Shown here piece by piece: positions 1 to 64,000 of a stretch of DNA of 64,000 bases. Position numbers and translations under genes: made by a program. The DNA comes from a virus: positions 35,746-99,745 of IMG/VR virus record IMGVR_UViG_3300032240_002285, one strand, 5' to 3'. Under the pieces are notes generated by a model, which saw only the letters and a program-made list of their open reading frames with translations, was not told the DNA's origin and ran no database searches. Position 1 is the stretch's first letter, and each line of letters opens with the position of its first letter.

Positions 1-475
1 AATCGTCAGCGTAATCCATTTCATTCATTGTTTCTTCCTCTTCTTCTGATTCACCAAGTTTAACAAGATATTCTACATCGTTATTATCATCTGATAAATG
101 AATTTCGTTACCATCTTTTTTAACGATGATTCCGTCATCTTCACCCATCGCTTTAAATACTTTCAGAATTTCTTCGTCAGTAGCGTCAGTTAAATCTATT
201 GGACTGTCAGAGTCAATGTTCATGTCCATATCAATGTTCATTCCCATATCGTCATTATCAACCGCATCTCCTTCATCACCTAATGATGGGATAGCAGCAT
301 CTATTTCAACCTCATCTTCTTCATTTTCTTGTTCAGATAGAGATTCTTTTACTAATTGATTGATTTCTTCCTTCATTGTTGAAGCAAGTATTCCTTTTGC
401 ATTTTCGGCAATTGCCTCTTCAACGTTTTTCATTTGAATGAGTGCCTCTTGTACTAATGATTTATTTTCTTGCAT
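1..475 (-). CDS. acidic scaffold/prohead core-like protein (partial, runs off the left edge)
   Basis: The reading frame starts at the ATG complementary to 473-475 and stays open to the window edge, so the C-terminus is missing. The N-terminus is predicted helical (begins MQENKSLVQEALIQ). The rest is very rich in Asp and Glu, with a repeated Met-Asp-Met pattern near residues 70-80. It lies just downstream of the prohead protease block, where T4 places the scaffold gp22 before capsid gene 23. Position and composition suggest a prohead core/scaffold protein; this is inference, as no family motif is recognised. LVQE at residues 7-10 fits the (I/L)-x-E pattern cut by gp21-type proteases. A class B motif lies 23 nt upstream. 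Confidence 0.6.
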   Translation of the reverse strand, partial: MQENKSLVQEALIQMKNVEEAIAENAKGILASTMKEEINQLVKESLSEQENEEDEVEIDAAIPSLGDEGDAVDNDDMGMNIDMDMNIDSDSPIDLTDATDEEILKVFKAMGEDDGIIVKKDGNEIHLSDDNNDVEYLVKLGESEEEEETMNEMDYADD

Positions 476-498
476 GAAAAATTATTTTTTTTATACCT

Positions 499-506
499 TA
501 TAAATA
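499..506 (-). promoter_or_regulatory. class B motif TATTTATA upstream of scaffold-like gene
   Basis: TATTTATA on the minus strand, 23 nt before the ATG at 475. One of about 27 copies in the window. Confidence 0.55.
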
Positions 507-532
507 GTATCAAAATTCAAAAAGTTTATTTT

Positions 533-862
533 TTAGATGGCAATAAACGACCTTTTTTGATATTGAATGCTTACAACATCTTTATTTGGTTGGTTTTGAG
601 CCCAAGTTGATGAATTATCAAATGTATCGTAAATGATATTATTTGAAGTTTGTGGTGATGTTATGTCTTTCAATATTATTTGATATAACCCACTCAATGA
701 TGTGTCATTTAAAATAATATTATCAACATTTAATAAGTTGATACTTTGAATTTCTTTTTCAGTACCTTCAGCGTAGGCTAAACAATTTGACCATGATGAA
801 CCACTTACGATAAGTAAGTCAATAGATGAATCAATATTCTTAAGAGATAAATTAAATAACAT
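533..862 (-). CDS. hypothetical protein, 109 aa
   Basis: Complete frame with an ATG start at 862. No signal peptide or membrane segment; the sequence is Ser/Asn/Ile rich and probably beta-structured. It sits inside the head gene cluster between the scaffold-like gene and a DUF4494-like gene, so a virion or assembly role is possible. A near-match to the class B motif (878-885) lies 15 nt upstream. I do not recognise the family. Confidence 0.65.
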   Translation of the reverse strand: MLFNLSLKNIDSSIDLLIVSGSSWSNCLAYAEGTEKEIQSINLLNVDNIILNDTSLSGLYQIILKDITSPQTSNNIIYDTFDNSSTWAQNQPNKDVVSIQYQKRSFIAI

Positions 863-877
863 ATTTTTTGTGTTTAC

Positions 878-885
878 AATAAATA
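878..885 (-). promoter_or_regulatory. class B motif (TATTTATT variant)
   Basis: Reads TATTTATT on the minus strand, 15 nt before the ATG at 862. Confidence 0.45.
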
Positions 886-891
886 TGTTGA

Positions 892-921
892 AACAAAAAA
901 AAAGTGGTCAGAGACCACTTT
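892..921 (-). terminator. rho-independent terminator
   Basis: Perfect 9-bp stem AAAGTGGTC/GACCACTTT with a 3-nt loop, followed on the minus strand by a T-run. It ends transcription after the 69-aa gene. Confidence 0.85.
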
Positions 922-926
922 CATAA

Positions 927-1136
927 CTATTCAATAACTTCGTCAATCTTACTTTCAGAAACTGAAGTAATTCTCCAATCGTGTGTAAAACCTTCATACT
1001 TTTTTGTGACTTTAGCTTCAACATCTGTCACGGAGTAACCTTTAACAAGTTTTTCCTCTCTAATTTTTTTAATCTTTCCTGAATTTTCGTCAGGTAAATC
1101 ATACTGAACTTTTGCTACAAAATATTTTTCTTCCAT
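927..1136 (-). CDS. DUF4494-like small protein, 69 aa
   Basis: Short basic/acidic protein of the pattern YFVAKVQYDL...KKIREEKLVKGYSVTDVEAKV...F.V. This resembles DUF4494, a domain I associate with Bacteroidota and their phages; no biochemical role is known. It lies 9 bp after the prohead protease gene and just before a strong terminator, so the two are probably cotranscribed. The family call is from recognition of the pattern, not from a search. Confidence 0.6.
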   Translation of the reverse strand: MEEKYFVAKVQYDLPDENSGKIKKIREEKLVKGYSVTDVEAKVTKKYEGFTHDWRITSVSESKIDEVIE

Positions 1137-1145
1137 TTTTTTATT

Positions 1146-1865
1146 TTATTTTCCTAAATAATCGTTCAATTTTTTCATTAAGTCAAGGGATTTATTTGAT
1201 GAAGTATCCATTGATTGTTTTATCTTTTTTTCTTCATCTAAATTTTCTTCATATTTTCCTCTGTCTTCAGGGTTTGAAAATAAATAAGCACCAGGTGTTG
1301 AAGGCGAAGACACTAAGTCAAAACAAATTAATTCAAAATCATCTTGTACTTCATTTCTTTCCCCAACTTTTTTTAATGAACCAACTCCTCTTGATGAAAC
1401 TCCCATAGTTACTCCTTGTCTCATTAAATTAGCTGCTTGGTCTCCTTTTGTTGAAACAATTCCACTTTCATGAAATCCTGGTGAAGTTAATAGTTTGAGT
1501 TTACCCATCAATATATTTTTATCCCACCATATATCAGTGATAATATGAGATACTCTGTCTAAGTCAATCAATGACGACTCAGGGTGGTTAAGTTCTGATG
1601 TTGATAAACCTTTAGCAATAGCCTTCTTATAATTGTCAGCTTCTCTTTTTAAAATTCTTTCAGGGTAGAATCTACCGTTTCTATTTGGGGTGTCATACTT
1701 TTGTAAAACCGCATAGAATTCAAAAGGATTTCTATAATCAAGTGTCGCAGCCTCTTTTAGAATTTCAAAATTACGATGGTCTTTAGGCGATACCAAACCA
1801 GCATCCATTTCAATTAATATTCCGTGACCTAATTCGTTGGCCTCTAAGATTCTTAAATTTTTCAT
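1146..1865 (-). CDS. prohead core protease, T4 gp21-like
   Basis: A 239-aa serine protease expected to mature the prohead by cutting scaffold and internal proteins after (I/L)-x-E. The fold is recognised from ELNHP (His94), the serine region GVSSRG (Ser157/158) and CFDLVSSPS (Asp184), the order seen in U9/S80-type prohead proteases. The N-terminal RILEA (residues 5-9) is itself a potential (I/L)-x-E self-cleavage site. Placement between portal and scaffold-like genes matches T4 gene order. The Lys/Glu-rich C-terminal tail after residue 205 is probably disordered. The exact catalytic serine cannot be fixed from sequence alone. Confidence 0.85.
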   Translation of the reverse strand: MKNLRILEANELGHGILIEMDAGLVSPKDHRNFEILKEAATLDYRNPFEFYAVLQKYDTPNRNGRFYPERILKREADNYKKAIAKGLSTSELNHPESSLIDLDRVSHIITDIWWDKNILMGKLKLLTSPGFHESGIVSTKGDQAANLMRQGVTMGVSSRGVGSLKKVGERNEVQDDFELICFDLVSSPSTPGAYLFSNPEDRGKYEENLDEEKKIKQSMDTSSNKSLDLMKKLNDYLGK

Positions 1866-1879
1866 TAATTCTTTTTTAA

Positions 1880-1887
1880 GATAAATA
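1880..1887 (-). promoter_or_regulatory. class B motif (TATTTATC variant)
   Basis: TATTTATC on the minus strand, 14 nt before the prohead protease ATG. Confidence 0.45.
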
Positions 1888-1906
1888 TACCAAAAGAGTA
1901 TCTTTA

Positions 1907-2344
1907 TTAGATTTCCTCATTTTTTGAAATTGAAAAATTAAAATATTTGTTATTTTCAACCGCGTTATTGAATATATTTTTAATAATAATTTTGACAGAT
2001 TCTTTAATTTCTTGGGATTTAAAGTCAATTTCTTGATTTGTGTATAAATTAACTTCAAGATTTAAAAATGATTTTTTACCATAAGATAAACCACTTGTTC
2101 TTAAATCTAAGTCAATAATACTTCTTTCTTTGAATATTGACATATCAATAGAATTGAATACTGATGTTTTAATGTCTCTGTTTAAACTTGACACAACTCG
2201 GTTCCAATTATCATACTCTTTTTTTGGTGTTACCCAAGATTGAATATTTATATAGAGTGATTTTAAATTTTTTGAATCTACAGTCCCATATACCGATTTA
2301 ATTGGATTATATAGATTTAATTTTACGCTTTTACCTTTTTTCAT
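1907..2344 (-). CDS. hypothetical head-cluster protein, 145 aa
   Basis: ATG start (MKKGKSVKLNLYN). The sequence alternates short beta-like and helical stretches, with no membrane segment or known motif. It lies between the portal-side gene and the prohead protease on the same strand, so an assembly role is plausible by location only. No class B motif is visible before it. Not recognised. Confidence 0.65.
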   Translation of the reverse strand: MKKGKSVKLNLYNPIKSVYGTVDSKNLKSLYINIQSWVTPKKEYDNWNRVVSSLNRDIKTSVFNSIDMSIFKERSIIDLDLRTSGLSYGKKSFLNLEVNLYTNQEIDFKSQEIKESVKIIIKNIFNNAVENNKYFNFSISKNEEI

Positions 2345-2443
2345 TAACCTTTACATTGGTAATCATTTATTATATATGTAAAAAATAACACATTTTATAA
2401 CGATTGTCAAAAATTTTGTAAAAATTATAGATATTTGTATTAT

Positions 2444-2629
2444 ATGTTAATAGTAGAAATTAAAAATAACGAGAGTATTGAAAGAGCCTTAAAGACTTTA
2501 AAATCTAAAGTTATCAAGACTAAGCAAAATCAAATACTTTTTGAAAGAAAACAGTTTGTTAAGAAATCACTGACAAAAAGAGTGAAAAAATTAAAAGCTA
2601 TCTACAAACAAAAATTAAATAACGATTAA
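2444..2629 (+). CDS. rpsU: ribosomal protein bS21 homologue, 61 aa
   Basis: The protein starts MLIVEIKNNESIERALKT and ends with a basic KKLKAIYKQKLN stretch, matching bacterial bS21 over almost its whole length (opening MLIV-x-VK, then ERALK, then KPS/KKSL, RR/KR, K-x-KAIY-x-QK). bS21 binds the 30S platform near the anti-Shine-Dalgarno sequence. In Bacteroidota it is linked to occlusion of that sequence, and bS21 genes are reported from many phages. The ATG at 2444 is preferred over an in-frame TTG at 2435 because bS21 proteins start MLIV. It is the lone plus-strand gene in the head cluster. Its stop overlaps the stop of the opposing gene in the palindrome TTAA (2626-2629). Confidence 0.92.
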   Translation: MLIVEIKNNESIERALKTLKSKVIKTKQNQILFERKQFVKKSLTKRVKKLKAIYKQKLNND

Positions 2630-3324
2630 AGAGACTCCTCTAAATTTTTTATTTTTAAAAAATTCATTTGGTCAAACTTCTCGTTTTTAATTCTATCAAT
2701 TGTTTCTGATAACTTTGTCTTCATTTCAAACTCATCTTCTTTTTCTAAAATTGTTTGAAGCTTAGATACTGCGCTCTCACGGATAGTTTCAAACTTAGTT
2801 TCAAGTGAAGCGGTATCTTCTGAAATGATTAAGAAAAATTCTTTTTTAGAATTCTCATCAAGAGTATCAATGTAATTCTTTAATGTTTGGTTAGCAATAC
2901 TAACCATAGATTTTAATGGAATGTTAATAGATTCCTTTATAGTACGATTAGTTGACGTTAACAATTTAATAATATTCTTTTTTGAATTAATTCTCTCGTG
3001 TATATCCAATTTATTTAGATAAACAATAGAATCAATGTCAGAATATTTATTTTCAACATTTTCGGATAATGTTGATGGCAATTTAATACTTGGTAATAAT
3101 TTTTGAATTAAATTAATACCTTCTTCTAAAAAATCTTTAGCGTCGGATTCGGATAAACTTTGGGGTGTACTTAACTGGTCGTACAAAGAATATATCTTTG
3201 ACATAGTTTTATTACTCAAAACATTATGCTTGAATTCTTTAAGTGACTTTTTGAAATCTTTTTCATTTTGATAAGATTCAATTAAGCTGTTTTCTATTAT
3301 GGATTTGATTTGTCCGAACGTCAT
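2626..3324 (-). CDS. hypothetical helical protein, 232 aa
   Basis: Almost entirely helical and charged, with likely coiled coil in the last 60 residues. It lies directly downstream of the portal gene (27 bp gap), where T4-like phages keep small head proteins (gp67/gp68) and scaffold components. No motif allows assignment. A perfect class B motif abuts the portal stop codon and precedes this gene by 18 nt. Confidence 0.65.
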   Translation of the reverse strand: MTFGQIKSIIENSLIESYQNEKDFKKSLKEFKHNVLSNKTMSKIYSLYDQLSTPQSLSESDAKDFLEEGINLIQKLLPSIKLPSTLSENVENKYSDIDSIVYLNKLDIHERINSKKNIIKLLTSTNRTIKESINIPLKSMVSIANQTLKNYIDTLDENSKKEFFLIISEDTASLETKFETIRESAVSKLQTILEKEDEFEMKTKLSETIDRIKNEKFDQMNFLKIKNLEESL

Positions 3325-3342
3325 TTATAAAGGTATTTTGAA

Positions 3343-3350
3343 TATAAATA
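3343..3350 (-). promoter_or_regulatory. class B motif TATTTATA
   Basis: Perfect 8-mer on the minus strand, 18 nt before the ATG at 3324 and directly adjacent to the portal stop codon. Confidence 0.55.
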
Positions 3351-5201
3351 TTACGAGTTTAGTAACTTATCCAATTCTTTTGAAATTTCTCCTAAAGATT
3401 CTTGCCCTTGACCCAAATCTAAGAACGTTGACCCTCTGAAAATGTTGTTTTCCAATAGGATATTCATGTTAGCGGTTTTGGATTCTGGAGTTATTTCTGC
3501 TTCAGGTCCTGCTGGAGTTTCAGGAGCTGAAGGAGTTGCTTCTTCAGGTGTTGCAGCAGTTTCAAACTCAGATGCTCCACCACTTGCTGGAGGTGCACCA
3601 ATTTCTGTTTCACTACCCGCACTAGGTACTGCTGGAGTACCTGAAGCTCCGTTACCGTATAATTTATCAATGTTGTCAAATAAACCTGTTTTAGTGATAA
3701 CTGTTGGAGTGGCTTTAAGTTCTTCTCCGACTGCTCTTTCAATTCTTTGTTGTTGTAAATCAAGTCTGATTTCTTCATCAGAGAATCCAAAAATATGTTT
3801 CTTAGCCCATGTTGAAGAAGTTGGTTGTATACCATTTCCTGGGTCAGATACTAAGTCTTTATATAATAATACTTTTTCTTTCCAAACATCAATTTTTAAT
3901 AAATCAGCTTGTGTAGATGGATTTGTAAGGCCTAATGTAAAGTTTTGTAATTCATCCTCAAATCCAAGTAAAAATAAGTGAACAATTGCAATTTTATTCA
4001 ATTCTGCAATCATACTTTTTTGAATTCTATTAATAGTACGAGCAAAACGAATATCTTGTAATGATAAATTTTTACCATCACCAACAACTTCTTCAAAACC
4101 TAAGAATGCTTTAGGGACACGAAGCGCTGTTAATAATTTCTTTTGGATATATTCAATATCAGCAATCTCAGAAAGGTTAGTCGCACCAGGTAAAGTTGTA
4201 ATTGGGTCTGGTGCTGCTGGGTCTCTAACAGGGATAAAGTAATCTTGGTCAACCGCCATTTGGTTGAATCTCATATCTACGTTACCTGTTTTACTATCAA
4301 CAACTTGTTCTCTTTTGAATTTATTAGCAACACGGTTTACGTATGCCTCAACATCATCGTCATTCATATTACCTACGAATACCTTGAACATTCTTCTTTC
4401 AGGTGCTCTTGATGTACGATAAATTAACATTGCATCTTCAGATAGTAATAATTGTTTCCAAATTCTTCGGGCCTTTTCTAACATAGAAGTACCGTAAGGA
4501 AGTTTTCTATCGTCACCTAATAATCTAAAGTGAGCAATTTCCCATGATTGGAACTCCATGTTTTTGTTTTTCCAAGTAAAGTGTAATGCTTTCTTGTCTT
4601 TGTCAGGTTCAGCAGTGATATCTACCGAAATTTTTTGTGTTACACCAACTTCGTGGCGTTCAATTTCAATAGTTGGTAGTTGTTGACATCCTACAACACC
4701 TTTTTCTGGGTCTAATTTTAAATAAACAAAATTGTCACCATACTTACAAGTGTTTCTTGTCCACATTGGTAAGTTGGTGTTAATATCTAAATTATTGTTG
4801 AATAAATCGGCCAACACTGATTTAATTCTTTTTGACTCAGAATAGATTTGAAGAATAAATCCATCTTCATTTGTTGTTGTGGATTCTTCAGAATAGATAT
4901 CTAACGCTGCGGAAATCTCAGGAGTATACTCCATAGATTCATAATCATACTGCGAAGACAATCTTGATGGTTCATAATAAATTGCTTGAGAGTATAAGTT
5001 GTTTTCAACCTTAGACCATTGATTAGATAAATAAAACGATTGTTGAGCTTGTAATTTTTCTTTCTCATATTCATCACGATTTGTTGTACGCAAAAGTTCT
5101 TTCTTATCAAACTTAAAAGTTGGATAATCTTGCTTTAGTAAAGAATTCGGGCCGAACGTTTTAGAAAGCCTCTGCCATACCGTTAAATTATTATCATTCA
5201 T
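3351..5201 (-). CDS. portal vertex protein, T4 gp20-like
   Basis: At 616 aa the protein is somewhat longer than T4 gp20. The core (about residues 1-500) shows the portal pattern: YESMEYTPEISAALDIYSEES near the N-terminus, RMFKVFVGNM and KRAPERR-like segments, YFIPVRDPAAPDPITTLPGA, then IADIEYIQKKLLTALRVPKAFLGFEE. It forms the dodecameric ring at the head vertex through which DNA is packaged. A low-complexity Ala/Pro/Glu/Thr tail (about 515-585) precedes a short helical end and is unusual for the family. The gene follows the large terminase on the same strand, as in T4. A class B motif lies 28 nt upstream. Confidence 0.9.
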   Translation of the reverse strand: MNDNNLTVWQRLSKTFGPNSLLKQDYPTFKFDKKELLRTTNRDEYEKEKLQAQQSFYLSNQWSKVENNLYSQAIYYEPSRLSSQYDYESMEYTPEISAALDIYSEESTTTNEDGFILQIYSESKRIKSVLADLFNNNLDINTNLPMWTRNTCKYGDNFVYLKLDPEKGVVGCQQLPTIEIERHEVGVTQKISVDITAEPDKDKKALHFTWKNKNMEFQSWEIAHFRLLGDDRKLPYGTSMLEKARRIWKQLLLSEDAMLIYRTSRAPERRMFKVFVGNMNDDDVEAYVNRVANKFKREQVVDSKTGNVDMRFNQMAVDQDYFIPVRDPAAPDPITTLPGATNLSEIADIEYIQKKLLTALRVPKAFLGFEEVVGDGKNLSLQDIRFARTINRIQKSMIAELNKIAIVHLFLLGFEDELQNFTLGLTNPSTQADLLKIDVWKEKVLLYKDLVSDPGNGIQPTSSTWAKKHIFGFSDEEIRLDLQQQRIERAVGEELKATPTVITKTGLFDNIDKLYGNGASGTPAVPSAGSETEIGAPPASGGASEFETAATPEEATPSAPETPAGPEAEITPESKTANMNILLENNIFRGSTFLDLGQGQESLGEISKELDKLLNS

Positions 5202-5229
5202 AATACAATTTTACTTAAAACCTTGAAAT

Positions 5230-5237
5230 TATAAATA
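5230..5237 (-). promoter_or_regulatory. class B motif TATTTATA upstream of portal
   Basis: Perfect 8-mer on the minus strand between the terminase stop and the portal ATG, 28 nt before the ATG. Confidence 0.55.
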
Positions 5238-5238
5238 G

Positions 5239-6999
5239 TTATCTAGCGCCAAATAACCATCCATATTTCTGGTAATCCTCTTTTGAAGAACTCCGATTAT
5301 GCCCCGCACTGTCTCTACCCATTTGAGGAACCATCGGATTAAAGAACTCAGAAGCGTTTTTATTTTCATTAACCGCAGTTGACCAAGAGTTAATCATCGC
5401 TTTAGTATGGTTAGTTACTTTTTCTAATGACTGAAATGATTTCTCCGCGACATAAATTGCCATTGACAATCCCATAATGCAATCATCATGGTGTCCTTTT
5501 TGGTGGTCTGGTCTACCATTAATGTATACAAACGTGTTCATTTCATTATAAGTTCTATTTGAATAGATTCTAAATCCATGTCTACAGGCCTCCTCAAGAG
5601 CCGATATAATTTGAACCCTTTTTGCATTAAAGTTAATTCCAGGGATTTTATCATTAATTTTCGGGTCGTATTTCCATTTATTACTTGTATCAACACCATC
5701 AATATAAAAACCTCCTTGATATGATAACTCTTGTAATTTTCTTGCTGTTGCAACACCCATACCACCTGTTAAATCAACTACACAATAGGCGTTATACATT
5801 GTACCCCATTTGTAAGCAATTTCGGCTAAAACATCTGGTGGTACTTTTCCCACGTACTCCAATGCCTGTTCTCTTTCGTCAAAGTCAATAATCTGAATAG
5901 ATGAAAAGTCCTCAGAGTCTCCCCTTGAAACGTCAACACCCATTACGTACTTATGACCATTAACGGGCTCTTTGAATATCCATAGTCCACTACCCATTAA
6001 TTTTGCTTGGGGTTCTCTAAGTTGATTTTTGGCAATGTTTTGCATTAATTCAGAATCAAATACGTTATCACCTGAACCCAAGAAATTACATTCTAATTCT
6101 TGTGCTACTTTACGTCTATCGTATTTTAATTTTTTAACCATACCCTCAAACCAAGCAGAACATGGTTTGTATCCATCCTCAATGTACTTTGTTACTATAG
6201 AATGGTCTCTGTCATATGGATTGTCCATAGATAAATCTACTACAACATCTTTAGGATAATCTTCTCTATTTAATAGATAGTGAACTAAATCCTTGGTTTT
6301 AACCATATACAAGTCTTTTGTATAACGAGGGTCACGATGCCAATACATTTCAGAGATTTTGAAATCATTCATTCCTCTTAACGCTTGGTCATAAATTTCG
6401 TAATAAATTGCATCATAACCATTTGGTGTAGATACTACAATTACTTTACCACCTGTAGATAGTGAGGCCATACAAGCCGACCAAAAATCACTATCGGCCT
6501 CAATAAATGCTGCCTCGTCAAATATAAGAATTGTTGGAGTATAACCACGTAGTGCGTCTTTTGAAGTTGCAACCGCTTTAACTTCACAATTATTATTTAG
6601 TTTGAAGTGTCTTTGTGAGTTTTTCTCTTGTGAGAATCCAATACCTACCCATGATGGCCATTGTTCTACAAACCCTCTAACTTTATTTGCCATCTCCATT
6701 GACGTATCAAGTTTGTTGGCAATTATTAGAATTTTTTCAGGTTTGGTTTTTTTAGCAAAGGCTAATTTTTTGGACGCCCAAGCGGCCGTTACTGTTGAAA
6801 CTCCCGCCTGTCTGTACTTTAAGGCAATGTTTTCATTGTAATTGTCGTAATCTTCTATTAAAGATATTTGGTCTGGGAAAAGGTCTAATGGAACATACTT
6901 TGAAACTGTGTTATCGTATGTCTGTAGATAAGTACGAAGTGCGTAAGGTGTATTCCTCATGCACTTCGTAACTTCAATTATTAGTTGTTCTTTATTCAC
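5239..6999 (-). CDS. terminase large subunit, T4 gp17-like
   Basis: The DNA-packaging motor and nuclease, 586 aa. The ATPase half has a Walker A-like RQAGVST (63-69), Walker B LIFDEAAF (158-165) and coupling motif STPNG (190-194). The nuclease half has VMGVDVSRGD with Asp356, and a late HHDDCIMG acidic motif, as in RNase H-fold terminase nucleases. It works with the portal encoded next to it. The gene is 8 bp from the upstream 437-aa gene, with no class B motif in the gap, so it is probably cotranscribed with it. Confidence 0.95.
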   Translation of the reverse strand: MNKEQLIIEVTKCMRNTPYALRTYLQTYDNTVSKYVPLDLFPDQISLIEDYDNYNENIALKYRQAGVSTVTAAWASKKLAFAKKTKPEKILIIANKLDTSMEMANKVRGFVEQWPSWVGIGFSQEKNSQRHFKLNNNCEVKAVATSKDALRGYTPTILIFDEAAFIEADSDFWSACMASLSTGGKVIVVSTPNGYDAIYYEIYDQALRGMNDFKISEMYWHRDPRYTKDLYMVKTKDLVHYLLNREDYPKDVVVDLSMDNPYDRDHSIVTKYIEDGYKPCSAWFEGMVKKLKYDRRKVAQELECNFLGSGDNVFDSELMQNIAKNQLREPQAKLMGSGLWIFKEPVNGHKYVMGVDVSRGDSEDFSSIQIIDFDEREQALEYVGKVPPDVLAEIAYKWGTMYNAYCVVDLTGGMGVATARKLQELSYQGGFYIDGVDTSNKWKYDPKINDKIPGINFNAKRVQIISALEEACRHGFRIYSNRTYNEMNTFVYINGRPDHQKGHHDDCIMGLSMAIYVAEKSFQSLEKVTNHTKAMINSWSTAVNENKNASEFFNPMVPQMGRDSAGHNRSSSKEDYQKYGWLFGAR

Positions 7000-7007
7000 T
7001 AATTGAA

Positions 7008-8321
7008 TTATTTAGGTCTTGATATACCTAAACTACCTAAGAAATCATCTAAATCGTCATCATTGTCATCATCTCCAAAATCATTAGAACTTGAAAAATC
7101 AGAAGAATCATTATCTTCTTTATATTCATCAAACTCATTTTTCATTTGAATAGCTTCTCTCATAATTTCTTCAAATCTTGATGTAGCTTTTTTAACTTTT
7201 GATTCGTCTTCAGAAATAGCGTTTCCAATAATATTTAAGAATTCTTGGGCAGGTACTTGGTATAACAAAATGTGAAACCAGTTTATTAGACCTTTGTTTG
7301 AATCTTCAAACATTTGGTCAGGTAAAGCATGTCTTAATTTTTCGGCGATTTCAGGTCCGATTCTCAATTGCATTGGTTCATTTGGTAATATATCAACAGC
7401 TCCTTTTACTCTATCACGCATTGTATCAGATGTAGGTAAACCGTGTCTGCCTTTTGATTCCTCAATACCTTTGATAATCTCATGACAAAGAATTGGGAAA
7501 ATCATTCCTTGAGCTTTAATTACAGTATCTGCATCATTCTCTTCTTCTTCAAAATCATCATTTTCATCCTCGTCATCGTCAGGGTCTAATTCTACTTTAC
7601 CCGCAACACCGTTACCTGTTTGACTCATCATTTCAATCATTTGTTCCATTGTAAAATACAAGAAATCGTTGATTGCCATAATACCTAAATAAGCAGGATA
7701 TAATCTTGGGTCAATTTTGTTTAATTTTTCTCTGATATCAGGTTTTTGAAAAACATAGTGTCCTTTTTTCGCAGCCCCTTGAATGATGGCATTGATAATA
7801 TTTCTTTTATGTTTTTCTAACTCAAATTCTTCCTCGTCTGTCAGTTCATCAACATCAAAAGATGGAATTTGTAATTTTGGTTCTTTTGGTTCTTTTTCTT
7901 TTTTTGGTTTGTATTGGAAATTTGAAGTATCAATCCCTCCTCCTAATATTGCCTTAATTTTCACCCATCCTTCAGGTGTTTGAGTTTCTTCTAATGATGC
8001 TTCTTTTGCAAGTTGTTCTAGTTCCTCTTTGTGTCTTGCCTCAATTTGCATAATCATTGGCATTTTGGACATCATTTCGTTATAAACCATCTCTTGAACT
8101 TGTCTAGAACTAAGATTTTCAATACCTGTTACTTCTCTTAATTTATCGGCAACTTTTTGAAATCTCTGACTTACTAATCTTTGTACGTCAGCAGGACCTT
8201 TTTTCATTGCAGGATTTGACCCGTAAAGACTTTCAGGACTTGCTAGTTTTCTTTCCAAGTTCGAGTCCATCCTTTCGGGTGTGTTACCATAATCTAATTG
8301 TTCTCTAACATTCTTAGCCAT
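7008..8321 (-). CDS. hypothetical protein upstream of terminase, 437 aa
   Basis: Mostly helical soluble protein with a Lys/Glu/Pro linker (about 140-165), an acidic insert DDDEDENDDFEEEEND near residue 255 and a Ser/Asp-rich tail. It lies 8 bp before the large terminase. That position would fit a small terminase or packaging accessory, but size and sequence do not identify one. It sits in a tight run with the next three upstream genes (2-11 bp gaps or overlaps), so cotranscription is likely. Confidence 0.65.
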   Translation of the reverse strand: MAKNVREQLDYGNTPERMDSNLERKLASPESLYGSNPAMKKGPADVQRLVSQRFQKVADKLREVTGIENLSSRQVQEMVYNEMMSKMPMIMQIEARHKEELEQLAKEASLEETQTPEGWVKIKAILGGGIDTSNFQYKPKKEKEPKEPKLQIPSFDVDELTDEEEFELEKHKRNIINAIIQGAAKKGHYVFQKPDIREKLNKIDPRLYPAYLGIMAINDFLYFTMEQMIEMMSQTGNGVAGKVELDPDDDEDENDDFEEEENDADTVIKAQGMIFPILCHEIIKGIEESKGRHGLPTSDTMRDRVKGAVDILPNEPMQLRIGPEIAEKLRHALPDQMFEDSNKGLINWFHILLYQVPAQEFLNIIGNAISEDESKVKKATSRFEEIMREAIQMKNEFDEYKEDNDSSDFSSSNDFGDDDNDDDLDDFLGSLGISRPK

Positions 8322-8323
8322 AA

Positions 8324-9061
8324 TTATTTTTTTAAAATGTCCATAATAGTATCAATAACTTTATCCTTAGCAATCTCAGGACTTATTTTCTTAGCCTTAG
8401 GATTTGGTTTTTCACCAGGGTGTGGGTTTTTCATTGGATGTGAAGGCCTTGTTCTAGGCTTAACATCAGGTTTAGTTCTGACAGGAGCCGTTTTAGTGTC
8501 TCCTCCCTCAGAAAGATATTTTAATAACTCACCTTTAGTCATTTTTGGTTGTATGTGTTTTTCCACGAGCTTAGATATTTCATTTTCTAAGAACAAAGAT
8601 AGTGGATTTTTTCCTTCCGACAATTGTTTTTTTACAGATTGTACACATCTCTCAAATTTTCTTGTTTTTTTAGGTCCAACTTGTGCGTGGCATATTGCCC
8701 ATGGATTTGGTTGACCTGGCTTTAAGTCTGCTTCGCTTTCAAACATACCCATACCGTCATCTTCAGTTTCGAATCCGTCATCTGATGATGGACCTACTTG
8801 TTTCGGGTCTTGAGTTTCAGTTTCTTTATTTGGGTCAACTGTAACTTCTTCTTCCTCGTCAAGTTCTTTTTCATAAACTTGGAAAGGTTTCTTTTCATTT
8901 TTTAACTTGGTAATTGTTGCAGTATCTGTTTTTGAAACATTTATTTGTTCCACAACTAATTTCTTGTGTAGAATGTCAATTTGTGATTCAGTTAATTTTG
9001 AAACAGTTTTTGAAGATAAACCGTTTTCTATGAGTTCAAGAGCTTTTTTATTAATTTTCAT
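8324..9061 (-). CDS. hypothetical protein with NPWAICxAxVG motif, 245 aa
   Basis: N-terminal helical segment (MKINKKALELIENGLSS), an acidic middle, then NPWAICHAQVG..KKTRKFERCV, and a Pro/Lys-rich linker before a short C-terminal helix. The NPWAIC...(K/R)FE(K/R)CV pattern recurs in proteins of uncultured T4-like phages as far as I recall; its function is unknown to me. The start overlaps the 132-aa gene by 11 bp, indicating translational coupling. Confidence 0.65.
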   Translation of the reverse strand: MKINKKALELIENGLSSKTVSKLTESQIDILHKKLVVEQINVSKTDTATITKLKNEKKPFQVYEKELDEEEEVTVDPNKETETQDPKQVGPSSDDGFETEDDGMGMFESEADLKPGQPNPWAICHAQVGPKKTRKFERCVQSVKKQLSEGKNPLSLFLENEISKLVEKHIQPKMTKGELLKYLSEGGDTKTAPVRTKPDVKPRTRPSHPMKNPHPGEKPNPKAKKISPEIAKDKVIDTIMDILKK

Positions 9062-9449
9062 ATACTACTTTTTGTTCAAATTCTAAAATCAAATCTCTTT
9101 CATAGAGTTTGTCTTTTATTTCTTTTTCGGTATTACCATATCGGAATACCAATCTTTTTTGGCCATTTTGGTCATCTTCTTCCCAAGCTAAAGCAACAAC
9201 ATCATCAATTGCATCTACCATAGAAAAAAAATCGGAGTTCTGAATCAATTCCAATTTTATATTAGTATTTCTCAGAACTCCAACTTTTTTAATGTATTGT
9301 AGTTCAGGTGGTGTTGGGTAACTGTTTGATGGTTTGTTATCCCATCCGTCACCCCACACATCTTCTAAACTATCAGAAAAAATAAACTCGTAAAGATTGT
9401 CTCCCTTATAATTAGGTCCTAAACCGTTTACGTAAGTTAAATAACTCAT
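9051..9449 (-). CDS. hypothetical protein, 132 aa
   Basis: Acidic soluble protein with an aromatic/Gly/Asp-rich segment SDSLEDVWGDGWDNKPSN near residues 28-45. It overlaps the following gene by 11 bp and the preceding one by 4 bp (ATGA), so it belongs to the terminase-side operon. Not recognised. Confidence 0.65.
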   Translation of the reverse strand: MSYLTYVNGLGPNYKGDNLYEFIFSDSLEDVWGDGWDNKPSNSYPTPPELQYIKKVGVLRNTNIKLELIQNSDFFSMVDAIDDVVALAWEEDDQNGQKRLVFRYGNTEKEIKDKLYERDLILEFEQKVVYEN

Positions 9450-10966
9450 AATATATTACCCTCTGGTGAAATCTTAACTTGTCCACCTTTGTTTTCAAAT
9501 ACTAAATTTTTCTTATTTGTAATTCCTACAAATTTAGAGTTAGAGTTTTCTTGTAAAAATTTCTTAGCAGCCATTTCTTGTTCGAATGTCTCAGTCATTG
9601 TTACAACTGTTTCCATAACTTTTTTAACTTGTAAGTTTTTTTGAGCTTTCTTTTCTTTGCTTTCTAAAATTTCTTTTTTTGAAGTTTCAAAATATTTTGA
9701 AATTACTTTGTCTACTTTAGATTCTCCGAATATACTATCTAAAATTGCCCCATTGTCAGATTTTTTAGCAGTTCTAACTTTGAATGGTTTACCATGTTTT
9801 TCTTTATACATGTTAAAGATTTTATTACCTAATTCCCCTTTACCAAACCATCCATGTTTTCCACCATATTTTTTTTCAAGTGATGGAAAATCTTCAAATT
9901 CTTCTTCATCATAATCAGAAAAAACATCTCCATGACTTTGAGCGTCTACGTCATCAAACCAACCATGTTCATCATCAAATGAACCAATCATTTTTGGTTT
10001 ACGAGTTGGTACGTGCCAGTTAGAGCCTTTCCCAAAGTTTCCTTCTTTTTCAGAATCAGACATATCAGATTCATCATCAGCAGCATTGAAGTAAAAATCT
10101 TCATCTACTTCACCTTCTACAGGTAAATCCATATCTGCTTGGATATCTTCTACTTCACTGTCGTCAGTTAAGTCTTCTCCACCCATGTCGTCACCACCTA
10201 AATCAACGCTATCTTTGTCAAATTTGTTTACGATATCTTCCTTATCTTCTTCTGATAATTCTTTTAAGTTTAATGAAGATAACACCATGTTAATAACATA
10301 CTTGATGTCTTCAGAAGTCATTCCTTCATTGTTATCCAGAACTCTAATTTTTTGTGTAAGTTTTCCAGTTAATTTTTGAATAGTTTTAAATGTAACTTGT
10401 TCGTCATCGTCTTCTTTCTCAGTTGCATCAATGTCAACATCTACATCAACATCATCCACCTCAGGTGCCAACTCGTCACCCATACCCATTTCATCTCCCA
10501 TTGGTGATGCAGGCAATTCAGGTGATGGTACTGCTGGAGGTGCTGCAGGTAATTCAGCAGCTGGTGCTGGTGCTTCAACCGCTGGCTTTGGAGTTTTTAA
10601 TGTAAATTTCTTTTGTTCACCATATAATGAAACACCTTCTTCATTTTCATTAATCCTATTCAATTCTCCTGCAACTAAATTTAATCTTTTTAATGCTTGA
10701 GAGTATGAAGAATAGTATTTTCTATTTTTCATTGGTTCAATGTAATCTGTCTCAGATTCAGAAATAGTTTTCTTGATGATATATCCTTGTCTTTCTCTAA
10801 CAATTTGATAGTTGTTACCATCAGCCAAAGAAACTGAAAACTCAGACTTTGAAGTTTCATTAATAGGTTGTGGAAGAGTTTCGTTGAAACGAGCGATTTC
10901 CATGATTCTATTTATCTTATCTTGGCCCTGTAACTTTTCACTTCCAATTGGTTTTAAATTTGCCAT
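9446..10966 (-). CDS. acidic virion-type protein, 506 aa
   Basis: N-terminal region of about 130 residues, followed by a Pro/Ala-rich linker (about 131-160), a long Asp/Glu-rich stretch, a segment with repeated HGWF motifs (HGWFDDVD, KHGWFGKG), and a C-terminal helical domain ending in FVGITNKKNLVFENKGG. PINETS near residues 35-40 is a possible prohead protease site. This modular acidic layout suggests a structural or internal head protein; inference from composition and context. The start lacks a class B motif. Confidence 0.6.
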   Translation of the reverse strand: MANLKPIGSEKLQGQDKINRIMEIARFNETLPQPINETSKSEFSVSLADGNNYQIVRERQGYIIKKTISESETDYIEPMKNRKYYSSYSQALKRLNLVAGELNRINENEEGVSLYGEQKKFTLKTPKPAVEAPAPAAELPAAPPAVPSPELPASPMGDEMGMGDELAPEVDDVDVDVDIDATEKEDDDEQVTFKTIQKLTGKLTQKIRVLDNNEGMTSEDIKYVINMVLSSLNLKELSEEDKEDIVNKFDKDSVDLGGDDMGGEDLTDDSEVEDIQADMDLPVEGEVDEDFYFNAADDESDMSDSEKEGNFGKGSNWHVPTRKPKMIGSFDDEHGWFDDVDAQSHGDVFSDYDEEEFEDFPSLEKKYGGKHGWFGKGELGNKIFNMYKEKHGKPFKVRTAKKSDNGAILDSIFGESKVDKVISKYFETSKKEILESKEKKAQKNLQVKKVMETVVTMTETFEQEMAAKKFLQENSNSKFVGITNKKNLVFENKGGQVKISPEGNIL

Positions 10967-10988
10967 ATCTTGTATTATTTATTTGTTT

Positions 10989-11774
10989 TTAATTGTTTAA
11001 TCCGTTGAATCCACCTAAGGCAACCGCATTTAATTGTATTAATTCTTGTGTACCGTCATTATTGGTATATACAGGGTAAGGTACTGTATTCATTGGTGGG
11101 GCTACATATGTTCCACCACTAAAACTACCTAACATATCAATTGTATATTGATATTGTGGATTCACACCTAATGGTTGATTTTGTAATAATGCATAATTGG
11201 CTGCAATTTCTTGTGCGGTTAATGCACCTCTATACAAATTTAAAGTATTAATTTGTCCATTAAATGCTCCTTCGTAGTTAGCAACTGAAAAAATTGTATT
11301 AGCAGAAATTATACAAGTTTTTGCACTAGTTGCATCTAATACACCATTTATATAAATTTTTGAGGTTGTACCATCGTTTGTTGCAACAAGGTAAACCCAT
11401 CCTGTATCATTTGCAGGAGTATTTGAAAACATTGATTGTCCTGCGGCAGTTTCCCATCTTACATCACCATCACGTAATTGTAGATTTAAATAATTTCCTC
11501 CTCCATTATATGAAAAAATTCCTTGTACTCCTGTAACACTATTGAATTTAAAATAAGTCTCAAGAGTGGCACCTGTAACACCACCTGTTCTAAAATTAGT
11601 TAATACTGTTGCTGATGTACCAGAACTTGTACTTCCGTTGAAGCTTAACTCAGGAATTGGATATTGATTTTGTGTTACATTTGATAATGTAATATTATAA
11701 CCATTACCAGATTCATCGTTCCACGTACTTGAAGTAGCATCTGACGCATTAAGCTTAAGTATAATCGTTGCCAT
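10989..11774 (-). CDS. LamG/concanavalin-like domain protein, 261 aa
   Basis: About 200 N-terminal residues form a LamG-type jelly-roll: NASDATSSTWNDESGNGYN, LSFNGSTSSG, ATLETYFKFNS, WVYLVATNDGTTSKIYINGVL, FNGQINTLNLYRGALTAQEIAANY. Such domains bind carbohydrate and decorate phage heads or fibres. The C-terminal 60 residues are Pro/Tyr/Gly rich. No signal peptide, consistent with a virion protein assembled in the cytoplasm. A related domain occurs in the 671-aa protein at 17174. A class B motif lies 13 nt upstream. Confidence 0.75.
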   Translation of the reverse strand: MATIILKLNASDATSSTWNDESGNGYNITLSNVTQNQYPIPELSFNGSTSSGTSATVLTNFRTGGVTGATLETYFKFNSVTGVQGIFSYNGGGNYLNLQLRDGDVRWETAAGQSMFSNTPANDTGWVYLVATNDGTTSKIYINGVLDATSAKTCIISANTIFSVANYEGAFNGQINTLNLYRGALTAQEIAANYALLQNQPLGVNPQYQYTIDMLGSFSGGTYVAPPMNTVPYPVYTNNDGTQELIQLNAVALGGFNGLNN

Positions 11775-11787
11775 CTATTTTTTTCTT

Positions 11788-11795
11788 TATAAATA
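11788..11795 (-). promoter_or_regulatory. class B motif TATTTATA upstream of LamG gene
   Basis: Perfect 8-mer on the minus strand, 13 nt before the ATG at 11774. Confidence 0.55.
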
Positions 11796-11818
11796 TATGA
11801 TTAGTAGGAATAATTTAA

Positions 11819-12544
11819 TTATTCAGTTATAGTTCTTTCAATTGAAAGTTCTTTATCTACCTCTTTGTTTGCGGTATCAAATAATTTTTGAATGTGTCCT
11901 GACCTTCTTAGGAATTTAAAAACTAAATTTTCATAAGATAATTCACCATCAGTTTCTAATCCAGACTTCCTATAATCTTTTAATTTAGTTTTGATTTTTT
12001 CTAAATCTTTTTCCTCTTCAATTGCCGAATCAATTTTTTCAGTCCAATTTTTTATCTTTTTTTCCAATATTTTTTTGTCAACATTGTTCTTGAATTTTTC
12101 GGGTTCACTAACCCATTCGTTATTCATTACTGAATAAACTCCTGAACTATAGTGTTCTTCTTCAACATCTTGGGCATACAATTCAACATCATATCCATAA
12201 ATTCTAATATTATGTTTGTCGTTGAATACTTGTTTTTTTAAATTGAACAACTCTTTATATAACTCCGCATCATTTTCATATTGTTGTAAATCAACAAGAA
12301 CATGTAAATCAAAATCAGAAAACTCCGACCAATTATAATTTGCCAAAGAACCAGTCAAAACAATATCCTCAACGAAAACGTCTTCACCCAAATATTCTAT
12401 AAATTTTTCCGCAATGCGTAAAAGAGTTTCCCTAACCTTGGGTATCATGACCGCTTTATCAGGGTTTTCAGGATTTTCCCATACTTTTGGATTTAAAGTT
12501 TCTTTAACAGAAAAACTATCAAGAATTTTTTGGAAATTACTCAT
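11819..12544 (-). CDS. nucleotidyltransferase-like protein, 241 aa
   Basis: The central motif VLTGSLANYNWSEFSDFDLHV (roughly residues 62-82) has the GS...DxD arrangement of the nucleotidyltransferase superfamily, with a later acidic VELYAQ. The C-terminal 90 residues are helical and charged. The substrate could be a nucleotide, RNA end or protein; the sequence does not say. The N-terminus MSNFQKILDSFSVKE resembles the amphipathic starts of other candidate packaged proteins here. The class B motif ends only 4 nt before the ATG, so the mRNA may be nearly leaderless. Confidence 0.7.
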   Translation of the reverse strand: MSNFQKILDSFSVKETLNPKVWENPENPDKAVMIPKVRETLLRIAEKFIEYLGEDVFVEDIVLTGSLANYNWSEFSDFDLHVLVDLQQYENDAELYKELFNLKKQVFNDKHNIRIYGYDVELYAQDVEEEHYSSGVYSVMNNEWVSEPEKFKNNVDKKILEKKIKNWTEKIDSAIEEEKDLEKIKTKLKDYRKSGLETDGELSYENLVFKFLRRSGHIQKLFDTANKEVDKELSIERTITE

Positions 12545-12548
12545 ACAT

Positions 12549-12556
12549 TATAAATA
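12549..12556 (-). promoter_or_regulatory. class B motif TATTTATA
   Basis: Perfect 8-mer on the minus strand, only 4 nt from the ATG at 12544. Confidence 0.55.
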
Positions 12557-12565
12557 GTACAAATA

Positions 12566-12808
12566 CTATACTTTTTTGTATGAATATTTTTTTGATATTT
12601 CTGCAATGAAGAATTTACCTTGTGATTCGGCCTTTCTGAATTGTGTGTAGACATTATGAGGTACGTCACTGTACTCATATTTTAATCCATTATTGAACTC
12701 AGTAACTAACTTTTTTGTTTCAACGTCGTACTCTGTTCTCTTAATGTTTGACGATTTAATTTCATTCAAAATCTTCGTCCCCTTGATTTCCTCCTTCGTG
12801 ATACCCAT
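12566..12808 (-). CDS. KTSC domain protein, 80 aa
   Basis: The C-terminal 60 residues match the KTSC pattern: SSNIKRTEYDVETKKLVTEF, NGLKYEYSDVP, then F.KAESQGKFF and a terminal Y. KTSC is a small beta domain found alone or fused to lysyl-tRNA synthetase-like proteins; its role is unknown. The start lies within the preceding gene (47-bp overlap in another frame), which suggests translational coupling. Confidence 0.75.
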   Translation of the reverse strand: MGITKEEIKGTKILNEIKSSNIKRTEYDVETKKLVTEFNNGLKYEYSDVPHNVYTQFRKAESQGKFFIAEISKKYSYKKV

Positions 12809-13100
12809 TTTCGCTTAGTGGTGTTAACTCGTTAATTTTTTGTAGTAGTGGTTTAATATACTCTTGTAATTCCGCTCTACTAACTTCAAAACCATAAGCA
12901 TTAACTTGATTTAATAAAGCGTTCATGGAACTTTGAAATCTTTTTTGTAACATAAACATTCCATTAGTATATGTTGGTGGGTCAACTAAATTGGCTTCAC
13001 TAAATCCTATTTCTTGAAAATGTTTTCTTAACTCAAGATAAATCTCGAGTAATTCTTTTGTTCCCAAACTATCGTTTAAAAATTTTTCAAATGGTTTCAT
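12762..13100 (-). CDS. hypothetical helical protein, 112 aa
   Basis: Helical protein starting MKPFEKFLNDSLG. Not recognised. It overlaps the KTSC gene by 47 bp and has a class B motif only 3 nt before its ATG. Confidence 0.6.
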   Translation of the reverse strand: MKPFEKFLNDSLGTKELLEIYLELRKHFQEIGFSEANLVDPPTYTNGMFMLQKRFQSSMNALLNQVNAYGFEVSRAELQEYIKPLLQKINELTPLSENGYHEGGNQGDEDFE

Positions 13101-13103
13101 GAA

Positions 13104-13111
13104 TATAAATA
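13104..13111 (-). promoter_or_regulatory. class B motif TATTTATA
   Basis: Perfect 8-mer on the minus strand, 3 nt before the ATG at 13100. Confidence 0.55.
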
Positions 13112-13138
13112 CAAAACCCCCACCAAATGGTGAGGGTT
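13112..13138 (-). terminator. rho-independent terminator, copy 1 of a duplicated sequence
   Basis: Stem CCCTCACC/GGTGGGGG with loop ATTT, followed by a T-run on the minus strand. It ends the 198-aa gene. The core is identical to the terminator at 13782-13807. Confidence 0.85.
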
Positions 13139-13152
13139 ATACTTTTAACTTA

Positions 13153-13749
13153 TTACTTTTTTTGTTTTATTTCGTTTAGTATATTCACAGGGATAATTGT
13201 TCCTACTGAATACGTTGACCCTTCAGGCGCTTGTGTTACTGATGTTTCACCAGATTTAACACTGACCGCTCTACGTAATGGAATTGCCGCTTCGTTAAGT
13301 GGACCATAACATTCAGCTAGTTCAGTACCATTAACTGATTTAATAACCTTACACGGCATACAGAACATATTGCTCATTTGAGTTGTTGGTTCGTCACCAA
13401 TTACAAATGTACGACTTACTGTAGGTGAAGTTTCCCAAGTTGGAGCTTGTGGTACTTCATCATAATACCAAAAGAATGACCATACAGTATTTTCTGTACC
13501 ATCAGGTGATTCAGATGGGTTCGGAACCAATTTAAGATTTGCAATTGATGGTCCATTCATTACAGGGCATATAGAACGCCCTTCTTGGAATTTCTTACCT
13601 TGTACTGTAATCATCTTACCTGTAGGAACCGCGCCTGAAGCTCCACAAAATGCAAACTTACCTTTATAAATGTTCAATGCCTTTTCAATTTTTTTTTCAC
13701 GTTTGTTAAGACCCAAAAAAGTTAAAATGTTTGATAATATTTTTTTCAT
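13153..13749 (-). CDS. hypothetical protein, 198 aa
   Basis: N-terminal basic helix (KKILSNILTFLGLNKREKKIEKAL) followed by a predominantly beta region with Gly, Pro and Cys (CGASGAVPTGKM, CMPCKVIKS). It might be a baseplate or tail-associated protein, but no motif confirms this. It stands alone between a class B motif and its own terminator, so it forms a single-gene transcription unit. Confidence 0.6.
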   Translation of the reverse strand: MKKILSNILTFLGLNKREKKIEKALNIYKGKFAFCGASGAVPTGKMITVQGKKFQEGRSICPVMNGPSIANLKLVPNPSESPDGTENTVWSFFWYYDEVPQAPTWETSPTVSRTFVIGDEPTTQMSNMFCMPCKVIKSVNGTELAECYGPLNEAAIPLRRAVSVKSGETSVTQAPEGSTYSVGTIIPVNILNEIKQKK

Positions 13750-13762
13750 AATTTTGTTTTAT

Positions 13763-13770
13763 TATAAATA
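13763..13770 (-). promoter_or_regulatory. class B motif TATTTATA
   Basis: Perfect 8-mer on the minus strand, 13 nt before the ATG at 13749. Confidence 0.55.
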
Positions 13771-13781
13771 TCTTTGTAATT

Positions 13782-13807
13782 AAAAACCCCCACCAAATGG
13801 TGAGGGT
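13782..13807 (-). terminator. rho-independent terminator, copy 2 of a duplicated sequence
   Basis: Same stem and loop as 13112-13138 with a T-run on the minus strand; it ends the UVR-motif gene. Confidence 0.85.
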
Positions 13808-13814
13808 CTGTAAA

Positions 13815-14195
13815 TTACTTTAGTTTTCTTAATTGGTCTCTGATTTCAATAGACCTTTCAAAATTCTGTTCTTGTATTGATTGTTTTAATTCTTGTTCAA
13901 GTTTTTCAATTGTTTCTTGATTAGTTTCTAAATTTTTGATTTTATCTCTAAGAGAAACCGCTAATTCAAAATTTTCATTTTCAATTGCATTTTCAAGTTG
14001 TGATTTTAGTTTTTCAATACTGCCGTTTGAGTTAGTGTCTGAAGGTTTGTTACTCCAGTAGTGAGTTGTGATTTTAGTTGTTCCGTCAGGGGATGTTCTG
14101 GTTTGACTTTTCCATTCACCAGGAACATTAAATTGTTCAAACATTTCATCAAATATTCTGAACATGTCATTGTAGTTTCTTCTGTTTCCAAACAT
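13815..14195 (-). CDS. UVR-motif protein, 126 aa (possible Clp adaptor)
   Basis: The C-terminal half carries two tandem UVR motifs: IEKLKSQLENAIENENFELA.SLRDKI (about 60-86) and LEQELKQSIQEQNFERSIE with IRDQL (about 98-124). UVR motifs mediate protein contacts in UvrB/UvrC, in McsA and in the middle region of ClpC. The N-terminal 55 residues are unlike known adaptors. The gene is divergent from the Clp-type ATPase, whose own middle region also carries a UVR-like helix pair, so it may be an adaptor or regulator of that ATPase. That role is inference. Confidence 0.7.
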   Translation of the reverse strand: MFGNRRNYNDMFRIFDEMFEQFNVPGEWKSQTRTSPDGTTKITTHYWSNKPSDTNSNGSIEKLKSQLENAIENENFELAVSLRDKIKNLETNQETIEKLEQELKQSIQEQNFERSIEIRDQLRKLK

Positions 14196-14406
14196 AATAT
14201 TAATTTTTTAATTTAAGATTTATTATTTATCTTTGTCTTATCAAAAATAGTACCAACCAAGGTTTTATCTTATATAATTATAGAAATAATTTACAACCTG
14301 TCAATATGTCAGTATATTTTTATTTAATAAAAAAAAGTATGACAATTTGACAAAATGTTTGGCAAAGTACGAAATTTGTTAGACCTTTGTTAAAACTTAT
14401 AAGAAT

Positions 14407-16422
14407 ATGAACGACTTAATGGACGACGACGACAAAATGATGAGCAAAAAGCAAAAAGCATCCACCGAAAGCAGTACACCTGTTTTGGACAACTTTAGCC
14501 GCGACTTAAATAAACTTGCAACTGAAGGTAAACTTGACCCTGTAATTGGTCGTGAAAAAGAAATTTTGAGAATCGCTCAAATCTTATCTCGTAGAAAGAA
14601 AAATAACCCTATCATCATCGGAGAACCTGGTTGTGGTAAAACCGCTCTGGTTGAAGGTTTGGCAATCAAAATTGTTAACGGGGAGTGTCCTCGTAATTTA
14701 CTTGACAAACGAATTGTTAACTTAGACTTAACTTCAGTTGTTGCAGGTACAAAGTACCGTGGACAATTTGAGGAGAGAATGAAAGTTATAATTGAAGAAC
14801 TTCAAGCGAATCCTAACATAATTGTGTTTATTGATGAGATTCATACTTTGGTTGGCTCAGGTAACTCCTCAGGTTCTATGGATGGTTCAAACATCTTCAA
14901 ACCAGCTTTATCTCGTGGAGAACTTCAATGTATTGGAGCAACTACATTAGATGAGTTCCGTAAGAACATTGAAAAGGATGGAGCGTTAGAACGTAGATTC
15001 CAAAAAGTAATTGTAGATGCATCTACAGTAGTGGAGACAATTCAAATTTTGAAAAACGTTCGTGACAAGTATGAAGATTTTCACAAGGTATCTTATAGTG
15101 ATGAGGTTATTGAAACTTGTGTAAAACTTGCTGACCGTTACATTACTGACCGTGAGTTTCCTGATAAAGCATTTGATATCTTGGATGAGGTTGGGGCTAG
15201 AATGCAGACTGAGTTAAAAGTTCCTGAGGCTATTGAAGAACTTAAACGTCAGGCAGCAGACATCAAGACTCAAAAATTAGATGTGGTTAAGAAACAAAAC
15301 TACGAACAAGCAGCAGAACTTAGAGATAAGGAAAAGAAGTTGTTGATTAAACTTGAAACTGAGAAGGCTAAGTTTGAAGAAAGAATGTCTAAAGACAAAC
15401 AAAAGATTACACTTGAGAGTGTTTATGATGTTGTGTCTAATATGACTAAGATTCCTGTCAACAAGATGAATGCGGATGACTCCAAAGCTCTAATGAACTT
15501 GGACAAAGAATTAATGGGTAAAGTAATTGGTCAAGACGCGGCTGTCGTTAAGATTGCTAAATCTATCAAACGTAATCGTCTTGGTATCAACAACCCTAAT
15601 CGTCCTATCGGGTCATTTGTGTTCTTAGGTTCAACAGGTGTTGGTAAGACTCACTTAGCTAAGGAATTGGCGAAAGAAATGTTTGGTAGTGAAGACTCAT
15701 TAATCCGTGTGGATATGTCAGAGTACCAAGAAAAACATACAGTATCCAAATTGGTCGGAGCGCCTCCAGGCTACGTTGGTTATGAAGAAGGCGGATTGTT
15801 GACTGAGAAAGTTAAGAACAAACCATATTCGGTTATCTTATTTGATGAGGTTGAAAAAGCACACAAAGACGTGTTCACAATCTTACTTCAAATTATGGAT
15901 GACGGTCACGTAACAGATAGTTTAGGTAGAAAGATTAACTTCAAGAATACCTTAATTATCCTAACTTCAAACTTAGGTGTTAAGAAGCTACAAGACTTTG
16001 GTACTGGTATCGGGTTTTCAAGCTCCACTTATGGTGAAGAAGAAATGAAGAAAGAAATCTTAATGAAAGAAATGAAAAATTTCTTCTCACCTGAATTTAT
16101 CAACCGTATTGACGATACGATTGTATTCAACTCTTTAACAAACGACGATATTAAAAAAATCACCGAAATTGAACTTAAGAAGTTGGTTTCCCGTTTAGAA
16201 GAAATGAAATACAAAATCTCTTACGATGAGACTTTAGTTGATTACTTATCTAAAGTTGGTTATGATGAATTATACGGAGCACGACCATTGAAGAGAGCTA
16301 TTCAAGACAAAGTTGAAGACTTGTTATCTGATGAAGTATTAACAGGTAAGATTGTTGAAGGTAAGACTTATGTCCTGAAAGTGGTTGACGAAAATGTAGT
16401 TATTCAGAAAAAAGGTAGGTAG
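14407..16422 (+). CDS. ClpA/ClpC-type double AAA+ ATPase lacking the N-domain
   Basis: An unfoldase of 671 aa with two AAA+ modules. D1 Walker A is GEPGCGKT (73-80) with Walker B VFIDEIH; D2 Walker A is GSTGVGKT (408-415) with ILFDEVEKAH. Between them, a UVR-like helix pair (KKQNYEQAAELRDKEKK) marks it as ClpC-like. The IGF tripeptide (535-537) sits where ClpA/ClpC/ClpX carry the loop that docks on ClpP. The usual N-terminal Clp repeat domain is absent and replaced by about 25 acidic/basic residues. A ClpP with an intact triad lies at 38272. Gene symbol withheld because ClpA and ClpC cannot be separated with certainty. Confidence 0.93.
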   Translation: MNDLMDDDDKMMSKKQKASTESSTPVLDNFSRDLNKLATEGKLDPVIGREKEILRIAQILSRRKKNNPIIIGEPGCGKTALVEGLAIKIVNGECPRNLLDKRIVNLDLTSVVAGTKYRGQFEERMKVIIEELQANPNIIVFIDEIHTLVGSGNSSGSMDGSNIFKPALSRGELQCIGATTLDEFRKNIEKDGALERRFQKVIVDASTVVETIQILKNVRDKYEDFHKVSYSDEVIETCVKLADRYITDREFPDKAFDILDEVGARMQTELKVPEAIEELKRQAADIKTQKLDVVKKQNYEQAAELRDKEKKLLIKLETEKAKFEERMSKDKQKITLESVYDVVSNMTKIPVNKMNADDSKALMNLDKELMGKVIGQDAAVVKIAKSIKRNRLGINNPNRPIGSFVFLGSTGVGKTHLAKELAKEMFGSEDSLIRVDMSEYQEKHTVSKLVGAPPGYVGYEEGGLLTEKVKNKPYSVILFDEVEKAHKDVFTILLQIMDDGHVTDSLGRKINFKNTLIILTSNLGVKKLQDFGTGIGFSSSTYGEEEMKKEILMKEMKNFFSPEFINRIDDTIVFNSLTNDDIKKITEIELKKLVSRLEEMKYKISYDETLVDYLSKVGYDELYGARPLKRAIQDKVEDLLSDEVLTGKIVEGKTYVLKVVDENVVIQKKGR

Positions 16423-16426
16423 TAAT

Positions 16427-16457
16427 AAAAGGGAGGAATTTATTTCTCCCTTTTTTT
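16427..16457 (+). terminator. rho-independent terminator after Clp ATPase
   Basis: Stem AAAGGGAG/CTCCCTTT followed by a T-run, starting 5 bp after the stop codon. Confidence 0.9.
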
Positions 16458-16458
16458 A

Positions 16459-16466
16459 TATTTATC
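16459..16466 (+). promoter_or_regulatory. class B motif (TATTTATC variant)
   Basis: Directly follows the Clp terminator T-run and ends 4 nt before the zincin ATG at 16471. Confidence 0.5.
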
Positions 16467-16470
16467 TATA

Positions 16471-17124
16471 ATGATAAATTTAATTCGTAAAATTTTATTG
16501 GAAGAAACTAAAGATGAATCTAACTTTGATAGATTACTCAATAAATTCAAAAAAAATTTCCCCGATGAATTAAAATCTAAGGCAGATGCCATCAAAAACT
16601 TTGTAGTTAATTACGTTAAAGAAAAAGGGTATACTATTAAATTTTTAAATTCTTGTAGTACAGGTTTTAGTGGTGTCAGAACAAAAAATCAAATTATTAT
16701 TTGCTCACCAGCAAATATGCATACCATAGGTGATTTTCTTTACACTATTTTTCATGAAATAAGACATGAACAACAACTAACTGAATTCAAAGAAAAAAAT
16801 CCTTTAACAGATTATGATTTAGAGGATTTTGAAACTCTATACAAACAATATTGGGATATGGAATTGGATGCTGATAAGTTTGGTAAAGAAATGATTGCAA
16901 AACTTGTAATGGCTTTAGATATACCATTAGATTTTGCAAAACAACAATTTAATTTGTCACTATACATAAAACAATACCCCTTTATGTCAGAAGTAATCAA
17001 GCGTAATATCAAAACAATTATTGAACAAATTAAAGAACTAAAAAATGCTGGAATAGAATTCACAGATATTCAAGACCATCCAATCGTAAAACGTCATTTG
17101 GATAAGTTAGAAAACTTTTTATAA
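16471..17124 (+). CDS. predicted zinc metallopeptidase (HExxH), 217 aa
   Basis: FHEIRHEQQ gives HExxH at residues 95-99. It is followed about 32 residues later by DMELDADKFG, the downstream Glu/Asp segment typical of small zincins with a DADxFG helix. It has no signal peptide, so it acts in the cytoplasm or inside the virion. The N-terminus MINLIRKILLEETKDES contains LLE followed by E, a candidate prohead protease site, so the enzyme may be packaged in the head. The substrate is unknown. It has its own class B motif. Confidence 0.75.
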   Translation: MINLIRKILLEETKDESNFDRLLNKFKKNFPDELKSKADAIKNFVVNYVKEKGYTIKFLNSCSTGFSGVRTKNQIIICSPANMHTIGDFLYTIFHEIRHEQQLTEFKEKNPLTDYDLEDFETLYKQYWDMELDADKFGKEMIAKLVMALDIPLDFAKQQFNLSLYIKQYPFMSEVIKRNIKTIIEQIKELKNAGIEFTDIQDHPIVKRHLDKLENFL

Positions 17125-17137
17125 TATAAATTTTCTT

Positions 17138-17162
17138 TATTTATAACTCATCGGTATTTATT
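17138..17162 (+). promoter_or_regulatory. two class B motifs (TATTTATA and TATTTATT)
   Basis: 17138-17145 is a perfect 8-mer and 17155-17162 a variant; the second ends 11 nt before the ATG at 17174. Confidence 0.5.
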
Positions 17163-17173
17163 GTTAAAATTCA

Positions 17174-19189
17174 ATGCCAAATCTTGTCGCCTACAATTCT
17201 GGAAGTCCAATATCAAATGCAATTCAATTTGGAACAATCGTAATGGATGTTAACGGAGATGTACCAAAAGGTTCTCTATTATGGTGTCCTGATTTTGGTA
17301 TTTGTAACCAATACATAATTATTACTGATAGTTATACCAACGGAAAAACAAACCAAGCGAACTCAAGACCTATGGGGTTCAAAACTCCAACTCTAACAAC
17401 TAATGATTTAATTGAAGCGATTAATAAATTAGCAGCATCAAAATTTGCAGGTCCTTTTCTATCATTAGAAGAGGCAATCAATTGGGCCATATATCAAGGA
17501 TATTTTATTACTAATCAAGAATATCCTTCAATTGTCACAAATGGTTGTGTTTTAAATTTAGATTCAAATTTTCCTCCATCATATCCTTTAGTTTTTGATA
17601 CATGGTATGACTTGACAGGAAATAACAATTTTGGTTTATTAAATAATGGGGTATTGTACGATGGCCCACTTAGAGGAAGTTTATTATTTAACGGCACTAA
17701 TCAATATGTTTCATTCAGTGCAACAACAAATATTCCTGTAGGAAACTCAGACTATACAATTAGTGCATGGTTCAATCCAGCATCTTTAGGAACTAAAGGT
17801 ATTGTGGGATGGGGTAATTATGGAACAACTAATGCGGTCAATGCCCTAAGACTTTCATCGTCAGGAATTGTAAATTATTGGCAATCAAATGATTTGTCAG
17901 CATCATATTCTTTTACTACGAATAATTGGTATAATGCTGTTGCAACATTTGATGGAACAACAAGGTCTATTTGGGTTAATGGGTCTTTAATTGGTTCAGA
18001 TACTCCGTTAGGGCATAACGTTCCAAATTCTACAAATCTTACTGTGGGTGTAACAAACACAACAGAATATTTTGCAGGTAATATGGGAGAAGTTCAAATT
18101 TTTAATAGAGCGTTAAGTTCTACTGAAATTACTCAAAATTATAATGCGTTACTACCAAGATATAATGGAACATATACGGACCCTTGTAACGGTGCACCAC
18201 AGTGTACACCTACACCAACAGGTACACAAGTATTAACACCTTCACAAACTGTCACGCCAACAGTCACTGCAACACAAACTTATACTCCAACAATTACACC
18301 AATGCCTACAGGTACACCTTTCCCAACTTTACCTAATTATCAAAGAGAATGTACTATTTCTTTACCAGCTTGTAGAGCATCAGACCCTGCGTTTGTCAAT
18401 CTTTACGAAAGCAATTATGATGGTTATAGTAATATATTAAATTGGTTGAATATTGGAAATACTCAAAATAATTACCCTTATAATATTAATAGTGAAATAG
18501 TCATTCAAAAAATATACAATAATATTGGTCAAGATATCACAATATATAACGGGTCAGGTAATGTAGAGTTAGATTTAAGTTATTACACACTTACCCAAGG
18601 AGCTCAATATTTTGTATTGTATGACGTTTATTGTAAGCCTTGTAGTTGTAATTCAGTAGCTGTTTTAACTAACCAAGTCGGCCAGTTTTCTATTTTATTT
18701 AAAGGAATTGGAAATCCTACTTCTTCACCTGTTAACTATAGTACAAGTACAGGTGGCCAAGATGCATGTTATCCTTTCAATCAATCATTATTTATATATT
18801 ATGATATTGCACAAACTAACGTCGGTTTAGGTGCTCCATTGGTTGTGGGGTCTACAATTTATTTAGATAGTGCGCGTACAACCACAGCTCCAGCGGGAGC
18901 TTATGTTATGAGAAACAATAACAAATATATTGTGAATTCAAGTGGTGTTGTAACATCGATTGAAACAAATGTTTGTACAAACCCACCAACATTCTCACTA
19001 AAATTTAGTAAACCGACATTTACATTTAAAGTGGGAACCTCAGTGTGTACTTTCAATGTGGGAGATTCTTATATAATCTATAATCCTAATTGTTCTTCAA
19101 GTCAAATAAGAGGTACGGTACAAAGTAAAAGTGGTGCACCTGGTGACATAACATTGACATTAATAAATTGGACCGCTTATTGTGGTTAA
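17174..19189 (+). CDS. LamG-domain virion/fibre protein with Thr-Pro linker, 671 aa
   Basis: Residues 1-118 form an N-terminal region unique here. A LamG jelly-roll spans about 120-328 (YDLTGNNNFGLL, LLFNGTNQYVSFS, YTISAWFNPASLGTKGIVGWG, WVNGSLIGSD, GEVQIFNRALSSTEI). A Thr/Pro-rich linker (343-386) joins it to a Cys-containing beta-rich C-terminal half with repeats of the type C.P...L. There is no signal peptide. The layout suggests a tail fibre, capsid decoration or adhesin that binds host glycans. Its LamG resembles that of the protein at 10989. Confidence 0.75.
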   Translation: MPNLVAYNSGSPISNAIQFGTIVMDVNGDVPKGSLLWCPDFGICNQYIIITDSYTNGKTNQANSRPMGFKTPTLTTNDLIEAINKLAASKFAGPFLSLEEAINWAIYQGYFITNQEYPSIVTNGCVLNLDSNFPPSYPLVFDTWYDLTGNNNFGLLNNGVLYDGPLRGSLLFNGTNQYVSFSATTNIPVGNSDYTISAWFNPASLGTKGIVGWGNYGTTNAVNALRLSSSGIVNYWQSNDLSASYSFTTNNWYNAVATFDGTTRSIWVNGSLIGSDTPLGHNVPNSTNLTVGVTNTTEYFAGNMGEVQIFNRALSSTEITQNYNALLPRYNGTYTDPCNGAPQCTPTPTGTQVLTPSQTVTPTVTATQTYTPTITPMPTGTPFPTLPNYQRECTISLPACRASDPAFVNLYESNYDGYSNILNWLNIGNTQNNYPYNINSEIVIQKIYNNIGQDITIYNGSGNVELDLSYYTLTQGAQYFVLYDVYCKPCSCNSVAVLTNQVGQFSILFKGIGNPTSSPVNYSTSTGGQDACYPFNQSLFIYYDIAQTNVGLGAPLVVGSTIYLDSARTTTAPAGAYVMRNNNKYIVNSSGVVTSIETNVCTNPPTFSLKFSKPTFTFKVGTSVCTFNVGDSYIIYNPNCSSSQIRGTVQSKSGAPGDITLTLINWTAYCG

Positions 19190-19218
19190 AAAAAAATAAA
19201 ATGGTAATTTAATTTTTT

Positions 19219-20061
19219 CTACAGTATACTTCTTGTTCTCCAATCGTATGGGACTGATTTTTTGTAGTGTAATTTATTACCAAGTTCATTAATTATTTTC
19301 CGACCCATATCAATCCCATTAAACACGTCATCTATAATTACGTATTCGTTTTTAGTATGGTAGTTGTAGTATCCAATTGAGAAGTTGATACATGAAAAAT
19401 CAAATTTACCTCTTAATGCATAAACATCGGTATATGGATGAACCATATATTTCATATTTTCATTAATCATTCCTTCAGTTAAAACTTTATTACAAGCTTG
19501 AAAAAATTTAGAATCTCTATCAAATAGAATTTGTCCAAAACATTTTTCTGTAATCATCCAGTTTTCAGGAGCATCAAATTGAATTGCGTACCCAACATTT
19601 TGAAAGAATTCTTTATCTGCCTTCATGGAACCAATACAACCTAATTCCTCTGATACAAAGAATGCCGCTTTCAAATTAGGTAATTCTTGTAATAGGGTTA
19701 AACAAGCAAATACTCCGCATTTATCATCACCACCAATGCCTGTTGGTTCTCCTTCATCGTTGTATGCTTTATACGCTAACTTAAGTTGATTTTGAGTATT
19801 ACGTAAATTTTCTTCACGAATATTAATTGTATCAATACCATGAACAGTGTCAGTATGAGCGACTACGCATGGAAAGTAAAAATCTTCAGGTAAAGTTTCG
19901 GATTCTTGTTTGGTGGCGTACACATTCTTGTGTTCGTCAACATAATATGGTATGTTGTTTTCGGTTAACCATTTTTCTAAAAAGGCGACCATTCGTTCTT
20001 CATGATATGTAACCGTAGGTACGCTCAGAACTTCTTTTAATAAATCTAGGTTTTGTGTCAT
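19219..20061 (-). CDS. M20/M28-type metallopeptidase (PepT-like), 280 aa
   Basis: Motifs of the di-zinc aminopeptidase/tripeptidase clan are present: VVAHTDTVHG (first metal His/Asp), GGDDKCGV (bridging Asp), FFVSEELGCIGS (catalytic Glu pair) and a late SIGYYNYHTKNEY (final His). The usual dimerisation domain of M20 enzymes is reduced, so the protein is short. A cytosolic peptide-recycling role fits the family, but the phage role is unknown. The ATG at 20061 is preferred because the upstream in-frame extension overlaps a promoter -7 element only 4 nt away, which implies a very short leader. Confidence 0.82.
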   Translation of the reverse strand: MTQNLDLLKEVLSVPTVTYHEERMVAFLEKWLTENNIPYYVDEHKNVYATKQESETLPEDFYFPCVVAHTDTVHGIDTINIREENLRNTQNQLKLAYKAYNDEGEPTGIGGDDKCGVFACLTLLQELPNLKAAFFVSEELGCIGSMKADKEFFQNVGYAIQFDAPENWMITEKCFGQILFDRDSKFFQACNKVLTEGMINENMKYMVHPYTDVYALRGKFDFSCINFSIGYYNYHTKNEYVIIDDVFNGIDMGRKIINELGNKLHYKKSVPYDWRTRSIL

Positions 20062-20065
20062 AGGA

Positions 20066-20096
20066 CAAATATACAAAATTATTTGTATTTGTCCAA
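20066..20096 (-). promoter_or_regulatory. class A promoter TTG-N20-TATATTTG
   Basis: On the minus strand TTG (20094-20096), a 20-nt spacer and TATATTTG (20066-20073), ending 4 nt before the peptidase ATG. Matches the Bacteroidota housekeeping consensus. Confidence 0.7.
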
Positions 20097-20100
20097 ATTA

Positions 20101-21465
20101 TTAAAATAACTCAGGTTGATATAAGAACAAATTAAATTGTTCTTCATTCATATATTTTTTGACATATGTATTACCATTTTTATCTTTAAACAACGTGATT
20201 ATAACCATTGGTTCATTTTTATAGTCAAATCCTGTTACACGGAATTTTTGAGATGGTTCTTTTGGAGTATCATACCACATGTTTAATTCAAACTTGGACA
20301 TGATTTTATTTCTAAAATTATTGAATTCTCCAAGATTTCCTTTTTCATCAAGAATTTCAATCATTTTATCCAAATTACCTTTAACTAAATCGTGAAACAT
20401 ACTGTTTTCAGGAAACGAATCTCTTGTATCAAATTTCCAATAATCATCACTCCAACCTCCAAGATTTCTTGACCCTTGAGAAACTGCAATACGATTGAAT
20501 AAAGATTTAGAGTCTATTTTTTCAAAATTAAATCTTGCGACCCACATTAATAAATTTGCAACAGTTGTTGATACTTCATTGTCAGAATACATTTCAAAAC
20601 CAATTTTATCCATGAACTCATTCATTTCCAAGCTAATTTCATAATCAGCAACTTCATTCATATCCTTTTCTCTATAGTACCTAAATTCACTCAACAAATC
20701 TTCAATATATCCAGGAAATACTGCAAACAATGACTGTGCCAATTTTTCTCTGTAATCTTGTCTTTCTAAAATCACAGGACCATCAACAATAATTGCAGCA
20801 ATCTCTTTTATTTTTTGTAAGTTTTCTTTGTTCATAAAATCGTAAAGAGAACCGTACCCTTCTTTAAAATCTTCTATGAGGCTATATTCATCATAAAAAT
20901 CCCACTGACCTTCTTTAGAAAATGCATACATTGCTTGGTCTTGTTCATTAATATCTAAAGATTCAAATAACTCATCACGACTTTCAAATTCAATAATGAT
21001 TTCTGTTTGAGCTAAAGGTATTTTTTTTGAAACCGTGGTGATTGAATCGTCTGATAGCTTAATATCGGTTGCCTCAGCTTTACCCTTAACAAATTGTTTT
21101 AATGTTTGAACTAAATCTTGTTTACCAACCAATTCATCAATCAAGTCTTTTTGCCCACTGAAAGTTCTTTTGAACTCATCCATTTTCATAGCTTTGTTTC
21201 TTGAATCACTCATCCAATAGCTTAGACTACCGTAATTGTCATATACATATAAATTGATTTTTGTACCGTATTCCTTGTTGATAAACAAATAGATTGCTCC
21301 ATTGTCCGCATAACTTCTAAAAGAATATTCAGAGTCCCGACACCATCTCGTTTCACTTCCATAATAACAAGCATCTTTGTAAGTTAATAATCTTACAACT
21401 AAAATCTCATCATCATCAAATAAAATATTTTTTTGGAGAGAACCTTCTTCTTCGTTTAGTTTCAT
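20101..21465 (-). CDS. hypothetical protein with WC-containing domain, 454 aa
   Basis: The N-terminal 100 residues contain VVRLLTYKDACYYGSETRWC followed by FRSYADNGAIYLFINKEYGTK. The same pattern (LTFAASSKYGAGTKWC...GALIYFNNKKTGYK) occurs in the 301-aa protein at 54637, so the two share a domain I cannot name. The remainder is helical and acidic with no motif. The ATG at 21465 is chosen over a TTG one codon upstream. A class B motif lies 13 nt before it. Confidence 0.65.
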   Translation of the reverse strand: MKLNEEEGSLQKNILFDDDEILVVRLLTYKDACYYGSETRWCRDSEYSFRSYADNGAIYLFINKEYGTKINLYVYDNYGSLSYWMSDSRNKAMKMDEFKRTFSGQKDLIDELVGKQDLVQTLKQFVKGKAEATDIKLSDDSITTVSKKIPLAQTEIIIEFESRDELFESLDINEQDQAMYAFSKEGQWDFYDEYSLIEDFKEGYGSLYDFMNKENLQKIKEIAAIIVDGPVILERQDYREKLAQSLFAVFPGYIEDLLSEFRYYREKDMNEVADYEISLEMNEFMDKIGFEMYSDNEVSTTVANLLMWVARFNFEKIDSKSLFNRIAVSQGSRNLGGWSDDYWKFDTRDSFPENSMFHDLVKGNLDKMIEILDEKGNLGEFNNFRNKIMSKFELNMWYDTPKEPSQKFRVTGFDYKNEPMVIITLFKDKNGNTYVKKYMNEEQFNLFLYQPELF

Positions 21466-21478
21466 CAACAGTTTTTAT

Positions 21479-21486
21479 TATAAATA
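21479..21486 (-). promoter_or_regulatory. class B motif TATTTATA
   Basis: Perfect 8-mer on the minus strand, 13 nt before the ATG at 21465. Confidence 0.55.
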
Positions 21487-21532
21487 CCATTAATCTCTGT
21501 ATATTTTACCAATATATTTTATAATCTACATT

Positions 21533-22294
21533 ATGAAAACTATCCAAGAAGCAATCCAAGAGATTAAAGATTTTGATTTTAAAAATGCGACCCAACAAGA
21601 AATTGAGGCAGTCCTACCAACATTTGGTATGAATGATGAACAAACATTTGAAATGCCGCAAGAATTGAGTGAATATTTTGGATGGGGGGTTAAATTTTGG
21701 CAATACCCAAATCAACTTAGTAAACTTATTTGTTATCTTAGAGAAAAACAAATTGATTCTTATTTAGAAATTGGTTGTAGATGGGGTGGAACTTTTATAA
21801 TTTTAAATGAAGTTCTACGAAAATATAACCCACATCTTGATGCATATGCTTTAGACCATATACCAGCTTCCGATATCCTTCATAGTTATCAACATGATTT
21901 CAAAGGAAATCCATTTGCATATATTCAAATGGATTCTAATGGTTCATATTTTTTTTATCACATGGGAGGATTCCTCACGGTTCCTACGGTACAAATGGAT
22001 TGCGTACTCATTGATGGAAATCATACATATTGGGGTATTAAAGAAGATTATCATAGAGCACTTACAATGGGCGCAAAATATATAATTTTTCACGATATTG
22101 TTAATCAATCGTGTAATCCATGTAGAAAAGCTTGGAAAAATATTAAAAAAAATCATAAGAATATTGTTGAATTCAACGACCAATATGATTCAGTTACTGG
22201 AACTTATTTAGGTATCGCAGTTGTTGAAGTAAATAAAGAAGATAAATGTTTTCCACACTTTCAAGAATATTATCCAGATTTGTTTGGCGAATAG
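21533..22294 (+). CDS. class I SAM-dependent methyltransferase-like protein, 253 aa
   Basis: Motif I YLEIGCRWGGTFI (about 81-93), an acidic DHIPASD in the motif II position, and MDCVLIDGNHTYWGIKEDYHRAL, as in the Methyltransf_24/CmcI-like group. IIFHDIVN follows. Such enzymes often modify sugars or small molecules; the substrate here is unknown. The C-terminus (WKNIKKNHKNIVEF) is typical of the group. The tmRNA promoter overlaps the end of this gene. Confidence 0.75.
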   Translation: MKTIQEAIQEIKDFDFKNATQQEIEAVLPTFGMNDEQTFEMPQELSEYFGWGVKFWQYPNQLSKLICYLREKQIDSYLEIGCRWGGTFIILNEVLRKYNPHLDAYALDHIPASDILHSYQHDFKGNPFAYIQMDSNGSYFFYHMGGFLTVPTVQMDCVLIDGNHTYWGIKEDYHRALTMGAKYIIFHDIVNQSCNPCRKAWKNIKKNHKNIVEFNDQYDSVTGTYLGIAVVEVNKEDKCFPHFQEYYPDLFGE

Positions 22295-22314
22295 AGTATT
22301 TATTCTTACATTTG
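22284..22314 (+). promoter_or_regulatory. class A promoter of the tmRNA, TTG-N20-TACATTTG
   Basis: TTG 22284-22286, spacer 20 nt, TACATTTG 22307-22314. The mature tmRNA 5' end lies 24 nt downstream. Confidence 0.7.
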
Positions 22315-22337
22315 TGTTCACAAGTTCTTTAAAATAT

Positions 22338-22746
22338 GGGGATGGCCAGGCATTTGATTTCAGGTGTTAAGGGTAAGTTGCAAGTAGTCAGATTTTATCT
22401 ATGACTTAAATCTATGGTAAAGAAGAATAACAGGCAATACATTTGCAAAATTAGCAGCTTTAGGTTTAACTAAAGAAGCTGGTGTTACAGTAGCTTAATA
22501 GTGAACTAACAGACGAGTCGGTGAGCATATAACTTGGGAACAGAAGCTCTTAAAGTGGATACTACTTAGTGTGTCAAAAGGTCTCGTTCAGAGGACTACC
22601 TTAATAAAAGTGAACTCGACACAGTTATTGGTAACAATGTCAAAATAGGAACCAATTATTTTTCTATTGAGAACTAATAGAATAAACTTGTAGTAACTTG
22701 CTGTTAAGCAGGAAAGACCGCGGTTCGACTCCGCGCATCTCCACCA
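22338..22746 (+). ncRNA. ssrA: tmRNA with unusual long tag
   Basis: The ends form a tRNA-like domain: GGGGATG at the 5' end pairs with CATCTCC (7 bp with one G-U), the T arm reads GACCGCGGTTCGACTCCGCG, and CCA is encoded. The tag frame reads ...NTFAKLAALGLTKEA then GVTVA, ending in tandem stops TAA TAG (22495-22500). tmRNA with SmpB rescues stalled ribosomes. The tag ends in -TVA rather than the usual -ALAA-like degron and is long for a tag. The resume codon and pseudoknots were not determined; a GGC or ACA codon before AAT is likely near the start of the tag. Confidence 0.9.
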
Positions 22747-22751
22747 AATAA

Positions 22752-22782
22752 AAAAAGAATCTCTCTGAGGTTCTTTTTTTTT
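22752..22782 (+). terminator. rho-independent terminator after tmRNA
   Basis: Stem AAAAAGAA.CTC/GAG.TTCTTTTT followed by a T-run. Confidence 0.75.
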
Positions 22783-22796
22783 ATAAAAATTTTCAG

Positions 22797-22804
22797 TACA
22801 TTTG
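22797..22804 (+). promoter_or_regulatory. class A -7 element TACATTTG
   Basis: Exact TAnnTTTG, 8 nt before the ATG at 22813; no TTG at the expected upstream distance. Confidence 0.4.
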
Positions 22805-22812
22805 TAAAAGAT

Positions 22813-23196
22813 ATGGGGACCGATTGTAATATATGTAGTGATAAGTGTTATGGTAGAATTGGTTACCACGGCAGTTGTTGTTCTCTAGAAGATAGAGATT
22901 ATATAATCGGGCCCCATCCAGATACGGAGGATTTTATTAAAAAATTATCTTCAAAATTAGGAAGAGAAATATATGAAGAAGACGTATTCATCGGATATGA
23001 GGAAGGAAGAAAACTATTCCCTTACAAGACTAGTTGGCAAAATCGAGATTCTTATCCCGCATTTAGAATTGATTTTTTTAATCCTAAGTTACCTTGTATA
23101 TTCTACAATACAAAAATAAAAGCTTGTAGTATATATGATATAAGACCTCAAACTTGTAGAGAATATGAGTGTGAGTATCTTTCCAACAACACTTAA
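22813..23196 (+). CDS. YkgJ/UPF0153-type cysteine cluster protein, 127 aa
   Basis: Cysteines are spaced as in the YkgJ zinc/iron-chelating family: CNICSDKC, a CC pair near residues 22-23, then C.FY......CSIYDIRPQTCREYEC. Members bind a metal or Fe-S cluster; their role is unknown. It is followed 1 bp after its stop codon by tRNA-Glu, so the two are likely cotranscribed. Confidence 0.78.
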   Translation: MGTDCNICSDKCYGRIGYHGSCCSLEDRDYIIGPHPDTEDFIKKLSSKLGREIYEEDVFIGYEEGRKLFPYKTSWQNRDSYPAFRIDFFNPKLPCIFYNTKIKACSIYDIRPQTCREYECEYLSNNT

Positions 23197-23197
23197 C

Positions 23198-23271
23198 GCT
23201 CCGTTGGACAAATTGGTGAAGTCGCCTCCCTTTCACGGAGGAGATTAGCGGTTCAAGCCCGCTACGGAGTA
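23198..23271 (+). tRNA. tRNA-Glu (TTC)
   Basis: Acceptor GCTCCGT/ACGGAGT, anticodon stem CCTCC/GGAGG with loop CTTTCAC (anticodon TTC), T arm AGCGGTTCAAGCCCGCT. CCA is not encoded. The only plus-strand tRNA in the window. Confidence 0.9.
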
Positions 23272-23321
23272 CATTTAGTTAATCACTACACAATATCAAA
23301 TAAAAACCTTACTTTTATAAA

Positions 23322-23672
23322 ATGAACAAGATTATTTCTGTAATTTATATATTAGTAATATACACTATTTCCCAAGTTTTTACCTATTATCAACTTCAAG
23401 GACATTTATTCAATAAGTGGATTAAAGAAAACCCATTTATAATGGCATTGTTAGGTTTACCAATTGGTTATTTTGTAATTAAAGCAAGTAGGGTAATGGT
23501 TGAATTATGGGGAGGCCAAACATGGCCGAATCGTTTAATTGGATTCAGCCTTGGGGTTATCATTTTTACATTTATGTCTTGGTTGATACTCAAAGAACCT
23601 CTAACTCCAAAAACAATAACTTGTTTGGTGTTATGTTTCGCCATTTTAATGATACAATTTTTATGGAAGTAA
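23322..23672 (+). CDS. small membrane protein, 116 aa, four predicted TM segments
   Basis: Hydrophobic stretches at about 5-24, 40-55, 73-90 and 96-113. The pattern (SQ..TYYQLQGHLF..WIKENP, GQTWPNRLIGF, LKEPLT.KT..CL.L) resembles a membrane protein conserved in T4-like phages, as far as I recall. Function unknown. Its stop abuts that of the convergent 73-aa membrane protein gene. Confidence 0.7.
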   Translation: MNKIISVIYILVIYTISQVFTYYQLQGHLFNKWIKENPFIMALLGLPIGYFVIKASRVMVELWGGQTWPNRLIGFSLGVIIFTFMSWLILKEPLTPKTITCLVLCFAILMIQFLWK

Positions 23673-23894
23673 TTACTTATTAGATAATCTGCGAAAGTAA
23701 TAATAAAGACCAAAAAAGAATACCGCAATAAAGTACAACACGCAGTTGGCTTTCCATAAATTTCCTGTCAATAATATTAAAGAATATTGAATTGCGTCGA
23801 ATCCAAAAGGATTGAAGAATAGGGCTAGCATTAAAAATAGTTGTGATAGATTGTCTTGGAAGGTCCTTCTCCAAGTTTTGGTTTTCATCGTCAT
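23673..23894 (-). CDS. small membrane protein, 73 aa
   Basis: Basic N-terminus (MTMKTKTWRRTF) followed by two hydrophobic segments (about 19-41 and 50-66) and a basic end. Convergent and abutting the 116-aa membrane protein gene. This frame is preferred over an overlapping 72-aa frame because of its clear membrane topology and positive-inside ends. Function unknown. Confidence 0.6.
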   Translation of the reverse strand: MTMKTKTWRRTFQDNLSQLFLMLALFFNPFGFDAIQYSLILLTGNLWKANCVLYFIAVFFFGLYYYFRRLSNK

Positions 23895-24003
23895 TCATAT
23901 GTTAAAATTAATAATTTATGTCTTTTTTTTAGACTTTCTGTTTCAAAATAAATATTCTATTATTAGATATAACCATAAAATATATTGAATTTTGCCTGAG
24001 TAA

Positions 24004-24336
24004 ATGGCCAACAAAAAAAATACAAAAATAGAAACAAAATTTTTGAATATATTACTTTCTGAATTTGGAAATCAAAAAATTATGGATGATGTTTATAAAA
24101 TTGCTGTTTGTAATTATTTAGACGGAACCGCGGACTGTATACTTATACATAAGAAAAATAAACATTACGACAGATTGTGGAATTGGGGAAAGAATTTATA
24201 TCACATAAAAGGAAATAGTGGTATTTCTTTGGAAGGTGTTATTAGAACATTTAATTTTGACCATATAGAACTTGAACCAAGACATTTTTGGGAGCGAAGA
24301 CGTTTAGGTTGTAATAATTGTAAATATATAAAATAA
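24004..24336 (+). CDS. hypothetical protein, 110 aa
   Basis: Basic protein with a C-terminal RRRLGCNNCKYIK that may bind metal or nucleic acid. Not recognised. It starts a run of three genes linked by a TAATG and an 11-bp overlap, indicating translational coupling. Confidence 0.6.
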   Translation: MANKKNTKIETKFLNILLSEFGNQKIMDDVYKIAVCNYLDGTADCILIHKKNKHYDRLWNWGKNLYHIKGNSGISLEGVIRTFNFDHIELEPRHFWERRRLGCNNCKYIK

Positions 24337-24494
24337 TGACTGAACAAGAAATTTTAAGTGAAGTTGTCATGTTAGAATATGAAGTAACCATGGCAAATTT
24401 GCTAGGACATAGAGCATCTGACGATGATGAATATTCAGAAAAAAGAAAAAGAATAAACGAGTTAAGAAAAAAATTAAAAAATTATGACAATTAA
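24336..24494 (+). CDS. small helical protein, 52 aa
   Basis: ATG overlaps the previous stop as TAATG. Sequence is charged and helical (MTEQEILSEVVMLEYE...KRINELRKKLKN). The coupling to its neighbours supports it as a real gene; function unknown. Confidence 0.55.
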   Translation: MTEQEILSEVVMLEYEVTMANLLGHRASDDDEYSEKRKRINELRKKLKNYDN

Positions 24495-24585
24495 AATAGC
24501 AGTTGTGTTGAGTATTTTGGTTATTTTGGCAGTATCAATTTTATTGGTGGATAGAAATAATCACAACATATACCAAAGACGATAG
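24484..24585 (+). CDS. single-TM microprotein, 33 aa
   Basis: MTIKIAVVLSILVILAVSIL then a short polar tail LVDRNNHNIYQRR: one membrane helix with a short outside tail. It overlaps the preceding gene by 11 bp and lies 11 bp before the HAD gene, so it is in the same operon. Function unknown. Confidence 0.45.
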   Translation: MTIKIAVVLSILVILAVSILLVDRNNHNIYQRR

Positions 24586-24596
24586 TAAATTAAAAT

Positions 24597-25106
24597 ATGA
24601 AAACTATATTTTTAGATATTGATGGTGTTTTGGCAACTGATAAACAATTCAATAGAAACCGTGAAAAATTCAAATCCAATTACGAATGGGCTGCAGAATA
24701 TGACGTCCCTTATCCATACGATGAAGGTTGCGTTAAAATTTTGAATGAAATAGTAGAATCTACAGGTGCCCAAATTGTATTGAGTTCTGATTGGAAATTA
24801 CACTATAATTTGGATACTATGGGTAAAATTTTTGAAGCCAATGGAATCAAAACAAAACCTATAGGAACAACAGAAGATTTTGGTTATAGTGGATTGTTAT
24901 TGGAAATGTGGAGAGCATCTGAAATTGTAAGTTATATTGGCAAACATGATGTTGGACAATGGGTTGTAATTGATGACCTTAATATGCAAAAATGGTTTGA
25001 TGATTATGAAGGAGGAAAAGGTGATAGATTCTTTATAACTAGAAGTCGTGATGGTTTAAAAAAATCATCCCTCAAAGATAAAATCATCAATAAATTAAAC
25101 GAATAG
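24597..25106 (+). CDS. HAD-family phosphatase of the RNA-repair-associated (SAK) type, 169 aa
   Basis: Motif I FLDIDGVLA (5-13), motif II VLSSDWK, and WVVIDDLN as the late acidic motif. The overall pattern resembles the HAD domain found in 'Swiss army knife' RNA repair proteins. Expected activity is a phosphohydrolase, possibly on RNA ends. A second HAD gene follows directly, and the kinase/ligase pair is elsewhere in the window (48087, 48704). Assignment to the RNA-repair subgroup is by pattern recall. Confidence 0.75.
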   Translation: MKTIFLDIDGVLATDKQFNRNREKFKSNYEWAAEYDVPYPYDEGCVKILNEIVESTGAQIVLSSDWKLHYNLDTMGKIFEANGIKTKPIGTTEDFGYSGLLLEMWRASEIVSYIGKHDVGQWVVIDDLNMQKWFDDYEGGKGDRFFITRSRDGLKKSSLKDKIINKLNE

Positions 25107-25129
25107 ACTAAAGTTATATACATATAATT

Positions 25130-25525
25130 ATGACTAAAATAATTAAAAATCCTACATTATTTGTAGACATTGATGGGACGATTGTTAAGTATCGTAATTT
25201 CAGTGAATTAGGAGAATCTACACTAACTCCAATTCAAGATGTTATTGATTTTATTAATGAACACCATTCAAATGGGGCAATAATTATTATTACAACAGCT
25301 CGTCCTGAAAAGTACAGACTATTTACTGAAGAGGAACTTACTACCATAGGTCTAAAATGGAATCAACTTGTTATGGATTGTGGTAGAGGAACAAGAGTTG
25401 TTCTTAACGACATTGACCCTAAAAGTCCTGAAATAAAAAGAGCCATTGGCATAAATTTAATTAGAGATGGCGGATTCAACAATATTGAAATTCCATCCGA
25501 TATCAAACCATATGAATCAGAATAA
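25130..25525 (+). CDS. HAD-family hydrolase, 131 aa
   Basis: LFVDIDGTIVKY (motif I), IIIITTARPEKYR (motif II) and VVLNDIDPKSPE near the end. It is short, without a cap domain, similar to small phage nucleotidase or polynucleotide phosphatase-type HADs. It overlaps the DUF2061-like gene by 14 bp. Confidence 0.75.
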   Translation: MTKIIKNPTLFVDIDGTIVKYRNFSELGESTLTPIQDVIDFINEHHSNGAIIIITTARPEKYRLFTEEELTTIGLKWNQLVMDCGRGTRVVLNDIDPKSPEIKRAIGINLIRDGGFNNIEIPSDIKPYESE

Positions 25526-25796
25526 AATTTCCCCTAAAAGACACATAGCAAAAACAATAACTTATCGTATAATCAGTACCTTAGTTGGTTTTTTAACCAT
25601 GTGGTCGGTGACAGGAAGTATTAAAGTTGGAACCACATTTGGTTTATTTGAATTAGTATACAAACCAATTCAATATTTTATTCATGAGAGAGTTTGGTAT
25701 AAATGGATTAAATTTGGAGTTAGTGAAGAACCAAAGGTTGTTAAAGTAGAAGAACCTAAAGAAACTATAAAAAGGTTGAATTATACTCGTAGATAA
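25512..25796 (+). CDS. DUF2061-like membrane protein, 94 aa
   Basis: HIAKTITYRIISTLVGFLTMW, then a second segment GTTFGLFELVYKPIQYFIHERVWYKW: the hallmark of DUF2061 proteins, two membrane helices followed by an HERVW-type motif. Function unknown; some relatives neighbour sulfate activation genes. The ATG at 25512 is chosen because it gives the family's usual N-terminus. Confidence 0.8.
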   Translation: MNQNKISPKRHIAKTITYRIISTLVGFLTMWSVTGSIKVGTTFGLFELVYKPIQYFIHERVWYKWIKFGVSEEPKVVKVEEPKETIKRLNYTRR

Positions 25797-25811
25797 ACCG
25801 ATACTAATAAC

Positions 25812-25819
25812 TATTTATT
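25812..25819 (+). promoter_or_regulatory. class B motif (TATTTATT variant)
   Basis: Ends 5 nt before the ATG at 25825. Confidence 0.5.
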
Positions 25820-25824
25820 TAGAT

Positions 25825-26544
25825 ATGAATAACGAGGTTAACAAAATTATATCGGTATATACCACAATACTTGAGAATAAATCAATATTACAGGAATTTA
25901 ATTCCGTAAGCCTTGCGGATACTAATTATTCAAATGTAAAATTTAATAATGACTCAACAAGAAATGATTCGGTTAACAAAGCTCTCTTAGATGATATTCA
26001 ACAAGCAGCCTCTAATGTTGGTATAGTAGCAACAATTACAACAGCAAAATCAGGACATAGTGAAAAAACCACTACAGGTAATACAAGTAGACATTCAACA
26101 GGTGCTGGAGTTGATATTGCAAAGTTGAATGGGATTGGTTCGGATAATGCGACGAGTGCTATGGATGGTAATCCTGAATTTAGAAATTTAGGAAATAAAC
26201 TCAAAGATTCTTTAGTGTCATTAGGTTATACTTGGAATACAGAGTCGGGAAATCCAAAGGCAGTTTTATGGCAAACAAACTCTGGAGGTAACCATTATAA
26301 TCATTTACATGTATCCAATAATTCGGGAGAAACTTCTGAACCAACAAATTCTAAAGACTCAAGTGAATTAGGAGATTTAAATAAAAACTCGGTAACATCT
26401 ACATTGTCAAATTTAATGTCGACCGCATCCAAAAGTTCTTCGCAGTCTATAACTCCTGACCCTTTGATTATGGCATTTGCAAATAAACTTACAAGTGCGT
26501 TGGGTCTCACAGAAAATATCAATAAAATTAAAAGATTATTATAA
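25825..26544 (+). CDS. M15-type peptidase (VanY/endolysin-like), 239 aa
   Basis: Zinc ligands of the D-Ala-D-Ala carboxypeptidase/L-Ala-D-Glu peptidase fold are visible: SRHSTGAGVD (His90, Asp97) and HYNHLHVS (His160/His162). It would cut peptidoglycan stem peptides. There is no signal peptide; instead the N-terminus has ILE (15-17) and ILQE (21-24) sites like those cut by prohead proteases, so it may be a virion-borne lysin delivered at entry. The C-terminal Ser/Asn-rich tail ends in a helix. A class B motif precedes it. Confidence 0.78.
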   Translation: MNNEVNKIISVYTTILENKSILQEFNSVSLADTNYSNVKFNNDSTRNDSVNKALLDDIQQAASNVGIVATITTAKSGHSEKTTTGNTSRHSTGAGVDIAKLNGIGSDNATSAMDGNPEFRNLGNKLKDSLVSLGYTWNTESGNPKAVLWQTNSGGNHYNHLHVSNNSGETSEPTNSKDSSELGDLNKNSVTSTLSNLMSTASKSSSQSITPDPLIMAFANKLTSALGLTENINKIKRLL

Positions 26545-26577
26545 AAAAAACCCATCGTAAGATGGGTTTTTCTTTTT
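26543..26577. terminator. bidirectional rho-independent terminator
   Basis: Stem ACCCATC/GATGGGT with loop GTAA flanked by an A-run and a T-run, between convergent genes. Confidence 0.9.
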
Positions 26578-27200
26578 TAGATGATTTTGAACAAATCGTC
26601 AGTTGATTTTCTTACTTTCGGATAGTTTTGATATTCATCAGTTGCGTCTCTCTTACCTATTGGACAAACAATCACAGATGATGTTTCCGTCAATCCTAAG
26701 ATACTATCGTATTGTCCTCTATCAAATCCCTCCATCGGACAAGAATCAATCCCTAAAACGGATAAAGAGGTTAATAAATTACCTACCGCTAAGTAGATTT
26801 GTTTTTCAACCCAAGTACTTTTTTGGTCTTCAGTTTGTGAAGATACTGCATGTTTCATCATACCTTCGTATTCCGCCAACATTTCTTTAGTTACTCCTCT
26901 TGTATTGATAATGTTTTCAACAAACAAATCAACTTCGTTTTCATCAACATTTTTGTTTTTTACAAAAATTAACAAAACACTTGCGTCAGTAATTTGTGAT
27001 TGACCCCATGAAGCACCTTTTAATTGTTTTCTGATTTCAGGATTTGTTACAATTAAAATTTTGTAAGGTTGTAATCCAAAAGAAGCTGGTGATAATTGAA
27101 TAACTTCTTTAATTGTGTCTAATTCTAATTCTGATAATTGATAAGTTGAATCAAACTTTTTTGTGGCATAACGCCATTTAAGATTTTCTAAAATATTCAT
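26577..27200 (-). CDS. nitroreductase-family NAD(P)H:FMN oxidoreductase, 207 aa
   Basis: Typical nitroreductase N-terminus with the FMN-binding Arg (LKWRYATKKFD), SPASFGLQPYK, GQSQITDASVLLIFV, and a C-terminal GIDSCPMEGFD...IVCPIGKR. It reduces quinones or nitro compounds using FMN. It looks host-like rather than phage-specific and may have been acquired; it is bounded by terminators on both sides. Confidence 0.85.
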   Translation of the reverse strand: MNILENLKWRYATKKFDSTYQLSELELDTIKEVIQLSPASFGLQPYKILIVTNPEIRKQLKGASWGQSQITDASVLLIFVKNKNVDENEVDLFVENIINTRGVTKEMLAEYEGMMKHAVSSQTEDQKSTWVEKQIYLAVGNLLTSLSVLGIDSCPMEGFDRGQYDSILGLTETSSVIVCPIGKRDATDEYQNYPKVRKSTDDLFKII

Positions 27201-27221
27201 TTTTTTTGATTAAGGTTTAAT

Positions 27222-27258
27222 AAAAACCCCCAACTTAAAATTAAATTGAGGGTTTTTT
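27222..27258 (-). terminator. rho-independent terminator
   Basis: AAAACCCCCAA/TTGAGGGTTTT with one mismatch and T-runs both ways; it lies just after the small lipoprotein gene on the minus strand. Confidence 0.65.
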
Positions 27259-27274
27259 ATTTTTACAAAATTAA

Positions 27275-27430
27275 TTATTTTGCTACTGTTGTGTCTGCAA
27301 CTACTGCAATTGTGTCAGCTTTCACTGAATCTGCAACTACTGCAGTTGAATCAGTTTTTACTTCAGTTGATGTTGAGCCTCCGCAAGAAGCTAATGTTAA
27401 AATTGATACTAATGCTACGATTTTTTTCAT
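27275..27430 (-). CDS. small Bacteroidota-type lipoprotein, 51 aa
   Basis: MKKIVALVSILTLASCGGS is a signal peptide with lipobox LASC. The mature part is a short Thr/Val/Ala/Asp sequence with an internal near-repeat (TAVVADS, IAVVADT). Lipid anchoring to the inner or outer membrane is expected. The frame is bounded by a terminator and lies opposite a long spurious plus-strand frame. Function unknown; such mini-lipoproteins are common in Bacteroidota chromosomes, suggesting host origin. Confidence 0.65.
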   Translation of the reverse strand: MKKIVALVSILTLASCGGSTSTEVKTDSTAVVADSVKADTIAVVADTTVAK

Positions 27431-27471
27431 AATTGTTTTTTTTGTTTTTTATATAATAGTTAATTGTTTTT

Positions 27472-27563
27472 TGGCAGAAGGTACCAGATTCGAACTGGTG
27501 GATAGGTTTAACCCCATCCGCAGTTTAGCAAACTGCTGGTTTAAGCCACTCACCCAACCTTCT
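27472..27563 (-). tRNA. tRNA-Ser (GCT), CCA encoded
   Basis: Acceptor AGAAGGT/ACCTTCT, discriminator G then CCA. Anticodon stem GCAGT/ACTGC with loop TTGCTAA (GCT). A long variable arm fits class II serine tRNA. Confidence 0.92.
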
Positions 27564-27577
27564 ATAAATTGGTAATA

Positions 27578-27608
27578 CAAATATAACAAAAATCCCCCAA
27601 TTTTTCAA
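27578..27608 (-). promoter_or_regulatory. class A promoter of tRNA-Ser, TTG-N20-TATATTTG
   Basis: TTG at 27606-27608, spacer 20, TATATTTG at 27578-27585 on the minus strand, 14 nt before the tRNA. It overlaps the terminator of the upstream gene. Confidence 0.7.
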
Positions 27609-27617
27609 TAGGGGGAA
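27587..27617 (-). terminator. rho-independent terminator after 149-aa gene
   Basis: CCCCC/GGGGG stem (27594-27598 with 27611-27615) followed on the minus strand by ATTTTTG. It shares bases with the tRNA-Ser promoter. Confidence 0.7.
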
Positions 27618-27641
27618 AGTTAATAATAGAAAATTTTAAGT

Positions 27642-28091
27642 TTATTTTAAGAATCTCAACTTATATAAAGTAGAAAAAATTAATTCTTGTACTCCATCAA
27701 TTTGATTTTGAATATATGATTCTTTAACACCTTTTCTATTTTTTTCAATGTTATCATCCAAAGCTTTGAAATAAGATATTAATTGTTCAGTTGATTTATA
27801 GTCAACCATTTGAATTGTTTTGTATCCTGTTATTATATCATATTTTCCTTGGTAACTTTCAACAATACCATCAATTAATTCAACAATTTCATCATAATAT
27901 GTCCCTAAAGCCATATGTTCTGCAAATGATGATTGAGATTTGGTTTGCCAATGAAAAATATGTGCTTGGCTTCTTGAATGAAGTAATGTTGCAATCATAT
28001 CTACAACATCTCCTGTTTCTGTTGTTTCTTTTTGTTCGTTAAGCTTCATAGCTTTAAACAACTGTTCTTTAGTTATTGTTACTTTGTCCAT
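27642..28091 (-). CDS. ferritin-like/DUF5856-like helical protein, 149 aa
   Basis: LLHSRSQAHIFHWQTKSQSS followed by EHMALGTYYDEIVELIDGIVESYQGKY is a four-helix, Dps/ferritin-like pattern with His, Asp and Glu positions that could bind metal. It resembles DUF5856 proteins of T4-like phages (recognition only). The N-terminus contains MKLNEQKE with L-N-E then Q, a candidate prohead protease site, so it may be an internal virion protein. A class B-like motif is only 3 nt before the ATG. Confidence 0.65.
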   Translation of the reverse strand: MDKVTITKEQLFKAMKLNEQKETTETGDVVDMIATLLHSRSQAHIFHWQTKSQSSFAEHMALGTYYDEIVELIDGIVESYQGKYDIITGYKTIQMVDYKSTEQLISYFKALDDNIEKNRKGVKESYIQNQIDGVQELIFSTLYKLRFLK

Positions 28092-28094
28092 GAC

Positions 28095-28102
28095 AATAAA
28101 TA
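28095..28102 (-). promoter_or_regulatory. class B motif (TATTTATT variant)
   Basis: On the minus strand, 3 nt before the ATG at 28091. Confidence 0.45.
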
Positions 28103-28163
28103 CTTGTATACGTTTGTTTGTTTCGCATCATCGTATTTGTTTCGCACAAAATTTAATAACTTG

Positions 28164-28234
28164 CACTCCCTAAAGGATTCGAACCTCTACAAACGGTTTT
28201 GGAGACCGTTGTGCTACCGTTACACCAAAGAAGT
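28164..28234 (-). tRNA. tRNA-Trp (CCA anticodon)
   Basis: Acceptor ACTTCTT/AGGGAGT, discriminator G. Anticodon stem ACGGT/ACCGT with loop CTCCAAA. No encoded 3' CCA. Confidence 0.9.
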
Positions 28235-28242
28235 GAATAATG

Positions 28243-28313
28243 AGGTCAGAACAGGATTCGAACCTGCGTAGACGGTTTTGCAGACCGCAGCCTAGCCACT
28301 CGGCCACCCGACC
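28243..28313 (-). tRNA. tRNA-Cys (GCA)
   Basis: Acceptor GGTCGGG/TCTGACC with wobble pairs, discriminator T as expected for Cys. Anticodon loop CTGCAAA. No encoded CCA. Confidence 0.88.
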
Positions 28314-28319
28314 TTATTG

Positions 28320-28390
28320 TTACCCGAGAAGGATTCGAACCTACCCAAAGCGCACCAAAAACGCTTGTGCTACCGCTACACCATCGAGCA
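28320..28390 (-). tRNA. tRNA-Gln (TTG)
   Basis: Acceptor TGCTCGA/TCGGGTA, discriminator A. Anticodon stem AGCGT/GCGCT with loop TTTTGGT. No encoded CCA. Confidence 0.88.
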
Positions 28391-28396
28391 ATTTAA

Positions 28397-28473
28397 TGGG
28401 GTGAAAAATGGGGGTCGAACCCATAACCTTCCGAATCACAATCGGACGCTCTGCCTGTTGAGCTATAGACACC
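28397..28473 (-). tRNA. tRNA-His (GTG) with weak acceptor stem, CCA encoded
   Basis: Anticodon stem TCCGA/TCGGA with loop TTGTGAT; G(-1) opposite discriminator C and an encoded CCA are present. The acceptor GTGTCTA/TTTTCAC has three consecutive T-T/C-T mismatches in the middle, so the molecule may be degenerate or need processing. Confidence 0.75.
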
Positions 28474-28478
28474 ATATG

Positions 28479-28637
28479 CTGTAGTGGAAGGAATCGAACC
28501 TCCAAGGGGTAATTAGGTAAAGGACAATAGTGCTTGCAAGCTGGTGGTCTACCCCGATATCCTTACTTTATTTCATAATCCCCGCCCCCGAGACAGGAGG
28601 GTGCGTCTGCCAAGCGTACGCATTTCGCCACACTACA
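28479..28637 (-). tRNA. interrupted or insertion-bearing Leu-type tRNA-like RNA (about 158 nt)
   Basis: Perfect 7-bp acceptor TGTAGTG/CACTACA, a Leu-type D arm (TGGCGAAAT ... TGGCAGACGCA) and a proper T arm (GGAGGTTCGATTCCTTC) lie about twice as far apart as normal. The D loop carries an extra palindrome GCGTACGC. About 75 nt of extra sequence follow a CCCTC-CTGTCTC-GGGGG hairpin, and include GGGGTA/TACCCC and palindrome GCTTGCAAGC. The anticodon cannot be assigned (GTC if the hairpin loop is used). It is too short for a typical group I intron. Confidence 0.6.
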
Positions 28638-28643
28638 ATTTTC

Positions 28644-28727
28644 AAACTAACTCACTGGAAACCTTATAACTTATTTTCAAAGCTTATGGGTTAAGCACTC
28701 CTATTATGTTAGTTTCTCGTGCTCTAA
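28644..28727. ncRNA. structured intergenic RNA with potential pseudoknot
   Basis: Interleaved helices: AAACTAAC (28644-28651) with GTTAGTTT (28708-28715), and TTAAGCAC (28691-28698) with GTGCTCTAA (28719-28727, one bulge). No reading frame covers this spacer between tRNA genes. Probably transcribed on the minus strand with the array. Confidence 0.45.
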
Positions 28728-28732
28728 GTGTG

Positions 28733-28817
28733 AGGAGAGTTAGGGATTCGAACCCCAGGTCCTGTTACAGACTTCGGTTTTCAAGACCGACGCAATCGAC
28801 CGCTCTGCCAACTCTCC
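28733..28817 (-). tRNA. tRNA-Ser (TGA)
   Basis: Acceptor GGAGAGT/ACTCTCC; anticodon stem TCGGT/ACCGA with loop CTTGAAA; long variable arm. Discriminator T rather than G, no encoded CCA. Confidence 0.9.
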
Positions 28818-28835
28818 TTATTTGTTTTACTATTG

Positions 28836-28909
28836 TTGGAATAGATGGACTCGAACCATCGACATCTACCGTATCAGGATAGCGCTCTAACCAACTGAGC
28901 TATATTCCA
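28836..28909 (-). tRNA. tRNA-Ile (GAT)
   Basis: Perfect acceptor TGGAATA/TATTCCA, discriminator A. Anticodon stem CTATC/GGTAG with loop CTGATAC. Confidence 0.92.
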
Positions 28910-28914
28910 AAGTA

Positions 28915-28985
28915 CCCCACTTCACCAGCTTAACGGACTGGCTGCCATATGGGAGTGGGGGTTTCCTGTTATTTCAGGACTCCGT
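28915..28985. ncRNA. structured spacer between tRNAs
   Basis: CCCCACT (28915-28921) pairs with AGTGGGG (28954-28960); ACGGA (28933-28937) pairs with TCCGT (28981-28985), interleaved with the first; a TCCTG/CAGGA hairpin sits between. No gene covers it. The 5-bp helix could be chance. Confidence 0.35.
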
Positions 28986-29068
28986 GGTCAGGACAGGATT
29001 CGAACCTGTATGAGTTTCTCACCTCTACCCCTGGACGGGGCTGCGTCTCTCCATTTCGCCACCTGACT
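28985..29068 (-). tRNA. class II tRNA, Leu-like body, anticodon uncertain
   Basis: Acceptor GTCAGG/CCTGAC extended by an A1-C72 mismatch, D arm TGGCGAAATGG..GACGCA as in Leu tRNAs, a long variable arm (GTGAG/CTCAT) and T arm ACAGG-TTCGAAT-CCTGT. The anticodon arm GCCCCGTCCAGGGGT leaves a 5-nt loop with a full stem, or a 7-nt loop CGTCCAG with a G at position 33. No standard Leu anticodon is present. Confidence 0.6.
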
Positions 29069-29074
29069 ATAAAA

Positions 29075-29104
29075 CAAATATACTACCAATATTTCAAAGA
29101 ACAA
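29075..29104 (-). promoter_or_regulatory. class A promoter, TTG-N19-TATATTTG
   Basis: TTG 29102-29104, 19-nt spacer, TATATTTG 29075-29082 on the minus strand, 6 nt before the class II tRNA. Starts the downstream tRNA block. Confidence 0.7.
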
Positions 29105-29135
29105 AAAAAAACCTCGGAATTTTGTCCCAAGGTTT
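29103..29135 (-). terminator. rho-independent terminator after 34-aa gene
   Basis: AAACCT.GG/CC.AGGTTT stem followed by an eight-T run on the minus strand. It abuts the next block's promoter. Confidence 0.75.
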
Positions 29136-29159
29136 CAAATATTTTTAGTTTAAACTTTC

Positions 29160-29264
29160 TTATCCTAAAATGATATCTAACACACGAGACGCGTATGGGC
29201 CATTCCAACAAATTGAATTTGAGGATTGGTTACTAAACGACATAATGTGTTGTGATGTTTTCAT
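29160..29264 (-). CDS. 34-aa microprotein with its own promoter and terminator
   Basis: Frame MKTSQHIMSFSNQSSN... ending SRVLDIILG. A perfect class A promoter lies 19 nt upstream of the ATG and a terminator about 25 nt after the stop, so a small gene is well supported even though its peptide is unrecognised. Start could also be the second Met (residue 8). Confidence 0.5.
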   Translation of the reverse strand: MKTSQHIMSFSNQSSNSICWNGPYASRVLDIILG

Positions 29265-29283
29265 TATTTTATTATATATACTT

Positions 29284-29313
29284 CAAATGTAGTAAAAGTT
29301 TACCTAATCTCAA
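29284..29313 (-). promoter_or_regulatory. class A promoter, TTG-N19-TACATTTG
   Basis: TTG 29311-29313, 19-nt spacer, TACATTTG 29284-29291 on the minus strand, upstream of the 34-aa gene. Confidence 0.7.
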
Positions 29314-29421
29314 TTATTTATGTTTTTTATGCTCAACTTTATGCATTACATAGTGAGATACAATACATGCAATAAAACATGCGGGAAATTCTTTTAATGT
29401 GTCAATTAAAAATTGTGTCAT
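29314..29421 (-). CDS. 35-aa hydrophobic microprotein
   Basis: MTQFLIDTLKEFPACFIACIV then a His/Lys-rich end (HKVEHKKHK): one short membrane helix with a basic tail. It lies between tRNA-Gly and the 34-aa gene and ends just before that gene's promoter. It could be spurious, but there is no competing frame. Confidence 0.4.
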   Translation of the reverse strand: MTQFLIDTLKEFPACFIACIVSHYVMHKVEHKKHK

Positions 29422-29442
29422 TTTATTTTATTTAATTTTTTG

Positions 29443-29514
29443 AGCGAGTAGTGAGAATCGAACTCACATATCCAGATTGGAAGTCTGGAACACTAACCGT
29501 TGTGCTATACTCGC
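29443..29514 (-). tRNA. tRNA-Gly (TCC)
   Basis: Perfect acceptor GCGAGTA/TACTCGC, discriminator T. Anticodon stem CCAGA/TCTGG with loop CTTCCAA. Confidence 0.92.
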
Positions 29515-29550
29515 AACATAAAACAAACTTATTGTGTCCTTCTACACATC

Positions 29551-29690
29551 ATAACCAATTTTTATTGGCGGTTACATTTTGCATTGGGTTAATTACTCCC
29601 CACTTATAGTAACTCTACCCTCACCGCTCTGATATCTAGAATCAAGACAGTTCTTTAGGACTTATATACCGTGGGGTTACACCACAGTCG
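29551..29690. ncRNA. structured spacer between tRNA-Gly and tRNA-Thr
   Basis: No gene. CCAAT/ATTGG hairpin near 29555-29567; GTTAC (29571-29575) with GTAAC (29609-29613) interleaved with CCCCAC (29598-29603) and GTGGGG (29671-29676). The weaker helices could be chance. Confidence 0.3.
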
Positions 29691-29702
29691 TCGTTTGTTT
29701 CG

Positions 29703-29775
29703 AGCTTCCAGTCGGGCTCGAACCAACGACCTGCTGATTACAAGTCAGCTGCTCTACCAACTGAGCTACGGAAGC
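29703..29775 (-). tRNA. tRNA-Thr (TGT)
   Basis: Acceptor GCTTCCG/TGGAAGC, discriminator T. Anticodon stem GCTGA/TCAGC with loop CTTGTAA. Confidence 0.92.
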
Positions 29776-29780
29776 AATTT

Positions 29781-29887
29781 AATAAGAGAATGTCCCAGCT
29801 ACCTCCTTCTCTTATCTGACATACACTAACGGCTAAATGTAGCTTGACCGATTCACCATAGACGAACTATGTATATTGATGTATGTT
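29781..29887 (-). ncRNA. structured leader RNA upstream of tRNA-Thr
   Basis: Lies between a class A promoter (29898-29927) and tRNA-Thr. A 9-bp hairpin ATAAGAGAA/TTCTCTTAT (29782-29790 with 29807-29815) has GGAGG in its loop on the minus strand. A 7-bp outer helix ACATACA/TGTATGT (29819-29825 with 29880-29886) encloses GCTA/TAGC and CATAG/CTATG hairpins. No reading frame. Confidence 0.5.
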
Positions 29888-29897
29888 ATTTGTTTTA

Positions 29898-29927
29898 CAA
29901 AGATAAATAAATTTTTGATTAGAACAA
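29898..29927 (-). promoter_or_regulatory. class A promoter of the Thr/Gly tRNA block, TTG-N19-TATCTTTG
   Basis: TTG 29925-29927, spacer 19 nt, TATCTTTG 29898-29905 on the minus strand. Confidence 0.7.
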
Positions 29928-29928
29928 A

Positions 29929-30618
29929 TTAGTTAGAAAATTTTTCTTCGTATAAAGTGTTTGTTTTACCTATTTCCGTATTTTCAGAATAATTCAATTC
30001 TGTTATTTCATCTTTTAGATAAAAAACAAAATTTCCTTGAGAACCTTCGTTGATTTCCCATCCACCAAAACCTTCTTCTAATAAATTATAACAATAATCT
30101 TCTATATTTGCAGGAACTGAAATGTTTGTACCTTCAAATGTTGAATGGATATATCCAGAATCTCCACCCCCATCAAATCTCACTTCCAATTTTTCAGGTA
30201 CATTTCCACCCTCAAACAATTCTTTTAATTCCATGAATATCTCTGGTTCATCTTCAAAAGTATTTGTAATTGTATCATTAGTACTATACTCTGTCCAATA
30301 CTCACTTACAGTAATTTCTTGTGTGTCACCATCGATGTCAATTTCTCCTCTAATCCAACTCAAATCGTCAGGAGTGTCATGAAATGCTAAATCATTTTCA
30401 TGTACATAATCAATAATTTTTTTCAAAATTTTAATTAATCCTGCAGGTACTTCTGCACGATACATATTTGAAAAATGAGTCAATTCATTTGTATCAACAG
30501 TGTCCCATCCACTTTCAACGTCGAATTCAATGTTACCTACATTTGTCCCTAAAGATTTCAAGTAGTTTGAAACGCTTCTAAGGTATTTTTTTTCTTCTGG
30601 TGTTAAGATTCCTTTCAT
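29929..30618 (-). CDS. DUF6878-like acidic protein, 229 aa
   Basis: The second half has FDGGGDSGYIHS and EGFGGWEINEGSQGNF, the pattern I associate with DUF6878 (GGGDSG ... GGWE..EG..G). The rest is acidic and helical. No function is known. A class B motif ends 4 nt before the ATG. The stop is directly next to the class A promoter of the tRNA block. Confidence 0.6.
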   Translation of the reverse strand: MKGILTPEEKKYLRSVSNYLKSLGTNVGNIEFDVESGWDTVDTNELTHFSNMYRAEVPAGLIKILKKIIDYVHENDLAFHDTPDDLSWIRGEIDIDGDTQEITVSEYWTEYSTNDTITNTFEDEPEIFMELKELFEGGNVPEKLEVRFDGGGDSGYIHSTFEGTNISVPANIEDYCYNLLEEGFGGWEINEGSQGNFVFYLKDEITELNYSENTEIGKTNTLYEEKFSN

Positions 30619-30622
30619 AATC

Positions 30623-30630
30623 TATAAATA
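30623..30630 (-). promoter_or_regulatory. class B motif TATTTATA
   Basis: Perfect 8-mer on the minus strand, 4 nt before the ATG at 30618 and adjacent to the stop of the upstream gene. Confidence 0.55.
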
Positions 30631-30978
30631 CTAGTCTTCTATTTTAAGTGTCCTCAACATCCATTGAGGTCTTTCATTTTTCATGATGTTATTAACCCAT
30701 TCCTTAGCAGATGGGACATAGTTGTTACAATCCTCTTTTACATGTTGTTCACCAACATAACGAGTATAAACTATGTCACCATCACTGTTAAGAAACTGTG
30801 ACCCAAACTTTTTTTCCATTTCAAATATACCTTCACTGTGATGTCTGAACATTCTATGTAAAGAATCTCCCATCCATCCTTTGGTCTCATCCATCCACTC
30901 ATGTAAGTGGATGTAATCTTCAGGTTTACCACCAAATTTCTTGGCAGAACTCTTTGAATGTAAATTAGGATGTGCCAT
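30631..30978 (-). CDS. DUF6915-like protein, 115 aa
   Basis: HPNLHSKSSAKKFGGKPEDY, IHLHEWMDETKG, RMFRHHSEGIF, FG.....DGDIVYTRYVGEQHVKED and a final W-rich end match the DUF6915 pattern, rich in conserved His that could bind metal. It starts 3 bp after the lipoprotein gene, so the two are cotranscribed. Function unknown. Confidence 0.7.
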   Translation of the reverse strand: MAHPNLHSKSSAKKFGGKPEDYIHLHEWMDETKGWMGDSLHRMFRHHSEGIFEMEKKFGSQFLNSDGDIVYTRYVGEQHVKEDCNNYVPSAKEWVNNIMKNERPQWMLRTLKIED

Positions 30979-30980
30979 TT

Positions 30981-31727
30981 TTAATTTGAATTACCTTTTA
31001 AATAATAATCTTTGTTTGAGGTCAAGATGGCTCTCAATCCTGTACCAGGATAAGTCCCATAAACTCTGTATAATCCTTTAGGAATTCGGTTACCCTGATA
31101 ATTGTATGTATATTCATAAATTATTCGTTCCATTACATAAGTAAATCCTGTCAAAGAACCATTAGTTACTAAAGTATTACCAATTTTTTCATACGTTGAT
31201 ACAGTTCTTTGTCTTTTGGTGTCATTAGCCATAGCAGATACAGGAATCATGATGTTAATCCAAGCGGTTCCAACAACAGTGTTTTTTGGAATTTTCACCG
31301 TAGTAAAATTATATGCAATTTTTGGATTACCATAATCATCTGTACCTCCATTAACTTGTGGAATATCTGCCTGAATAATCGCAGGTAACCGTCCGTCATA
31401 CCAATGTGGCATATCTACGTAATTTAAAAAATTGTACTTAATCGCTCCACCATCAACCCCATTGTACCCAAGAAACGGTCGAGGGAATAAAGGAGATTTT
31501 TGTGTACTATCCCTCAAGTAAGATGATATCATAACATATTTTGATGTCGGTTCAATAAAAATGTAAGCTTTTGGAGTTGTTGTTGATGGTGTATTTGTCG
31601 CCATCGTAGATAACACCATAGTTTCTTGAGTACTATTAGGAGATAATGGTACAATTTCTTCTTGAGTACAAGAAAATACTAAAAAAGAAAATGTGAATAA
31701 CGATAAAAATAAGTTTTTTAGTTTCAT
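30981..31727 (-). CDS. secreted lipoprotein, 248 aa
   Basis: MKLKNLFLSLFTFSFLVFSC is a signal peptide with lipobox VFSC. The next residues TQEE are acidic, like the surface-export signal (LES) described for Bacteroidota lipoproteins. The mature protein is beta-rich with many aromatic residues. The ATG at 31727 is chosen because it begins the signal peptide. Upstream bases include TACCTTTA, a near-match to the class A -7 element. Function unknown. Confidence 0.72.
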   Translation of the reverse strand: MKLKNLFLSLFTFSFLVFSCTQEEIVPLSPNSTQETMVLSTMATNTPSTTTPKAYIFIEPTSKYVMISSYLRDSTQKSPLFPRPFLGYNGVDGGAIKYNFLNYVDMPHWYDGRLPAIIQADIPQVNGGTDDYGNPKIAYNFTTVKIPKNTVVGTAWINIMIPVSAMANDTKRQRTVSTYEKIGNTLVTNGSLTGFTYVMERIIYEYTYNYQGNRIPKGLYRVYGTYPGTGLRAILTSNKDYYLKGNSN

Positions 31728-31787
31728 TTGTGTTGTATTAAGTTTCTGTAAAGGTAATAAAAAAAAATAATGATACAAAATTATTTT

Positions 31788-31864
31788 TGGTGGACCAGCC
31801 TGGGCTCGAACCAGGGACCTACTGATTATGAGTCAGGCGCTCTAACCGACTGAGCTACAAGTCC
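31788..31864 (-). tRNA. tRNA-Met (CAT), CCA encoded
   Basis: Acceptor GGACTTG/CTGGTCC (one T-T mismatch), discriminator A, CCA. Anticodon loop CTCATAA. Could instead be tRNA-Ile2 with lysidine-modified CAT. Confidence 0.88.
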
Positions 31865-31875
31865 AAATTTTAATG

Positions 31876-31955
31876 TGGGAGTGGAGGGATTCGAACCCCC
31901 AATGTCGTAGACCACAGATTTACAGTCTGCTAAGCAACCGTTGCTCAACACTCCC
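31876..31955 (-). tRNA. tRNA-Tyr (GTA)
   Basis: Perfect acceptor GGGAGTG/CACTCCC, anticodon loop CTGTAAA, medium-long variable arm as in bacterial Tyr tRNAs, discriminator A. Confidence 0.9.
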
Positions 31956-31967
31956 AATTATTATACG

Positions 31968-32040
31968 TACCCCTGATAGGACTCGAACCTATAAAACCTG
32001 GTGCCTAAAACCAGTGACTTTGCCATTTGTCCACAAGGGC
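31968..32040 (-). tRNA. tRNA-Leu (TAG) with short variable arm
   Basis: Acceptor GCCCTTG/CAGGGGT, anticodon stem CTGGT/ACCAG with loop TTTAGGC (anticodon TAG), T arm ATAGG-TTCGAGT-CCTAT. The variable region is only about 5 nt, whereas bacterial Leu tRNAs are class II. 73 nt in total. Confidence 0.82.
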
Positions 32041-32144
32041 GTAAATTTTACAACTTAACAATTTGTTAATAGTATTATATAAAGTTTTATCTTAAATAAT
32101 CTAACAATTCGTTGTATTATTTTTATTTTGTGAAGACTGAATTC

Positions 32145-32152
32145 TATTTATA
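32145..32152 (+). promoter_or_regulatory. class B motif TATTTATA
   Basis: Perfect 8-mer, 34 nt before the ATG at 32187. Confidence 0.5.
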
Positions 32153-32186
32153 ATTGATAATAAACTTCAATAAATCATCAAACAAA

Positions 32187-32510
32187 ATGAAAAAAACAAT
32201 CTTCACAATCCTTTTATTAACCGCAACATTATTTGCAGCAAACGCCTCGGATTCAACAAGTATCAAACAAGTTGGTACATTTAAATTTTCTGTATCAAGT
32301 ACAGATAAAAACTTAACAGTTTTAATTTATGACTCAAATAGTGAATTAATTCACCAAGAATATCTAAACTCAAATAAATTATTTAGATTAGATAGTTTAT
32401 CTGATGGTCAATATACTATTAAAGTTTTGGACTTGAAAAAAAACCCTTTAGCAACTAAAACTTTTGAAATTAAAAGTGAAACCAAACGAGAATTAATTGT
32501 TCTTAACTAA
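32187..32510 (+). CDS. small secreted beta-sandwich protein (DUF3244/T9SS-tail-like), 107 aa
   Basis: MKKTIFTILLLTATLFAANA is a Sec signal peptide with an AxA-type end. The mature part (VGTFKFSVSSTDKNLTVLIYD..SELIHQEYL...LDSLSDGQYTIKVLD) has the alternating beta pattern of Por-secretion tails and DUF3244-like domains. It would be exported to the periplasm. Two lipoproteins at 61231 and 61619 have the same core. The ATG at 32187 is chosen because it opens the signal peptide. Confidence 0.68.
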   Translation: MKKTIFTILLLTATLFAANASDSTSIKQVGTFKFSVSSTDKNLTVLIYDSNSELIHQEYLNSNKLFRLDSLSDGQYTIKVLDLKKNPLATKTFEIKSETKRELIVLN

Positions 32511-32513
32511 TCT

Positions 32514-32544
32514 AAAAGGTCCCTTTTTTAAGGGACTTTTTTTT
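32514..32544 (+). terminator. rho-independent terminator
   Basis: GTCCCTT/AAGGGAC stem with a T4 loop, followed by eight Ts. Confidence 0.9.
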
Positions 32545-32545
32545 G

Positions 32546-32619
32546 CTCTCTTTCTTGGGCTCGAACCAAGGACCTATTGATTAACAGTCAATTGCTCTAA
32601 CCTACTGAGCTAAAAGAGA
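32546..32619 (-). tRNA. tRNA-Asn (GTT)
   Basis: Perfect acceptor TCTCTTT/AAAGAGA, discriminator G. Anticodon loop CTGTTAA. Confidence 0.92.
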
Positions 32620-32624
32620 ATTAA

Positions 32625-32701
32625 TGGTAGGGAATGCCAGATTTGAACTGACGACCTCTTGCTCCCAAAGCAAGCGCGATACCGAGCTACGCTAATTCCC
32701 T
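32625..32701 (-). tRNA. tRNA-Pro (TGG), CCA encoded
   Basis: Perfect acceptor AGGGAAT/ATTCCCT, discriminator A, CCA. Anticodon stem CTTGC/GCAAG with loop TTTGGGA. Confidence 0.92.
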
Positions 32702-32702
32702 A

Positions 32703-32779
<77 letters not shown>

Positions 32780-32794
32780 AAGAAAAATTAGGAA

Positions 32795-32990
32795 AGTAGA
32801 AGATGGTTCAGTGGACATCTACTTTTACGATTGGCATTACTTTGGTGAATACCTCCAAACTCCGATTATGCCAGTCAGTATTCACTCTCGAACTATAGAC
32901 ATAACCATTCCCCAATCAACCTGAATGTTAATTCCCACATGTCAAAGAACAATTAGGGTAATTAACATCTCTATGTTTTTCCCCGATTGT
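32795..32990 (-). ncRNA. pseudoknotted noncoding RNA upstream of the Arg/Pro/Asn tRNA block
   Basis: No gene. TGGCAT (32832-32837) pairs with ATGCCA (32868-32873) and GTGAATAC (32845-32852) with GTATTCAC (32878-32885), an H-type pseudoknot arrangement. ATGTTAATT (32925-32933) pairs with AATTAACAT (32960-32968), enclosed by CAATC/GATTG. A bulged AGTAGA..ATG/CATCTACT hairpin lies at the tRNA-proximal end. A class A promoter at 32995-33024 points into it. Confidence 0.55.
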
Positions 32991-32994
32991 TTTA

Positions 32995-33024
32995 CAAATT
33001 TAAGCCAATTATTTTATAAAACAA
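32995..33024 (-). promoter_or_regulatory. class A promoter, TTG-N19-TAAATTTG
   Basis: TTG 33022-33024, spacer 19, TAAATTTG 32995-33002 on the minus strand, upstream of the pseudoknotted RNA and three tRNAs. Confidence 0.7.
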
Positions 33025-33057
33025 AAAACCCGAACTAATTTTTATTTTAGTTCGGGT
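33022..33057 (-). terminator. strong terminator
   Basis: 10-bp stem CCCGAACTAA/TTAGTTCGGG followed on the minus strand by a T-run; it ends the 34-aa frame at 33081. Confidence 0.8.
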
Positions 33058-33080
33058 CTATATTATTAAGTTAGTTTTTT

Positions 33081-33185
33081 CTATCCAACAATCACATCCG
33101 AACTTTTTATATACGTAAGCGTATAGGCAGTCCCATTATTATAAGGTCTGTCTAATCTCGGCAATATGTTAATAAAGTTCGTCAT
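33081..33185 (-). CDS. 34-aa microprotein candidate
   Basis: Frame MTNFINILPRLDRPYN... ending IKSSDVIVG, with a terminator about 24 nt after the stop. A class A -7 element (TATCTTTG, 33256-33263) is about 70 nt upstream without a correctly spaced TTG. Not recognised; may be noncoding. Confidence 0.35.
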   Translation of the reverse strand: MTNFINILPRLDRPYNNGTAYTLTYIKSSDVIVG

Positions 33186-33255
33186 TGTGTTTATAAGTAT
33201 ATGTAAAGTTGGAAAAAAATCCACAATAAATAAAATTTATTTATTGATTACTTTA

Positions 33256-33263
33256 CAAAGATA
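33256..33263 (-). promoter_or_regulatory. class A -7 element TATCTTTG
   Basis: Exact TAnnTTTG on the minus strand; no TTG at 17-23 nt. The surrounding bases resemble the tRNA-Thr block promoter. Confidence 0.35.
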
Positions 33264-33277
33264 AGAATTGTGATAGA

Positions 33278-33285
33278 TATTTATT
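33278..33285 (+). promoter_or_regulatory. class B motif (TATTTATT variant)
   Basis: 16 nt before the ATG of the 27-aa frame at 33302. Confidence 0.4.
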
Positions 33286-33301
33286 GATAGAACAAACAGA
33301 T

Positions 33302-33385
33302 ATGTGTCTTTTGGAAAATACATTTAACTATGAGAACTTGGATGAATTGAGAAAGGAAAAGCTCAAAACCATAAACCGCATTTAA
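33302..33385 (+). CDS. 27-aa microprotein candidate
   Basis: MCLLENTFNYENLDELRKEK followed by LKTINRI; bounded by a class B motif upstream and a strong terminator 15 nt after the stop, so it forms a complete tiny transcription unit. Not recognised. Confidence 0.4.
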   Translation: MCLLENTFNYENLDELRKEKLKTINRI

Positions 33386-33400
33386 ACATTGTTTTATATA

Positions 33401-33430
33401 GAAGGGGGTGTAGTTTCACCCCCTTTTTTG
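33401..33430 (+). terminator. rho-independent terminator
   Basis: GGGGGTG/CACCCCC stem with a TAGTTT loop, followed by TTTTTT. Confidence 0.9.
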
Positions 33431-33457
33431 TTTTTTAAATTAATTAAACTATATTTG
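33428..33457 (+). promoter_or_regulatory. class A promoter of HNH gene, TTG-N19-TATATTTG
   Basis: TTG 33428-33430, 19-nt spacer, TATATTTG 33450-33457, 14 nt before the ATG. Confidence 0.7.
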
Positions 33458-33471
33458 TAAAAAAGATTATA

Positions 33472-33957
33472 ATGAGTGATGTATTAGTATTGAACTATGA
33501 TTACACTCCTCTAAACATTACATCAATAAAGAGGGGTTTCATACTTGTGGATAAGGGTAAGGCGGAAATTATAAAATCTGATGAGTCACCTTTGGTTACG
33601 GGATATAAGAAGTTTGCTCGTCCCTTGATTATTAGATTACTGAATTACATAAAATTCCGTGTTAAAGGGATTAGGGTTAATAGAAATAGAATCTTCAAAA
33701 GGGATGGTCACGAGTGTGTATATTGTGGGTCAAAAAAAAATTTGACATTAGACCACGTTATACCTAAATCCCGTGGGGGTGGAAATACATGGACTAATTT
33801 AGTTACATCATGTTTCAAGTGTAATGTTCGGAAATCAAACAGAACACCTGATGAGGCAAAGATGTCAATGAGAAGTGTTCCTTATATTCCAACATTAATT
33901 AATGAAAATAAGTCTTTGAATAAAGTTTGGGACGAATTTAAACAATCATTCATTTAA
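33472..33957 (+). CDS. HNH endonuclease, 161 aa
   Basis: A zinc-ribbon [33 protein letters not shown] followed by CFKCN. The first 75 residues ([20 protein letters not shown]) match the N-terminal part of stand-alone bacterial HNH proteins. It could be a homing or restriction-like nuclease or a host-takeover nuclease. Transcribed from a host-type promoter, suggesting early expression. Confidence 0.88.
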
Positions 33958-34030
33958 TTTAAGTACAAAACAAGAAGGAAAATATTTAAAAAACATTCGT
34001 TTATTAAAATTAATTATTAAATTTAAAAAT

Positions 34031-34342
34031 ATGGAAAATACTACAAACACAGAAGGAGCAGGTCAAGAACAACAAGCTCAAGATTTAATTAACGCATCTA
34101 TGATTTTTGCAAGAGCATTAGGTTTCATTCTACAAGAGGGTGAAGGTATTGTTGTTGATGTAAATGGAGAAATTAACTTAGGTGATGACGTTAAAAAAGT
34201 TATCGTATTCAAGAAAGATGAACAAGTTCACATTTACAGATGTGATGAAGACATTGAAGAGGGTACCGCAGTCAATTTAAACATGTCAGAAGAAACAACA
34301 ACTACTGACGAACCAACTGATTCCACTGAGGAAAACCAATAA
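34031..34342 (+). CDS. hypothetical small acidic protein, 103 aa
   Basis: Helical N-terminal half (AQDLINASMIFARALGFIL), a short beta region (KKVIVFKKDEQVHIYRC) and a Thr/Glu-rich disordered tail. Not recognised. It precedes the carbamoyltransferase pair by 21 bp and may be in its operon. Confidence 0.6.
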   Translation: MENTTNTEGAGQEQQAQDLINASMIFARALGFILQEGEGIVVDVNGEINLGDDVKKVIVFKKDEQVHIYRCDEDIEEGTAVNLNMSEETTTTDEPTDSTEENQ

Positions 34343-34363
34343 AGATTAAATTAATTTAAGTAA

Positions 34364-36031
34364 ATGAGGACATTAGGATTTTCTGTTGGCCACGATAAGG
34401 GCGCGGTAATTATTGAGGATGGTAAAGTGGTGGTGGGTATCACGCAAGAAAGATTAAGCAGAATAAAACATGATGGAGCTTATAGTGGAGGTAAAATACC
34501 TTTTGAATCTATAAACTATTGTTTAAATGCTTTAGGATTAACCTTAGAAGATATTGATTCATATGTCTATAGCACAACAGAAATAGTTGATAATGTTGAA
34601 AAACAATTCAAAGAATATACTAACAAACATATTAACTTAAAATTCATTCCTCACCATTTAGCACACGCATATTCATCATTTTTCAGTTCTGGACTTGATG
34701 AAGCAGCAGTAATTGTTGCTGATGCGTCGGGAAGTATTTTATCTCACTTAAATAAATTACCAATTTGGTATCCAAATGTTACAAAAGAAGGTTTAGACCC
34801 TGAAGAGGATTGGACGGAAGCAATTTCAATTTATCATTTTACAAGAGATAAATTTAATGAAGTTTATAAAAAATGGATAAAATATCCAATACCACTAGAA
34901 ACTGATGATGATGTATCTTTAGGTACATTATATTCTGAAGGTTCACTACAATTAGTTTATGAACCAACAAATCATACATGGACTGCAGGTAAACTTATGG
35001 GATTAGCATCTTATGGCGACCCTGTAATTGTTGAAGAGGCTCCTGAATTTATTAAGGAAATTGATGGGGATATTTTTATTCCAAATCGTAGAATTTATCC
35101 AAAAGTTGATTATACATCCGATTTCTTTTCAAAGGCATGTGTGGCAGGAATTTATCAACGAGAACAGGAAAGGGCTTCATTAATTTTGGCTAAAATAGCT
35201 AAAAATTTATCAAAATCTAAAAATGTTTGTGTTGCTGGTGGGTCATTTTTAAATTGCAACTCCAACGAACAAATATTGAAATCGGAATTATTTGATAATT
35301 GTTATTTCTTACCTCCATCAGACGATAGTGGAATCCCGTTAGGTTGTGCTTGGTATGCTTACCAAGAATTATTAGATATTACATCAGATGATATGTTATC
35401 ACCTTACTTAGGTAAAACATACTCAAGAAATGAAATTGTGGAAGCAATAAATAAATTCCCTAATTTAATTTTTAATGAAATAAATGATGAGGTAGAACTT
35501 TACGACTCAGTTTCATATTGGTTATCCCAAAATAGAGTTATAGGATGGTTTCAAGGAGGGTCAGAGATTGGCCCAAGAGCTTTAGGTAATCGTTCAATTT
35601 TGGCATCTCCTATTAAATCATGGATAACTCCTCACATCAACTCAGATATTAAAAAAAGAGAATGGTATAGGCCTTTTGCTCCAGCAGTTTTATTTGAACA
35701 TCAAAATGAAATTTTTGAATCTGATTTATATTCTCCTTATATGTTAGTAACGACAACAGTTAAAGAAAAATGGAGAAATAAAATTCCTGCAGTTACCCAC
35801 ATTGACAATTCGGCCAGACATCAATCTGTAACAGAAACAAGTAATAATAGATTTTATAATTTAATTACTAAATTTTATGAAAAAACAGGAGTTCCTGTTC
35901 TATTGAATACAAGTTTCAATGGACCTAAAGAACCTATAGTAGAATCTCCTACCGACGCAATTAATACTTTTATTGAGACAGGTTTGGACTTTTTAGTTTT
36001 AAATAACTTTGTAATATCTAAAAAATTATAA
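34364..36031 (+). CDS. NodU/CmcH-family carbamoyltransferase 1, 555 aa
   Basis: N-terminal ASKHA-like fold with FSVGHDKGAVIIEDGKVV and FIPHHLAHAYSSFFSSG, then VADASGS; C-terminal part with GWFQGGSEIGPRALGNRSIL and VLLNTSFNGPKEPIVESP. Family members transfer carbamoyl from carbamoyl phosphate to hydroxyls on sugars or nucleoside-like acceptors via carbamoyl adenylate. The stop overlaps the ATG of the second copy (TAATG at 36029-36033). An insert near 180-260 differs from copy 2. Confidence 0.92.
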   Translation: MRTLGFSVGHDKGAVIIEDGKVVVGITQERLSRIKHDGAYSGGKIPFESINYCLNALGLTLEDIDSYVYSTTEIVDNVEKQFKEYTNKHINLKFIPHHLAHAYSSFFSSGLDEAAVIVADASGSILSHLNKLPIWYPNVTKEGLDPEEDWTEAISIYHFTRDKFNEVYKKWIKYPIPLETDDDVSLGTLYSEGSLQLVYEPTNHTWTAGKLMGLASYGDPVIVEEAPEFIKEIDGDIFIPNRRIYPKVDYTSDFFSKACVAGIYQREQERASLILAKIAKNLSKSKNVCVAGGSFLNCNSNEQILKSELFDNCYFLPPSDDSGIPLGCAWYAYQELLDITSDDMLSPYLGKTYSRNEIVEAINKFPNLIFNEINDEVELYDSVSYWLSQNRVIGWFQGGSEIGPRALGNRSILASPIKSWITPHINSDIKKREWYRPFAPAVLFEHQNEIFESDLYSPYMLVTTTVKEKWRNKIPAVTHIDNSARHQSVTETSNNRFYNLITKFYEKTGVPVLLNTSFNGPKEPIVESPTDAINTFIETGLDFLVLNNFVISKKL

Positions 36032-37620
36032 TGAGTTCAATTTATGGATTTTTTGGAGGCTCTCATAGCCCTTCTACTTCACTTGTTATTGATGGTGAAA
36101 TAATTGCTTGTGTTGAAGAAGAAAGATTAACCAGAATTAAGGCGGGTGACAATTACGATATTGTTGCCGAGTTTTCGTCTCAAGCAGTTGAAAACTTTAC
36201 GGGTCTTAATATATTAGAAGCCGACCATAAAGTTTTTGTTGAGCCTGTTACAGACAATTTTGCGAAAACATTGACACATAATAAGTATTCAAGAATAAGT
36301 CATCACGATTCACATTGTTATAGTTCATATTATACAAGTGGCATGGAAGGTAAGGTATTATCAATATCTTATGATGGTGGTGGTGATTTTTCAGTCATGA
36401 AAATATATCTTTGTGAAGATGGAAAAATGACGTTACTAAAAGATTACAAATTAGCACAAACTGCCAGTCTTTCACATTTATGGGGTTTCAGTACCTCAGG
36501 TATTATGGGATATGATGAAAAAGCCGAAGGAATTTGGAAAATGTGTAAAGATGAAGGTAAACTTATGGGAATGGCACCTGAAGGTCATTATGATAAAGAC
36601 ATCTACAAGATGTTGAACTCAATAATTAATTATAAAGACCTACTTTTTTACCCTTCAGGAACATCTTCAAAAACAAAATTTGTTGTTGATTCAATGTTTA
36701 AAAAGGGTTACTTTGAAACTCAGACTAAAAGAGAAATATATTGTTATAATTTACAAAAATTAACAGAAGATTTAATGTTAAATTTTTTAAATGACCTACA
36801 TAAATTATATCCTGAATACAATAAATTATGTTTTTCAGGTGGTTTATTTGCAAATGTTAAACTGAATCAGAAAATAAATGAGCTTGATTGGGTTGAAGAA
36901 ATTTTTGTGTTTCCCGCAATGGGAGATGAGGGATTGTCTTTAGGAGGTTGTATACGTAAATCTGTAGAGTTGGGAGAATGGTTAAAACCAAAAAAATTAA
37001 AAAATGTTTATTTTGGTTTAAGCTATACTGATAATCAAATTTTAGAATGTTCAAAATTTTATGATTTCAAAGTAAAAAATTATGACTCTAAAGAAACCGC
37101 AATTGACCTTTATGACGGTAAAATTATTGGTTGGTTTAGAGATGGGTTTGAATATGGGCCTAGGGCTTTAGGTGCAAGAAGTATTTTAGCTAGACCAACA
37201 GATGTTAATGCACATTTTGAGCTCAATAAACGACTAAATCGTAACGATGTAATGCCATTTGCACCAATAATTTTAGATGAATTATTTGAAGAGGTATTTG
37301 AATATTCAAAATCAAAATACTCAGCTGAATTTATGACAATTTGTTACCCAACAAAAGAAAAATGGATTAATAAAATACCTGCAGTAATTCAAAAGTCGGA
37401 CAAAACAGCGAGACCACAAGTTGTTAATAAAGAAAAATTACCCGAATTTTGGAAAATTTTAAATGAATATTATCAAATTTCAGGTATACCCTTATTGTTA
37501 AACACCTCTTTTAATTCTCACAATGAACCAATAATTGATATTCCAATTCAAGCGTTTGACAAATTAAAGGATGGTATTATTGATAAATTAGTTATTGAAA
37601 ATTATGTATTTTACAATTAA
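36031..37620 (+). CDS. NodU/CmcH-family carbamoyltransferase 2, 529 aa
   Basis: Same fold as its neighbour: FFGGSHSPSTSLVIDGEIIACVEEER, ISHHDSHCYSSYYTSG, SYDGGGDFS, then GWFRDGFEYGPRALGARSIL and LLLNTSFNSHNEPIID. The conserved histidines (HHDSH) and the YGPRALG loop are intact, so it should be active. Two divergent copies in tandem suggest a heteromer or two sequential carbamoylations. Confidence 0.92.
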   Translation: MSSIYGFFGGSHSPSTSLVIDGEIIACVEEERLTRIKAGDNYDIVAEFSSQAVENFTGLNILEADHKVFVEPVTDNFAKTLTHNKYSRISHHDSHCYSSYYTSGMEGKVLSISYDGGGDFSVMKIYLCEDGKMTLLKDYKLAQTASLSHLWGFSTSGIMGYDEKAEGIWKMCKDEGKLMGMAPEGHYDKDIYKMLNSIINYKDLLFYPSGTSSKTKFVVDSMFKKGYFETQTKREIYCYNLQKLTEDLMLNFLNDLHKLYPEYNKLCFSGGLFANVKLNQKINELDWVEEIFVFPAMGDEGLSLGGCIRKSVELGEWLKPKKLKNVYFGLSYTDNQILECSKFYDFKVKNYDSKETAIDLYDGKIIGWFRDGFEYGPRALGARSILARPTDVNAHFELNKRLNRNDVMPFAPIILDELFEEVFEYSKSKYSAEFMTICYPTKEKWINKIPAVIQKSDKTARPQVVNKEKLPEFWKILNEYYQISGIPLLLNTSFNSHNEPIIDIPIQAFDKLKDGIIDKLVIENYVFYN

Positions 37621-38233
37621 TAAAGAAAAAATATCATTAGATTTCCGACCTAACATTTATCTATCTATCAATGGTCCTGATGATTATTACTATGTTGAAG
37701 TAAGAGAATTCAGAAAAAATGAAGACCAATCTTTGTTTGTTGAGGGATTCCATTTAGATAGTGTTAATAACGTTTTTACAATCCCTATAGAATTTTATTA
37801 TGATTTTGAAGTTATAATTTATAAATTTGTTGATGAAATTGGGTTGGTTAAAATTTATAACCACAGATATAATGATTCAGGTAAATTAGTTTTGTTTAAT
37901 TTAGAAACTAATAATATTAATGAATGTGAATTATGGATTGAAAGAATTTTAGAATATCAAAAAATTCATGATTGTAAAATTGCAATTAAAAGTAAATTTG
38001 ATGTTGTAAATAAAAAGTTTGAGAATTACTATCAAACAGACGGAGTAGATTACTACAAAATTTATAATATTGGACGATATCCAAAATCAAGTACGGATTG
38101 GAAAACAATAGACCCAAGAAAAGAAGGATTAATTTGGTTTGGTAATTGGAAAACTTTTTGGTCATACCAACATCCAAGGTCTTGGAATTATTTATCAAGC
38201 CAAGAAATTGTTGACGATATTTTGGGGCTTTAA
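37604..38233 (+). CDS. hypothetical protein coupled to carbamoyltransferases, 209 aa
   Basis: The ATG at 37604 lies inside the end of carbamoyltransferase 2 (17-bp overlap), so it is translationally coupled. Beta-rich N-terminal half and aromatic C-terminus (IWFGNWKTFWSYQHPRSWNY). No motif recognised; coupling suggests a role in the same modification. Confidence 0.6.
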   Translation: MYFTINKEKISLDFRPNIYLSINGPDDYYYVEVREFRKNEDQSLFVEGFHLDSVNNVFTIPIEFYYDFEVIIYKFVDEIGLVKIYNHRYNDSGKLVLFNLETNNINECELWIERILEYQKIHDCKIAIKSKFDVVNKKFENYYQTDGVDYYKIYNIGRYPKSSTDWKTIDPRKEGLIWFGNWKTFWSYQHPRSWNYLSSQEIVDDILGL

Positions 38234-38252
38234 TTTTTTTTCACTACATTTG
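38222..38252 (+). promoter_or_regulatory. class A promoter of clpP, TTG-N20-TACATTTG
   Basis: TTG 38222-38224, spacer 20, TACATTTG 38245-38252, 19 nt before the ATG. Confidence 0.7.
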
Positions 38253-38271
38253 TAAAAAAACAAAGAGACAT

Positions 38272-38952
38272 ATGAACATAGGACAAGATTTTCAAAACTA
38301 TTACACAAACCACTTAGGTAAAAATTCGTTAGACTTACATTACGCGGGTAAACAAATTGAATCTTCAATGACACCTTACATTTTGGAAGAGAGAGAAATG
38401 AGAGCAACTCAAATGGATATCTTTTCAAGATTAATGAGAGACCGCTTGTTATGGGTTGCAGGTCCTGTGGATGACCGTATGTCCACCGTAGTTCAAGCAC
38501 AGTTAATGTATTTGGACTCAACTGATAAATCGGACATCACGATGCATATTGACTCTCCTGGTGGAAATGTTAAATCAGGTTTATCTATGGTTGATGTTAT
38601 GGATTATATCAAATGTGATATCCGAACTGTCAATACAGGTATGGCGGCTTCTATGGGTTCAGTTTTATTAGGTGCGGGTACCAAAGGTAAACGTAGTTCT
38701 TTACGGTTCTCTCGTACTATGTTACACCAATCATCAGGTGGTGCTGGCGGTAACATCCAAGACGCTCGTGTAACTTTTAAAGAATGGGAAAAGATTAACC
38801 TTGTATTATTTGAATTACTTGGAGGTTATTGTGGTAAAACCTCAGAACAAGTAATGAATGATGCAACCCGTGATTTATGGTTGAGTGCTGAAGAAGCCTT
38901 AGAATATGGTATTATTGACGAGATTGTAAAACCAAAAAAGAAGGGTGTTTAA
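38272..38952 (+). CDS. clpP: ATP-dependent Clp protease proteolytic subunit
   Basis: The serine peptidase core is complete: GMAASMGSVLL (Ser127), RTMLHQSSGG (His152) and TRDLWLSAEEALEYGIID (Asp201), plus MHIDSPGG for the oxyanion region. ClpP forms tetradecamers that degrade proteins fed by Clp ATPases. The N-terminus (first 40 residues) is longer than that of typical ClpP and could hold a propeptide. A matching Clp ATPase with an IGF loop is at 14407. It is a single-gene unit between a class A promoter and a terminator. Confidence 0.93.
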   Translation: MNIGQDFQNYYTNHLGKNSLDLHYAGKQIESSMTPYILEEREMRATQMDIFSRLMRDRLLWVAGPVDDRMSTVVQAQLMYLDSTDKSDITMHIDSPGGNVKSGLSMVDVMDYIKCDIRTVNTGMAASMGSVLLGAGTKGKRSSLRFSRTMLHQSSGGAGGNIQDARVTFKEWEKINLVLFELLGGYCGKTSEQVMNDATRDLWLSAEEALEYGIIDEIVKPKKKGV

Positions 38953-38966
38953 CCCTTCTTTTTTTT
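38934..38966 (+). terminator. terminator overlapping the clpP stop
   Basis: AAAAGAAGGGT/AACCCTTCTTTT stem with T-run; the left arm is coding sequence. Confidence 0.85.
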
Positions 38967-39037
38967 GAGACCTTAGAACACCTCCCTTTCGTTTTAATTC
39001 TCATTTATATCCAATAAGCTCTCGCTTGATGAATCAA

Positions 39038-39697
39038 TTAACTTACAGCAGTTTTTAATTTGTTTTGAACTGCTTTTGCATTTTGAGTAAATCCGTTGAA
39101 TAAACTACAAATGCTTCCCGATAGTTGAGACTCTAATTGTGCGACAAATGAATTACTTTTTATTGCTCCTCCAATTAAGTTTCTTAATAATGATGGTCCT
39201 TTACCACCTGCACCATGTTCTTCCATCATTGACATCACCATTGACTCAACGATAGATTCAGAAATTAATTTTGTTAATAATTTACAATCTTTCATTGCAT
39301 TAATTAAATCTGAAGGTTTTGAAGTTATAAATGAAACCATAAAATTTTTAAGTTTCCCTCTAAAACCTATACTATCAAGAATTTTTCCTACAACAGGTTC
39401 TGCAATAGTTTCAACACCACTACCAAATAAACCTCCAAATAAATCCTTGATAATACCCGCAAAATCTGCTTGTTCATTAATTAAATTGTTTTCTTGTAAG
39501 AATGCAAGTTCTTGTAAAATAACAAAATTCAATTTAAGTTGTTTGGACTCTGATAAACTGTTATAGTCATCAATAGTTTTTATATTACCAGCAATCATTT
39601 TGAGTCTTTTTTTAACTAAACTTTGTTCAATTAAAAATTTTTCTTTTTGTTCTTTTGTTTCAAGAATTGTTTTTCTTATTTGTTTATTAAGTTTCAT
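39038..39697 (-). CDS. candidate internal virion protein, 219 aa
   Basis: N-terminal amphipathic helix with ILE and LIE sites and, at about residue 75, LINEQ, a match to the (I/L)-x-E pattern followed by Q seen in its neighbours. The rest has Gly-rich helices (IIKDLFGGLFGSGVE; GAGGKGPSLLRNLIGGAIKS). It lies in a three-gene minus-strand block with similar N-termini. Function unknown. Confidence 0.6.
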   Translation of the reverse strand: MKLNKQIRKTILETKEQKEKFLIEQSLVKKRLKMIAGNIKTIDDYNSLSESKQLKLNFVILQELAFLQENNLINEQADFAGIIKDLFGGLFGSGVETIAEPVVGKILDSIGFRGKLKNFMVSFITSKPSDLINAMKDCKLLTKLISESIVESMVMSMMEEHGAGGKGPSLLRNLIGGAIKSNSFVAQLESQLSGSICSLFNGFTQNAKAVQNKLKTAVS

Positions 39698-39701
39698 ATT
39701 G

Positions 39702-40760
39702 TTAGTTTAATAACCATTTACTTGTTCTTGATGGCATTGATAACCCATCAAATTCATTAGCTTTACGAGATAAAACATCTATCTTTTTATCTATTTGATT
39801 ACCTGCAAGTCCTAATAATCCCCATCTATTTGGATAGTATCTTCTCTTACATGCCATTACTTGAGCTTTCTTTTTATTAAATTCAACATCATCTCCAGAA
39901 ATGTCATCTCTATAATCTTCCCAATATTGATTAATCAATTTTTTACATTCTTGTGGGTTAATTTCACCACCTGCAGGTAATTGTTCACCTTTTTCATCAG
40001 CCTTTTTAAATAATCCTCTTTTGTCTATATAAGCAACTATTCCATTTGGGAATAATCCTCCTAATTGCTCATTGTCAAATTTAACTGGTGTTAATCCTGT
40101 TTTTTGTAAAGGTGTTGGGTCTAGTACATATCCTTGGTTAACAAGTTTTTGTAAAATTTCTCTTTCAGGAGAACCTTCAGGATAATCATCAGGTTTTGTT
40201 GCTAAGAATTCTTTTCTGTAAAGTGGGATGTATAAAAAATTAGTATCAACCCCTTTGAATGGTATCTTTTTATAAACCGAAGGGTCGTCTGCTTTACTTT
40301 TATACTGAAGTTCTGAGTATTCTTGTGCTTTGGATTTGTCTTTATATTCATTTTTTAAATCGTCCATACTTTTTTGTTGTACCTTTTCAGTAGCAGCATT
40401 CATATTAGGACAAGCCCACTTATATGTACCTTTTTTAACATTTTCTTTACTTAAAACATCATATGTAAAGTCGGCATTGATTAACAATTTATCACCTATA
40501 ATATATTTTTGGGCATTATCTTTGGTTGCAACTTTATAATAAGTTGGTTTTCCACCATAACTTATAACTTGACCACCTGTAACGCATCCAGCGGCAATTG
40601 CACCATCTAAAACTGGGTCATTAACAACTCCTGTTTTAAGTTGCTCTTGAATAAGCCCTCTATTTAAACTTTCTAAGTTTTCTTGTAGAACTTTTTTAAA
40701 ATCTTGGTGTTTTTGTAAGATTTGTGATTTTTCGTCCTCTTGTATTAACATTTTTTTCAT
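39702..40760 (-). CDS. candidate internal virion protein, 352 aa
   Basis: Starts MKKMLIQEDEKSQILQKHQ and has LIQEQ near residue 40, a candidate prohead protease site. The remainder mixes helical and beta parts with Cys (ECKKLINQYWEDYRDD, KAQVMACKRRYYPNRWG). No membrane segment. It lies 4 bp from the 219-aa gene and 10 bp from the 315-aa gene. Not recognised. Confidence 0.6.
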   Translation of the reverse strand: MKKMLIQEDEKSQILQKHQDFKKVLQENLESLNRGLIQEQLKTGVVNDPVLDGAIAAGCVTGGQVISYGGKPTYYKVATKDNAQKYIIGDKLLINADFTYDVLSKENVKKGTYKWACPNMNAATEKVQQKSMDDLKNEYKDKSKAQEYSELQYKSKADDPSVYKKIPFKGVDTNFLYIPLYRKEFLATKPDDYPEGSPEREILQKLVNQGYVLDPTPLQKTGLTPVKFDNEQLGGLFPNGIVAYIDKRGLFKKADEKGEQLPAGGEINPQECKKLINQYWEDYRDDISGDDVEFNKKKAQVMACKRRYYPNRWGLLGLAGNQIDKKIDVLSRKANEFDGLSMPSRTSKWLLN

Positions 40761-40770
40761 ATCTAATATA

Positions 40771-41718
40771 TTACGAGCCTGGATTTATATCTGGTTCATT
40801 AAATGTATCCGTAACACTTAATGACGGGTCTTCTTCAACTTTAGTTGTTGTACAAATTTTAGTGATATCTGCATCTGTAAATGAAGTAATTCCTTTAGCT
40901 GCTAATGCTTTTTTAGTTTTTGGTCCAAATTTTCCATCAGGAGTTAATCCACCAAGACATGCCTGTACTTTAGAAATTGCTTCTGATTTACACCCGTAAC
41001 TGTAAGTTCCTGAACATGGCTTATATCCACCTCCAGATTTTTTACCGCCAGTACCTCCACCTTTTTTTTGTTCTTCAGGTTTCAACACTACTTCAGTATC
41101 TTCAATCATCCCCTCAAGAGGTCTTGTGAACATTTTCCATTCATCAGGACTATCAGTCAAATCATCTAAAAATTCCGCAAGTCCACCAGTAACTTTACTG
41201 TTCACTGCACATAAATCGGCAACCGTTGGGATTTTAGTCAATGCTTGTACAATCGCATCTTCATCATCATTCCATTGACCTTTTGCATCCTCTATTGAAT
41301 ATGCAATTTGACGAATTTCGCTTTTAGATAATTTTGGGACTAATCTTGATGCTCCTTTTGCACTACATGCAGAGATTAGTTGTCTAAATCCCGCCTCACC
41401 TTTATCGTGATTTGATGCCCAACTAGCTAACATTCCTAAACCTAACCCTGCTAAAGCACCAACCGAAGTACCTACAACAGGAAATACACTACCTAAAGTT
41501 GCACCTGCAGTCATGGCCGCTGCAATCCCACCTCCTGCAGCAGTTGCACCTACTCCAGCACCTAATAAAGTATTTCCAACAAGAGTTGGGTCTATACTAC
41601 CAGCAGTTTGTTCTTTAATTATTTTTTTATTTTCATCTAAAGTTTTTGATGAATCATATTCCATCATTAACTTGATTCTCTGTAATGCCTCTTCAGGATT
41701 ATATTTAGGTTGTACCAT
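40771..41718 (-). CDS. peptidoglycan-binding/annexin-like virion protein, 315 aa
   Basis: Residues 1-40 are helical with IIKEQ (candidate cleavage site). A Gly/Ala-rich hydrophobic stretch (50-100) could insert into membranes. NDDEDAIVQALTKIPT resembles an annexin-type DEDAI helix (tentative). The C-terminus (YGCKSEAISKVQACL, TPDGKFGPKTKKAL) is a PG_binding_1-like repeat. Together this suggests a protein acting on the envelope during entry or lysis. A class B motif lies 13 nt upstream. Confidence 0.65.
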   Translation of the reverse strand: MVQPKYNPEEALQRIKLMMEYDSSKTLDENKKIIKEQTAGSIDPTLVGNTLLGAGVGATAAGGGIAAAMTAGATLGSVFPVVGTSVGALAGLGLGMLASWASNHDKGEAGFRQLISACSAKGASRLVPKLSKSEIRQIAYSIEDAKGQWNDDEDAIVQALTKIPTVADLCAVNSKVTGGLAEFLDDLTDSPDEWKMFTRPLEGMIEDTEVVLKPEEQKKGGGTGGKKSGGGYKPCSGTYSYGCKSEAISKVQACLGGLTPDGKFGPKTKKALAAKGITSFTDADITKICTTTKVEEDPSLSVTDTFNEPDINPGS

Positions 41719-41731
41719 TTTAACTTTTATT

Positions 41732-41739
41732 TATAAATA
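41732..41739 (-). promoter_or_regulatory. class B motif TATTTATA
   Basis: Perfect 8-mer on the minus strand, 13 nt before the ATG at 41718. Confidence 0.55.
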
Positions 41740-41747
41740 TCTTATTA

Positions 41748-41996
41748 TTACCAAATTTGATTAGCAGCTCCTCTTGTAAGACCTGTTGTCCATTTTTCTC
41801 CACTTTTCCATAACATATTAGCCTTTCCTCTTTTTAATGGGTAAGAATCCTCCCATTTAGGAACTGAAGAAGAACTTCCTCCTGATGAAGGTGGTGATGC
41901 AGGTGCTGCATCGTCTTGTTCATCCATTTCTTCTTTAGTTGTGTTCGGAGTATTTTTTTGAAAAAAATGTATTAAGTAATCTACTTCTAAATTCAT
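41748..41996 (-). CDS. hypothetical protein, 82 aa
   Basis: Helical start, Ala/Pro/Ser-rich middle (AAPASPPSSGGSSSS) and basic/aromatic C-terminus (LKRGKANMLWKSGEKW). The composition suggests a flexible virion component. Class B motif 3 nt before the ATG. Not recognised. Confidence 0.55.
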   Translation of the reverse strand: MNLEVDYLIHFFQKNTPNTTKEEMDEQDDAAPASPPSSGGSSSSVPKWEDSYPLKRGKANMLWKSGEKWTTGLTRGAANQIW

Positions 41997-41999
41997 AGT

Positions 42000-42007
42000 T
42001 ATAAATA
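42000..42007 (-). promoter_or_regulatory. class B motif TATTTATA
   Basis: Perfect 8-mer on the minus strand, 3 nt before the ATG at 41996. Confidence 0.55.
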
Positions 42008-42017
42008 TCTAACGATA

Positions 42018-42317
42018 TCAATAAAAATCCGCTTTAGGTAATGCTTTAGGGTTCATTTCATAATACTCATTCAAGAATGAAATTAACTCATCTTCGTCTA
42101 ATTCTATTTTATCTTCTTCATATAATTCATCTTCAAACTCGTTGTCAAAAAAATCGAAAGATTCTGATTCAAGTACGTACCCATAATCTTCAGCAACGGT
42201 ATAATCTATATTATCAAATCTTAAAACATCATCCTCGTCATTAACTGTTCTAAAAGATACTTCCAAAATATTTGAACTTGTATTCAAGAAGTAAGACACA
42301 ATTTCTTTAATTTCCAT
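42018..42317 (-). CDS. hypothetical acidic protein, 99 aa
   Basis: Very acidic (ESFDFFDNEFEDELYEEDK), predicted alpha/beta, possibly a DNA-mimic or anti-host factor, but this rests on charge alone. No class B motif. Not recognised. Confidence 0.55.
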   Translation of the reverse strand: MEIKEIVSYFLNTSSNILEVSFRTVNDEDDVLRFDNIDYTVAEDYGYVLESESFDFFDNEFEDELYEEDKIELDEDELISFLNEYYEMNPKALPKADFY

Positions 42318-42398
42318 ATTAATGTAATTTTATAATGAAATATTACAAAGGGTAGCAAAAGTCAGTATTTTTCTTATAAAAAATGATTTTTTTATTAC

Positions 42399-42406
42399 TA
42401 TTTATG
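42399..42406 (+). promoter_or_regulatory. class B motif (TATTTATG variant)
   Basis: 27 nt before the ATG at 42434. Confidence 0.4.
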
Positions 42407-42433
42407 ATTATACTTTATCTATAAAACTATAAT

Positions 42434-43015
42434 ATGAGATTTAATTCACTAACAATTGATGACTTTTATGCAAATCCTATGGAAGTTAGAGAGTTTGCAC
42501 TTAAACAAGAATTTAAAGTAAGAGGAAATTACCCTGGTCAAAGAACTGAGCCATTTTTATCTGATAGTATTAAGAAAAAAATAAGAGATATTCTTTATCC
42601 ATTTGCAGGTGAAATCACTTGGTGGGGCGGAGAATATACGGGCTCATTTCAATATACTACAGCAACTGATAGGTCATGGATTCATGCAGATTCAACAACT
42701 GATTGGGCTGCAGTACTTTACTTAACTCCTGATGCACCTGTAACCGCTGGTACTGGAATTTTTAGACATAAGAAAACTGGATGGATGCACTACGATTACA
42801 AACGAGCAAATGATGAAGAATACAAAAAACAAGCACCTCCTGGTGATGAATGTCAAGATTATACTAAATGGGAAATGGTTGATAGAGTAGGTAATATATT
42901 TAACAGACTAATTATGTACCGTGCAGATAACTATCATGTTTCTTTGGATTACTTTGGAAAAGATATAAATGACGGTCGATTATTCCAAGTATTTTTCTTC
43001 AATACTGAACGTTAA
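42434..43015 (+). CDS. 2OG-Fe(II) oxygenase-like protein (DUF6445-type), 193 aa
   Basis: HADS (His84-x-Asp86) and a distal His168 (NYHVSLDYFG) with Arg182 (DGRLFQVFFF) fit a double-stranded beta-helix dioxygenase. The RSWIHADS ... GTGIFRHK ... pattern resembles DUF6445. The substrate could be a protein, nucleic acid or small molecule. Its stop overlaps that of the convergent gene by 4 bp. A second oxygenase lies 0.4 kb away. Confidence 0.7.
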   Translation: MRFNSLTIDDFYANPMEVREFALKQEFKVRGNYPGQRTEPFLSDSIKKKIRDILYPFAGEITWWGGEYTGSFQYTTATDRSWIHADSTTDWAAVLYLTPDAPVTAGTGIFRHKKTGWMHYDYKRANDEEYKKQAPPGDECQDYTKWEMVDRVGNIFNRLIMYRADNYHVSLDYFGKDINDGRLFQVFFFNTER

Positions 43016-43425
43016 TCTAATTTAGCGTTCAGTATATATTTAGGGTTTAATAAATATATCATATCAAGAACACCTTCCAAACATAAACAGTGTCCTTCAA
43101 ACGTAGAGGTAACTTTTCTACGTTTGTTGAATGCTAGAATAATTGTATTGAACTCGTTTGTTTCAGGTATCCAAAGGTTTTTAGCGGATATACCAAGATT
43201 AATAAGAAAATCGTAACTATCTTCAAGATAAGACTCAAAATAAGGGATATCAATTTTATCTAATAATCCCTTTAATTGATGCCCTCTAAGACTATGTTTT
43301 TGTTCGAAGTAAGAAAAAATCATTACTGGTCCAGTACTTTCTTTTCTGACAAAGTGCCATAAATAAAATTCGTTTTCACGACTTATTCTTTCATAGTCCT
43401 CAACTTTTACTCTTTCTCTAATCAT
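43012..43425 (-). CDS. hypothetical protein coupled to oxygenase, 137 aa
   Basis: The ATG at 43425 overlaps the stop of the oxygenase gene (TAATG), so the two are translationally coupled; an upstream TTG start would intrude into the oxygenase. Contains CLCLEGVLDMIYLLNPKY at the C-terminus. No motif recognised. Confidence 0.6.
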   Translation of the reverse strand: MIRERVKVEDYERISRENEFYLWHFVRKESTGPVMIFSYFEQKHSLRGHQLKGLLDKIDIPYFESYLEDSYDFLINLGISAKNLWIPETNEFNTIILAFNKRRKVTSTFEGHCLCLEGVLDMIYLLNPKYILNAKLD

Positions 43426-44018
43426 TATCTTAAATTTGCGCCACAAAGCCAAGTAACTAAAGATGTTCTGATACCTGAAGTTAATGGAGTTACTCTATGA
43501 AGTACAAACGACGGGAAGAAACAAATCAATCCTTTTTGTCTTGGTACTGTTAATATACTTCCGCCAATGTTCATTTGTAATTCACCACCTTCATATTCAC
43601 TTGGGTCTGAAAGTTGTAATACTACCGATAATTTTCTGTTTGACATATTAGGACCTAAATCTGCATGCCAGTCATAATGTCCACCATCACCATTATAAGT
43701 AGTGTATTGTAAACTATCGTGATATCCCCAAATATCAAAGTTCCACATTTCTCTATTGGCAATCATAGCCAAATCGGCAATTTTAGAATATAACCATGTA
43801 GAGTCATTATTATCAGGAATCCATGCGATATCGCTCTTACGATACTCTGAAACTTTTCCATCAGAACCTCCGCCAGTTTCACCTTTTTGTTTAGGTATTG
43901 AATCTCCAATTTTTTTGATTTTATCTATTGTTTCATCATTAAATTCTTTATCAAAATAATAATAATTGAAGTGGTTTACCTGATTTCTTTGAGTAGGGAA
44001 AAAATAATTTGCTGACAT
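43425..44018 (-). CDS. 2OG-Fe(II) oxygenase (PKHD-type hydroxylase-like), 197 aa
   Basis: HYDWHADLG gives His118-x-Asp120, LHRVTPLTSGIRTSLVTWLCG gives the distal His174 and the 2-oxoglutarate-binding Arg184. SVVLQLSDPSEYEGGELQ is typical of the PKHD/YbiX group. T4-like phages often carry such enzymes; the target is unknown. The ATG at 44018 (MSANYFFPTQ) is preferred because upstream codons are AT-rich and not family-like. Confidence 0.88.
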   Translation of the reverse strand: MSANYFFPTQRNQVNHFNYYYFDKEFNDETIDKIKKIGDSIPKQKGETGGGSDGKVSEYRKSDIAWIPDNNDSTWLYSKIADLAMIANREMWNFDIWGYHDSLQYTTYNGDGGHYDWHADLGPNMSNRKLSVVLQLSDPSEYEGGELQMNIGGSILTVPRQKGLICFFPSFVLHRVTPLTSGIRTSLVTWLCGANLR

Positions 44019-44085
44019 TTTATAAAATTTAGTTATACTAATTATAATAAACGAGTAAGACCAATTCAACATTAAACATCACATT

Positions 44086-45078
44086 ATGACAAAAAAAAGA
44101 AAAATAATTGACATAATCTTTTTCAATGGTGAAATTGATATACTAAAATTCAGATTATTTGAATTAAACCCATTCGTTGATACTTTTATAATTATTGAAT
44201 CGTTATCTAATTCTTCAGAACTTGTTAAACATAATAAATTTTTTGACGAATATAATGAAAAACTTATTCATTTATACGTACCTATTGATTTCGGTTTTAG
44301 TGATAGGATTGATTTAATATATAAGACATTACAAAAACTTGAGTTGAATTTTGAAGATGTAATTGCAGTATCAAATACTAATGAAGTACCTGATTTTTCC
44401 AAATTTAGTAATGTTATTGAAGAATTAAAATACGGAATAGTTTATTTAAAACCTCAAAAATTTGTTTGGAATATCAATCATATTGATAAAAATAGAGATG
44501 TTGGTTCTTTAATTTTCTTATACACATCTCTAATTCAAAATAAACGTAATATACTTGAATTTTATTCAAATAAAGATTTATTTAATTTATCTTGTGAAAA
44601 AATAGAAAACGGATGGAAATTTGTTGGATTTAATTTAAATGATAGAATAGGTTTTGAATACCAAATTGAAGAAAAATTACCAATGACTAAAGTTAATTCA
44701 GTTACAACATATCAATTGACTGAATCAAAATTTATTGATTTACCCATAAATTATAAATTACTCCCTAAAAATAAAATTGGAAGAAATTCAAACAAAAACC
44801 ATTTATTCATAGTTAATGAATTACCTGAATCTACAATTAAAGAATTTGAACAAAAATACGACACAATTTCAATTATTAAATTTATATCAGATGTTAATGA
44901 ACAGTTAGGCATAAAAATTACCGATAAAATTACAAAACATTCAATTTTTGTGCCCAATAAAATACTTTACGGTACAGATAGTTTGAATGAATTTCAAGAG
45001 AAATATAAACTAAATGAAATTGAAAGGTTAAAACATACTTTATTTCTAAAAGAACAAGATACTGTAACTATATTATAA
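44086..45078 (+). CDS. GT17-like glycosyltransferase, 330 aa
   Basis: The N-terminus KIIDIIFFNGEIDILKFRLFE, then VDTFIIIESLSNS, then DVIAVSNTNEVPDFSKF follows the glycosyltransferase family 17 pattern (D-x-F-F-NE-D-L..RL.EL...VD.FVI.E). The C-terminal third is not recognised. The substrate may be phage DNA, virion protein or host surface glycan. It is divergent from the oxygenase gene and ends in a bidirectional terminator. Confidence 0.65.
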   Translation: MTKKRKIIDIIFFNGEIDILKFRLFELNPFVDTFIIIESLSNSSELVKHNKFFDEYNEKLIHLYVPIDFGFSDRIDLIYKTLQKLELNFEDVIAVSNTNEVPDFSKFSNVIEELKYGIVYLKPQKFVWNINHIDKNRDVGSLIFLYTSLIQNKRNILEFYSNKDLFNLSCEKIENGWKFVGFNLNDRIGFEYQIEEKLPMTKVNSVTTYQLTESKFIDLPINYKLLPKNKIGRNSNKNHLFIVNELPESTIKEFEQKYDTISIIKFISDVNEQLGIKITDKITKHSIFVPNKILYGTDSLNEFQEKYKLNEIERLKHTLFLKEQDTVTIL

Positions 45079-45107
45079 AAAAACCCCTCTTTTTAGGAGG
45101 GGTTTCA
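45077..45107. terminator. bidirectional rho-independent terminator
   Basis: AAACCCCTC/GAGGGGTTT stem with flanking A- and T-runs between convergent genes. Confidence 0.9.
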
Positions 45108-45109
45108 TT

Positions 45110-46468
45110 TTAATATTTGTTAACTCTGTTAAACATTTCCATAATTTTGTTTTTTTGGTTAAAGAATGATTCTTTCAAATCTTCATCAACCTCTTCCCAA
45201 TCTCCTAACTTGCTTTTGATATCTTCCCAATAAGTGTCACTTTTAGGGTCTAAATCATAATCTTCATAATCAGATGGGTCAAATTCATCAGAGTCATAAT
45301 CTTCACCGTTTTTCTCGGCATCTTGTTTTCTTTTTGCGTGTTTCCAAACATGTGGTGGTAAAAATTGTTCGTCAGTTTCGCCTTCATACTGACTTTGTTG
45401 ATATGGTCCTGCTTTACCTGGGCCATCACTGTCAAAATCATATGCCTTTTCCATTCCTCCGTAGATTCCTTGAACTCCTGAAACATCAACTTCATCCATC
45501 TCTTCAGCCCAAGCCGATTCCATCATTTCTGGTTCGTAAGCATACATATCGTCTTCTGTCATTGGTTCGTAGTCAGCACTATTTGTATCTTCATCTTCAA
45601 AATCTAATTCATTTACTGGATAAACATCTCCACCATTCATTGGCCCACCAGATTCAAAATCATACGCTGATGCAACATCGCCAACATTCATATCATCAAC
45701 ATTTCCACCTTGTTCAGTAACATTTTCTTTTTTACCTAACAAATCAGTATTAATTAAATTTAAATCCATCAATCTTTTTGTTAAAACTTTTCTTGGTAGT
45801 TTTCTCAAATATCTAATAACAATTGGTGGAATATCGTTACCATATTCACCAAAAAGTTTTTCTAAAATATCTTTTTCTTTTGGTGTTGGTTCAAAAGTTG
45901 CTCTTGTACGAGAAGCTTTCATTCCCATTTTACCTTTTTCGTAAGGTTTGTCGTCAGAATCTTCTTCTGACATTTCAGATGCGTTTATATCTTCAAATCC
46001 ATCATCTTCATTATCGGGGTCTTCTACATCTTGTTCTTTATAAAGATTCTTGTGACTTCCTTCAAAAGTATCTTTATCGTTGGATGAACCTTCAATGTAG
46101 TCAAATCCTGCAGTTGGATTTAAATCTTCTTCATGGTAGATATCATCTAAATGACCAGTTTCTTCTTCCATGTGACCGTAGTTGCACTCAGTACACATAC
46201 CTTCCATCATCATTGCGCCACACTCATCACAAACTTCTTTTTGTTCGACTTGTTCGTTGATACCCATATTACTGTATCTCTTAACTTCACCTTTGTTATT
46301 TACAACCATTCCCTCTTTGTCACCTGCAAAATCGTGAACATATAGTGGTTGTTGGTTTGACACTTCTGGTTGCATGGTTCTATAACCATCGTATACGTGT
46401 CTGTGTTTGTCTAATATATCTGACTTTTCCTCTGCAGACAATTGACCTAATCCGAAATATCCTCTCAT
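45110..46468 (-). CDS. acidic structural-type protein with zinc ribbon, 452 aa
   Basis: MGINEQ near residue 70 is a candidate prohead protease site. A CDEC...CTEC ribbon follows at about 80-95. The middle is strongly acidic, and the segment AYDFESGGP recurs as AYDFDSDGP, a duplicated motif. A helical end (FFNQKNKIMEMFNRVN) closes it. The pattern suggests a virion or head-internal protein processed at assembly; inference. A class B motif lies 16 nt upstream. Confidence 0.62.
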   Translation of the reverse strand: MRGYFGLGQLSAEEKSDILDKHRHVYDGYRTMQPEVSNQQPLYVHDFAGDKEGMVVNNKGEVKRYSNMGINEQVEQKEVCDECGAMMMEGMCTECNYGHMEEETGHLDDIYHEEDLNPTAGFDYIEGSSNDKDTFEGSHKNLYKEQDVEDPDNEDDGFEDINASEMSEEDSDDKPYEKGKMGMKASRTRATFEPTPKEKDILEKLFGEYGNDIPPIVIRYLRKLPRKVLTKRLMDLNLINTDLLGKKENVTEQGGNVDDMNVGDVASAYDFESGGPMNGGDVYPVNELDFEDEDTNSADYEPMTEDDMYAYEPEMMESAWAEEMDEVDVSGVQGIYGGMEKAYDFDSDGPGKAGPYQQSQYEGETDEQFLPPHVWKHAKRKQDAEKNGEDYDSDEFDPSDYEDYDLDPKSDTYWEDIKSKLGDWEEVDEDLKESFFNQKNKIMEMFNRVNKY

Positions 46469-46484
46469 AAATTTTAAATTTTAT

Positions 46485-46492
46485 TATAAATA
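46485..46492 (-). promoter_or_regulatory. class B motif TATTTATA
   Basis: Perfect 8-mer on the minus strand, 16 nt before the ATG at 46468. Confidence 0.55.
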
Positions 46493-46631
46493 CTTTTAAT
46501 TTTACATTTGACATAATAAATGGAAAGGTTTATCTTTTCATTAACAAGTCGTGTTTCTTGTTTCTCATTTGATAGTATCTTGGTAATTTACTCTTAGGCC
46601 TAACAGAAACACACTTGTTTTTTCATTCAAT

Positions 46632-46886
46632 ATGGGTATAGAAGACTACGATATTCACGAATTTGCAGAAGGAGCCATTATATTGGATGGACTTGATGAC
46701 GCTATAATCGGTATTGTAGAAGAATTTGGTAATGGCCCTCGTATCTTATACTCCAAACCTAAAATTCTTAATATTCTCTGTAAAAGAGACTTAATGACTC
46801 AAAGTGAGGCTGAAGAATTTTATGACTACAATATTATTGGTCTTTACGCTGGAGAACAAAATCCTGTATTTTTAATTACGGAATAA
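46632..46886 (+). CDS. hypothetical protein, 84 aa
   Basis: Compact acidic protein (EGAIILDGLDDAIIGIVEEFG ... MTQSEAEEFYDYNIIGLYAGE) of a type seen in many phages near replication/nucleotide genes, as I recall. Function unknown. It opens the plus-strand operon that includes the RNA repair and thymidylate genes. Confidence 0.65.
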   Translation: MGIEDYDIHEFAEGAIILDGLDDAIIGIVEEFGNGPRILYSKPKILNILCKRDLMTQSEAEEFYDYNIIGLYAGEQNPVFLITE

Positions 46887-46892
46887 TTTTCT

Positions 46893-46900
46893 TATCTTTG
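46893..46900 (+). promoter_or_regulatory. class A -7 element TATCTTTG
   Basis: Exact TAnnTTTG, 4 nt before the ATG at 46905; the TTG box is not at the expected distance. Confidence 0.4.
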
Positions 46901-46904
46901 TATT

Positions 46905-47579
46905 ATGATGAAGATAGAATTACAGAAGGGCCAAAACATTTGGGTGACATCTGACACCCACTATAACCACAAAAACATTTGTAGGGGTGTAACTAATTGG
47001 AGAACTCAAGATGGTAAGGTTCCCGATAGTCAAACACGAGATTTCAAAACTCTTGAGTTGATGAATCAGGCTATTGTAAACAACATTAACCTCAATGTTG
47101 GTCAAGATGATATTTTGATTCACCTTGGTGACTGGTCGTTTGGTGGATTTGAAAATATTGAGATTTTTCGTAATAGAATCATTTGTCAAAACATTCACTT
47201 AATTCTTGGAAACCACGACCACCACATTGAAAGAAACCGTGGAGATATTCAACAATCATTTTTAAGCGTTAATACATTAGAACAATTTGATTTGAAATGG
47301 GAAGGTGGTAAAGAGACATTTACTATTTGTCACTATCCTCTCGCATCTTGGAATAATATGAACACAGGTGTGATTCACTTACACGGTCACGTTCACTTAC
47401 CTACAGACAAAAAATTTGGTAAAGGAAAAAAAATGGATGTTGGAATGGACGGTCATCCTGAATTTAGACCATATAACATTATTAGAGAAATTATTCCATT
47501 AATGAAAAAACGAGAAATTAAATCGGATATGTTTTTTGACCACCACGAAGAAAGATTTGAAGGACAAGATGTTGGATAA
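46905..47579 (+). CDS. calcineurin-like metallophosphoesterase, 224 aa
   Basis: All family motifs are present: SDTHYNH (Asp17, His19), LGDWS (Asp76), LGNHDHH (Asn103, His104), CHYPL (His143) and HLHGHVHLP. It hydrolyses phosphomono- or diesters; nucleic acid ends or cyclic phosphates are plausible targets given the kinase and RNA ligase genes downstream. The start could be the second Met (46908). Overlaps the next gene by 11 bp. Confidence 0.9.
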   Translation: MMKIELQKGQNIWVTSDTHYNHKNICRGVTNWRTQDGKVPDSQTRDFKTLELMNQAIVNNINLNVGQDDILIHLGDWSFGGFENIEIFRNRIICQNIHLILGNHDHHIERNRGDIQQSFLSVNTLEQFDLKWEGGKETFTICHYPLASWNNMNTGVIHLHGHVHLPTDKKFGKGKKMDVGMDGHPEFRPYNIIREIIPLMKKREIKSDMFFDHHEERFEGQDVG

Positions 47580-47766
47580 AAAGAAACCCTGTAGAGAATG
47601 TCCTTGGATTGTGAGGAACAAACACAATGATACAATTGTGAAATTCTCAAAAGAAAAAAATAAGAATCACAATTGTCACATGACAGAGGGTTCAAAGAAT
47701 CTTTGGAAAGTAAACAAAGACACGGAATGTGTAGGACGTAAATTGAATACGAATTATGGAAAATAA
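47569..47766 (+). CDS. DUF6283-like cysteine-rich protein, 65 aa
   Basis: CRECPW near the N-terminus, then NHNCHM and CVGRK, the four-Cys/His layout of DUF6283-like phage proteins, probably zinc binding. The ATG at 47569 is preferred over an in-frame TTG further upstream. It overlaps both neighbours by 11 bp. Function unknown. Confidence 0.68.
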   Translation: MLDKKKPCRECPWIVRNKHNDTIVKFSKEKNKNHNCHMTEGSKNLWKVNKDTECVGRKLNTNYGK

Positions 47767-48085
47767 AGAATATATCTTATGCACATCAGTTTGGTATAAA
47801 GACCTGCCAATGAAAAAAGGTGAGGTCTTAAATAATCGTGGATTCAGACCATATAATGTTGATAGAGGTATTGTAATCAGCGGTTGGGGGCACGGAAATT
47901 GTATCTATCAAATGGTTGCAATTACAGGTCTTAAATCAAATCCTGACGAAGCTGGTGAAGAAGTACAAGGATTTCTTACCAACAAGAATAGATTTGTTGA
48001 CAGGGAAGAAGCCGCCCAAATCGCATTTGATGCTGGACAAACAGAAGAAAAAAAGATAAGATTATTCTCAGAAGATTTATACTAA
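47756..48085 (+). CDS. conserved hypothetical protein, 109 aa
   Basis: Ends with NRFVDREEAAQIAFDAGQ, a segment I have seen in many phage and bacterial proteins of unknown function. Compact alpha/beta. Overlaps the preceding gene by 11 bp and ends 1 bp before the kinase gene. Confidence 0.65.
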   Translation: MENKEYILCTSVWYKDLPMKKGEVLNNRGFRPYNVDRGIVISGWGHGNCIYQMVAITGLKSNPDEAGEEVQGFLTNKNRFVDREEAAQIAFDAGQTEEKKIRLFSEDLY

Positions 48086-48086
48086 A

Positions 48087-48470
48087 ATGAAAAATTTAAT
48101 ATTATTAAGAGGACTACCTGGTAGTGGAAAATCCACCCTTTCTCAACTATTTTCAGCCTTCACATTGGAATCGGACATGTATTTTATACAAGATAGAAAA
48201 TACAACTTTGATGCAACCAAACTAAAAGAAGCTCATCAATGGTGTCAAGACCAATGCAAATCATATATGCAAAGAGAAAAACCAAAGATTGTAATATCAA
48301 ATACATTTACTCAAGAATGGGAAATGAAACCATACATAGATTTGGCAAATCAACATGGATATACTATCTTTACAATTGTTGTTGAAAACAGACATGGAAA
48401 CTCAAGTGTTCATAATGTTCCTGAAGAAACAATCAATAAAATGAAAAACAGATTTGAAATTAAAATTTAA
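48087..48470 (+). CDS. P-loop polynucleotide kinase-like protein, 127 aa
   Basis: Walker A GLPGSGKST (8-16), ESDMYF with the acidic pair, KLKEAHQWCQDQC and VISNTFTQEWEM follow the AAA_33/N4BP2L1-type kinase pattern, related to T4 polynucleotide kinase. Predicted to phosphorylate 5'-OH ends of RNA or DNA. The RNA ligase lies 233 bp downstream, with one small gene between. Confidence 0.85.
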   Translation: MKNLILLRGLPGSGKSTLSQLFSAFTLESDMYFIQDRKYNFDATKLKEAHQWCQDQCKSYMQREKPKIVISNTFTQEWEMKPYIDLANQHGYTIFTIVVENRHGNSSVHNVPEETINKMKNRFEIKI

Positions 48471-48482
48471 CAACCACATAAC

Positions 48483-48704
48483 ATGCAAATTCAAACATTA
48501 GTATTCAACACAACAAAAAAAACAATTAAAGTAACTGAGGGTCATTTCTATGATTCTAAAATCCTTTTTGAAGCTCAAAATGTATCTACCGTAAAAGTAT
48601 TACCTGAAGGTCTTTACGAAGTGATGCAAAAAGATGAAAACGATAACACACGACCAATCTTACGTTTTCCAATCTCTTACACAAACATGGTCATTGAAAA
48701 ATAA
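48483..48704 (+). CDS. hypothetical protein, 73 aa
   Basis: Small beta-rich protein between kinase and ligase; its stop overlaps the ligase ATG (TAATG), so it is translationally coupled to it. Not recognised. Confidence 0.6.
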   Translation: MQIQTLVFNTTKKTIKVTEGHFYDSKILFEAQNVSTVKVLPEGLYEVMQKDENDNTRPILRFPISYTNMVIEK

Positions 48705-49768
48705 TGAAATATGATTTATCCATATTGAACGACTACATAGACAGGGGTCTTGTGATTAAGCAAGACCACCCTAGTCTACCGTTGTCAATTTATAACTACT
48801 CAAGAGAATGTCAATATAGTGGACAATGGGATGATATTACTTTGAATTGTAGAGGTTTAGTGTTGGATAACGAGGGTAATGTTGTTGCAAAACCATTTCC
48901 AAAATTTTTCAATTACGAAGAACATACTTCTGATGAAATACCAAATGAAACATTTGAAGTCTATGAGAAAATGGATGGCTCTTTAGGTATTGTGTTTTAC
49001 TATGAAAATAAGTGGCATGTTGCAACTCGTGGTTCATTTGTCTCGGAACAAGCAGTCAAAGGTTCTGAAATTTTAAAAAAATATCCAATTGATATGTTAG
49101 CTTGGCACAAAACATATCTATTTGAAATAATATATCCCGAAAATCGTATTGTATGTAATTACGGCAATGATGAAAAAATGGTATTATTGGGTGCGTATTT
49201 TAAAAAGAATGGCAAAGAAACCCCGATTGATGTTTACAGTGACCTTGGGTTTGATGTTGTAAAATTATATAAAACTTGGGGGGAAGATTGGGAAACTCTT
49301 AAAAAAGAAATATCCAATAATAATGAAGGTTATGTTATTCGTTTTTCAGGTGGAATGAGGATGAAGATTAAAGGTGAAGAATATGTACGACTACATAGAA
49401 TCTTAACTAATTTCTCAACCAAAGATATATGGGAACTGTTAAGAAATAACGAACCGTTGGAACCATTCTTAGAGAGAGTACCTGATGAGTTCGATGATTG
49501 GGTAAAACGTATCATGATGAATTTGAGATGGAGTTTTCACCACATTGACGAGAGAGTAGGTAAGATGTACGACTATTTCCGTTACGGTAAGTTTAATGAT
49601 AGATACCCCGAACCAACAAAAAAAGAGTTCGCTGAATTTGTAATGAAACAATCTGAAGAACTAAGACCAATTTTATTTAAGATGTGGGATAAAGCCCCAT
49701 ATGACGATATAATTTGGAAGTTATTAAAACCAAAATACGAAAAACCATTTAAAAACGATACAAATTAA
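48704..49768 (+). CDS. RNA ligase, T4 Rnl1-type, 354 aa
   Basis: Nucleotidyltransferase motif I EKMDGSLG with adenylated Lys89, preceded by CRGLVLD; motif IIIa/IV EGYVIRF and motif V MRMKIKGEEYVRLH are present. The C-terminal 100 residues resemble the helical tRNA-recognising part of Rnl1 in length. It joins 5'-phosphate and 3'-OH ends, classically to mend tRNAs cut by host anticodon nucleases. It fits with the kinase, phosphoesterase and tRNA array. Confidence 0.92.
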   Translation: MKYDLSILNDYIDRGLVIKQDHPSLPLSIYNYSRECQYSGQWDDITLNCRGLVLDNEGNVVAKPFPKFFNYEEHTSDEIPNETFEVYEKMDGSLGIVFYYENKWHVATRGSFVSEQAVKGSEILKKYPIDMLAWHKTYLFEIIYPENRIVCNYGNDEKMVLLGAYFKKNGKETPIDVYSDLGFDVVKLYKTWGEDWETLKKEISNNNEGYVIRFSGGMRMKIKGEEYVRLHRILTNFSTKDIWELLRNNEPLEPFLERVPDEFDDWVKRIMMNLRWSFHHIDERVGKMYDYFRYGKFNDRYPEPTKKEFAEFVMKQSEELRPILFKMWDKAPYDDIIWKLLKPKYEKPFKNDTN

Positions 49769-49770
49769 TT

Positions 49771-50034
49771 ATGGAAAAGACAAATAATTTAGTATTACCT
49801 GTTTTATTATTAATAATTGTAGGTATTGCTTGGGGATTATCAAATAATCACACAACTGAAATTCAAGTTATTACATCAAATGTGTGTAAAGAAGATTCAT
49901 TACGTAATGTTATTGATTCTTTAAATACTGAAATTAAAACATTAAATGATGGATTTGATTCTAAAGAACAAAGATATGAGGACATCATATATGAGTTAGA
50001 GCATAAACGTAAAGTATTACTTTCTAAATTTTAA
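49771..50034 (+). CDS. single-TM coiled-coil protein, 87 aa (possible spanin-like)
   Basis: One N-terminal membrane helix (LVLPVLLLIIVGIAWGL), a short linker and a predicted coiled coil (residues 43-85). The topology matches an inner-membrane spanin subunit, but no partner outer-membrane lipoprotein is embedded or adjacent. Followed by another small membrane protein gene. Confidence 0.6.
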   Translation: MEKTNNLVLPVLLLIIVGIAWGLSNNHTTEIQVITSNVCKEDSLRNVIDSLNTEIKTLNDGFDSKEQRYEDIIYELEHKRKVLLSKF

Positions 50035-50036
50035 TT

Positions 50037-50159
50037 ATGATTAAGATTAAGAAAAAGTGGAAACATTTTTTTTATGGATGTTTTGGAACATTAAGCATGG
50101 TGTTCGGACTAATTTTTTTGATTGAATGGGTTTTAACACTTATATTTGGAGAAATGTAA
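50037..50159 (+). CDS. small membrane protein, 40 aa
   Basis: MIKIKKKWKHFFYGCFGTLS then VFGLIFLIEWVLTLIFG: basic start and one or two membrane helices. It lies 2 bp after the coiled-coil protein and 9 bp before the thymidylate synthase, so it is in the operon. Function unknown. Confidence 0.5.
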   Translation: MIKIKKKWKHFFYGCFGTLSMVFGLIFLIEWVLTLIFGEM

Positions 50160-50168
50160 TTTAAAAAT

Positions 50169-51449
50169 ATGAATAATTTAGATACACAATATACTGACTT
50201 ACTTAAGTCCATATTAGAATATGGCGTTATTAAAGACGATAGAACAGGTACTGGTACCAAGTCAATATTTGGTTATACCATTCGTCATAATATGAAACAA
50301 GGGTTTCCATTACTAACCACAAAGAAGATGGCTTGGAAAACAATTGTTACAGAACTCCTATGGTTTTTAAGAGGTGATACTAACATCAAATTCCTATTGG
50401 ATTACGATTGCCACATTTGGGATGGTGATGCATATAAGAACTATGTAAGTAAAGTTGAAGAATATACATCTACATTAAATGTTTCCAATGATATATCCGA
50501 ATTTCAAGAAGTAATGGATTCCGTAGGAAACCAAATAAAGAGTAGTGTATTATCACAAGAACAATTCATTAACAAAATCAAAACCAATGACGAGTTTGCG
50601 AAAAAGTGGGGGGATTTGGGGCCAATCTATGGTAAACAATGGAGAAAATGGCAAGGTTGGATGGATTATCATTATGAGGATGGTAAAAAAGGGATGGGTT
50701 CTTTATGGTTTGACCAAATACAAAGATTACTGACAGATTTGAAACGCAACCCTGATAGCAGAAGATTGATGGTAAATGCTTGGAATGTTGCAGAATTAGA
50801 CCAAATGGTTTTACCACCCTGTCATTATGGTTTTCAAGTTTATACTAGATTACTAACGCCACACGAAAGACTAGGAATACTTCAAGAAAAGGGTGGTGGA
50901 AGATTAGATGGTACACCTTTAAGGGCTGGTTATGAAGACCAATATGAAATGTTTGATATACCAACAAGAGCCATTTCATTAATGTGGAATCAACGCTCTG
51001 TAGATGCGTTTTTAGGATTACCGTTTAATATTGCATCTTATGGATTATTACTTTCATTAATTGCCAAAGAGGTCAATATGGTACCTGATGAGTTAATTGG
51101 AAATCTTGGTGATACTCACCTTTATTTGAACCATATTGAACAAGCCGAGGAACAAATTGGGAGGAGATTAACTTTTGCTGAGAGATATGCTCTATACACA
51201 GGTAAAGATGAGACTTGGGAAGAAGATGGTGGAAATGCTTATGGTAAAATTAACGGTTTAGATATAATGGACGATGCTGGTATACCTTTGAAAACAAGAG
51301 AACCGTACAAATTACCAACATTGAATCTTAATTTTGATTATACTTATTGGGATGGCTATTTGATTGAGTGGGATAAAATTCCAATGGATAAAATTACTAT
51401 TGAGAATTATAAGTATCACCCTACAATTAAGGCAAAATTAAGTAATTAA
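50169..51449 (+). CDS. thyA: thymidylate synthase, 426 aa
   Basis: The catalytic Cys218 in LPPCHYGFQVY, the dUMP-binding DSRRLMVNAWN, and FLGLPFNIASYGLL with Asn287, the residue that selects uracil over cytosine. It converts dUMP to dTMP with methylene-THF. It is far longer than the usual 264 aa, with insertions around residues 90-145 and 230-260. The C-terminus (YHPTIKAKLSN) differs from the usual end of TS, so a dUMP hydroxymethylase activity cannot be excluded. Confidence 0.93.
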   Translation: MNNLDTQYTDLLKSILEYGVIKDDRTGTGTKSIFGYTIRHNMKQGFPLLTTKKMAWKTIVTELLWFLRGDTNIKFLLDYDCHIWDGDAYKNYVSKVEEYTSTLNVSNDISEFQEVMDSVGNQIKSSVLSQEQFINKIKTNDEFAKKWGDLGPIYGKQWRKWQGWMDYHYEDGKKGMGSLWFDQIQRLLTDLKRNPDSRRLMVNAWNVAELDQMVLPPCHYGFQVYTRLLTPHERLGILQEKGGGRLDGTPLRAGYEDQYEMFDIPTRAISLMWNQRSVDAFLGLPFNIASYGLLLSLIAKEVNMVPDELIGNLGDTHLYLNHIEQAEEQIGRRLTFAERYALYTGKDETWEEDGGNAYGKINGLDIMDDAGIPLKTREPYKLPTLNLNFDYTYWDGYLIEWDKIPMDKITIENYKYHPTIKAKLSN

Positions 51450-51451
51450 AT

Positions 51452-51889
51452 ATGAAAAAATACGGGATAACCTCAATGTATGCAAACCCCATACATCCAG
51501 GACATATTGAATGTCTTGAATTGTCAAAACAATTAGTTAACGAATTATGGGTAATTGTGAATAACGATAAACAAGCAGAAATAAAAAGGGGTGTCCCGTC
51601 TTTTCAAAAAGAAGACGATAGAAAAAAGATTGTGGAATCCATTAGATATGTTGACCACGCAGAAATCTCAATAGATAAAGATGCATCTGTATGTCAGTCT
51701 ATCGTCAAACTTTATGTTGATATTAAATCAATTGACCCTGATTGTGAAATTATATTCACAAAAGGTGGTGATAGATTTGCTGGTGAAATTCCTGAAAAAG
51801 CACTTTGTGATTCTTTAGGGATAAAAATCGTAGATGGACTTGGTGAAAAGACACATAATTCCAGTGAAATGGTAAAAACAAACAAATAA
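51452..51889 (+). CDS. cytidylyltransferase-like nucleotidyltransferase, 145 aa
   Basis: NPIHPGHIECL gives the HxGH motif and KTHNSSEMV the C-terminal motif of the cytidylyltransferase superfamily (glycerol-3-phosphate or sugar-1-phosphate type). It would form a nucleotide-activated small molecule. It starts 2 bp after thyA and 1 bp before the cupin gene. Confidence 0.8.
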   Translation: MKKYGITSMYANPIHPGHIECLELSKQLVNELWVIVNNDKQAEIKRGVPSFQKEDDRKKIVESIRYVDHAEISIDKDASVCQSIVKLYVDIKSIDPDCEIIFTKGGDRFAGEIPEKALCDSLGIKIVDGLGEKTHNSSEMVKTNK

Positions 51890-51890
51890 T

Positions 51891-52229
51891 ATGGATATTA
51901 GACCGTGGGGATTTTATGAAATCCTTTTAGATACAGATTATACAAAAATTAAACAGATTACAGTTAATCCAGGACAAAAACTGTCTTATCAATACCACGA
52001 AAAAAGAAAAGAATGTTGGACTGTTGTAAGAGGTGACGCTACAATAATTTTGGATGATGAAAAAGTATTCAGAAGTGCTGGAGAATCAATTACAATACCT
52101 TTAGGTGCTAAACACAGAATCATCAATGATACTGAAGATATATTGGTATTTGTTGAAGTACAAACAGGTACTTACTTTGGTGAAGACGATATTATTAGAT
52201 TAGAAGACGATTACGGTAGAGAAGATTAA
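51891..52229 (+). CDS. mannose-6-phosphate isomerase type II-like cupin, 112 aa
   Basis: RPWGFYEIL, KIKQITVNPGQKLSYQYHEKR, WTVVRGDATI and SITIPLGAKHRI match the C-terminal cupin of ManC-type proteins, with metal ligands His and Glu. Probably an isomerase or sugar-binding partner of the cytidylyltransferase. The stop abuts the convergent 76-aa gene. Confidence 0.82.
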   Translation: MDIRPWGFYEILLDTDYTKIKQITVNPGQKLSYQYHEKRKECWTVVRGDATIILDDEKVFRSAGESITIPLGAKHRIINDTEDILVFVEVQTGTYFGEDDIIRLEDDYGRED

Positions 52230-52460
52230 TTACTCTCTTATTTTTTTCCAAGCATCTGTTGATGAAATCATTGCCAATGAGCTACCATTATCCCAACTTA
52301 CTGATATAATCTCACTATCCTTGTCAAAAGGGTCATTATTGATTTCTGTCACTTTACCTATTGACCCCATAGGTACTGAAGTTTCTCCATCCATGTGAAG
52401 AAGTATAATTTTATCTCCTATAGATAATTTTGGATTAAGGGCGTTTGGTTTTTTGTTCAT
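52230..52460 (-). CDS. DUF4314-like small beta protein, 76 aa
   Basis: SIGDKIILLHMDGETSVPMGSIGKV and SVSWDNGSSLAM match the DUF4314 pattern, a small SH3-like barrel. Function unknown. Class B motif 3 nt before the ATG; it shares a 34-bp divergent region with the next gene. Confidence 0.7.
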   Translation of the reverse strand: MNKKPNALNPKLSIGDKIILLHMDGETSVPMGSIGKVTEINNDPFDKDSEIISVSWDNGSSLAMISSTDAWKKIRE

Positions 52461-52463
52461 AAC

Positions 52464-52488
52464 AATAAATATATCGCATATATTTATA
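52464..52488. promoter_or_regulatory. divergent pair of class B motifs
   Basis: 52464-52471 (minus, TATTTATT) serves the gene ending at 52460; 52481-52488 (plus, TATTTATA) serves the gene starting at 52495. The whole intergenic region is 34 bp. Confidence 0.55.
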
Positions 52489-52494
52489 TAACAT

Positions 52495-53115
52495 ATGGAT
52501 TTTATAATTAATGAATCTCAATTGAGAAAAATTTTATTGGAGAGTGATGAGTCGAGAATGACTGATGATATGAAAATATTATATTCATACACAAAAAATC
52601 TTATCACAAAGGCTAAAAAGACTTATGGATTCAATTTACAGTTACTTCTAACTTGGGGAGCATCTGTTGGTGGTTTAGTAATGCCATTAGACGCATTTAT
52701 AAGAACTGGTAGATTTGACTTGAATGAAAACCAACAAACTTTAATTTTAATTGGAATTGCGTGTACATATTTTTACGATAATGCCGAGGTTTTAAAATCT
52801 ATAATTGAACAAATTAAAGAAGAAGGTATTGAAGAAGCATTCAAAGAGGTTTTGGTTAAATCTAAAAACTTAAAATCTTCATTTGTTAATTTCATTAAAT
52901 CTTTAGGTGTTACAGGAAAAGGTGTTTTTGACCTTGTCGCATATTCATTCTTAATACCTATCATAACTGATATTCAAGATATTGCTTTGAATAACACAAA
53001 TTTGGATGTTGCATCTGGATTAATTTCTGAAAGATTAATTGCTTCGGGAGTTGTTGTAGTTACGTCAATGGTTCTAAACTCGGTAATCAAGAAAATTCTC
53101 GAGAGACTTAGCTAA
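52495..53115 (+). CDS. candidate internal virion protein with hydrophobic segments, 206 aa
   Basis: MDFIINESQLRKILLESDES carries both INE and LLE sites followed by Ser, like other candidate prohead protease substrates. Hydrophobic segments near 45-65, 78-92 and 176-195 may insert into membrane. Function unknown. Converges on the 378-aa gene with an 8-bp overlap. Confidence 0.6.
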   Translation: MDFIINESQLRKILLESDESRMTDDMKILYSYTKNLITKAKKTYGFNLQLLLTWGASVGGLVMPLDAFIRTGRFDLNENQQTLILIGIACTYFYDNAEVLKSIIEQIKEEGIEEAFKEVLVKSKNLKSSFVNFIKSLGVTGKGVFDLVAYSFLIPIITDIQDIALNNTNLDVASGLISERLIASGVVVVTSMVLNSVIKKILERLS

Positions 53116-54244
53116 AAGTTAGTGGGTTCAACGGTAAATCAAGTCCGAAACTTTTACTATTACCCATAATTTCATTTATCCAAAATCTAACTTTAATATA
53201 TATGTCGTCTCCAGAAGTAATTCCTAATTCATTTTCTAATACTTCATATCCTATAATATCCAACGATTCTACAAAACTATCATTTTCATCTAGTCTTTCA
53301 TTTAAGAAATTTCTAAGATGTGGAATAAGTTGCTCTTTAGGAATCGATGGTTTTCCATTATAATCAAAATCATCTACTACCAAATCAACATTCAAATTAA
53401 CAGTGTCGCCATTGTAGCCATAAAAATCTTTATAAGCCTTCCATTTTGTTTTGAAGCCAAGCATATAGTCATCTTCATCAATAACCATACTTCTAACTTT
53501 CTTGTTTAATTTTTGAATTAATTCTTCTTTTTTTTCTTCTGTAATATAAACTCTACTAGATTTCTCCCCATCAATTAATATATTGGTACGGTATATGAAT
53601 TGGTCTCCAAGATACTGAATTAAATTTCTTATTATATCGTCTATGTCACCCTCTAATTTTATTCTAAGATATGATTGACCTTTTTTTGGTAATTCAACAT
53701 TGACTGTAAATTCAAAAGTATAGGCCGTGTCTGATTCTACTTTCAAAAAACTGTACACGTATCCATCAATATCAAATTGCTGCGTTTGTAAATATTTTTT
53801 TACAAAATTCATATGTCTTCTTCCAACGGACTCTTTGATATTAGTTTTTTTTGACTCAACCTTATTAACAACCCTTGTACAAATTACGTGTTCATTAACA
53901 CCAAAATATTTTAGAAAATTTTGTAATTTATCATTCATAATCCACCTTATGGTAGAATATTCGTTACTGGTAGTGCTTATTTCTGTATCTTTACCATATA
54001 TTTTACCCCATAACGTATTCCAGTTGTCTGATTCTTCATCAGTTGGTAGGATATAAAGGGTGTATTGAATGTGAGGTGTTTCATTTCCATAACTAATGTA
54101 GTTTTTAACACCAGTTAACTTTACCTTAACATTTGTCGGTATAGTAAAATCCTCATCATGTGTCGGTTGTAAATAAACCTCAAAAATGTGGTTACTAAAA
54201 AATTTGTTAAGCCTTTCTATAGGAAATTCTAATTCATTCATCAT
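53108..54244 (-). CDS. hypothetical protein, 378 aa
   Basis: Two similar-sized alpha/beta halves separated by NIKESVGRRH near residue 140, where IKE could be a processing site. Both halves contain long beta-alternating acidic stretches (SYLRIKLEGDIDDIIRNL; NLNVDLVVDDFDYNGKP). Possibly a duplicated fold. Not recognised. Starts at one of two adjacent ATGs (54244 or 54241). Confidence 0.6.
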   Translation of the reverse strand: MMNELEFPIERLNKFFSNHIFEVYLQPTHDEDFTIPTNVKVKLTGVKNYISYGNETPHIQYTLYILPTDEESDNWNTLWGKIYGKDTEISTTSNEYSTIRWIMNDKLQNFLKYFGVNEHVICTRVVNKVESKKTNIKESVGRRHMNFVKKYLQTQQFDIDGYVYSFLKVESDTAYTFEFTVNVELPKKGQSYLRIKLEGDIDDIIRNLIQYLGDQFIYRTNILIDGEKSSRVYITEEKKEELIQKLNKKVRSMVIDEDDYMLGFKTKWKAYKDFYGYNGDTVNLNVDLVVDDFDYNGKPSIPKEQLIPHLRNFLNERLDENDSFVESLDIIGYEVLENELGITSGDDIYIKVRFWINEIMGNSKSFGLDLPLNPLTFS

Positions 54245-54245
54245 T

Positions 54246-54253
54246 AATAAATA
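54246..54253 (-). promoter_or_regulatory. class B motif (TATTTATT variant)
   Basis: On the minus strand, 1 nt before the first ATG (54244) and 4 nt before the second (54241). Confidence 0.4.
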
Positions 54254-54412
54254 CTCATAAACTATAGTTAAAAAAATTTAATTGTATTATATAAAGAACC
54301 TTTTTCAACTTATCAATAAAATCCTATTTTTCTTTGATTTTTAACATTTTTGTTGTATTATTTTAATAGTTATATAAGAAAAACACAATATAAATTAAAA
54401 CAAACTAAAAAC

Positions 54413-54556
54413 ATGGCTTACTTACTTATCGTATTATTTGCAATCTGTGGAACCTTTGGTGCCACAATCTCTAAAACAACAACTGAATATGGTTTCAGAA
54501 AAATTAGAGAACACAACAAACCTTTGACAATTGAAAAAGGATTTACAGGGGAATAA
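54413..54556 (+). CDS. small membrane protein, 47 aa
   Basis: MAYLLIVLFAICGTFGATIS is one hydrophobic helix; the rest is polar and basic. The ATG at 54413 lies in an A-rich leader (AACTAAAAAC), typical for Bacteroidota translation starts without a Shine-Dalgarno. Function unknown. Confidence 0.55.
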   Translation: MAYLLIVLFAICGTFGATISKTTTEYGFRKIREHNKPLTIEKGFTGE

Positions 54557-54581
54557 TTATCAAAATTAATTCCCTTTTTTT
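54547..54581 (+). terminator. probable terminator
   Basis: GGGAATAATT/AATTAATTCCC imperfect stem followed by TTTTTTT. Confidence 0.65.
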
Positions 54582-54636
54582 ATCTATTTGATTAAGTCCT
54601 TAATATTTTATACCTTTATAAAAAAATATTAAACTT

Positions 54637-55542
54637 ATGTCAAGATTAGATACAATTAAAGAACAATTCCCTGAACTCAATATATCGTTTATTGATATTT
54701 TTGCAAAATTAGACAATACCAAAAGTTACAAGTACTTACCAATTTTATGTAAATTATTTGGTAAAAGATTTACTATTAAAAATTATAGTAATTCTAGTTC
54801 AGACCGCATACAATATATGGTTGATTTGTCGGGTCATTTGTCAAGTTTTGGAATTGATTCATCTGACTTAACTTGTAATGAAATAATCACAATGTCGTCA
54901 CTTGTAGAACATTTTAATTCTTATGACCTTGATATTTTTCAAGAATTTAGAAATTACATGGAACAAGGTTTACTTGATAATAAAGATGTTACTTCCTATC
55001 AAACTATTGGTGATATAAGTCATGCGGTGTCGTTGGCGTCTATGAAGGCAATAGAGAAAGAAATGGAAGGTCAAGTTCATGTTGAATATGAAGATGACCA
55101 ATGGTTAATTCTTAGACCTTTAACATTTGCAGCTTCTTCGAAATATGGCGCAGGGACTAAATGGTGCACAACATACAAAAAAGAGAAATCTTATTTTGAA
55201 AGATATTGGCGAAATGGTGCATTAATCTATTTTAATAATAAAAAAACTGGTTATAAATTTGCATCATTCAAAGGGATATATAACGATAGAGAATTTAGTT
55301 TTTGGACAGCATCAGACCATCGTACTGAATTCTTAAATCTTGACCTTGAAGATTATATGTTACCTGTGGTAAAAAAAATATTTAAAACTGAAAAAACTAA
55401 CAAAGATTTATGTTCAGACAAAATTATTTCCCAAGTTGAACTAGAATGTCTTCTTAGTAAAACATTAGGTGAAGAAACTGTTATGGATGAACCTGAACTT
55501 CCTATTCCTATACAAGAAATTGAACCTATACGAACATGGTAA
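54637..55542 (+). CDS. hypothetical protein with WC-containing domain, 301 aa
   Basis: The central region LRPLTFAASSKYGAGTKWC then YWRNGALIYFNNKKTGYKFA matches a segment in the 454-aa protein at 20101. The conserved YG..T.WC and GA(I/L)YLF/YF residues suggest a common small domain. The N-terminus is helical; the tail is Pro/Glu rich. The upstream TACCTTTA resembles the class A -7 element. Confidence 0.65.
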   Translation: MSRLDTIKEQFPELNISFIDIFAKLDNTKSYKYLPILCKLFGKRFTIKNYSNSSSDRIQYMVDLSGHLSSFGIDSSDLTCNEIITMSSLVEHFNSYDLDIFQEFRNYMEQGLLDNKDVTSYQTIGDISHAVSLASMKAIEKEMEGQVHVEYEDDQWLILRPLTFAASSKYGAGTKWCTTYKKEKSYFERYWRNGALIYFNNKKTGYKFASFKGIYNDREFSFWTASDHRTEFLNLDLEDYMLPVVKKIFKTEKTNKDLCSDKIISQVELECLLSKTLGEETVMDEPELPIPIQEIEPIRTW

Positions 55543-55552
55543 GTCTTAAATT

Positions 55553-55579
55553 AACCCCATTTTTAGATGGGGTTTTTTA
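55553..55579 (+). terminator. rho-independent terminator
   Basis: AACCCCAT/ATGGGGTT stem with TTTTAG loop, then T-run. Confidence 0.9.
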
Positions 55580-55595
55580 TTATAAACTTATGGAG

Positions 55596-55603
55596 TATTT
55601 ATA
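55596..55603 (+). promoter_or_regulatory. class B motif TATTTATA
   Basis: Perfect 8-mer, 5 nt before the ATG at 55609. Confidence 0.55.
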
Positions 55604-55608
55604 TTATT

Positions 55609-56382
55609 ATGAATAACAACAAACTAAACGAAATTTTAGACAAGTATCAAGTTACAGAAAAAAATGTTTCAACAGGGACTTTCAAGTCACTTAAAGAAAC
55701 TATTATGGAATTGGACAAACTTGATAAAGTTTTATTGTTACCATGTTCCAATCGTTACAATTGGGATGAGAATAATATTGATATTCCAAAGTCTACAATC
55801 TTAGCCATGGTTATCCAAGAATACTTGGGTGACAAAGCTGTATTAATTGATGTTCCTGAATTAAACATCACACCTTGTGAAGGTAATGTTTCGAGAAAAG
55901 ACGGAAACTCTTGTGGTTTGTTGAAAGCAAAGTTGAAAGACAAAGATAAAAACCCTACAGGTTATCACAGATGTTGGGCTAGTTTGAACGATAAGGACGA
56001 TGAACTATGGAAGATATCAAAAGAATTATTTGATTCAAATGCGGTCATCTTTTTCTCTTCTATAAGATGGGGTCAAACAAATATGTACTATCAAAAATTA
56101 ATTGAAAGGTTAACTTGGATTGAAAATAGACACACAACATTAGGTGAACCTAATATTGTTGAAAATATACAAACTGGTTTTATTTGTGTTGGACAAAACT
56201 GGAAAGGTTTGGATGTTACTGACACTCAAAAGAAAGTTCATTCCTTCTTTGGTTTCAAACCTAACAATAAATTCTATTGGAATTGGCAATATACCAACAA
56301 AATGAATGATGAAAGTCCAGAATCTTACAAGAACGCGTTCCCTGCGTTTGTCAAGAAATTCAAAATCGACGAAATTATTTAA
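55609..56382 (+). CDS. flavodoxin-like NAD(P)H-dependent FMN reductase family protein, 257 aa
   Basis: PELNITPCEGNVSRKDGNSC (about 78-97) followed by DAVIFFSSIRWGQTNMYYQKLIERLTW has the layout of FMN_red/WrbA-like flavoproteins: ELN.TPC.GC..C then an IRWG..N..Y...IER motif. The flavin phosphate loop is atypical (LLPCSNRYNW). The ATG at 55609 is preferred since an upstream in-frame extension would run through the terminator and class B motif. Confidence 0.75.
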   Translation: MNNNKLNEILDKYQVTEKNVSTGTFKSLKETIMELDKLDKVLLLPCSNRYNWDENNIDIPKSTILAMVIQEYLGDKAVLIDVPELNITPCEGNVSRKDGNSCGLLKAKLKDKDKNPTGYHRCWASLNDKDDELWKISKELFDSNAVIFFSSIRWGQTNMYYQKLIERLTWIENRHTTLGEPNIVENIQTGFICVGQNWKGLDVTDTQKKVHSFFGFKPNNKFYWNWQYTNKMNDESPESYKNAFPAFVKKFKIDEII

Positions 56383-56456
56383 TAACTTTATGCCACAGAA
56401 AATTGAAAATTTCATTTTGCGTGGCAATTCGTAATTTGTGTGGCAAAAAATCTTTA

Positions 56457-56750
56457 TTAATATAATGGTCTTTTATTCCAGTAAATGTGAAGATTTTTAC
56501 CGACACCTAACATTTTGAAAAATCTTGAAATATCCAAATCCGTTTTTTTAATTATACTTCCGTGAGCCCAATCTGGGTCCATATCTAAGAAAAAATTAAT
56601 TCTATTTGGATTCGCTTCACCTAAGGTTACTTTATGTACCGTAATTTTGATTGGTTCGTCACCTTCTCCAACTAATTCATCATTAATTTGAGGTTCAATA
56701 ACATCATCAATGTACCTTTGTAAGTATTTTTCAATTTTATCTAAATCCAT
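56457..56750 (-). CDS. hypothetical protein, 97 aa
   Basis: Helical start (DLDKIEKYLQRYIDDVIEPQ) and beta-rich body (INFFLDMDPDWAH) with an aromatic end. Not recognised. A weak class B variant (TATTTACA) lies 12 nt upstream. Confidence 0.6.
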   Translation of the reverse strand: MDLDKIEKYLQRYIDDVIEPQINDELVGEGDEPIKITVHKVTLGEANPNRINFFLDMDPDWAHGSIIKKTDLDISRFFKMLGVGKNLHIYWNKRPLY

Positions 56751-56762
56751 AACCTATTTTAC

Positions 56763-56770
56763 TGTAAATA
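56763..56770 (-). promoter_or_regulatory. weak class B variant TATTTACA
   Basis: 12 nt before the ATG at 56750; one mismatch from the consensus core. Confidence 0.3.
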
Positions 56771-56771
56771 T

Positions 56772-57413
56772 TTATTGTCTTTTCTTATTTCCCAATCTCC
56801 AATAAACTCCTCCGCCGACATATGGAAAAAATTCATAATTCATTCCAGTAGTTGCCCTATTCGATACACCTGCACCTAAATGAAATATTTTATCGTCTTT
56901 GGTTTTATATAAAACACCTAAACCTAAACCATTAATCATATCTTGATTGTTTATTGAACCATCAACTCCAAAAAATATTTGTTTTTCTTTTTCTTCAGCT
57001 ATTCTAATAGTATCTCTAACAATTTTTGACTTAATTTTAGGTGTAGTCCAAACACGAGATACTAATTTGTTATTAACAATAGTATCTGTCAAAATAACCA
57101 TACCAATATCTTTTAATTTTAGAGTATCTTTAATAACACTCTTAACATAATATGTACTTAAAATTTTAGAAGTATCAACTTTTTGCGGAACATAAATTGT
57201 TGTGTCGACAAATTTAGTTTCACCTTCAAGATATACTTCGAATGGTTCAGGATATGGAACGGAATCCACTTGAACTGAATCTTTAATTTTTAGAACCTCT
57301 TTTTCAATAATTGTAGGTTTTTGGTTTTTTAACATAAATGATACTACTATCATACCTGTCAGTAAAAATAGTATTACAAAATTTTTAATGGTTAATATTT
57401 TTTTTACATCCAT
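56772..57413 (-). CDS. membrane-anchored protein with beta-rich C-terminus, 213 aa
   Basis: N-terminal basic residues and one membrane helix (NFVILFLLTGMIVVSFML). Then a long valine/threonine-rich linker with repeated I(K/R)D(T/S) and VDTT patterns, and a C-terminal Gly-rich region with paired strands (IFFGVDGSINNQD, GLGLGVLYKTKDDK). The arrangement is seen in Bacteroidota phages near lysis or envelope genes, as I recall. Possibly an envelope-spanning protein. It begins the minus-strand envelope island's downstream end. Confidence 0.6.
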   Translation of the reverse strand: MDVKKILTIKNFVILFLLTGMIVVSFMLKNQKPTIIEKEVLKIKDSVQVDSVPYPEPFEVYLEGETKFVDTTIYVPQKVDTSKILSTYYVKSVIKDTLKLKDIGMVILTDTIVNNKLVSRVWTTPKIKSKIVRDTIRIAEEKEKQIFFGVDGSINNQDMINGLGLGVLYKTKDDKIFHLGAGVSNRATTGMNYEFFPYVGGGVYWRLGNKKRQ

Positions 57414-57424
57414 AACATTTTAGT

Positions 57425-58939
57425 TTAAAGCATCAATCTTGAACCAATCAAGAAGTTACTTAAAATTGGAGCTCCTTCAGCCGTTGAAGTTGCAACTTTA
57501 TAATTTAGACTCAATCCAAATCTTTTACTTATTTTATAATCGAACGAACTTCCAACTAAAAGACCAAAATCTCGATTAACAGTGTTTTGCCCTGTAGATG
57601 GACTATATGACAATGGAGATGACATGACAAATATTTGAGGTGAAAGTGTAAGTTTTTTGTTTACCTGATATGGTTTTGTCCAAAATGTAACCAACGAGGA
57701 TGACATCAATTGATTGAAAACTTCTTTAGTCACGTCACCAGAAGTTTTAGTGCTTTTAATGAATAAATTGACAATACCTATATTATAACCGTATGTACCA
57801 TATTTTGGATTAGGTTTAATATATGTGTATCCTACTAAGCCCATATAGTTTCCACTCAAATATGCTGTAGTTACTGAATATGAATGAATTGCGTTTAGTT
57901 TACCCAAACTGAAGTCCATTTTTGTATATCCACCGCTCAATGCAAATTGTTTGAAAGTACTCCAAATCATACTATTAACACTATAACTTTCATTACCCAT
58001 TAAAGATGATTTACTTAACCCCAATGATATAATAGTGTTAAACGTTCTATCAGGACTTTCGGTCAAACTTAAATCTGAACCAAATAATAATGGGTTATTA
58101 TCGTTAACTTTTTTCTTTTCTTCTTTCTTTTTTTCCTCTTTTTTCTCTTCTTTTTTTTCTTCCTTTTTAGATTCTTCTTTTTTTTCTTCTTTTTTGGACT
58201 CTGATTTAGATTCCTCTTTTTTTTCCTCACTTTTACTTTCAGATTTAGATTCTGATTTAGATTCACTTTTTGTTTCTGATTTAGATTCTGATGATGAACT
58301 ACCACTACTTTTATTTTCAGATGATGAAGAATTACTTCCACCTTGAGATGAGCTTGATGAAGAATTACTACTACTTTGAGCGGGTGGCGGTGTAGAGCCG
58401 TTATCTGAAGAAGGTGGAGGTGGTGTTGATGCCGCTGGTGGAGGAGTCGCCACTGCAGGTGGTGGAGTAACTGGTGGTGGAACTGCGGCTGTCGCAGCTG
58501 TACTAGCAGCAGATGAAGCAGCAGAACTTGCGGCACTACTAGCAGCTGAATTTGCTGCTTGAGATGCTGCAGTACTTGCCGCTTGAGAGGCCGCAGCACT
58601 TGCTGCTTGTGTTGCAGCAGCACTCGCTGCTTGTTGGACCGCCTGATTTACAGTTTGTTGTACTGTTTGTTGTACTACAGTATTTGTTGGACAACCCATT
58701 GAGTTGTAAGTTAAATAAGTTTGTTGTAACCAAACTTGTAATTCCCCACTTTGAACTTGTGCTGGTGTAAATGACTTCATTTGATTGTAAAATATTACGA
58801 CTGCATTCCCATTTATATAAGTTGTGGTGGCAATTTTAAGTTCGCCACTACATTTATCAATAAATGTTTGAGTCATTACTACTTGTGCATTCAACGAGAA
58901 TCCAATAAATAAAAAAAATAAAATTAGATATTTTTTCAT
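57425..58939 (-). CDS. secreted low-complexity protein with outer-membrane-like C-terminus, 504 aa
   Basis: Signal peptide MKKYLILFFLFIGFSLNA, a Cys-containing N-domain (20-85), then successive low-complexity blocks: Gln/Val, Ala-Ser repeats (about 97-148), Pro-rich, Ser-rich, and Lys/Glu/Ser repeats (about 215-285). The last 215 residues alternate aromatic/polar as in transmembrane beta-barrels, ending in GSRLML. It overlaps the CsgG-like gene by 1 bp (58939), so the two are coupled. It may be a host-envelope protein that alters the surface of the infected cell. Confidence 0.7.
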   Translation of the reverse strand: MKKYLILFFLFIGFSLNAQVVMTQTFIDKCSGELKIATTTYINGNAVVIFYNQMKSFTPAQVQSGELQVWLQQTYLTYNSMGCPTNTVVQQTVQQTVNQAVQQAASAAATQAASAAASQAASTAASQAANSAASSAASSAASSAASTAATAAVPPPVTPPPAVATPPPAASTPPPPSSDNGSTPPPAQSSSNSSSSSSQGGSNSSSSENKSSGSSSSESKSETKSESKSESKSESKSEEKKEESKSESKKEEKKEESKKEEKKEEKKEEKKKEEKKKVNDNNPLLFGSDLSLTESPDRTFNTIISLGLSKSSLMGNESYSVNSMIWSTFKQFALSGGYTKMDFSLGKLNAIHSYSVTTAYLSGNYMGLVGYTYIKPNPKYGTYGYNIGIVNLFIKSTKTSGDVTKEVFNQLMSSSLVTFWTKPYQVNKKLTLSPQIFVMSSPLSYSPSTGQNTVNRDFGLLVGSSFDYKISKRFGLSLNYKVATSTAEGAPILSNFLIGSRLML

Positions 58940-59661
58940 TAATTTTTAAATACTCCTTTTTTAACCATTCTACCTAAGATTCTTGCACATGCAATATCCA
59001 ACGCTTTTTTGGTTGCAATACTAATTGTTGATTGATTAAATTTAACTTCGTCTACTGTTGCATCACTTAAGAAAGTTAACTCTCTTGTTGTTTTTGCTTC
59101 ACCTAATCCAGAACCTGCAATAATTTCTCCAGTTTCAGCGTTTGTGAAACGAACTTGTAAACCTATACGGGTTACTAACATGTTCTTTACACCGTCTTTA
59201 AGGTTCACTGTTTCATCTTCTGACACTGAGTAGTCATAACACTCAATCTCAACAAAATAATGTGCCAGACGGATTTTACCACGTCCATCAAGTTTGTCTT
59301 GTGTAATTCCTGATTGAGCAGCCTGAAATTGTTTTACCATTCTATTTTTAATTTCAGTCTTATCTTCTGTGAATGTAAAACGGTCCAAATTTTCAAGATA
59401 TTCTAAAGTGATATTTGCAACTCCAAGTCCAACTCTTTTTTCCTTTAACTCAGGATATTGTTCATACATTTCATCACTAATACCACATTTTAGGATTTGA
59501 ATTGGAATTGTTGGTCCGTCATAATCCATATATTGAGATATGTCTGTCTTTGTCTCAAAAGATGCTTTATATTGTTCTGTTTTGGTTGACCCAATAGTTT
59601 GGGAAACCCCTAAAAATGGTAGCAATACCACCAAAAAAGAAATAAAAATAAACTTTTTCAT
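58939..59661 (-). CDS. CsgG-like secreted protein, 240 aa
   Basis: A Sec signal peptide (MKKFIFISFLVVLLPFLGVSQ) precedes a CsgG/HfaB-type domain: KRVGLGVANITLEYLENLDRF, YFVEIECYDYSV, then IGLQVRFTNAETGEIIAGSG and a helical end with KALDIACARILG. CsgG forms an outer-membrane export pore for curli subunits; here the lipobox Cys is absent, so it may be a soluble or peripheral relative. It is coupled to the low-complexity protein, a possible partner. Confidence 0.72.
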   Translation of the reverse strand: MKKFIFISFLVVLLPFLGVSQTIGSTKTEQYKASFETKTDISQYMDYDGPTIPIQILKCGISDEMYEQYPELKEKRVGLGVANITLEYLENLDRFTFTEDKTEIKNRMVKQFQAAQSGITQDKLDGRGKIRLAHYFVEIECYDYSVSEDETVNLKDGVKNMLVTRIGLQVRFTNAETGEIIAGSGLGEAKTTRELTFLSDATVDEVKFNQSTISIATKKALDIACARILGRMVKKGVFKN

Positions 59662-59664
59662 AGG

Positions 59665-59883
59665 TTAGTTTTTATACCAAATGTTTTTTGGGTCGTTTTT
59701 ATATGCTCCGTGAAATTTGACTTCAAATTCTTTTACATATTGTTTAGTTATTTCTGTTTGGTCAGTCATTTGTAGATATACAAAATATGATTGGACTGAT
59801 AATCCTGTAAACACAATAAGGCAAGTTAGGTACAAGTATCCCCAAGCCAACGCATTTCCTGTTTTGTTTAGTATAGTTTTCAT
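59665..59883 (-). CDS. single-TM protein, 72 aa
   Basis: Basic start, one membrane helix (LAWGYLYLTCLIVFTGLSV) and a polar C-terminus. It lies 3 bp before the CsgG-like gene and heads that operon. Class B variant 17 nt upstream. Function unknown. Confidence 0.6.
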   Translation of the reverse strand: MKTILNKTGNALAWGYLYLTCLIVFTGLSVQSYFVYLQMTDQTEITKQYVKEFEVKFHGAYKNDPKNIWYKN

Positions 59884-59900
59884 AATGATTACGTTATTCT

Positions 59901-59908
59901 CATAAATA
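59901..59908 (-). promoter_or_regulatory. class B motif (TATTTATG variant)
   Basis: On the minus strand, 17 nt before the ATG at 59883. Confidence 0.4.
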
Positions 59909-59916
59909 TCACAAAT

Positions 59917-59945
59917 AAAAAAAGGGAGTAAAAACTCCCTTTTTT
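59917..59945. terminator. bidirectional-looking terminator
   Basis: AAAGGGAG/CTCCCTTT stem with flanking A- and T-runs; on the minus strand it ends the 194-aa gene. Confidence 0.85.
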
Positions 59946-59969
59946 ATATTGACTTTATATTTTATATTA

Positions 59970-60554
59970 TTATATAGGTAAAATTTCTTTGATTTTACCA
60001 CACTTTAAACACTCTTCTTCACCATCACCATCTTCATCTCCCCACACATGTTCACATTGTCTGTGTTCAAAATACATATCAATTTTACCGTCACCGTCAA
60101 AATCTAAACCATCCATTTTACCATCACCATCTTCATCAATTTCAACACCTTTTCTTTCTTCTTTTGGTGTTTCAGCTTGGTCGTCAGCTTGGTCGGACTT
60201 GGTCGGTAACACTAATGATGATACGTCAGTTGGAACAATTGGATTGTTTGGCATATCCGCAGTATTACTTAAGGATGTGCCATCTTCTTCGTCCATTTTC
60301 TGAACTAACATTTTATCTTTGTCTGTATCAGAGAACCAATAGTCAATGATTTTACCATAACTACCAATAAATGCACCCAATAACAACAATAGAAGTTCTT
60401 TCCATTCAGTTGACATTGGATTTTGGTTCATGATTGCAACAAAAATGCCTAATATGATTACCATGAATCCACCAAGAACGATGGCTGTAATAAACCATCT
60501 TCTTCTCATCATAGCATCTAATAAATCTCTAAATCCTGTGCTTGGTTGTGACAT
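59970..60554 (-). CDS. membrane protein with EF-hand-like loops and zinc ribbon, 194 aa
   Basis: Two membrane helices (about 20-42 and 50-66), then an acidic linker. Two DxDxDG loops follow (DEDGDGKMDGLDFDGDGK), and a C-terminal CEHVW...CLKCGK ribbon with another DEDGDG between its Cys pairs. Predicted calcium binding in the exposed part. Holin, sensor or virion roles are all possible; not decided. It ends before a terminator. Confidence 0.65.
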   Translation of the reverse strand: MSQPSTGFRDLLDAMMRRRWFITAIVLGGFMVIILGIFVAIMNQNPMSTEWKELLLLLLGAFIGSYGKIIDYWFSDTDKDKMLVQKMDEEDGTSLSNTADMPNNPIVPTDVSSLVLPTKSDQADDQAETPKEERKGVEIDEDGDGKMDGLDFDGDGKIDMYFEHRQCEHVWGDEDGDGEEECLKCGKIKEILPI

Positions 60555-60560
60555 ATTATA

Positions 60561-60887
60561 TTACCATTTTGGAGCCTCTTCTTTGAATTCGTCTCCTTCT
60601 TTTTTCTTAGGTTTAGGTGCTGGCGCTGGTTTAGCTGAGCCTGATGGTTTTTCAACGACTCTTTCAATTACTTTTACTCCACCACCTGTTGCTTGTTGTG
60701 CTTGTTGATTTGAATTTGTAATGTTAATCACTGGTGCGGGTGCTGATGTCGCCTGTGCTGGCTCATCTGATTCACCTGTTAATTGTTTAGTAACATATCC
60801 ACCAACTCCTAACGCAATTGTACTTGCCAATCCAATTAGTATGCTCTTTAAAGAACCTCCACCTGAGTTTTCTGCTTCTTCTGCCAT
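60561..60887 (-). CDS. single-TM protein with Pro/Lys tail, 108 aa
   Basis: A hydrophobic segment (ILIGLASTIALGVGGYVT), then an Ala/Pro-rich and Lys/Pro-rich low-complexity tail ending EFKEEAPKW. It lies 6 bp before the EF-hand-like gene and 3 bp after the coiled-coil gene, so the three are cotranscribed. Function unknown. Confidence 0.6.
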   Translation of the reverse strand: MAEEAENSGGGSLKSILIGLASTIALGVGGYVTKQLTGESDEPAQATSAPAPVINITNSNQQAQQATGGGVKVIERVVEKPSGSAKPAPAPKPKKKEGDEFKEEAPKW

Positions 60888-60890
60888 TTT

Positions 60891-61217
60891 TTATTTATTT
60901 AATTCATTTTTTATTTCTTCAACTTCTTTTTTCACGTCTTCAACTAAAACTTCAGAGGATTTTATTGCATCTGCAACATCTGCCATGTCTTTAGTTTCAA
61001 CCGCTTTTTCAATTTTTTCAGCAACTACTTCCGATTCATTTATTTGAGATTCTAACTTCTCTTCAATTTCATCAATTTTATGTAATACTTTCTTAGCATC
61101 AGATGCTAAACCAGGAGCATATTTGGCTGATTTATCAATCAGAACTTCAGCTTGTTCTTCCAATTTGTCAATTTTGACAAATAACCCTTTAATAAAAGAA
61201 AATATTTTTTTTAACAT
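60891..61217 (-). CDS. coiled-coil protein, 108 aa
   Basis: Short amphipathic N-terminal helix (MLKKIFSFIKGLFVK) that could associate with membrane, followed by about 90 residues of heptad-rich Lys/Glu/Val sequence. Not recognised. In the same run as the two membrane protein genes downstream. Confidence 0.62.
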   Translation of the reverse strand: MLKKIFSFIKGLFVKIDKLEEQAEVLIDKSAKYAPGLASDAKKVLHKIDEIEEKLESQINESEVVAEKIEKAVETKDMADVADAIKSSEVLVEDVKKEVEEIKNELNK

Positions 61218-61230
61218 TTTGTTTGTTTTT

Positions 61231-61602
61231 TTATAGTTTATTAAAATCTGTTATACCCATTTCTTTACCTGATACATCGTAGAATCCAATTCTATAAGCC
61301 GATGAAGGTAATGCCGACGTATAAACTTTAAGTACATTATCACCTACTTTTAGGTCTATTGTTTCTTTTGACACCACTTTATTTGAAATGTCAAAAATTT
61401 TGATTGTTGCAATTCCAGCAACTTGACTTTTTACATTCATTGCAACTTCAGAAGTTACGAATGGAGATTGTAACTTTATTCCAACAGAATTTGCAATTGC
61501 TAATTCAGGTGTTACTTGTTGGATATTTGGAAGAATTTCATTTTCTTTTGTACATCCAAAAAGAATCATTGAACTTAATACTACTATAAATACCTTTTTC
61601 AT
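61231..61602 (-). CDS. lipoprotein with T9SS-tail/DUF3244-like fold, 123 aa
   Basis: MKKVFIVVLSSMILFGC with lipobox LFGC, then TKENE, an acidic/Lys sequence like the Bacteroidota surface-export signal. The rest follows the Por-secretion-tail pattern: IATIKIFDISNKVVSKETIDL, GDNVLKVYTSALPSSAYRIGFYD. Such tails normally target proteins to type IX secretion; here it stands alone. The gene belongs to a four-gene lipoprotein/fibre run. Confidence 0.7.
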   Translation of the reverse strand: MKKVFIVVLSSMILFGCTKENEILPNIQQVTPELAIANSVGIKLQSPFVTSEVAMNVKSQVAGIATIKIFDISNKVVSKETIDLKVGDNVLKVYTSALPSSAYRIGFYDVSGKEMGITDFNKL

Positions 61603-61618
61603 TTGTTTTTGTTTTTAT

Positions 61619-61966
61619 TTAATTATTTATAATTGTTGTCTTACCAATTTGATTCTTATTAATGTCTTCTAACACTAATAGTAAATACCCTTTAGGTAAG
61701 GAATTTGTATATATTTTTTTAATGTTTTCCCCTTTTTGCCCAACAAATCTTTCTCTAGTAACAACTTGATTGTTGGAATTATTAATCAATGTTAATGTGT
61801 GTATTCCTGAAGATAATAATTTGAAATGTATTGACTGTGCATTTGTAACGGCACTTTCTTTTACACTAAAAATATCATCTTTAGCCATTACTTCAGGAAA
61901 TGGTATTTCAGGGATTGTACATCCTACTAATAAAATAAAAGGTATAATTAATAATTTTTTTATCAT
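61619..61966 (-). CDS. lipoprotein with related beta-sandwich fold, 115 aa
   Basis: MIKKLLIIPFILLVGC with lipobox LVGC. The core HTLTLINNSNNQVVTRERF...KKIYTNSLPKGYLLLVLED parallels the neighbouring lipoprotein and the 107-aa protein at 32187. The ATG at 61966 opens the signal peptide and overlaps the upstream gene by 4 bp. Confidence 0.68.
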   Translation of the reverse strand: MIKKLLIIPFILLVGCTIPEIPFPEVMAKDDIFSVKESAVTNAQSIHFKLLSSGIHTLTLINNSNNQVVTRERFVGQKGENIKKIYTNSLPKGYLLLVLEDINKNQIGKTTIINN

Positions 61967-62217
61967 TTTATTTTGATATAATTTGGTTTTTTCCAAGGGT
62001 TTGAATAGTATTCACCACTTTTCCATTTATTTATTTTAAATTTTGCCATATCTTCCGAGTAATAAACAATATTATCATCATACCATTTATCCAAACCATG
62101 TTTTCTCATTGGCAAATACAATGAATACCCTGTCCCATCGTATTGTATTACTCTAATTTTATAACTTGTGCAAGACACCATTAAAAATATAAAAAATAAA
62201 AATAGTGTTTTTTTCAT
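61963..62217 (-). CDS. small lipoprotein, 84 aa
   Basis: MKKTLFLFFIFLMVSC with lipobox MVSC; the mature part is basic and aromatic (YSLYLPMRKHGLDKWYDDN, NPWKKPNYIKIK). Overlaps the next gene by 4 bp and shares 1 bp with the stop of the fibre gene. Function unknown. Confidence 0.65.
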   Translation of the reverse strand: MKKTLFLFFIFLMVSCTSYKIRVIQYDGTGYSLYLPMRKHGLDKWYDDNIVYYSEDMAKFKINKWKSGEYYSNPWKKPNYIKIK

Positions 62218-63998
62218 TAGTTCATTTTAACTTTTAATTGTGTTCCATTTTTACTTACAGCGTCTGTGGTAGAAACTGAGGTTAGACCTAAAGTATCACT
62301 TAATAACATTAGAGGTAAAAATGTAATTTTATATTCTGTCGTTTTATCCAAAGTAGTTGACCCATCAGATATTAATGAACCAATATTTATGAAATTACCT
62401 TTATCTGTACCATAATTTATAGGATTACCTTTTGTCGTAAATTCAACTTTTTCAAATTTTAAAGCGGTATTTTCATAGTTTAACTGAAATTGAGTACCAA
62501 CAACTTCTTGTTGTAATGGGTCCAAAGTTATTGTTACAATTAATTTATTATCAATATTTTCACCCATCAAAGATGCAAATATTTCATTTGTACTTAATCT
62601 CGAGTTCATAGTTTTAACACTATTAGTTGTTAATCCATTTGAATTTGGTGTAGTTGAGTGAGATAAATTAACATCTCCTTTCCAAGCAATTGCTATATTT
62701 AAGGTGTCAATTGATTTTCCTGTGTTTACATCAAATGAGTAATTATTACCTATATTATTTGATATCGTAGTCCAATTTGATTTGCCTATTAAATCATATT
62801 TTGTTTGTGAGAACAATTTTATTGTGCTGTTTAAAGTCAAATTGTCTACAATATTTTTTACCCCTGTTAAATGTTGTAATAACAAAAAACAATCGGATTC
62901 ATTAAATACTCCATCGTCGTTTACATCTGAATTTTTATACTGAATACCGTAGGTAAACTCATTTCCTGTTTGATTACCAAATAAACCATTATTTGATAAT
63001 TCTTTAAAGGCCAAATAAACATCAGAAACTGTTAAAATACTATTATATAGAGTTGGTAAATTATTTGTGGTGCTTACAACAACTGACTGTGGTTTATATA
63101 CCATTGTTGGCATAAATGAAACGGTACAAGTGAATGCGTAGTCAGTGTGTGAATTATTTACATCTCTTATGTTTGGAAGATACGTTGAAGTACCGTCTGT
63201 TATTTTAGTTAATGACGAAGGTACTTTATATTCAGCCCATCCATTTACATCATGTGTTAAATAAGTCACAGGACCGTCATAAGCATCCAGTATTTTAACA
63301 TTTTTTACAGTTGTGGGGTCTACAGTTCCAAACTGTCTCATGTCTATAAGAAGTCTACTATTACCATTACCCAACCAACTAGCATTAGGATTTACATAAG
63401 ACCATTCAGTATTTCCTGCAGAAATTGTAGGTTTAAATCCATCATTTATTTTTATACTATCTAAATCATTTGTAATATCAACTTTACCTGTGACATCTAA
63501 CTGCGAAGTATTAATTAAAAATTTAGTTGCATCTAAATTAGTATTGAATTTGAAATTTGCAATTGCCTGTTTAGTTGGTTTTGGTGGGTCTGTAGTTGTC
63601 ACCTCATTTGATTGTAGAGACCAAGTACTTTGAGAGGGTCTTTTCCAAACTAAACGCATACCCCAACCTCCTCCCCAGTTTTGGTATCTTGCCATAAATT
63701 TATATGATTTACCTGCAACTAAAGAAACATTTCCATATCTGTATCCACCAAAGCTGTGTGCTCCATAAAATGACGTAACAACAATTCCATCCAAAGAAAA
63801 ATCAACAGCATCATCACCATCTATACCAAACGAATATGTACCAGTTTCTTTTGGGACAAAATAACCTTCAAATTTTATACCAGTATACGAACCACCGTTA
63901 GGTGTTGTACTAATGAAACCATTTTGAAATGAAAGACAATTTTGGGCACTGTTCACCCCACTTGAAAAAAGCTTTGTACCTTTAGTAACATCAAACAT
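62217..63998 (-). CDS. PA14/dockerin/cohesin-like surface protein (593 aa seen, probably partial)
   Basis: The N-terminal 120 residues form a PA14-type sugar-binding domain (FEGYFVPKETGTYSFGIDGDD, YKFMARYQNWGGGWGMRLVW). Near 385 the sequence NSDVNDDGVFNESDCFLLLQ is a dockerin type I-like calcium motif. It is followed by a cohesin/BACON-like beta domain (VVGTQFQLNYENTALKFEKVEF). The ATG at 63998 touches the window edge, so the true start may lie further on. A tail fibre or host-surface adhesin fits. Confidence 0.72.
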   Translation of the reverse strand: MFDVTKGTKLFSSGVNSAQNCLSFQNGFISTTPNGGSYTGIKFEGYFVPKETGTYSFGIDGDDAVDFSLDGIVVTSFYGAHSFGGYRYGNVSLVAGKSYKFMARYQNWGGGWGMRLVWKRPSQSTWSLQSNEVTTTDPPKPTKQAIANFKFNTNLDATKFLINTSQLDVTGKVDITNDLDSIKINDGFKPTISAGNTEWSYVNPNASWLGNGNSRLLIDMRQFGTVDPTTVKNVKILDAYDGPVTYLTHDVNGWAEYKVPSSLTKITDGTSTYLPNIRDVNNSHTDYAFTCTVSFMPTMVYKPQSVVVSTTNNLPTLYNSILTVSDVYLAFKELSNNGLFGNQTGNEFTYGIQYKNSDVNDDGVFNESDCFLLLQHLTGVKNIVDNLTLNSTIKLFSQTKYDLIGKSNWTTISNNIGNNYSFDVNTGKSIDTLNIAIAWKGDVNLSHSTTPNSNGLTTNSVKTMNSRLSTNEIFASLMGENIDNKLIVTITLDPLQQEVVGTQFQLNYENTALKFEKVEFTTKGNPINYGTDKGNFINIGSLISDGSTTLDKTTEYKITFLPLMLLSDTLGLTSVSTTDAVSKNGTQLKVKMN

Positions 63999-64000
63999 AT

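Follow-up and report, generated by a model that had tools for sequence, protein, structure and literature searches.

The described RNA nearest in kind to the family reported here is tRNAOther of Bacillus cereus, a pseudo-tRNA that does no work in translation, is charged poorly with lysine in vitro and affects physiology when deleted (PMC3399842). The likeness is that of a bacterial tRNA-like RNA outside translation, a role that the new family would share; tRNAOther has a Trp anticodon and occurs in some Bacilli, whereas the new family has aspartate determinants, a long variable arm, linkage to an AsnC-type gene and copies in phages. Allo-tRNAs and selC-like tRNAs resemble it in being unusual, genome-mined RNAs with long variable arms and, in some cases, GUC anticodons, but theirs are 8/4 or 9/3 structures with serine identity (PMC7609411), whereas the new family combines a 7/5 layout with a Leu-type D arm and aspartate determinants.

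Two ordinary tRNAs also bear comparison. Aspartate identity depends on five strong, conserved determinants (G73, G34, U35, C36 and C38), and in bacterial tRNA-Asp the pairs G1-C72 and G2-C71 are strictly conserved, the former contributing to placement of the 3' end (PMC9976931; the C1-C72 and G2-C72 printed in one sentence of that paper were taken as slips). The new family has G34, U35, C36, C38, G73 and G2-C71 in common with bacterial tRNA-Asp but differs by U1-A72, by U37 in place of a purine, by a U33 that is not kept, by its long variable arm and by its Leu-type D arm. With tRNA-Leu it shares that D arm and a class II layout (long variable arm), and the body of the RNA probably derives from tRNA-Leu; it nonetheless has G73 rather than A73, U1-A72 rather than the usual G1-C72, no Leu anticodon, and GGCAGAC where most ordinary Leu tRNAs here have GGTAGAC.

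Here, we describe a predicted, conserved cloverleaf RNA found by comparative analysis in many phages and in the chromosomes of one Bacteroidota family. The starting point was a stretch of 64,000 nucleotides (the window; positions 35,746 to 99,745 of IMG/VR virus record IMGVR_UViG_3300032240_002285). The record totals 99,745 bases and includes a T4-type portal gene, and the window contains a tRNA cluster and a tmRNA (ARAGORN). The features of the RNA in the window are as follows.

28479 to 28637, minus strand: whole tRNA-like RNA including discriminator G73 (28479), from sequence reading and the family of relatives
28631 to 28637, minus strand: acceptor 5' strand TGTAGTG (U1, G2), pairing with 28480-28486
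28603 to 28628, minus strand: Leu-type D arm GCG...GGCAGACGC, closed by GCG...CGC with GCGTACGC inside the loop; a D-stem pair covaries UA/CG
28614 to 28621, minus strand: 8-nt palindrome GCGTACGC in the D loop, found in a subset of members
28585 to 28601, minus strand: anticodon arm CCCTC-CTGTCTC-GGGGG, with compensatory changes in 4 of 5 stem pairs
28590 to 28596, minus strand: anticodon loop CUGUCUC; loop-blind searches give Y-N-GUC-N-C
28504 to 28584, minus strand: variable arm of 81 nt, with compensatory pairs in the RNAalifold consensus and the same module in a host copy (L135:4340-4482)
28487 to 28503, minus strand: T arm GGAGG-UUCGAUU-CCUUC, with compensatory changes in 4 of 5 T-stem pairs
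28480 to 28486, minus strand: acceptor 3' strand CACTACA (A72), followed by G73 and C74, from sequence reading

The cloverleaf occupies 158 nt (28637-28480, minus strand), with G73 just beyond at 28479, and the gene does not encode CCA (its 3' end is G73, C74). The acceptor 5' strand is followed by TG and then by the D arm. In the loop, G34, U35 and C36 lie at 28594-28592, U37 at 28591 and C38 at 28590, so that this copy has both U33 and U37. The variable arm consists of a GGGG/CCCC basal stem, an internal loop, a bulged GUAAGGAUA/UGUCCUUUAC stem, a GG-GUAGA-CC hairpin and the palindrome GCUUGCAAGC. The initial annotation of this stretch had described a perfect acceptor stem, a Leu-type D arm, a T arm and an 8-nt D-loop palindrome, all of which are present on the minus strand at 28637-28480. 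The large extra stretch that it placed between the anticodon region and the T arm is the 81-nt variable region, and where it saw no Leu anticodon the loop carries GUC. Identity as tRNA-Leu was rejected on that loop, on the missing Leu anticodon and on G73 in all members.

Other features were seen in the window. The phage tmRNA (22338-22746) has a predicted tag ending in GVTVA, compared with the usual LAA-type end, and two adjacent carbamoyltransferase genes of one PHROG family (Nol-like) lie at 34364-37620. A second class of odd tRNA-like RNAs is represented at 28984-29068 (minus strand; labelled tRNA-Gly(TCC) by ARAGORN) and in three fetched loci (L037 at 4534-4677, 4977 and 11993; L050 at 737-905; L102 at 12281). 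The acceptor AGTCAGG, the Leu-type D arm and the T arm (ACAGG...CCTGT) are its constant parts, and most copies have A73; the middle (about 40-100 nt, often lacking a clear anticodon arm) is unrelated in every copy, and the class resembles a tRNA scaffold whose cargo changes.

Standard tools gave little on the RNA at 28479-28637. ARAGORN did not report it in the window, and the Rfam search proposed in the initial annotation gave no match for the window copy at the gathering score; one host copy passed the Rfam gathering threshold as a generic tRNA (35.6 bits). Folded alone, the window sequence was not unusually stable (z = +0.98), so that energy alone proves nothing and comparison is needed.

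Comparison with related phages, also proposed at the outset, showed that the RNA belongs to a family. A search for an exact 19-base match gave a single relative, located in a different phage context, eight stretches matched the core of the variable arm, and one pattern search fixed the anticodon loop. A loop-blind viral pattern, which fixed nt 1-4 and placed no constraint on the anticodon loop or on any position 3' of the D arm, returned 92 stretches. The matches examined go on to show the same kind of loop, a T arm and a complementary acceptor strand, except for one chance match (L092) and a few truncated at contig ends. Fetched loci totaled 102 with duplicates merged, and a parser that demanded acceptor and T-stem pairing yielded at least 64 distinct viral members; these are 83-161 nt long, and their variable regions span 15-92 nt. 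Only one relative is named (L033, whose phage-like contig was binned with a Flavobacterium genome); searches of named phage and plasmid collections returned chance or T-arm matches only. No description of the RNA was found in the literature searched; the family is previously undescribed, has no Rfam entry and is mostly missed by ARAGORN.

Structure was derived with RNAalifold from 26 long members, without any tRNA information being given. The consensus is a cloverleaf with an elaborate variable arm, with 36 pairs, 23 of them with compensatory changes, which fall in acceptor pairs 4-6 and in the helices of the D, anticodon, T and variable arms; the branch geometry of the family is set by an acceptor of 7 bp and a T stem of 5 bp, both of which covary. 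Consensus cells were paired in 98.4% of cases, compared with at most 59% in slid controls, a comparison biased in favor of the structure because it was derived from the same alignment. Cells changed on both sides numbered 153, compared with 37 in shuffles, and none of 500 shuffles was as high on any measure; the shuffles preserve column make-up and not relatedness, which limits the independence of members. The variable arm forms a structured domain of its own, which probably binds another partner. Inserts in the D loop are of ten kinds (nine after flank trimming), all at the same place, and all but one hold a perfect palindrome of 8-12 nt, the exception being an inverted repeat whose halves are 5 nt apart. 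The palindrome is an accessory that varies between members and is lacking in many; the tip of the variable arm is often a perfect palindrome too, and both could serve in dimerization or be the trace of a DNA-level process.

These comparisons bear on the explanations that the initial annotation had offered. It had suggested a small tRNA intron, a chimera of two tRNAs or a tRNA-like regulatory RNA. Because members occur at every length and the arm covaries, the extra nucleotides are an arm of the RNA and not an intron or group I remnant, and removal of the insert from the window RNA, as for a tRNA with an intron, left a remainder with no Leu anticodon. The chimera was discarded when no second acceptor, D or T arm was found within the insert, and degradation of the gene is ruled out by compensatory changes across the family. 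The third suggestion fits best: the RNA is tRNA-like, and its conservation, together with the AsnC-type neighbor of the host copies described below, makes a regulatory role plausible.

Conservation within the viral set is concentrated on the aspartate determinants. The loop consensus of the family is Y-N-GUC-N-C, with G34 in 61 of 64 members (A34 in 3), U35 and C36 in all 64, C38 in 62 (A38 in two) and G73 in all 64, so that the window copy and nearly all members carry all five. G2-C71 is likewise present in 64/64; U1-A72, found in all 64 viral and all 34 host sequences, takes the place of the G1-C72 of bacterial tRNA-Asp. Nucleotides 1-4 were not fixed by the variable-arm-core and fixed-loop searches, and the 24 members from those searches agree. 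The short class I variable loop is replaced by a region of 81 nt in the window and 15-92 nt in the family. Positions that serve decoding are treated differently: position 33 is U in 46 members, G in 7, C in 6 and A in 5 (n = 64), and position 37 is U in 60, A in 2 and C in 2, that is, a purine in 2/64. Among 285 ordinary tRNAs in these viral loci, 283 have U33 and 283 have a purine at position 37. In these alignments, then, the strong AspRS determinants and G2-C71 are kept, and U33 and purine-37 are not; from this pattern we infer recognition by AspRS and absence from decoding. Ordinary tRNA-Asp (loop CUGUCAC) coexists with the RNA in several viral contigs (e.g., L017, L032, L033, L034, L066 and L070) and in all nine hosts tested by pattern search.

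Of 396 genomes sampled from the phylum of Flavobacterium MAG G001, 7 have chromosomal copies, arranged as tandem pairs, and these seven carriers belong to one Bacteroidota family. Within that family, the loop-blind pattern found chromosomal copies in 90 of 151 genomes, with up to seven in each, and the loop was T[T/C]GUC[T/C/G]C at every place listed. Host copies are self-standing genes with ordinary flanks (e.g., methionine sulfoxide reductase and ribosome recycling factor). Some single host genomes have five near-identical copies in a tandem array (L128 4984-6600 and L129 4506-5220), an arrangement which suggests that dosage matters; the spacing in five-copy arrays is 150 bp or ~370 bp. The host form has an anticodon stem of CCTCC/GGTGG with a constant U.U pair, and this U29.U41 mismatch was kept in all 34 parsed host copies. 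Its variable arm has a GGGAAA/CUAACC internal loop, usually below a GNRA-type tip. One host type has a long arm with GGGTTGACCAC in common with the phage form, which ties the phage and host sets together.

In Escherichia coli, asnA is divergent from asnC. AsnC responds to asparagine and regulates both its own gene and asnA, whose product turns Asp into Asn (PMC4482635). The host RNA gene has a similar setting, divergent from a Lrp/AsnC-family gene; the likeness to E. coli is the AsnC regulator gene, and the difference is that the divergent gene here is an aspartate-marked tRNA-like RNA and not a synthetase. By manual tally, 45 of 50 host genomes inspected had one RNA copy within ~250 bp of the AsnC-type gene; of the other five, two had one within 0.8 kb and three had none, and in at least two of those three the copy lies close to the end of a contig. 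Additional host copies elsewhere in the genome have no AsnC-type neighbor. The nearest solved structure to the regulator is E. coli AsnC (2cg4; E = 3.8e-39, next best 5.5e-22), and the best NCBIfam model is AsnC, although the score is under its cutoff (181 versus 227 bits). A strong Bacteroidota promoter (TTTG-N17-23-TAnnTTTG), most often ending 29-36 nt ahead of the RNA, precedes 65 of 88 host copies, compared with 0.1 expected; the 88 distinct upstream regions are not all independent, several coming from copies present in more than one fetched locus. No AsnC gene was found beside the phage copies, and the RNA adjoined none of 30 AsnC relatives in Flavobacteriaceae, which means that the AsnC link might not apply to the host of the window phage.

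The reading that we prefer, and to which we give about an even chance, is that the RNA would be a stable, non-coding and non-decoding mimic of aspartate tRNA acting on AspRS or on the supply of Asp-tRNA. The plainest competitor, an odd but decoding tRNA-Asp on a Leu-like body that inserts aspartate at GAU/GAC, has in its favor the GUC anticodon, C38 and G73, D and T arms that look competent, and the U33 of the window copy and most host copies. Since the window copy has U33, the case for a non-decoding RNA rests on its relatives, among which position 33 is C, A or G in 18/64 viral members from several groups and C in many host copies; a purine almost never stands at 37, the variable arm is extreme and conserved, and an ordinary tRNA-Asp is already present, so that we think a decoding role unlikely. 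Missense insertion of serine at Asp codons, in the manner of allo-tRNAs, starts from the fact that SerRS also uses a long arm and G73, which counts against AspRS as the sole candidate, and GUC-anticodon allo-tRNAs exist (PMC7609411). The 7/5 branch (not 8/4 or 9/3) and the Leu-type D arm fit it poorly, and an enzyme that ignores the anticodon leaves the constant GUC and C38 unexplained; serylation thus appears very improbable.

Two further explanations turn on the loop. A decoy or resistant stand-in for tRNA-Asp, set against an anticodon nuclease or other defense enzyme acting on anticodon loops, would account for the loop being the most constant part and mimicking tRNA-Asp except at position 37, and phage tRNAs altered in the anticodon loop resist such nucleases (PMC11455837; see also eLife 85183). 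The host chromosomal copies sit with an AsnC-type gene and not a defense gene, and a loop decoy has no need of constant G73 and U1-A72, so the idea is unlikely. The exposed, nearly constant loop would also suit a tRNA-like guide or antisense RNA, in which the GUCUC loop and the variable arm (with its conserved unpaired region and palindromes) pair with or bind a target and the aspartate look is incidental. The constant bases, however, fall exactly on the Asp determinants 34-36, 38 and 73, and positions 33 and 37 vary inside the same loop, which is unexpected for target pairing; we consider this quite unlikely. The AspRS mimic has difficulties of its own in the A34 of three viral members and A38 of two, in a U1-A72 pair that may weaken aspartylation, and in a long variable arm that AspRS must tolerate.

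Under the AspRS-mimic reading, AspRS would recognize the RNA and either charge it slowly or be held by it as by a competitor, and the RNA would take no part in decoding. In the hosts, the divergent AsnC-type regulator would set the level of the RNA according to asparagine or aspartate supply, and the RNA would link amino-acid status to the availability of AspRS or Asp-tRNA. Phages would carry a copy of their own in the tRNA cluster, free of AsnC control, and use it to set that state during infection. A search of 14 virus records, which may be fragments, for a phage-encoded partner found no synthetase of the class II Asp/Asn/Lys type. The full scheme, in which an AsnC-type regulator in one Bacteroidota family controls an Asp-tRNA mimic, the mimic binds AspRS and tunes the supply of Asp-tRNA, and phages seize that control with enlarged versions of it, is put forward tentatively, as possible but doubtful as a whole.

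The widespread RNA family keeps the marks read by a synthetase and drops those needed for decoding, and its host form lies beside an amino-acid regulator. These features make possible a cheap test of synthetase control by an RNA mimic in bacteria and phages, and the family offers one candidate function, beyond codon supply, for the odd RNAs of phage tRNA clusters.
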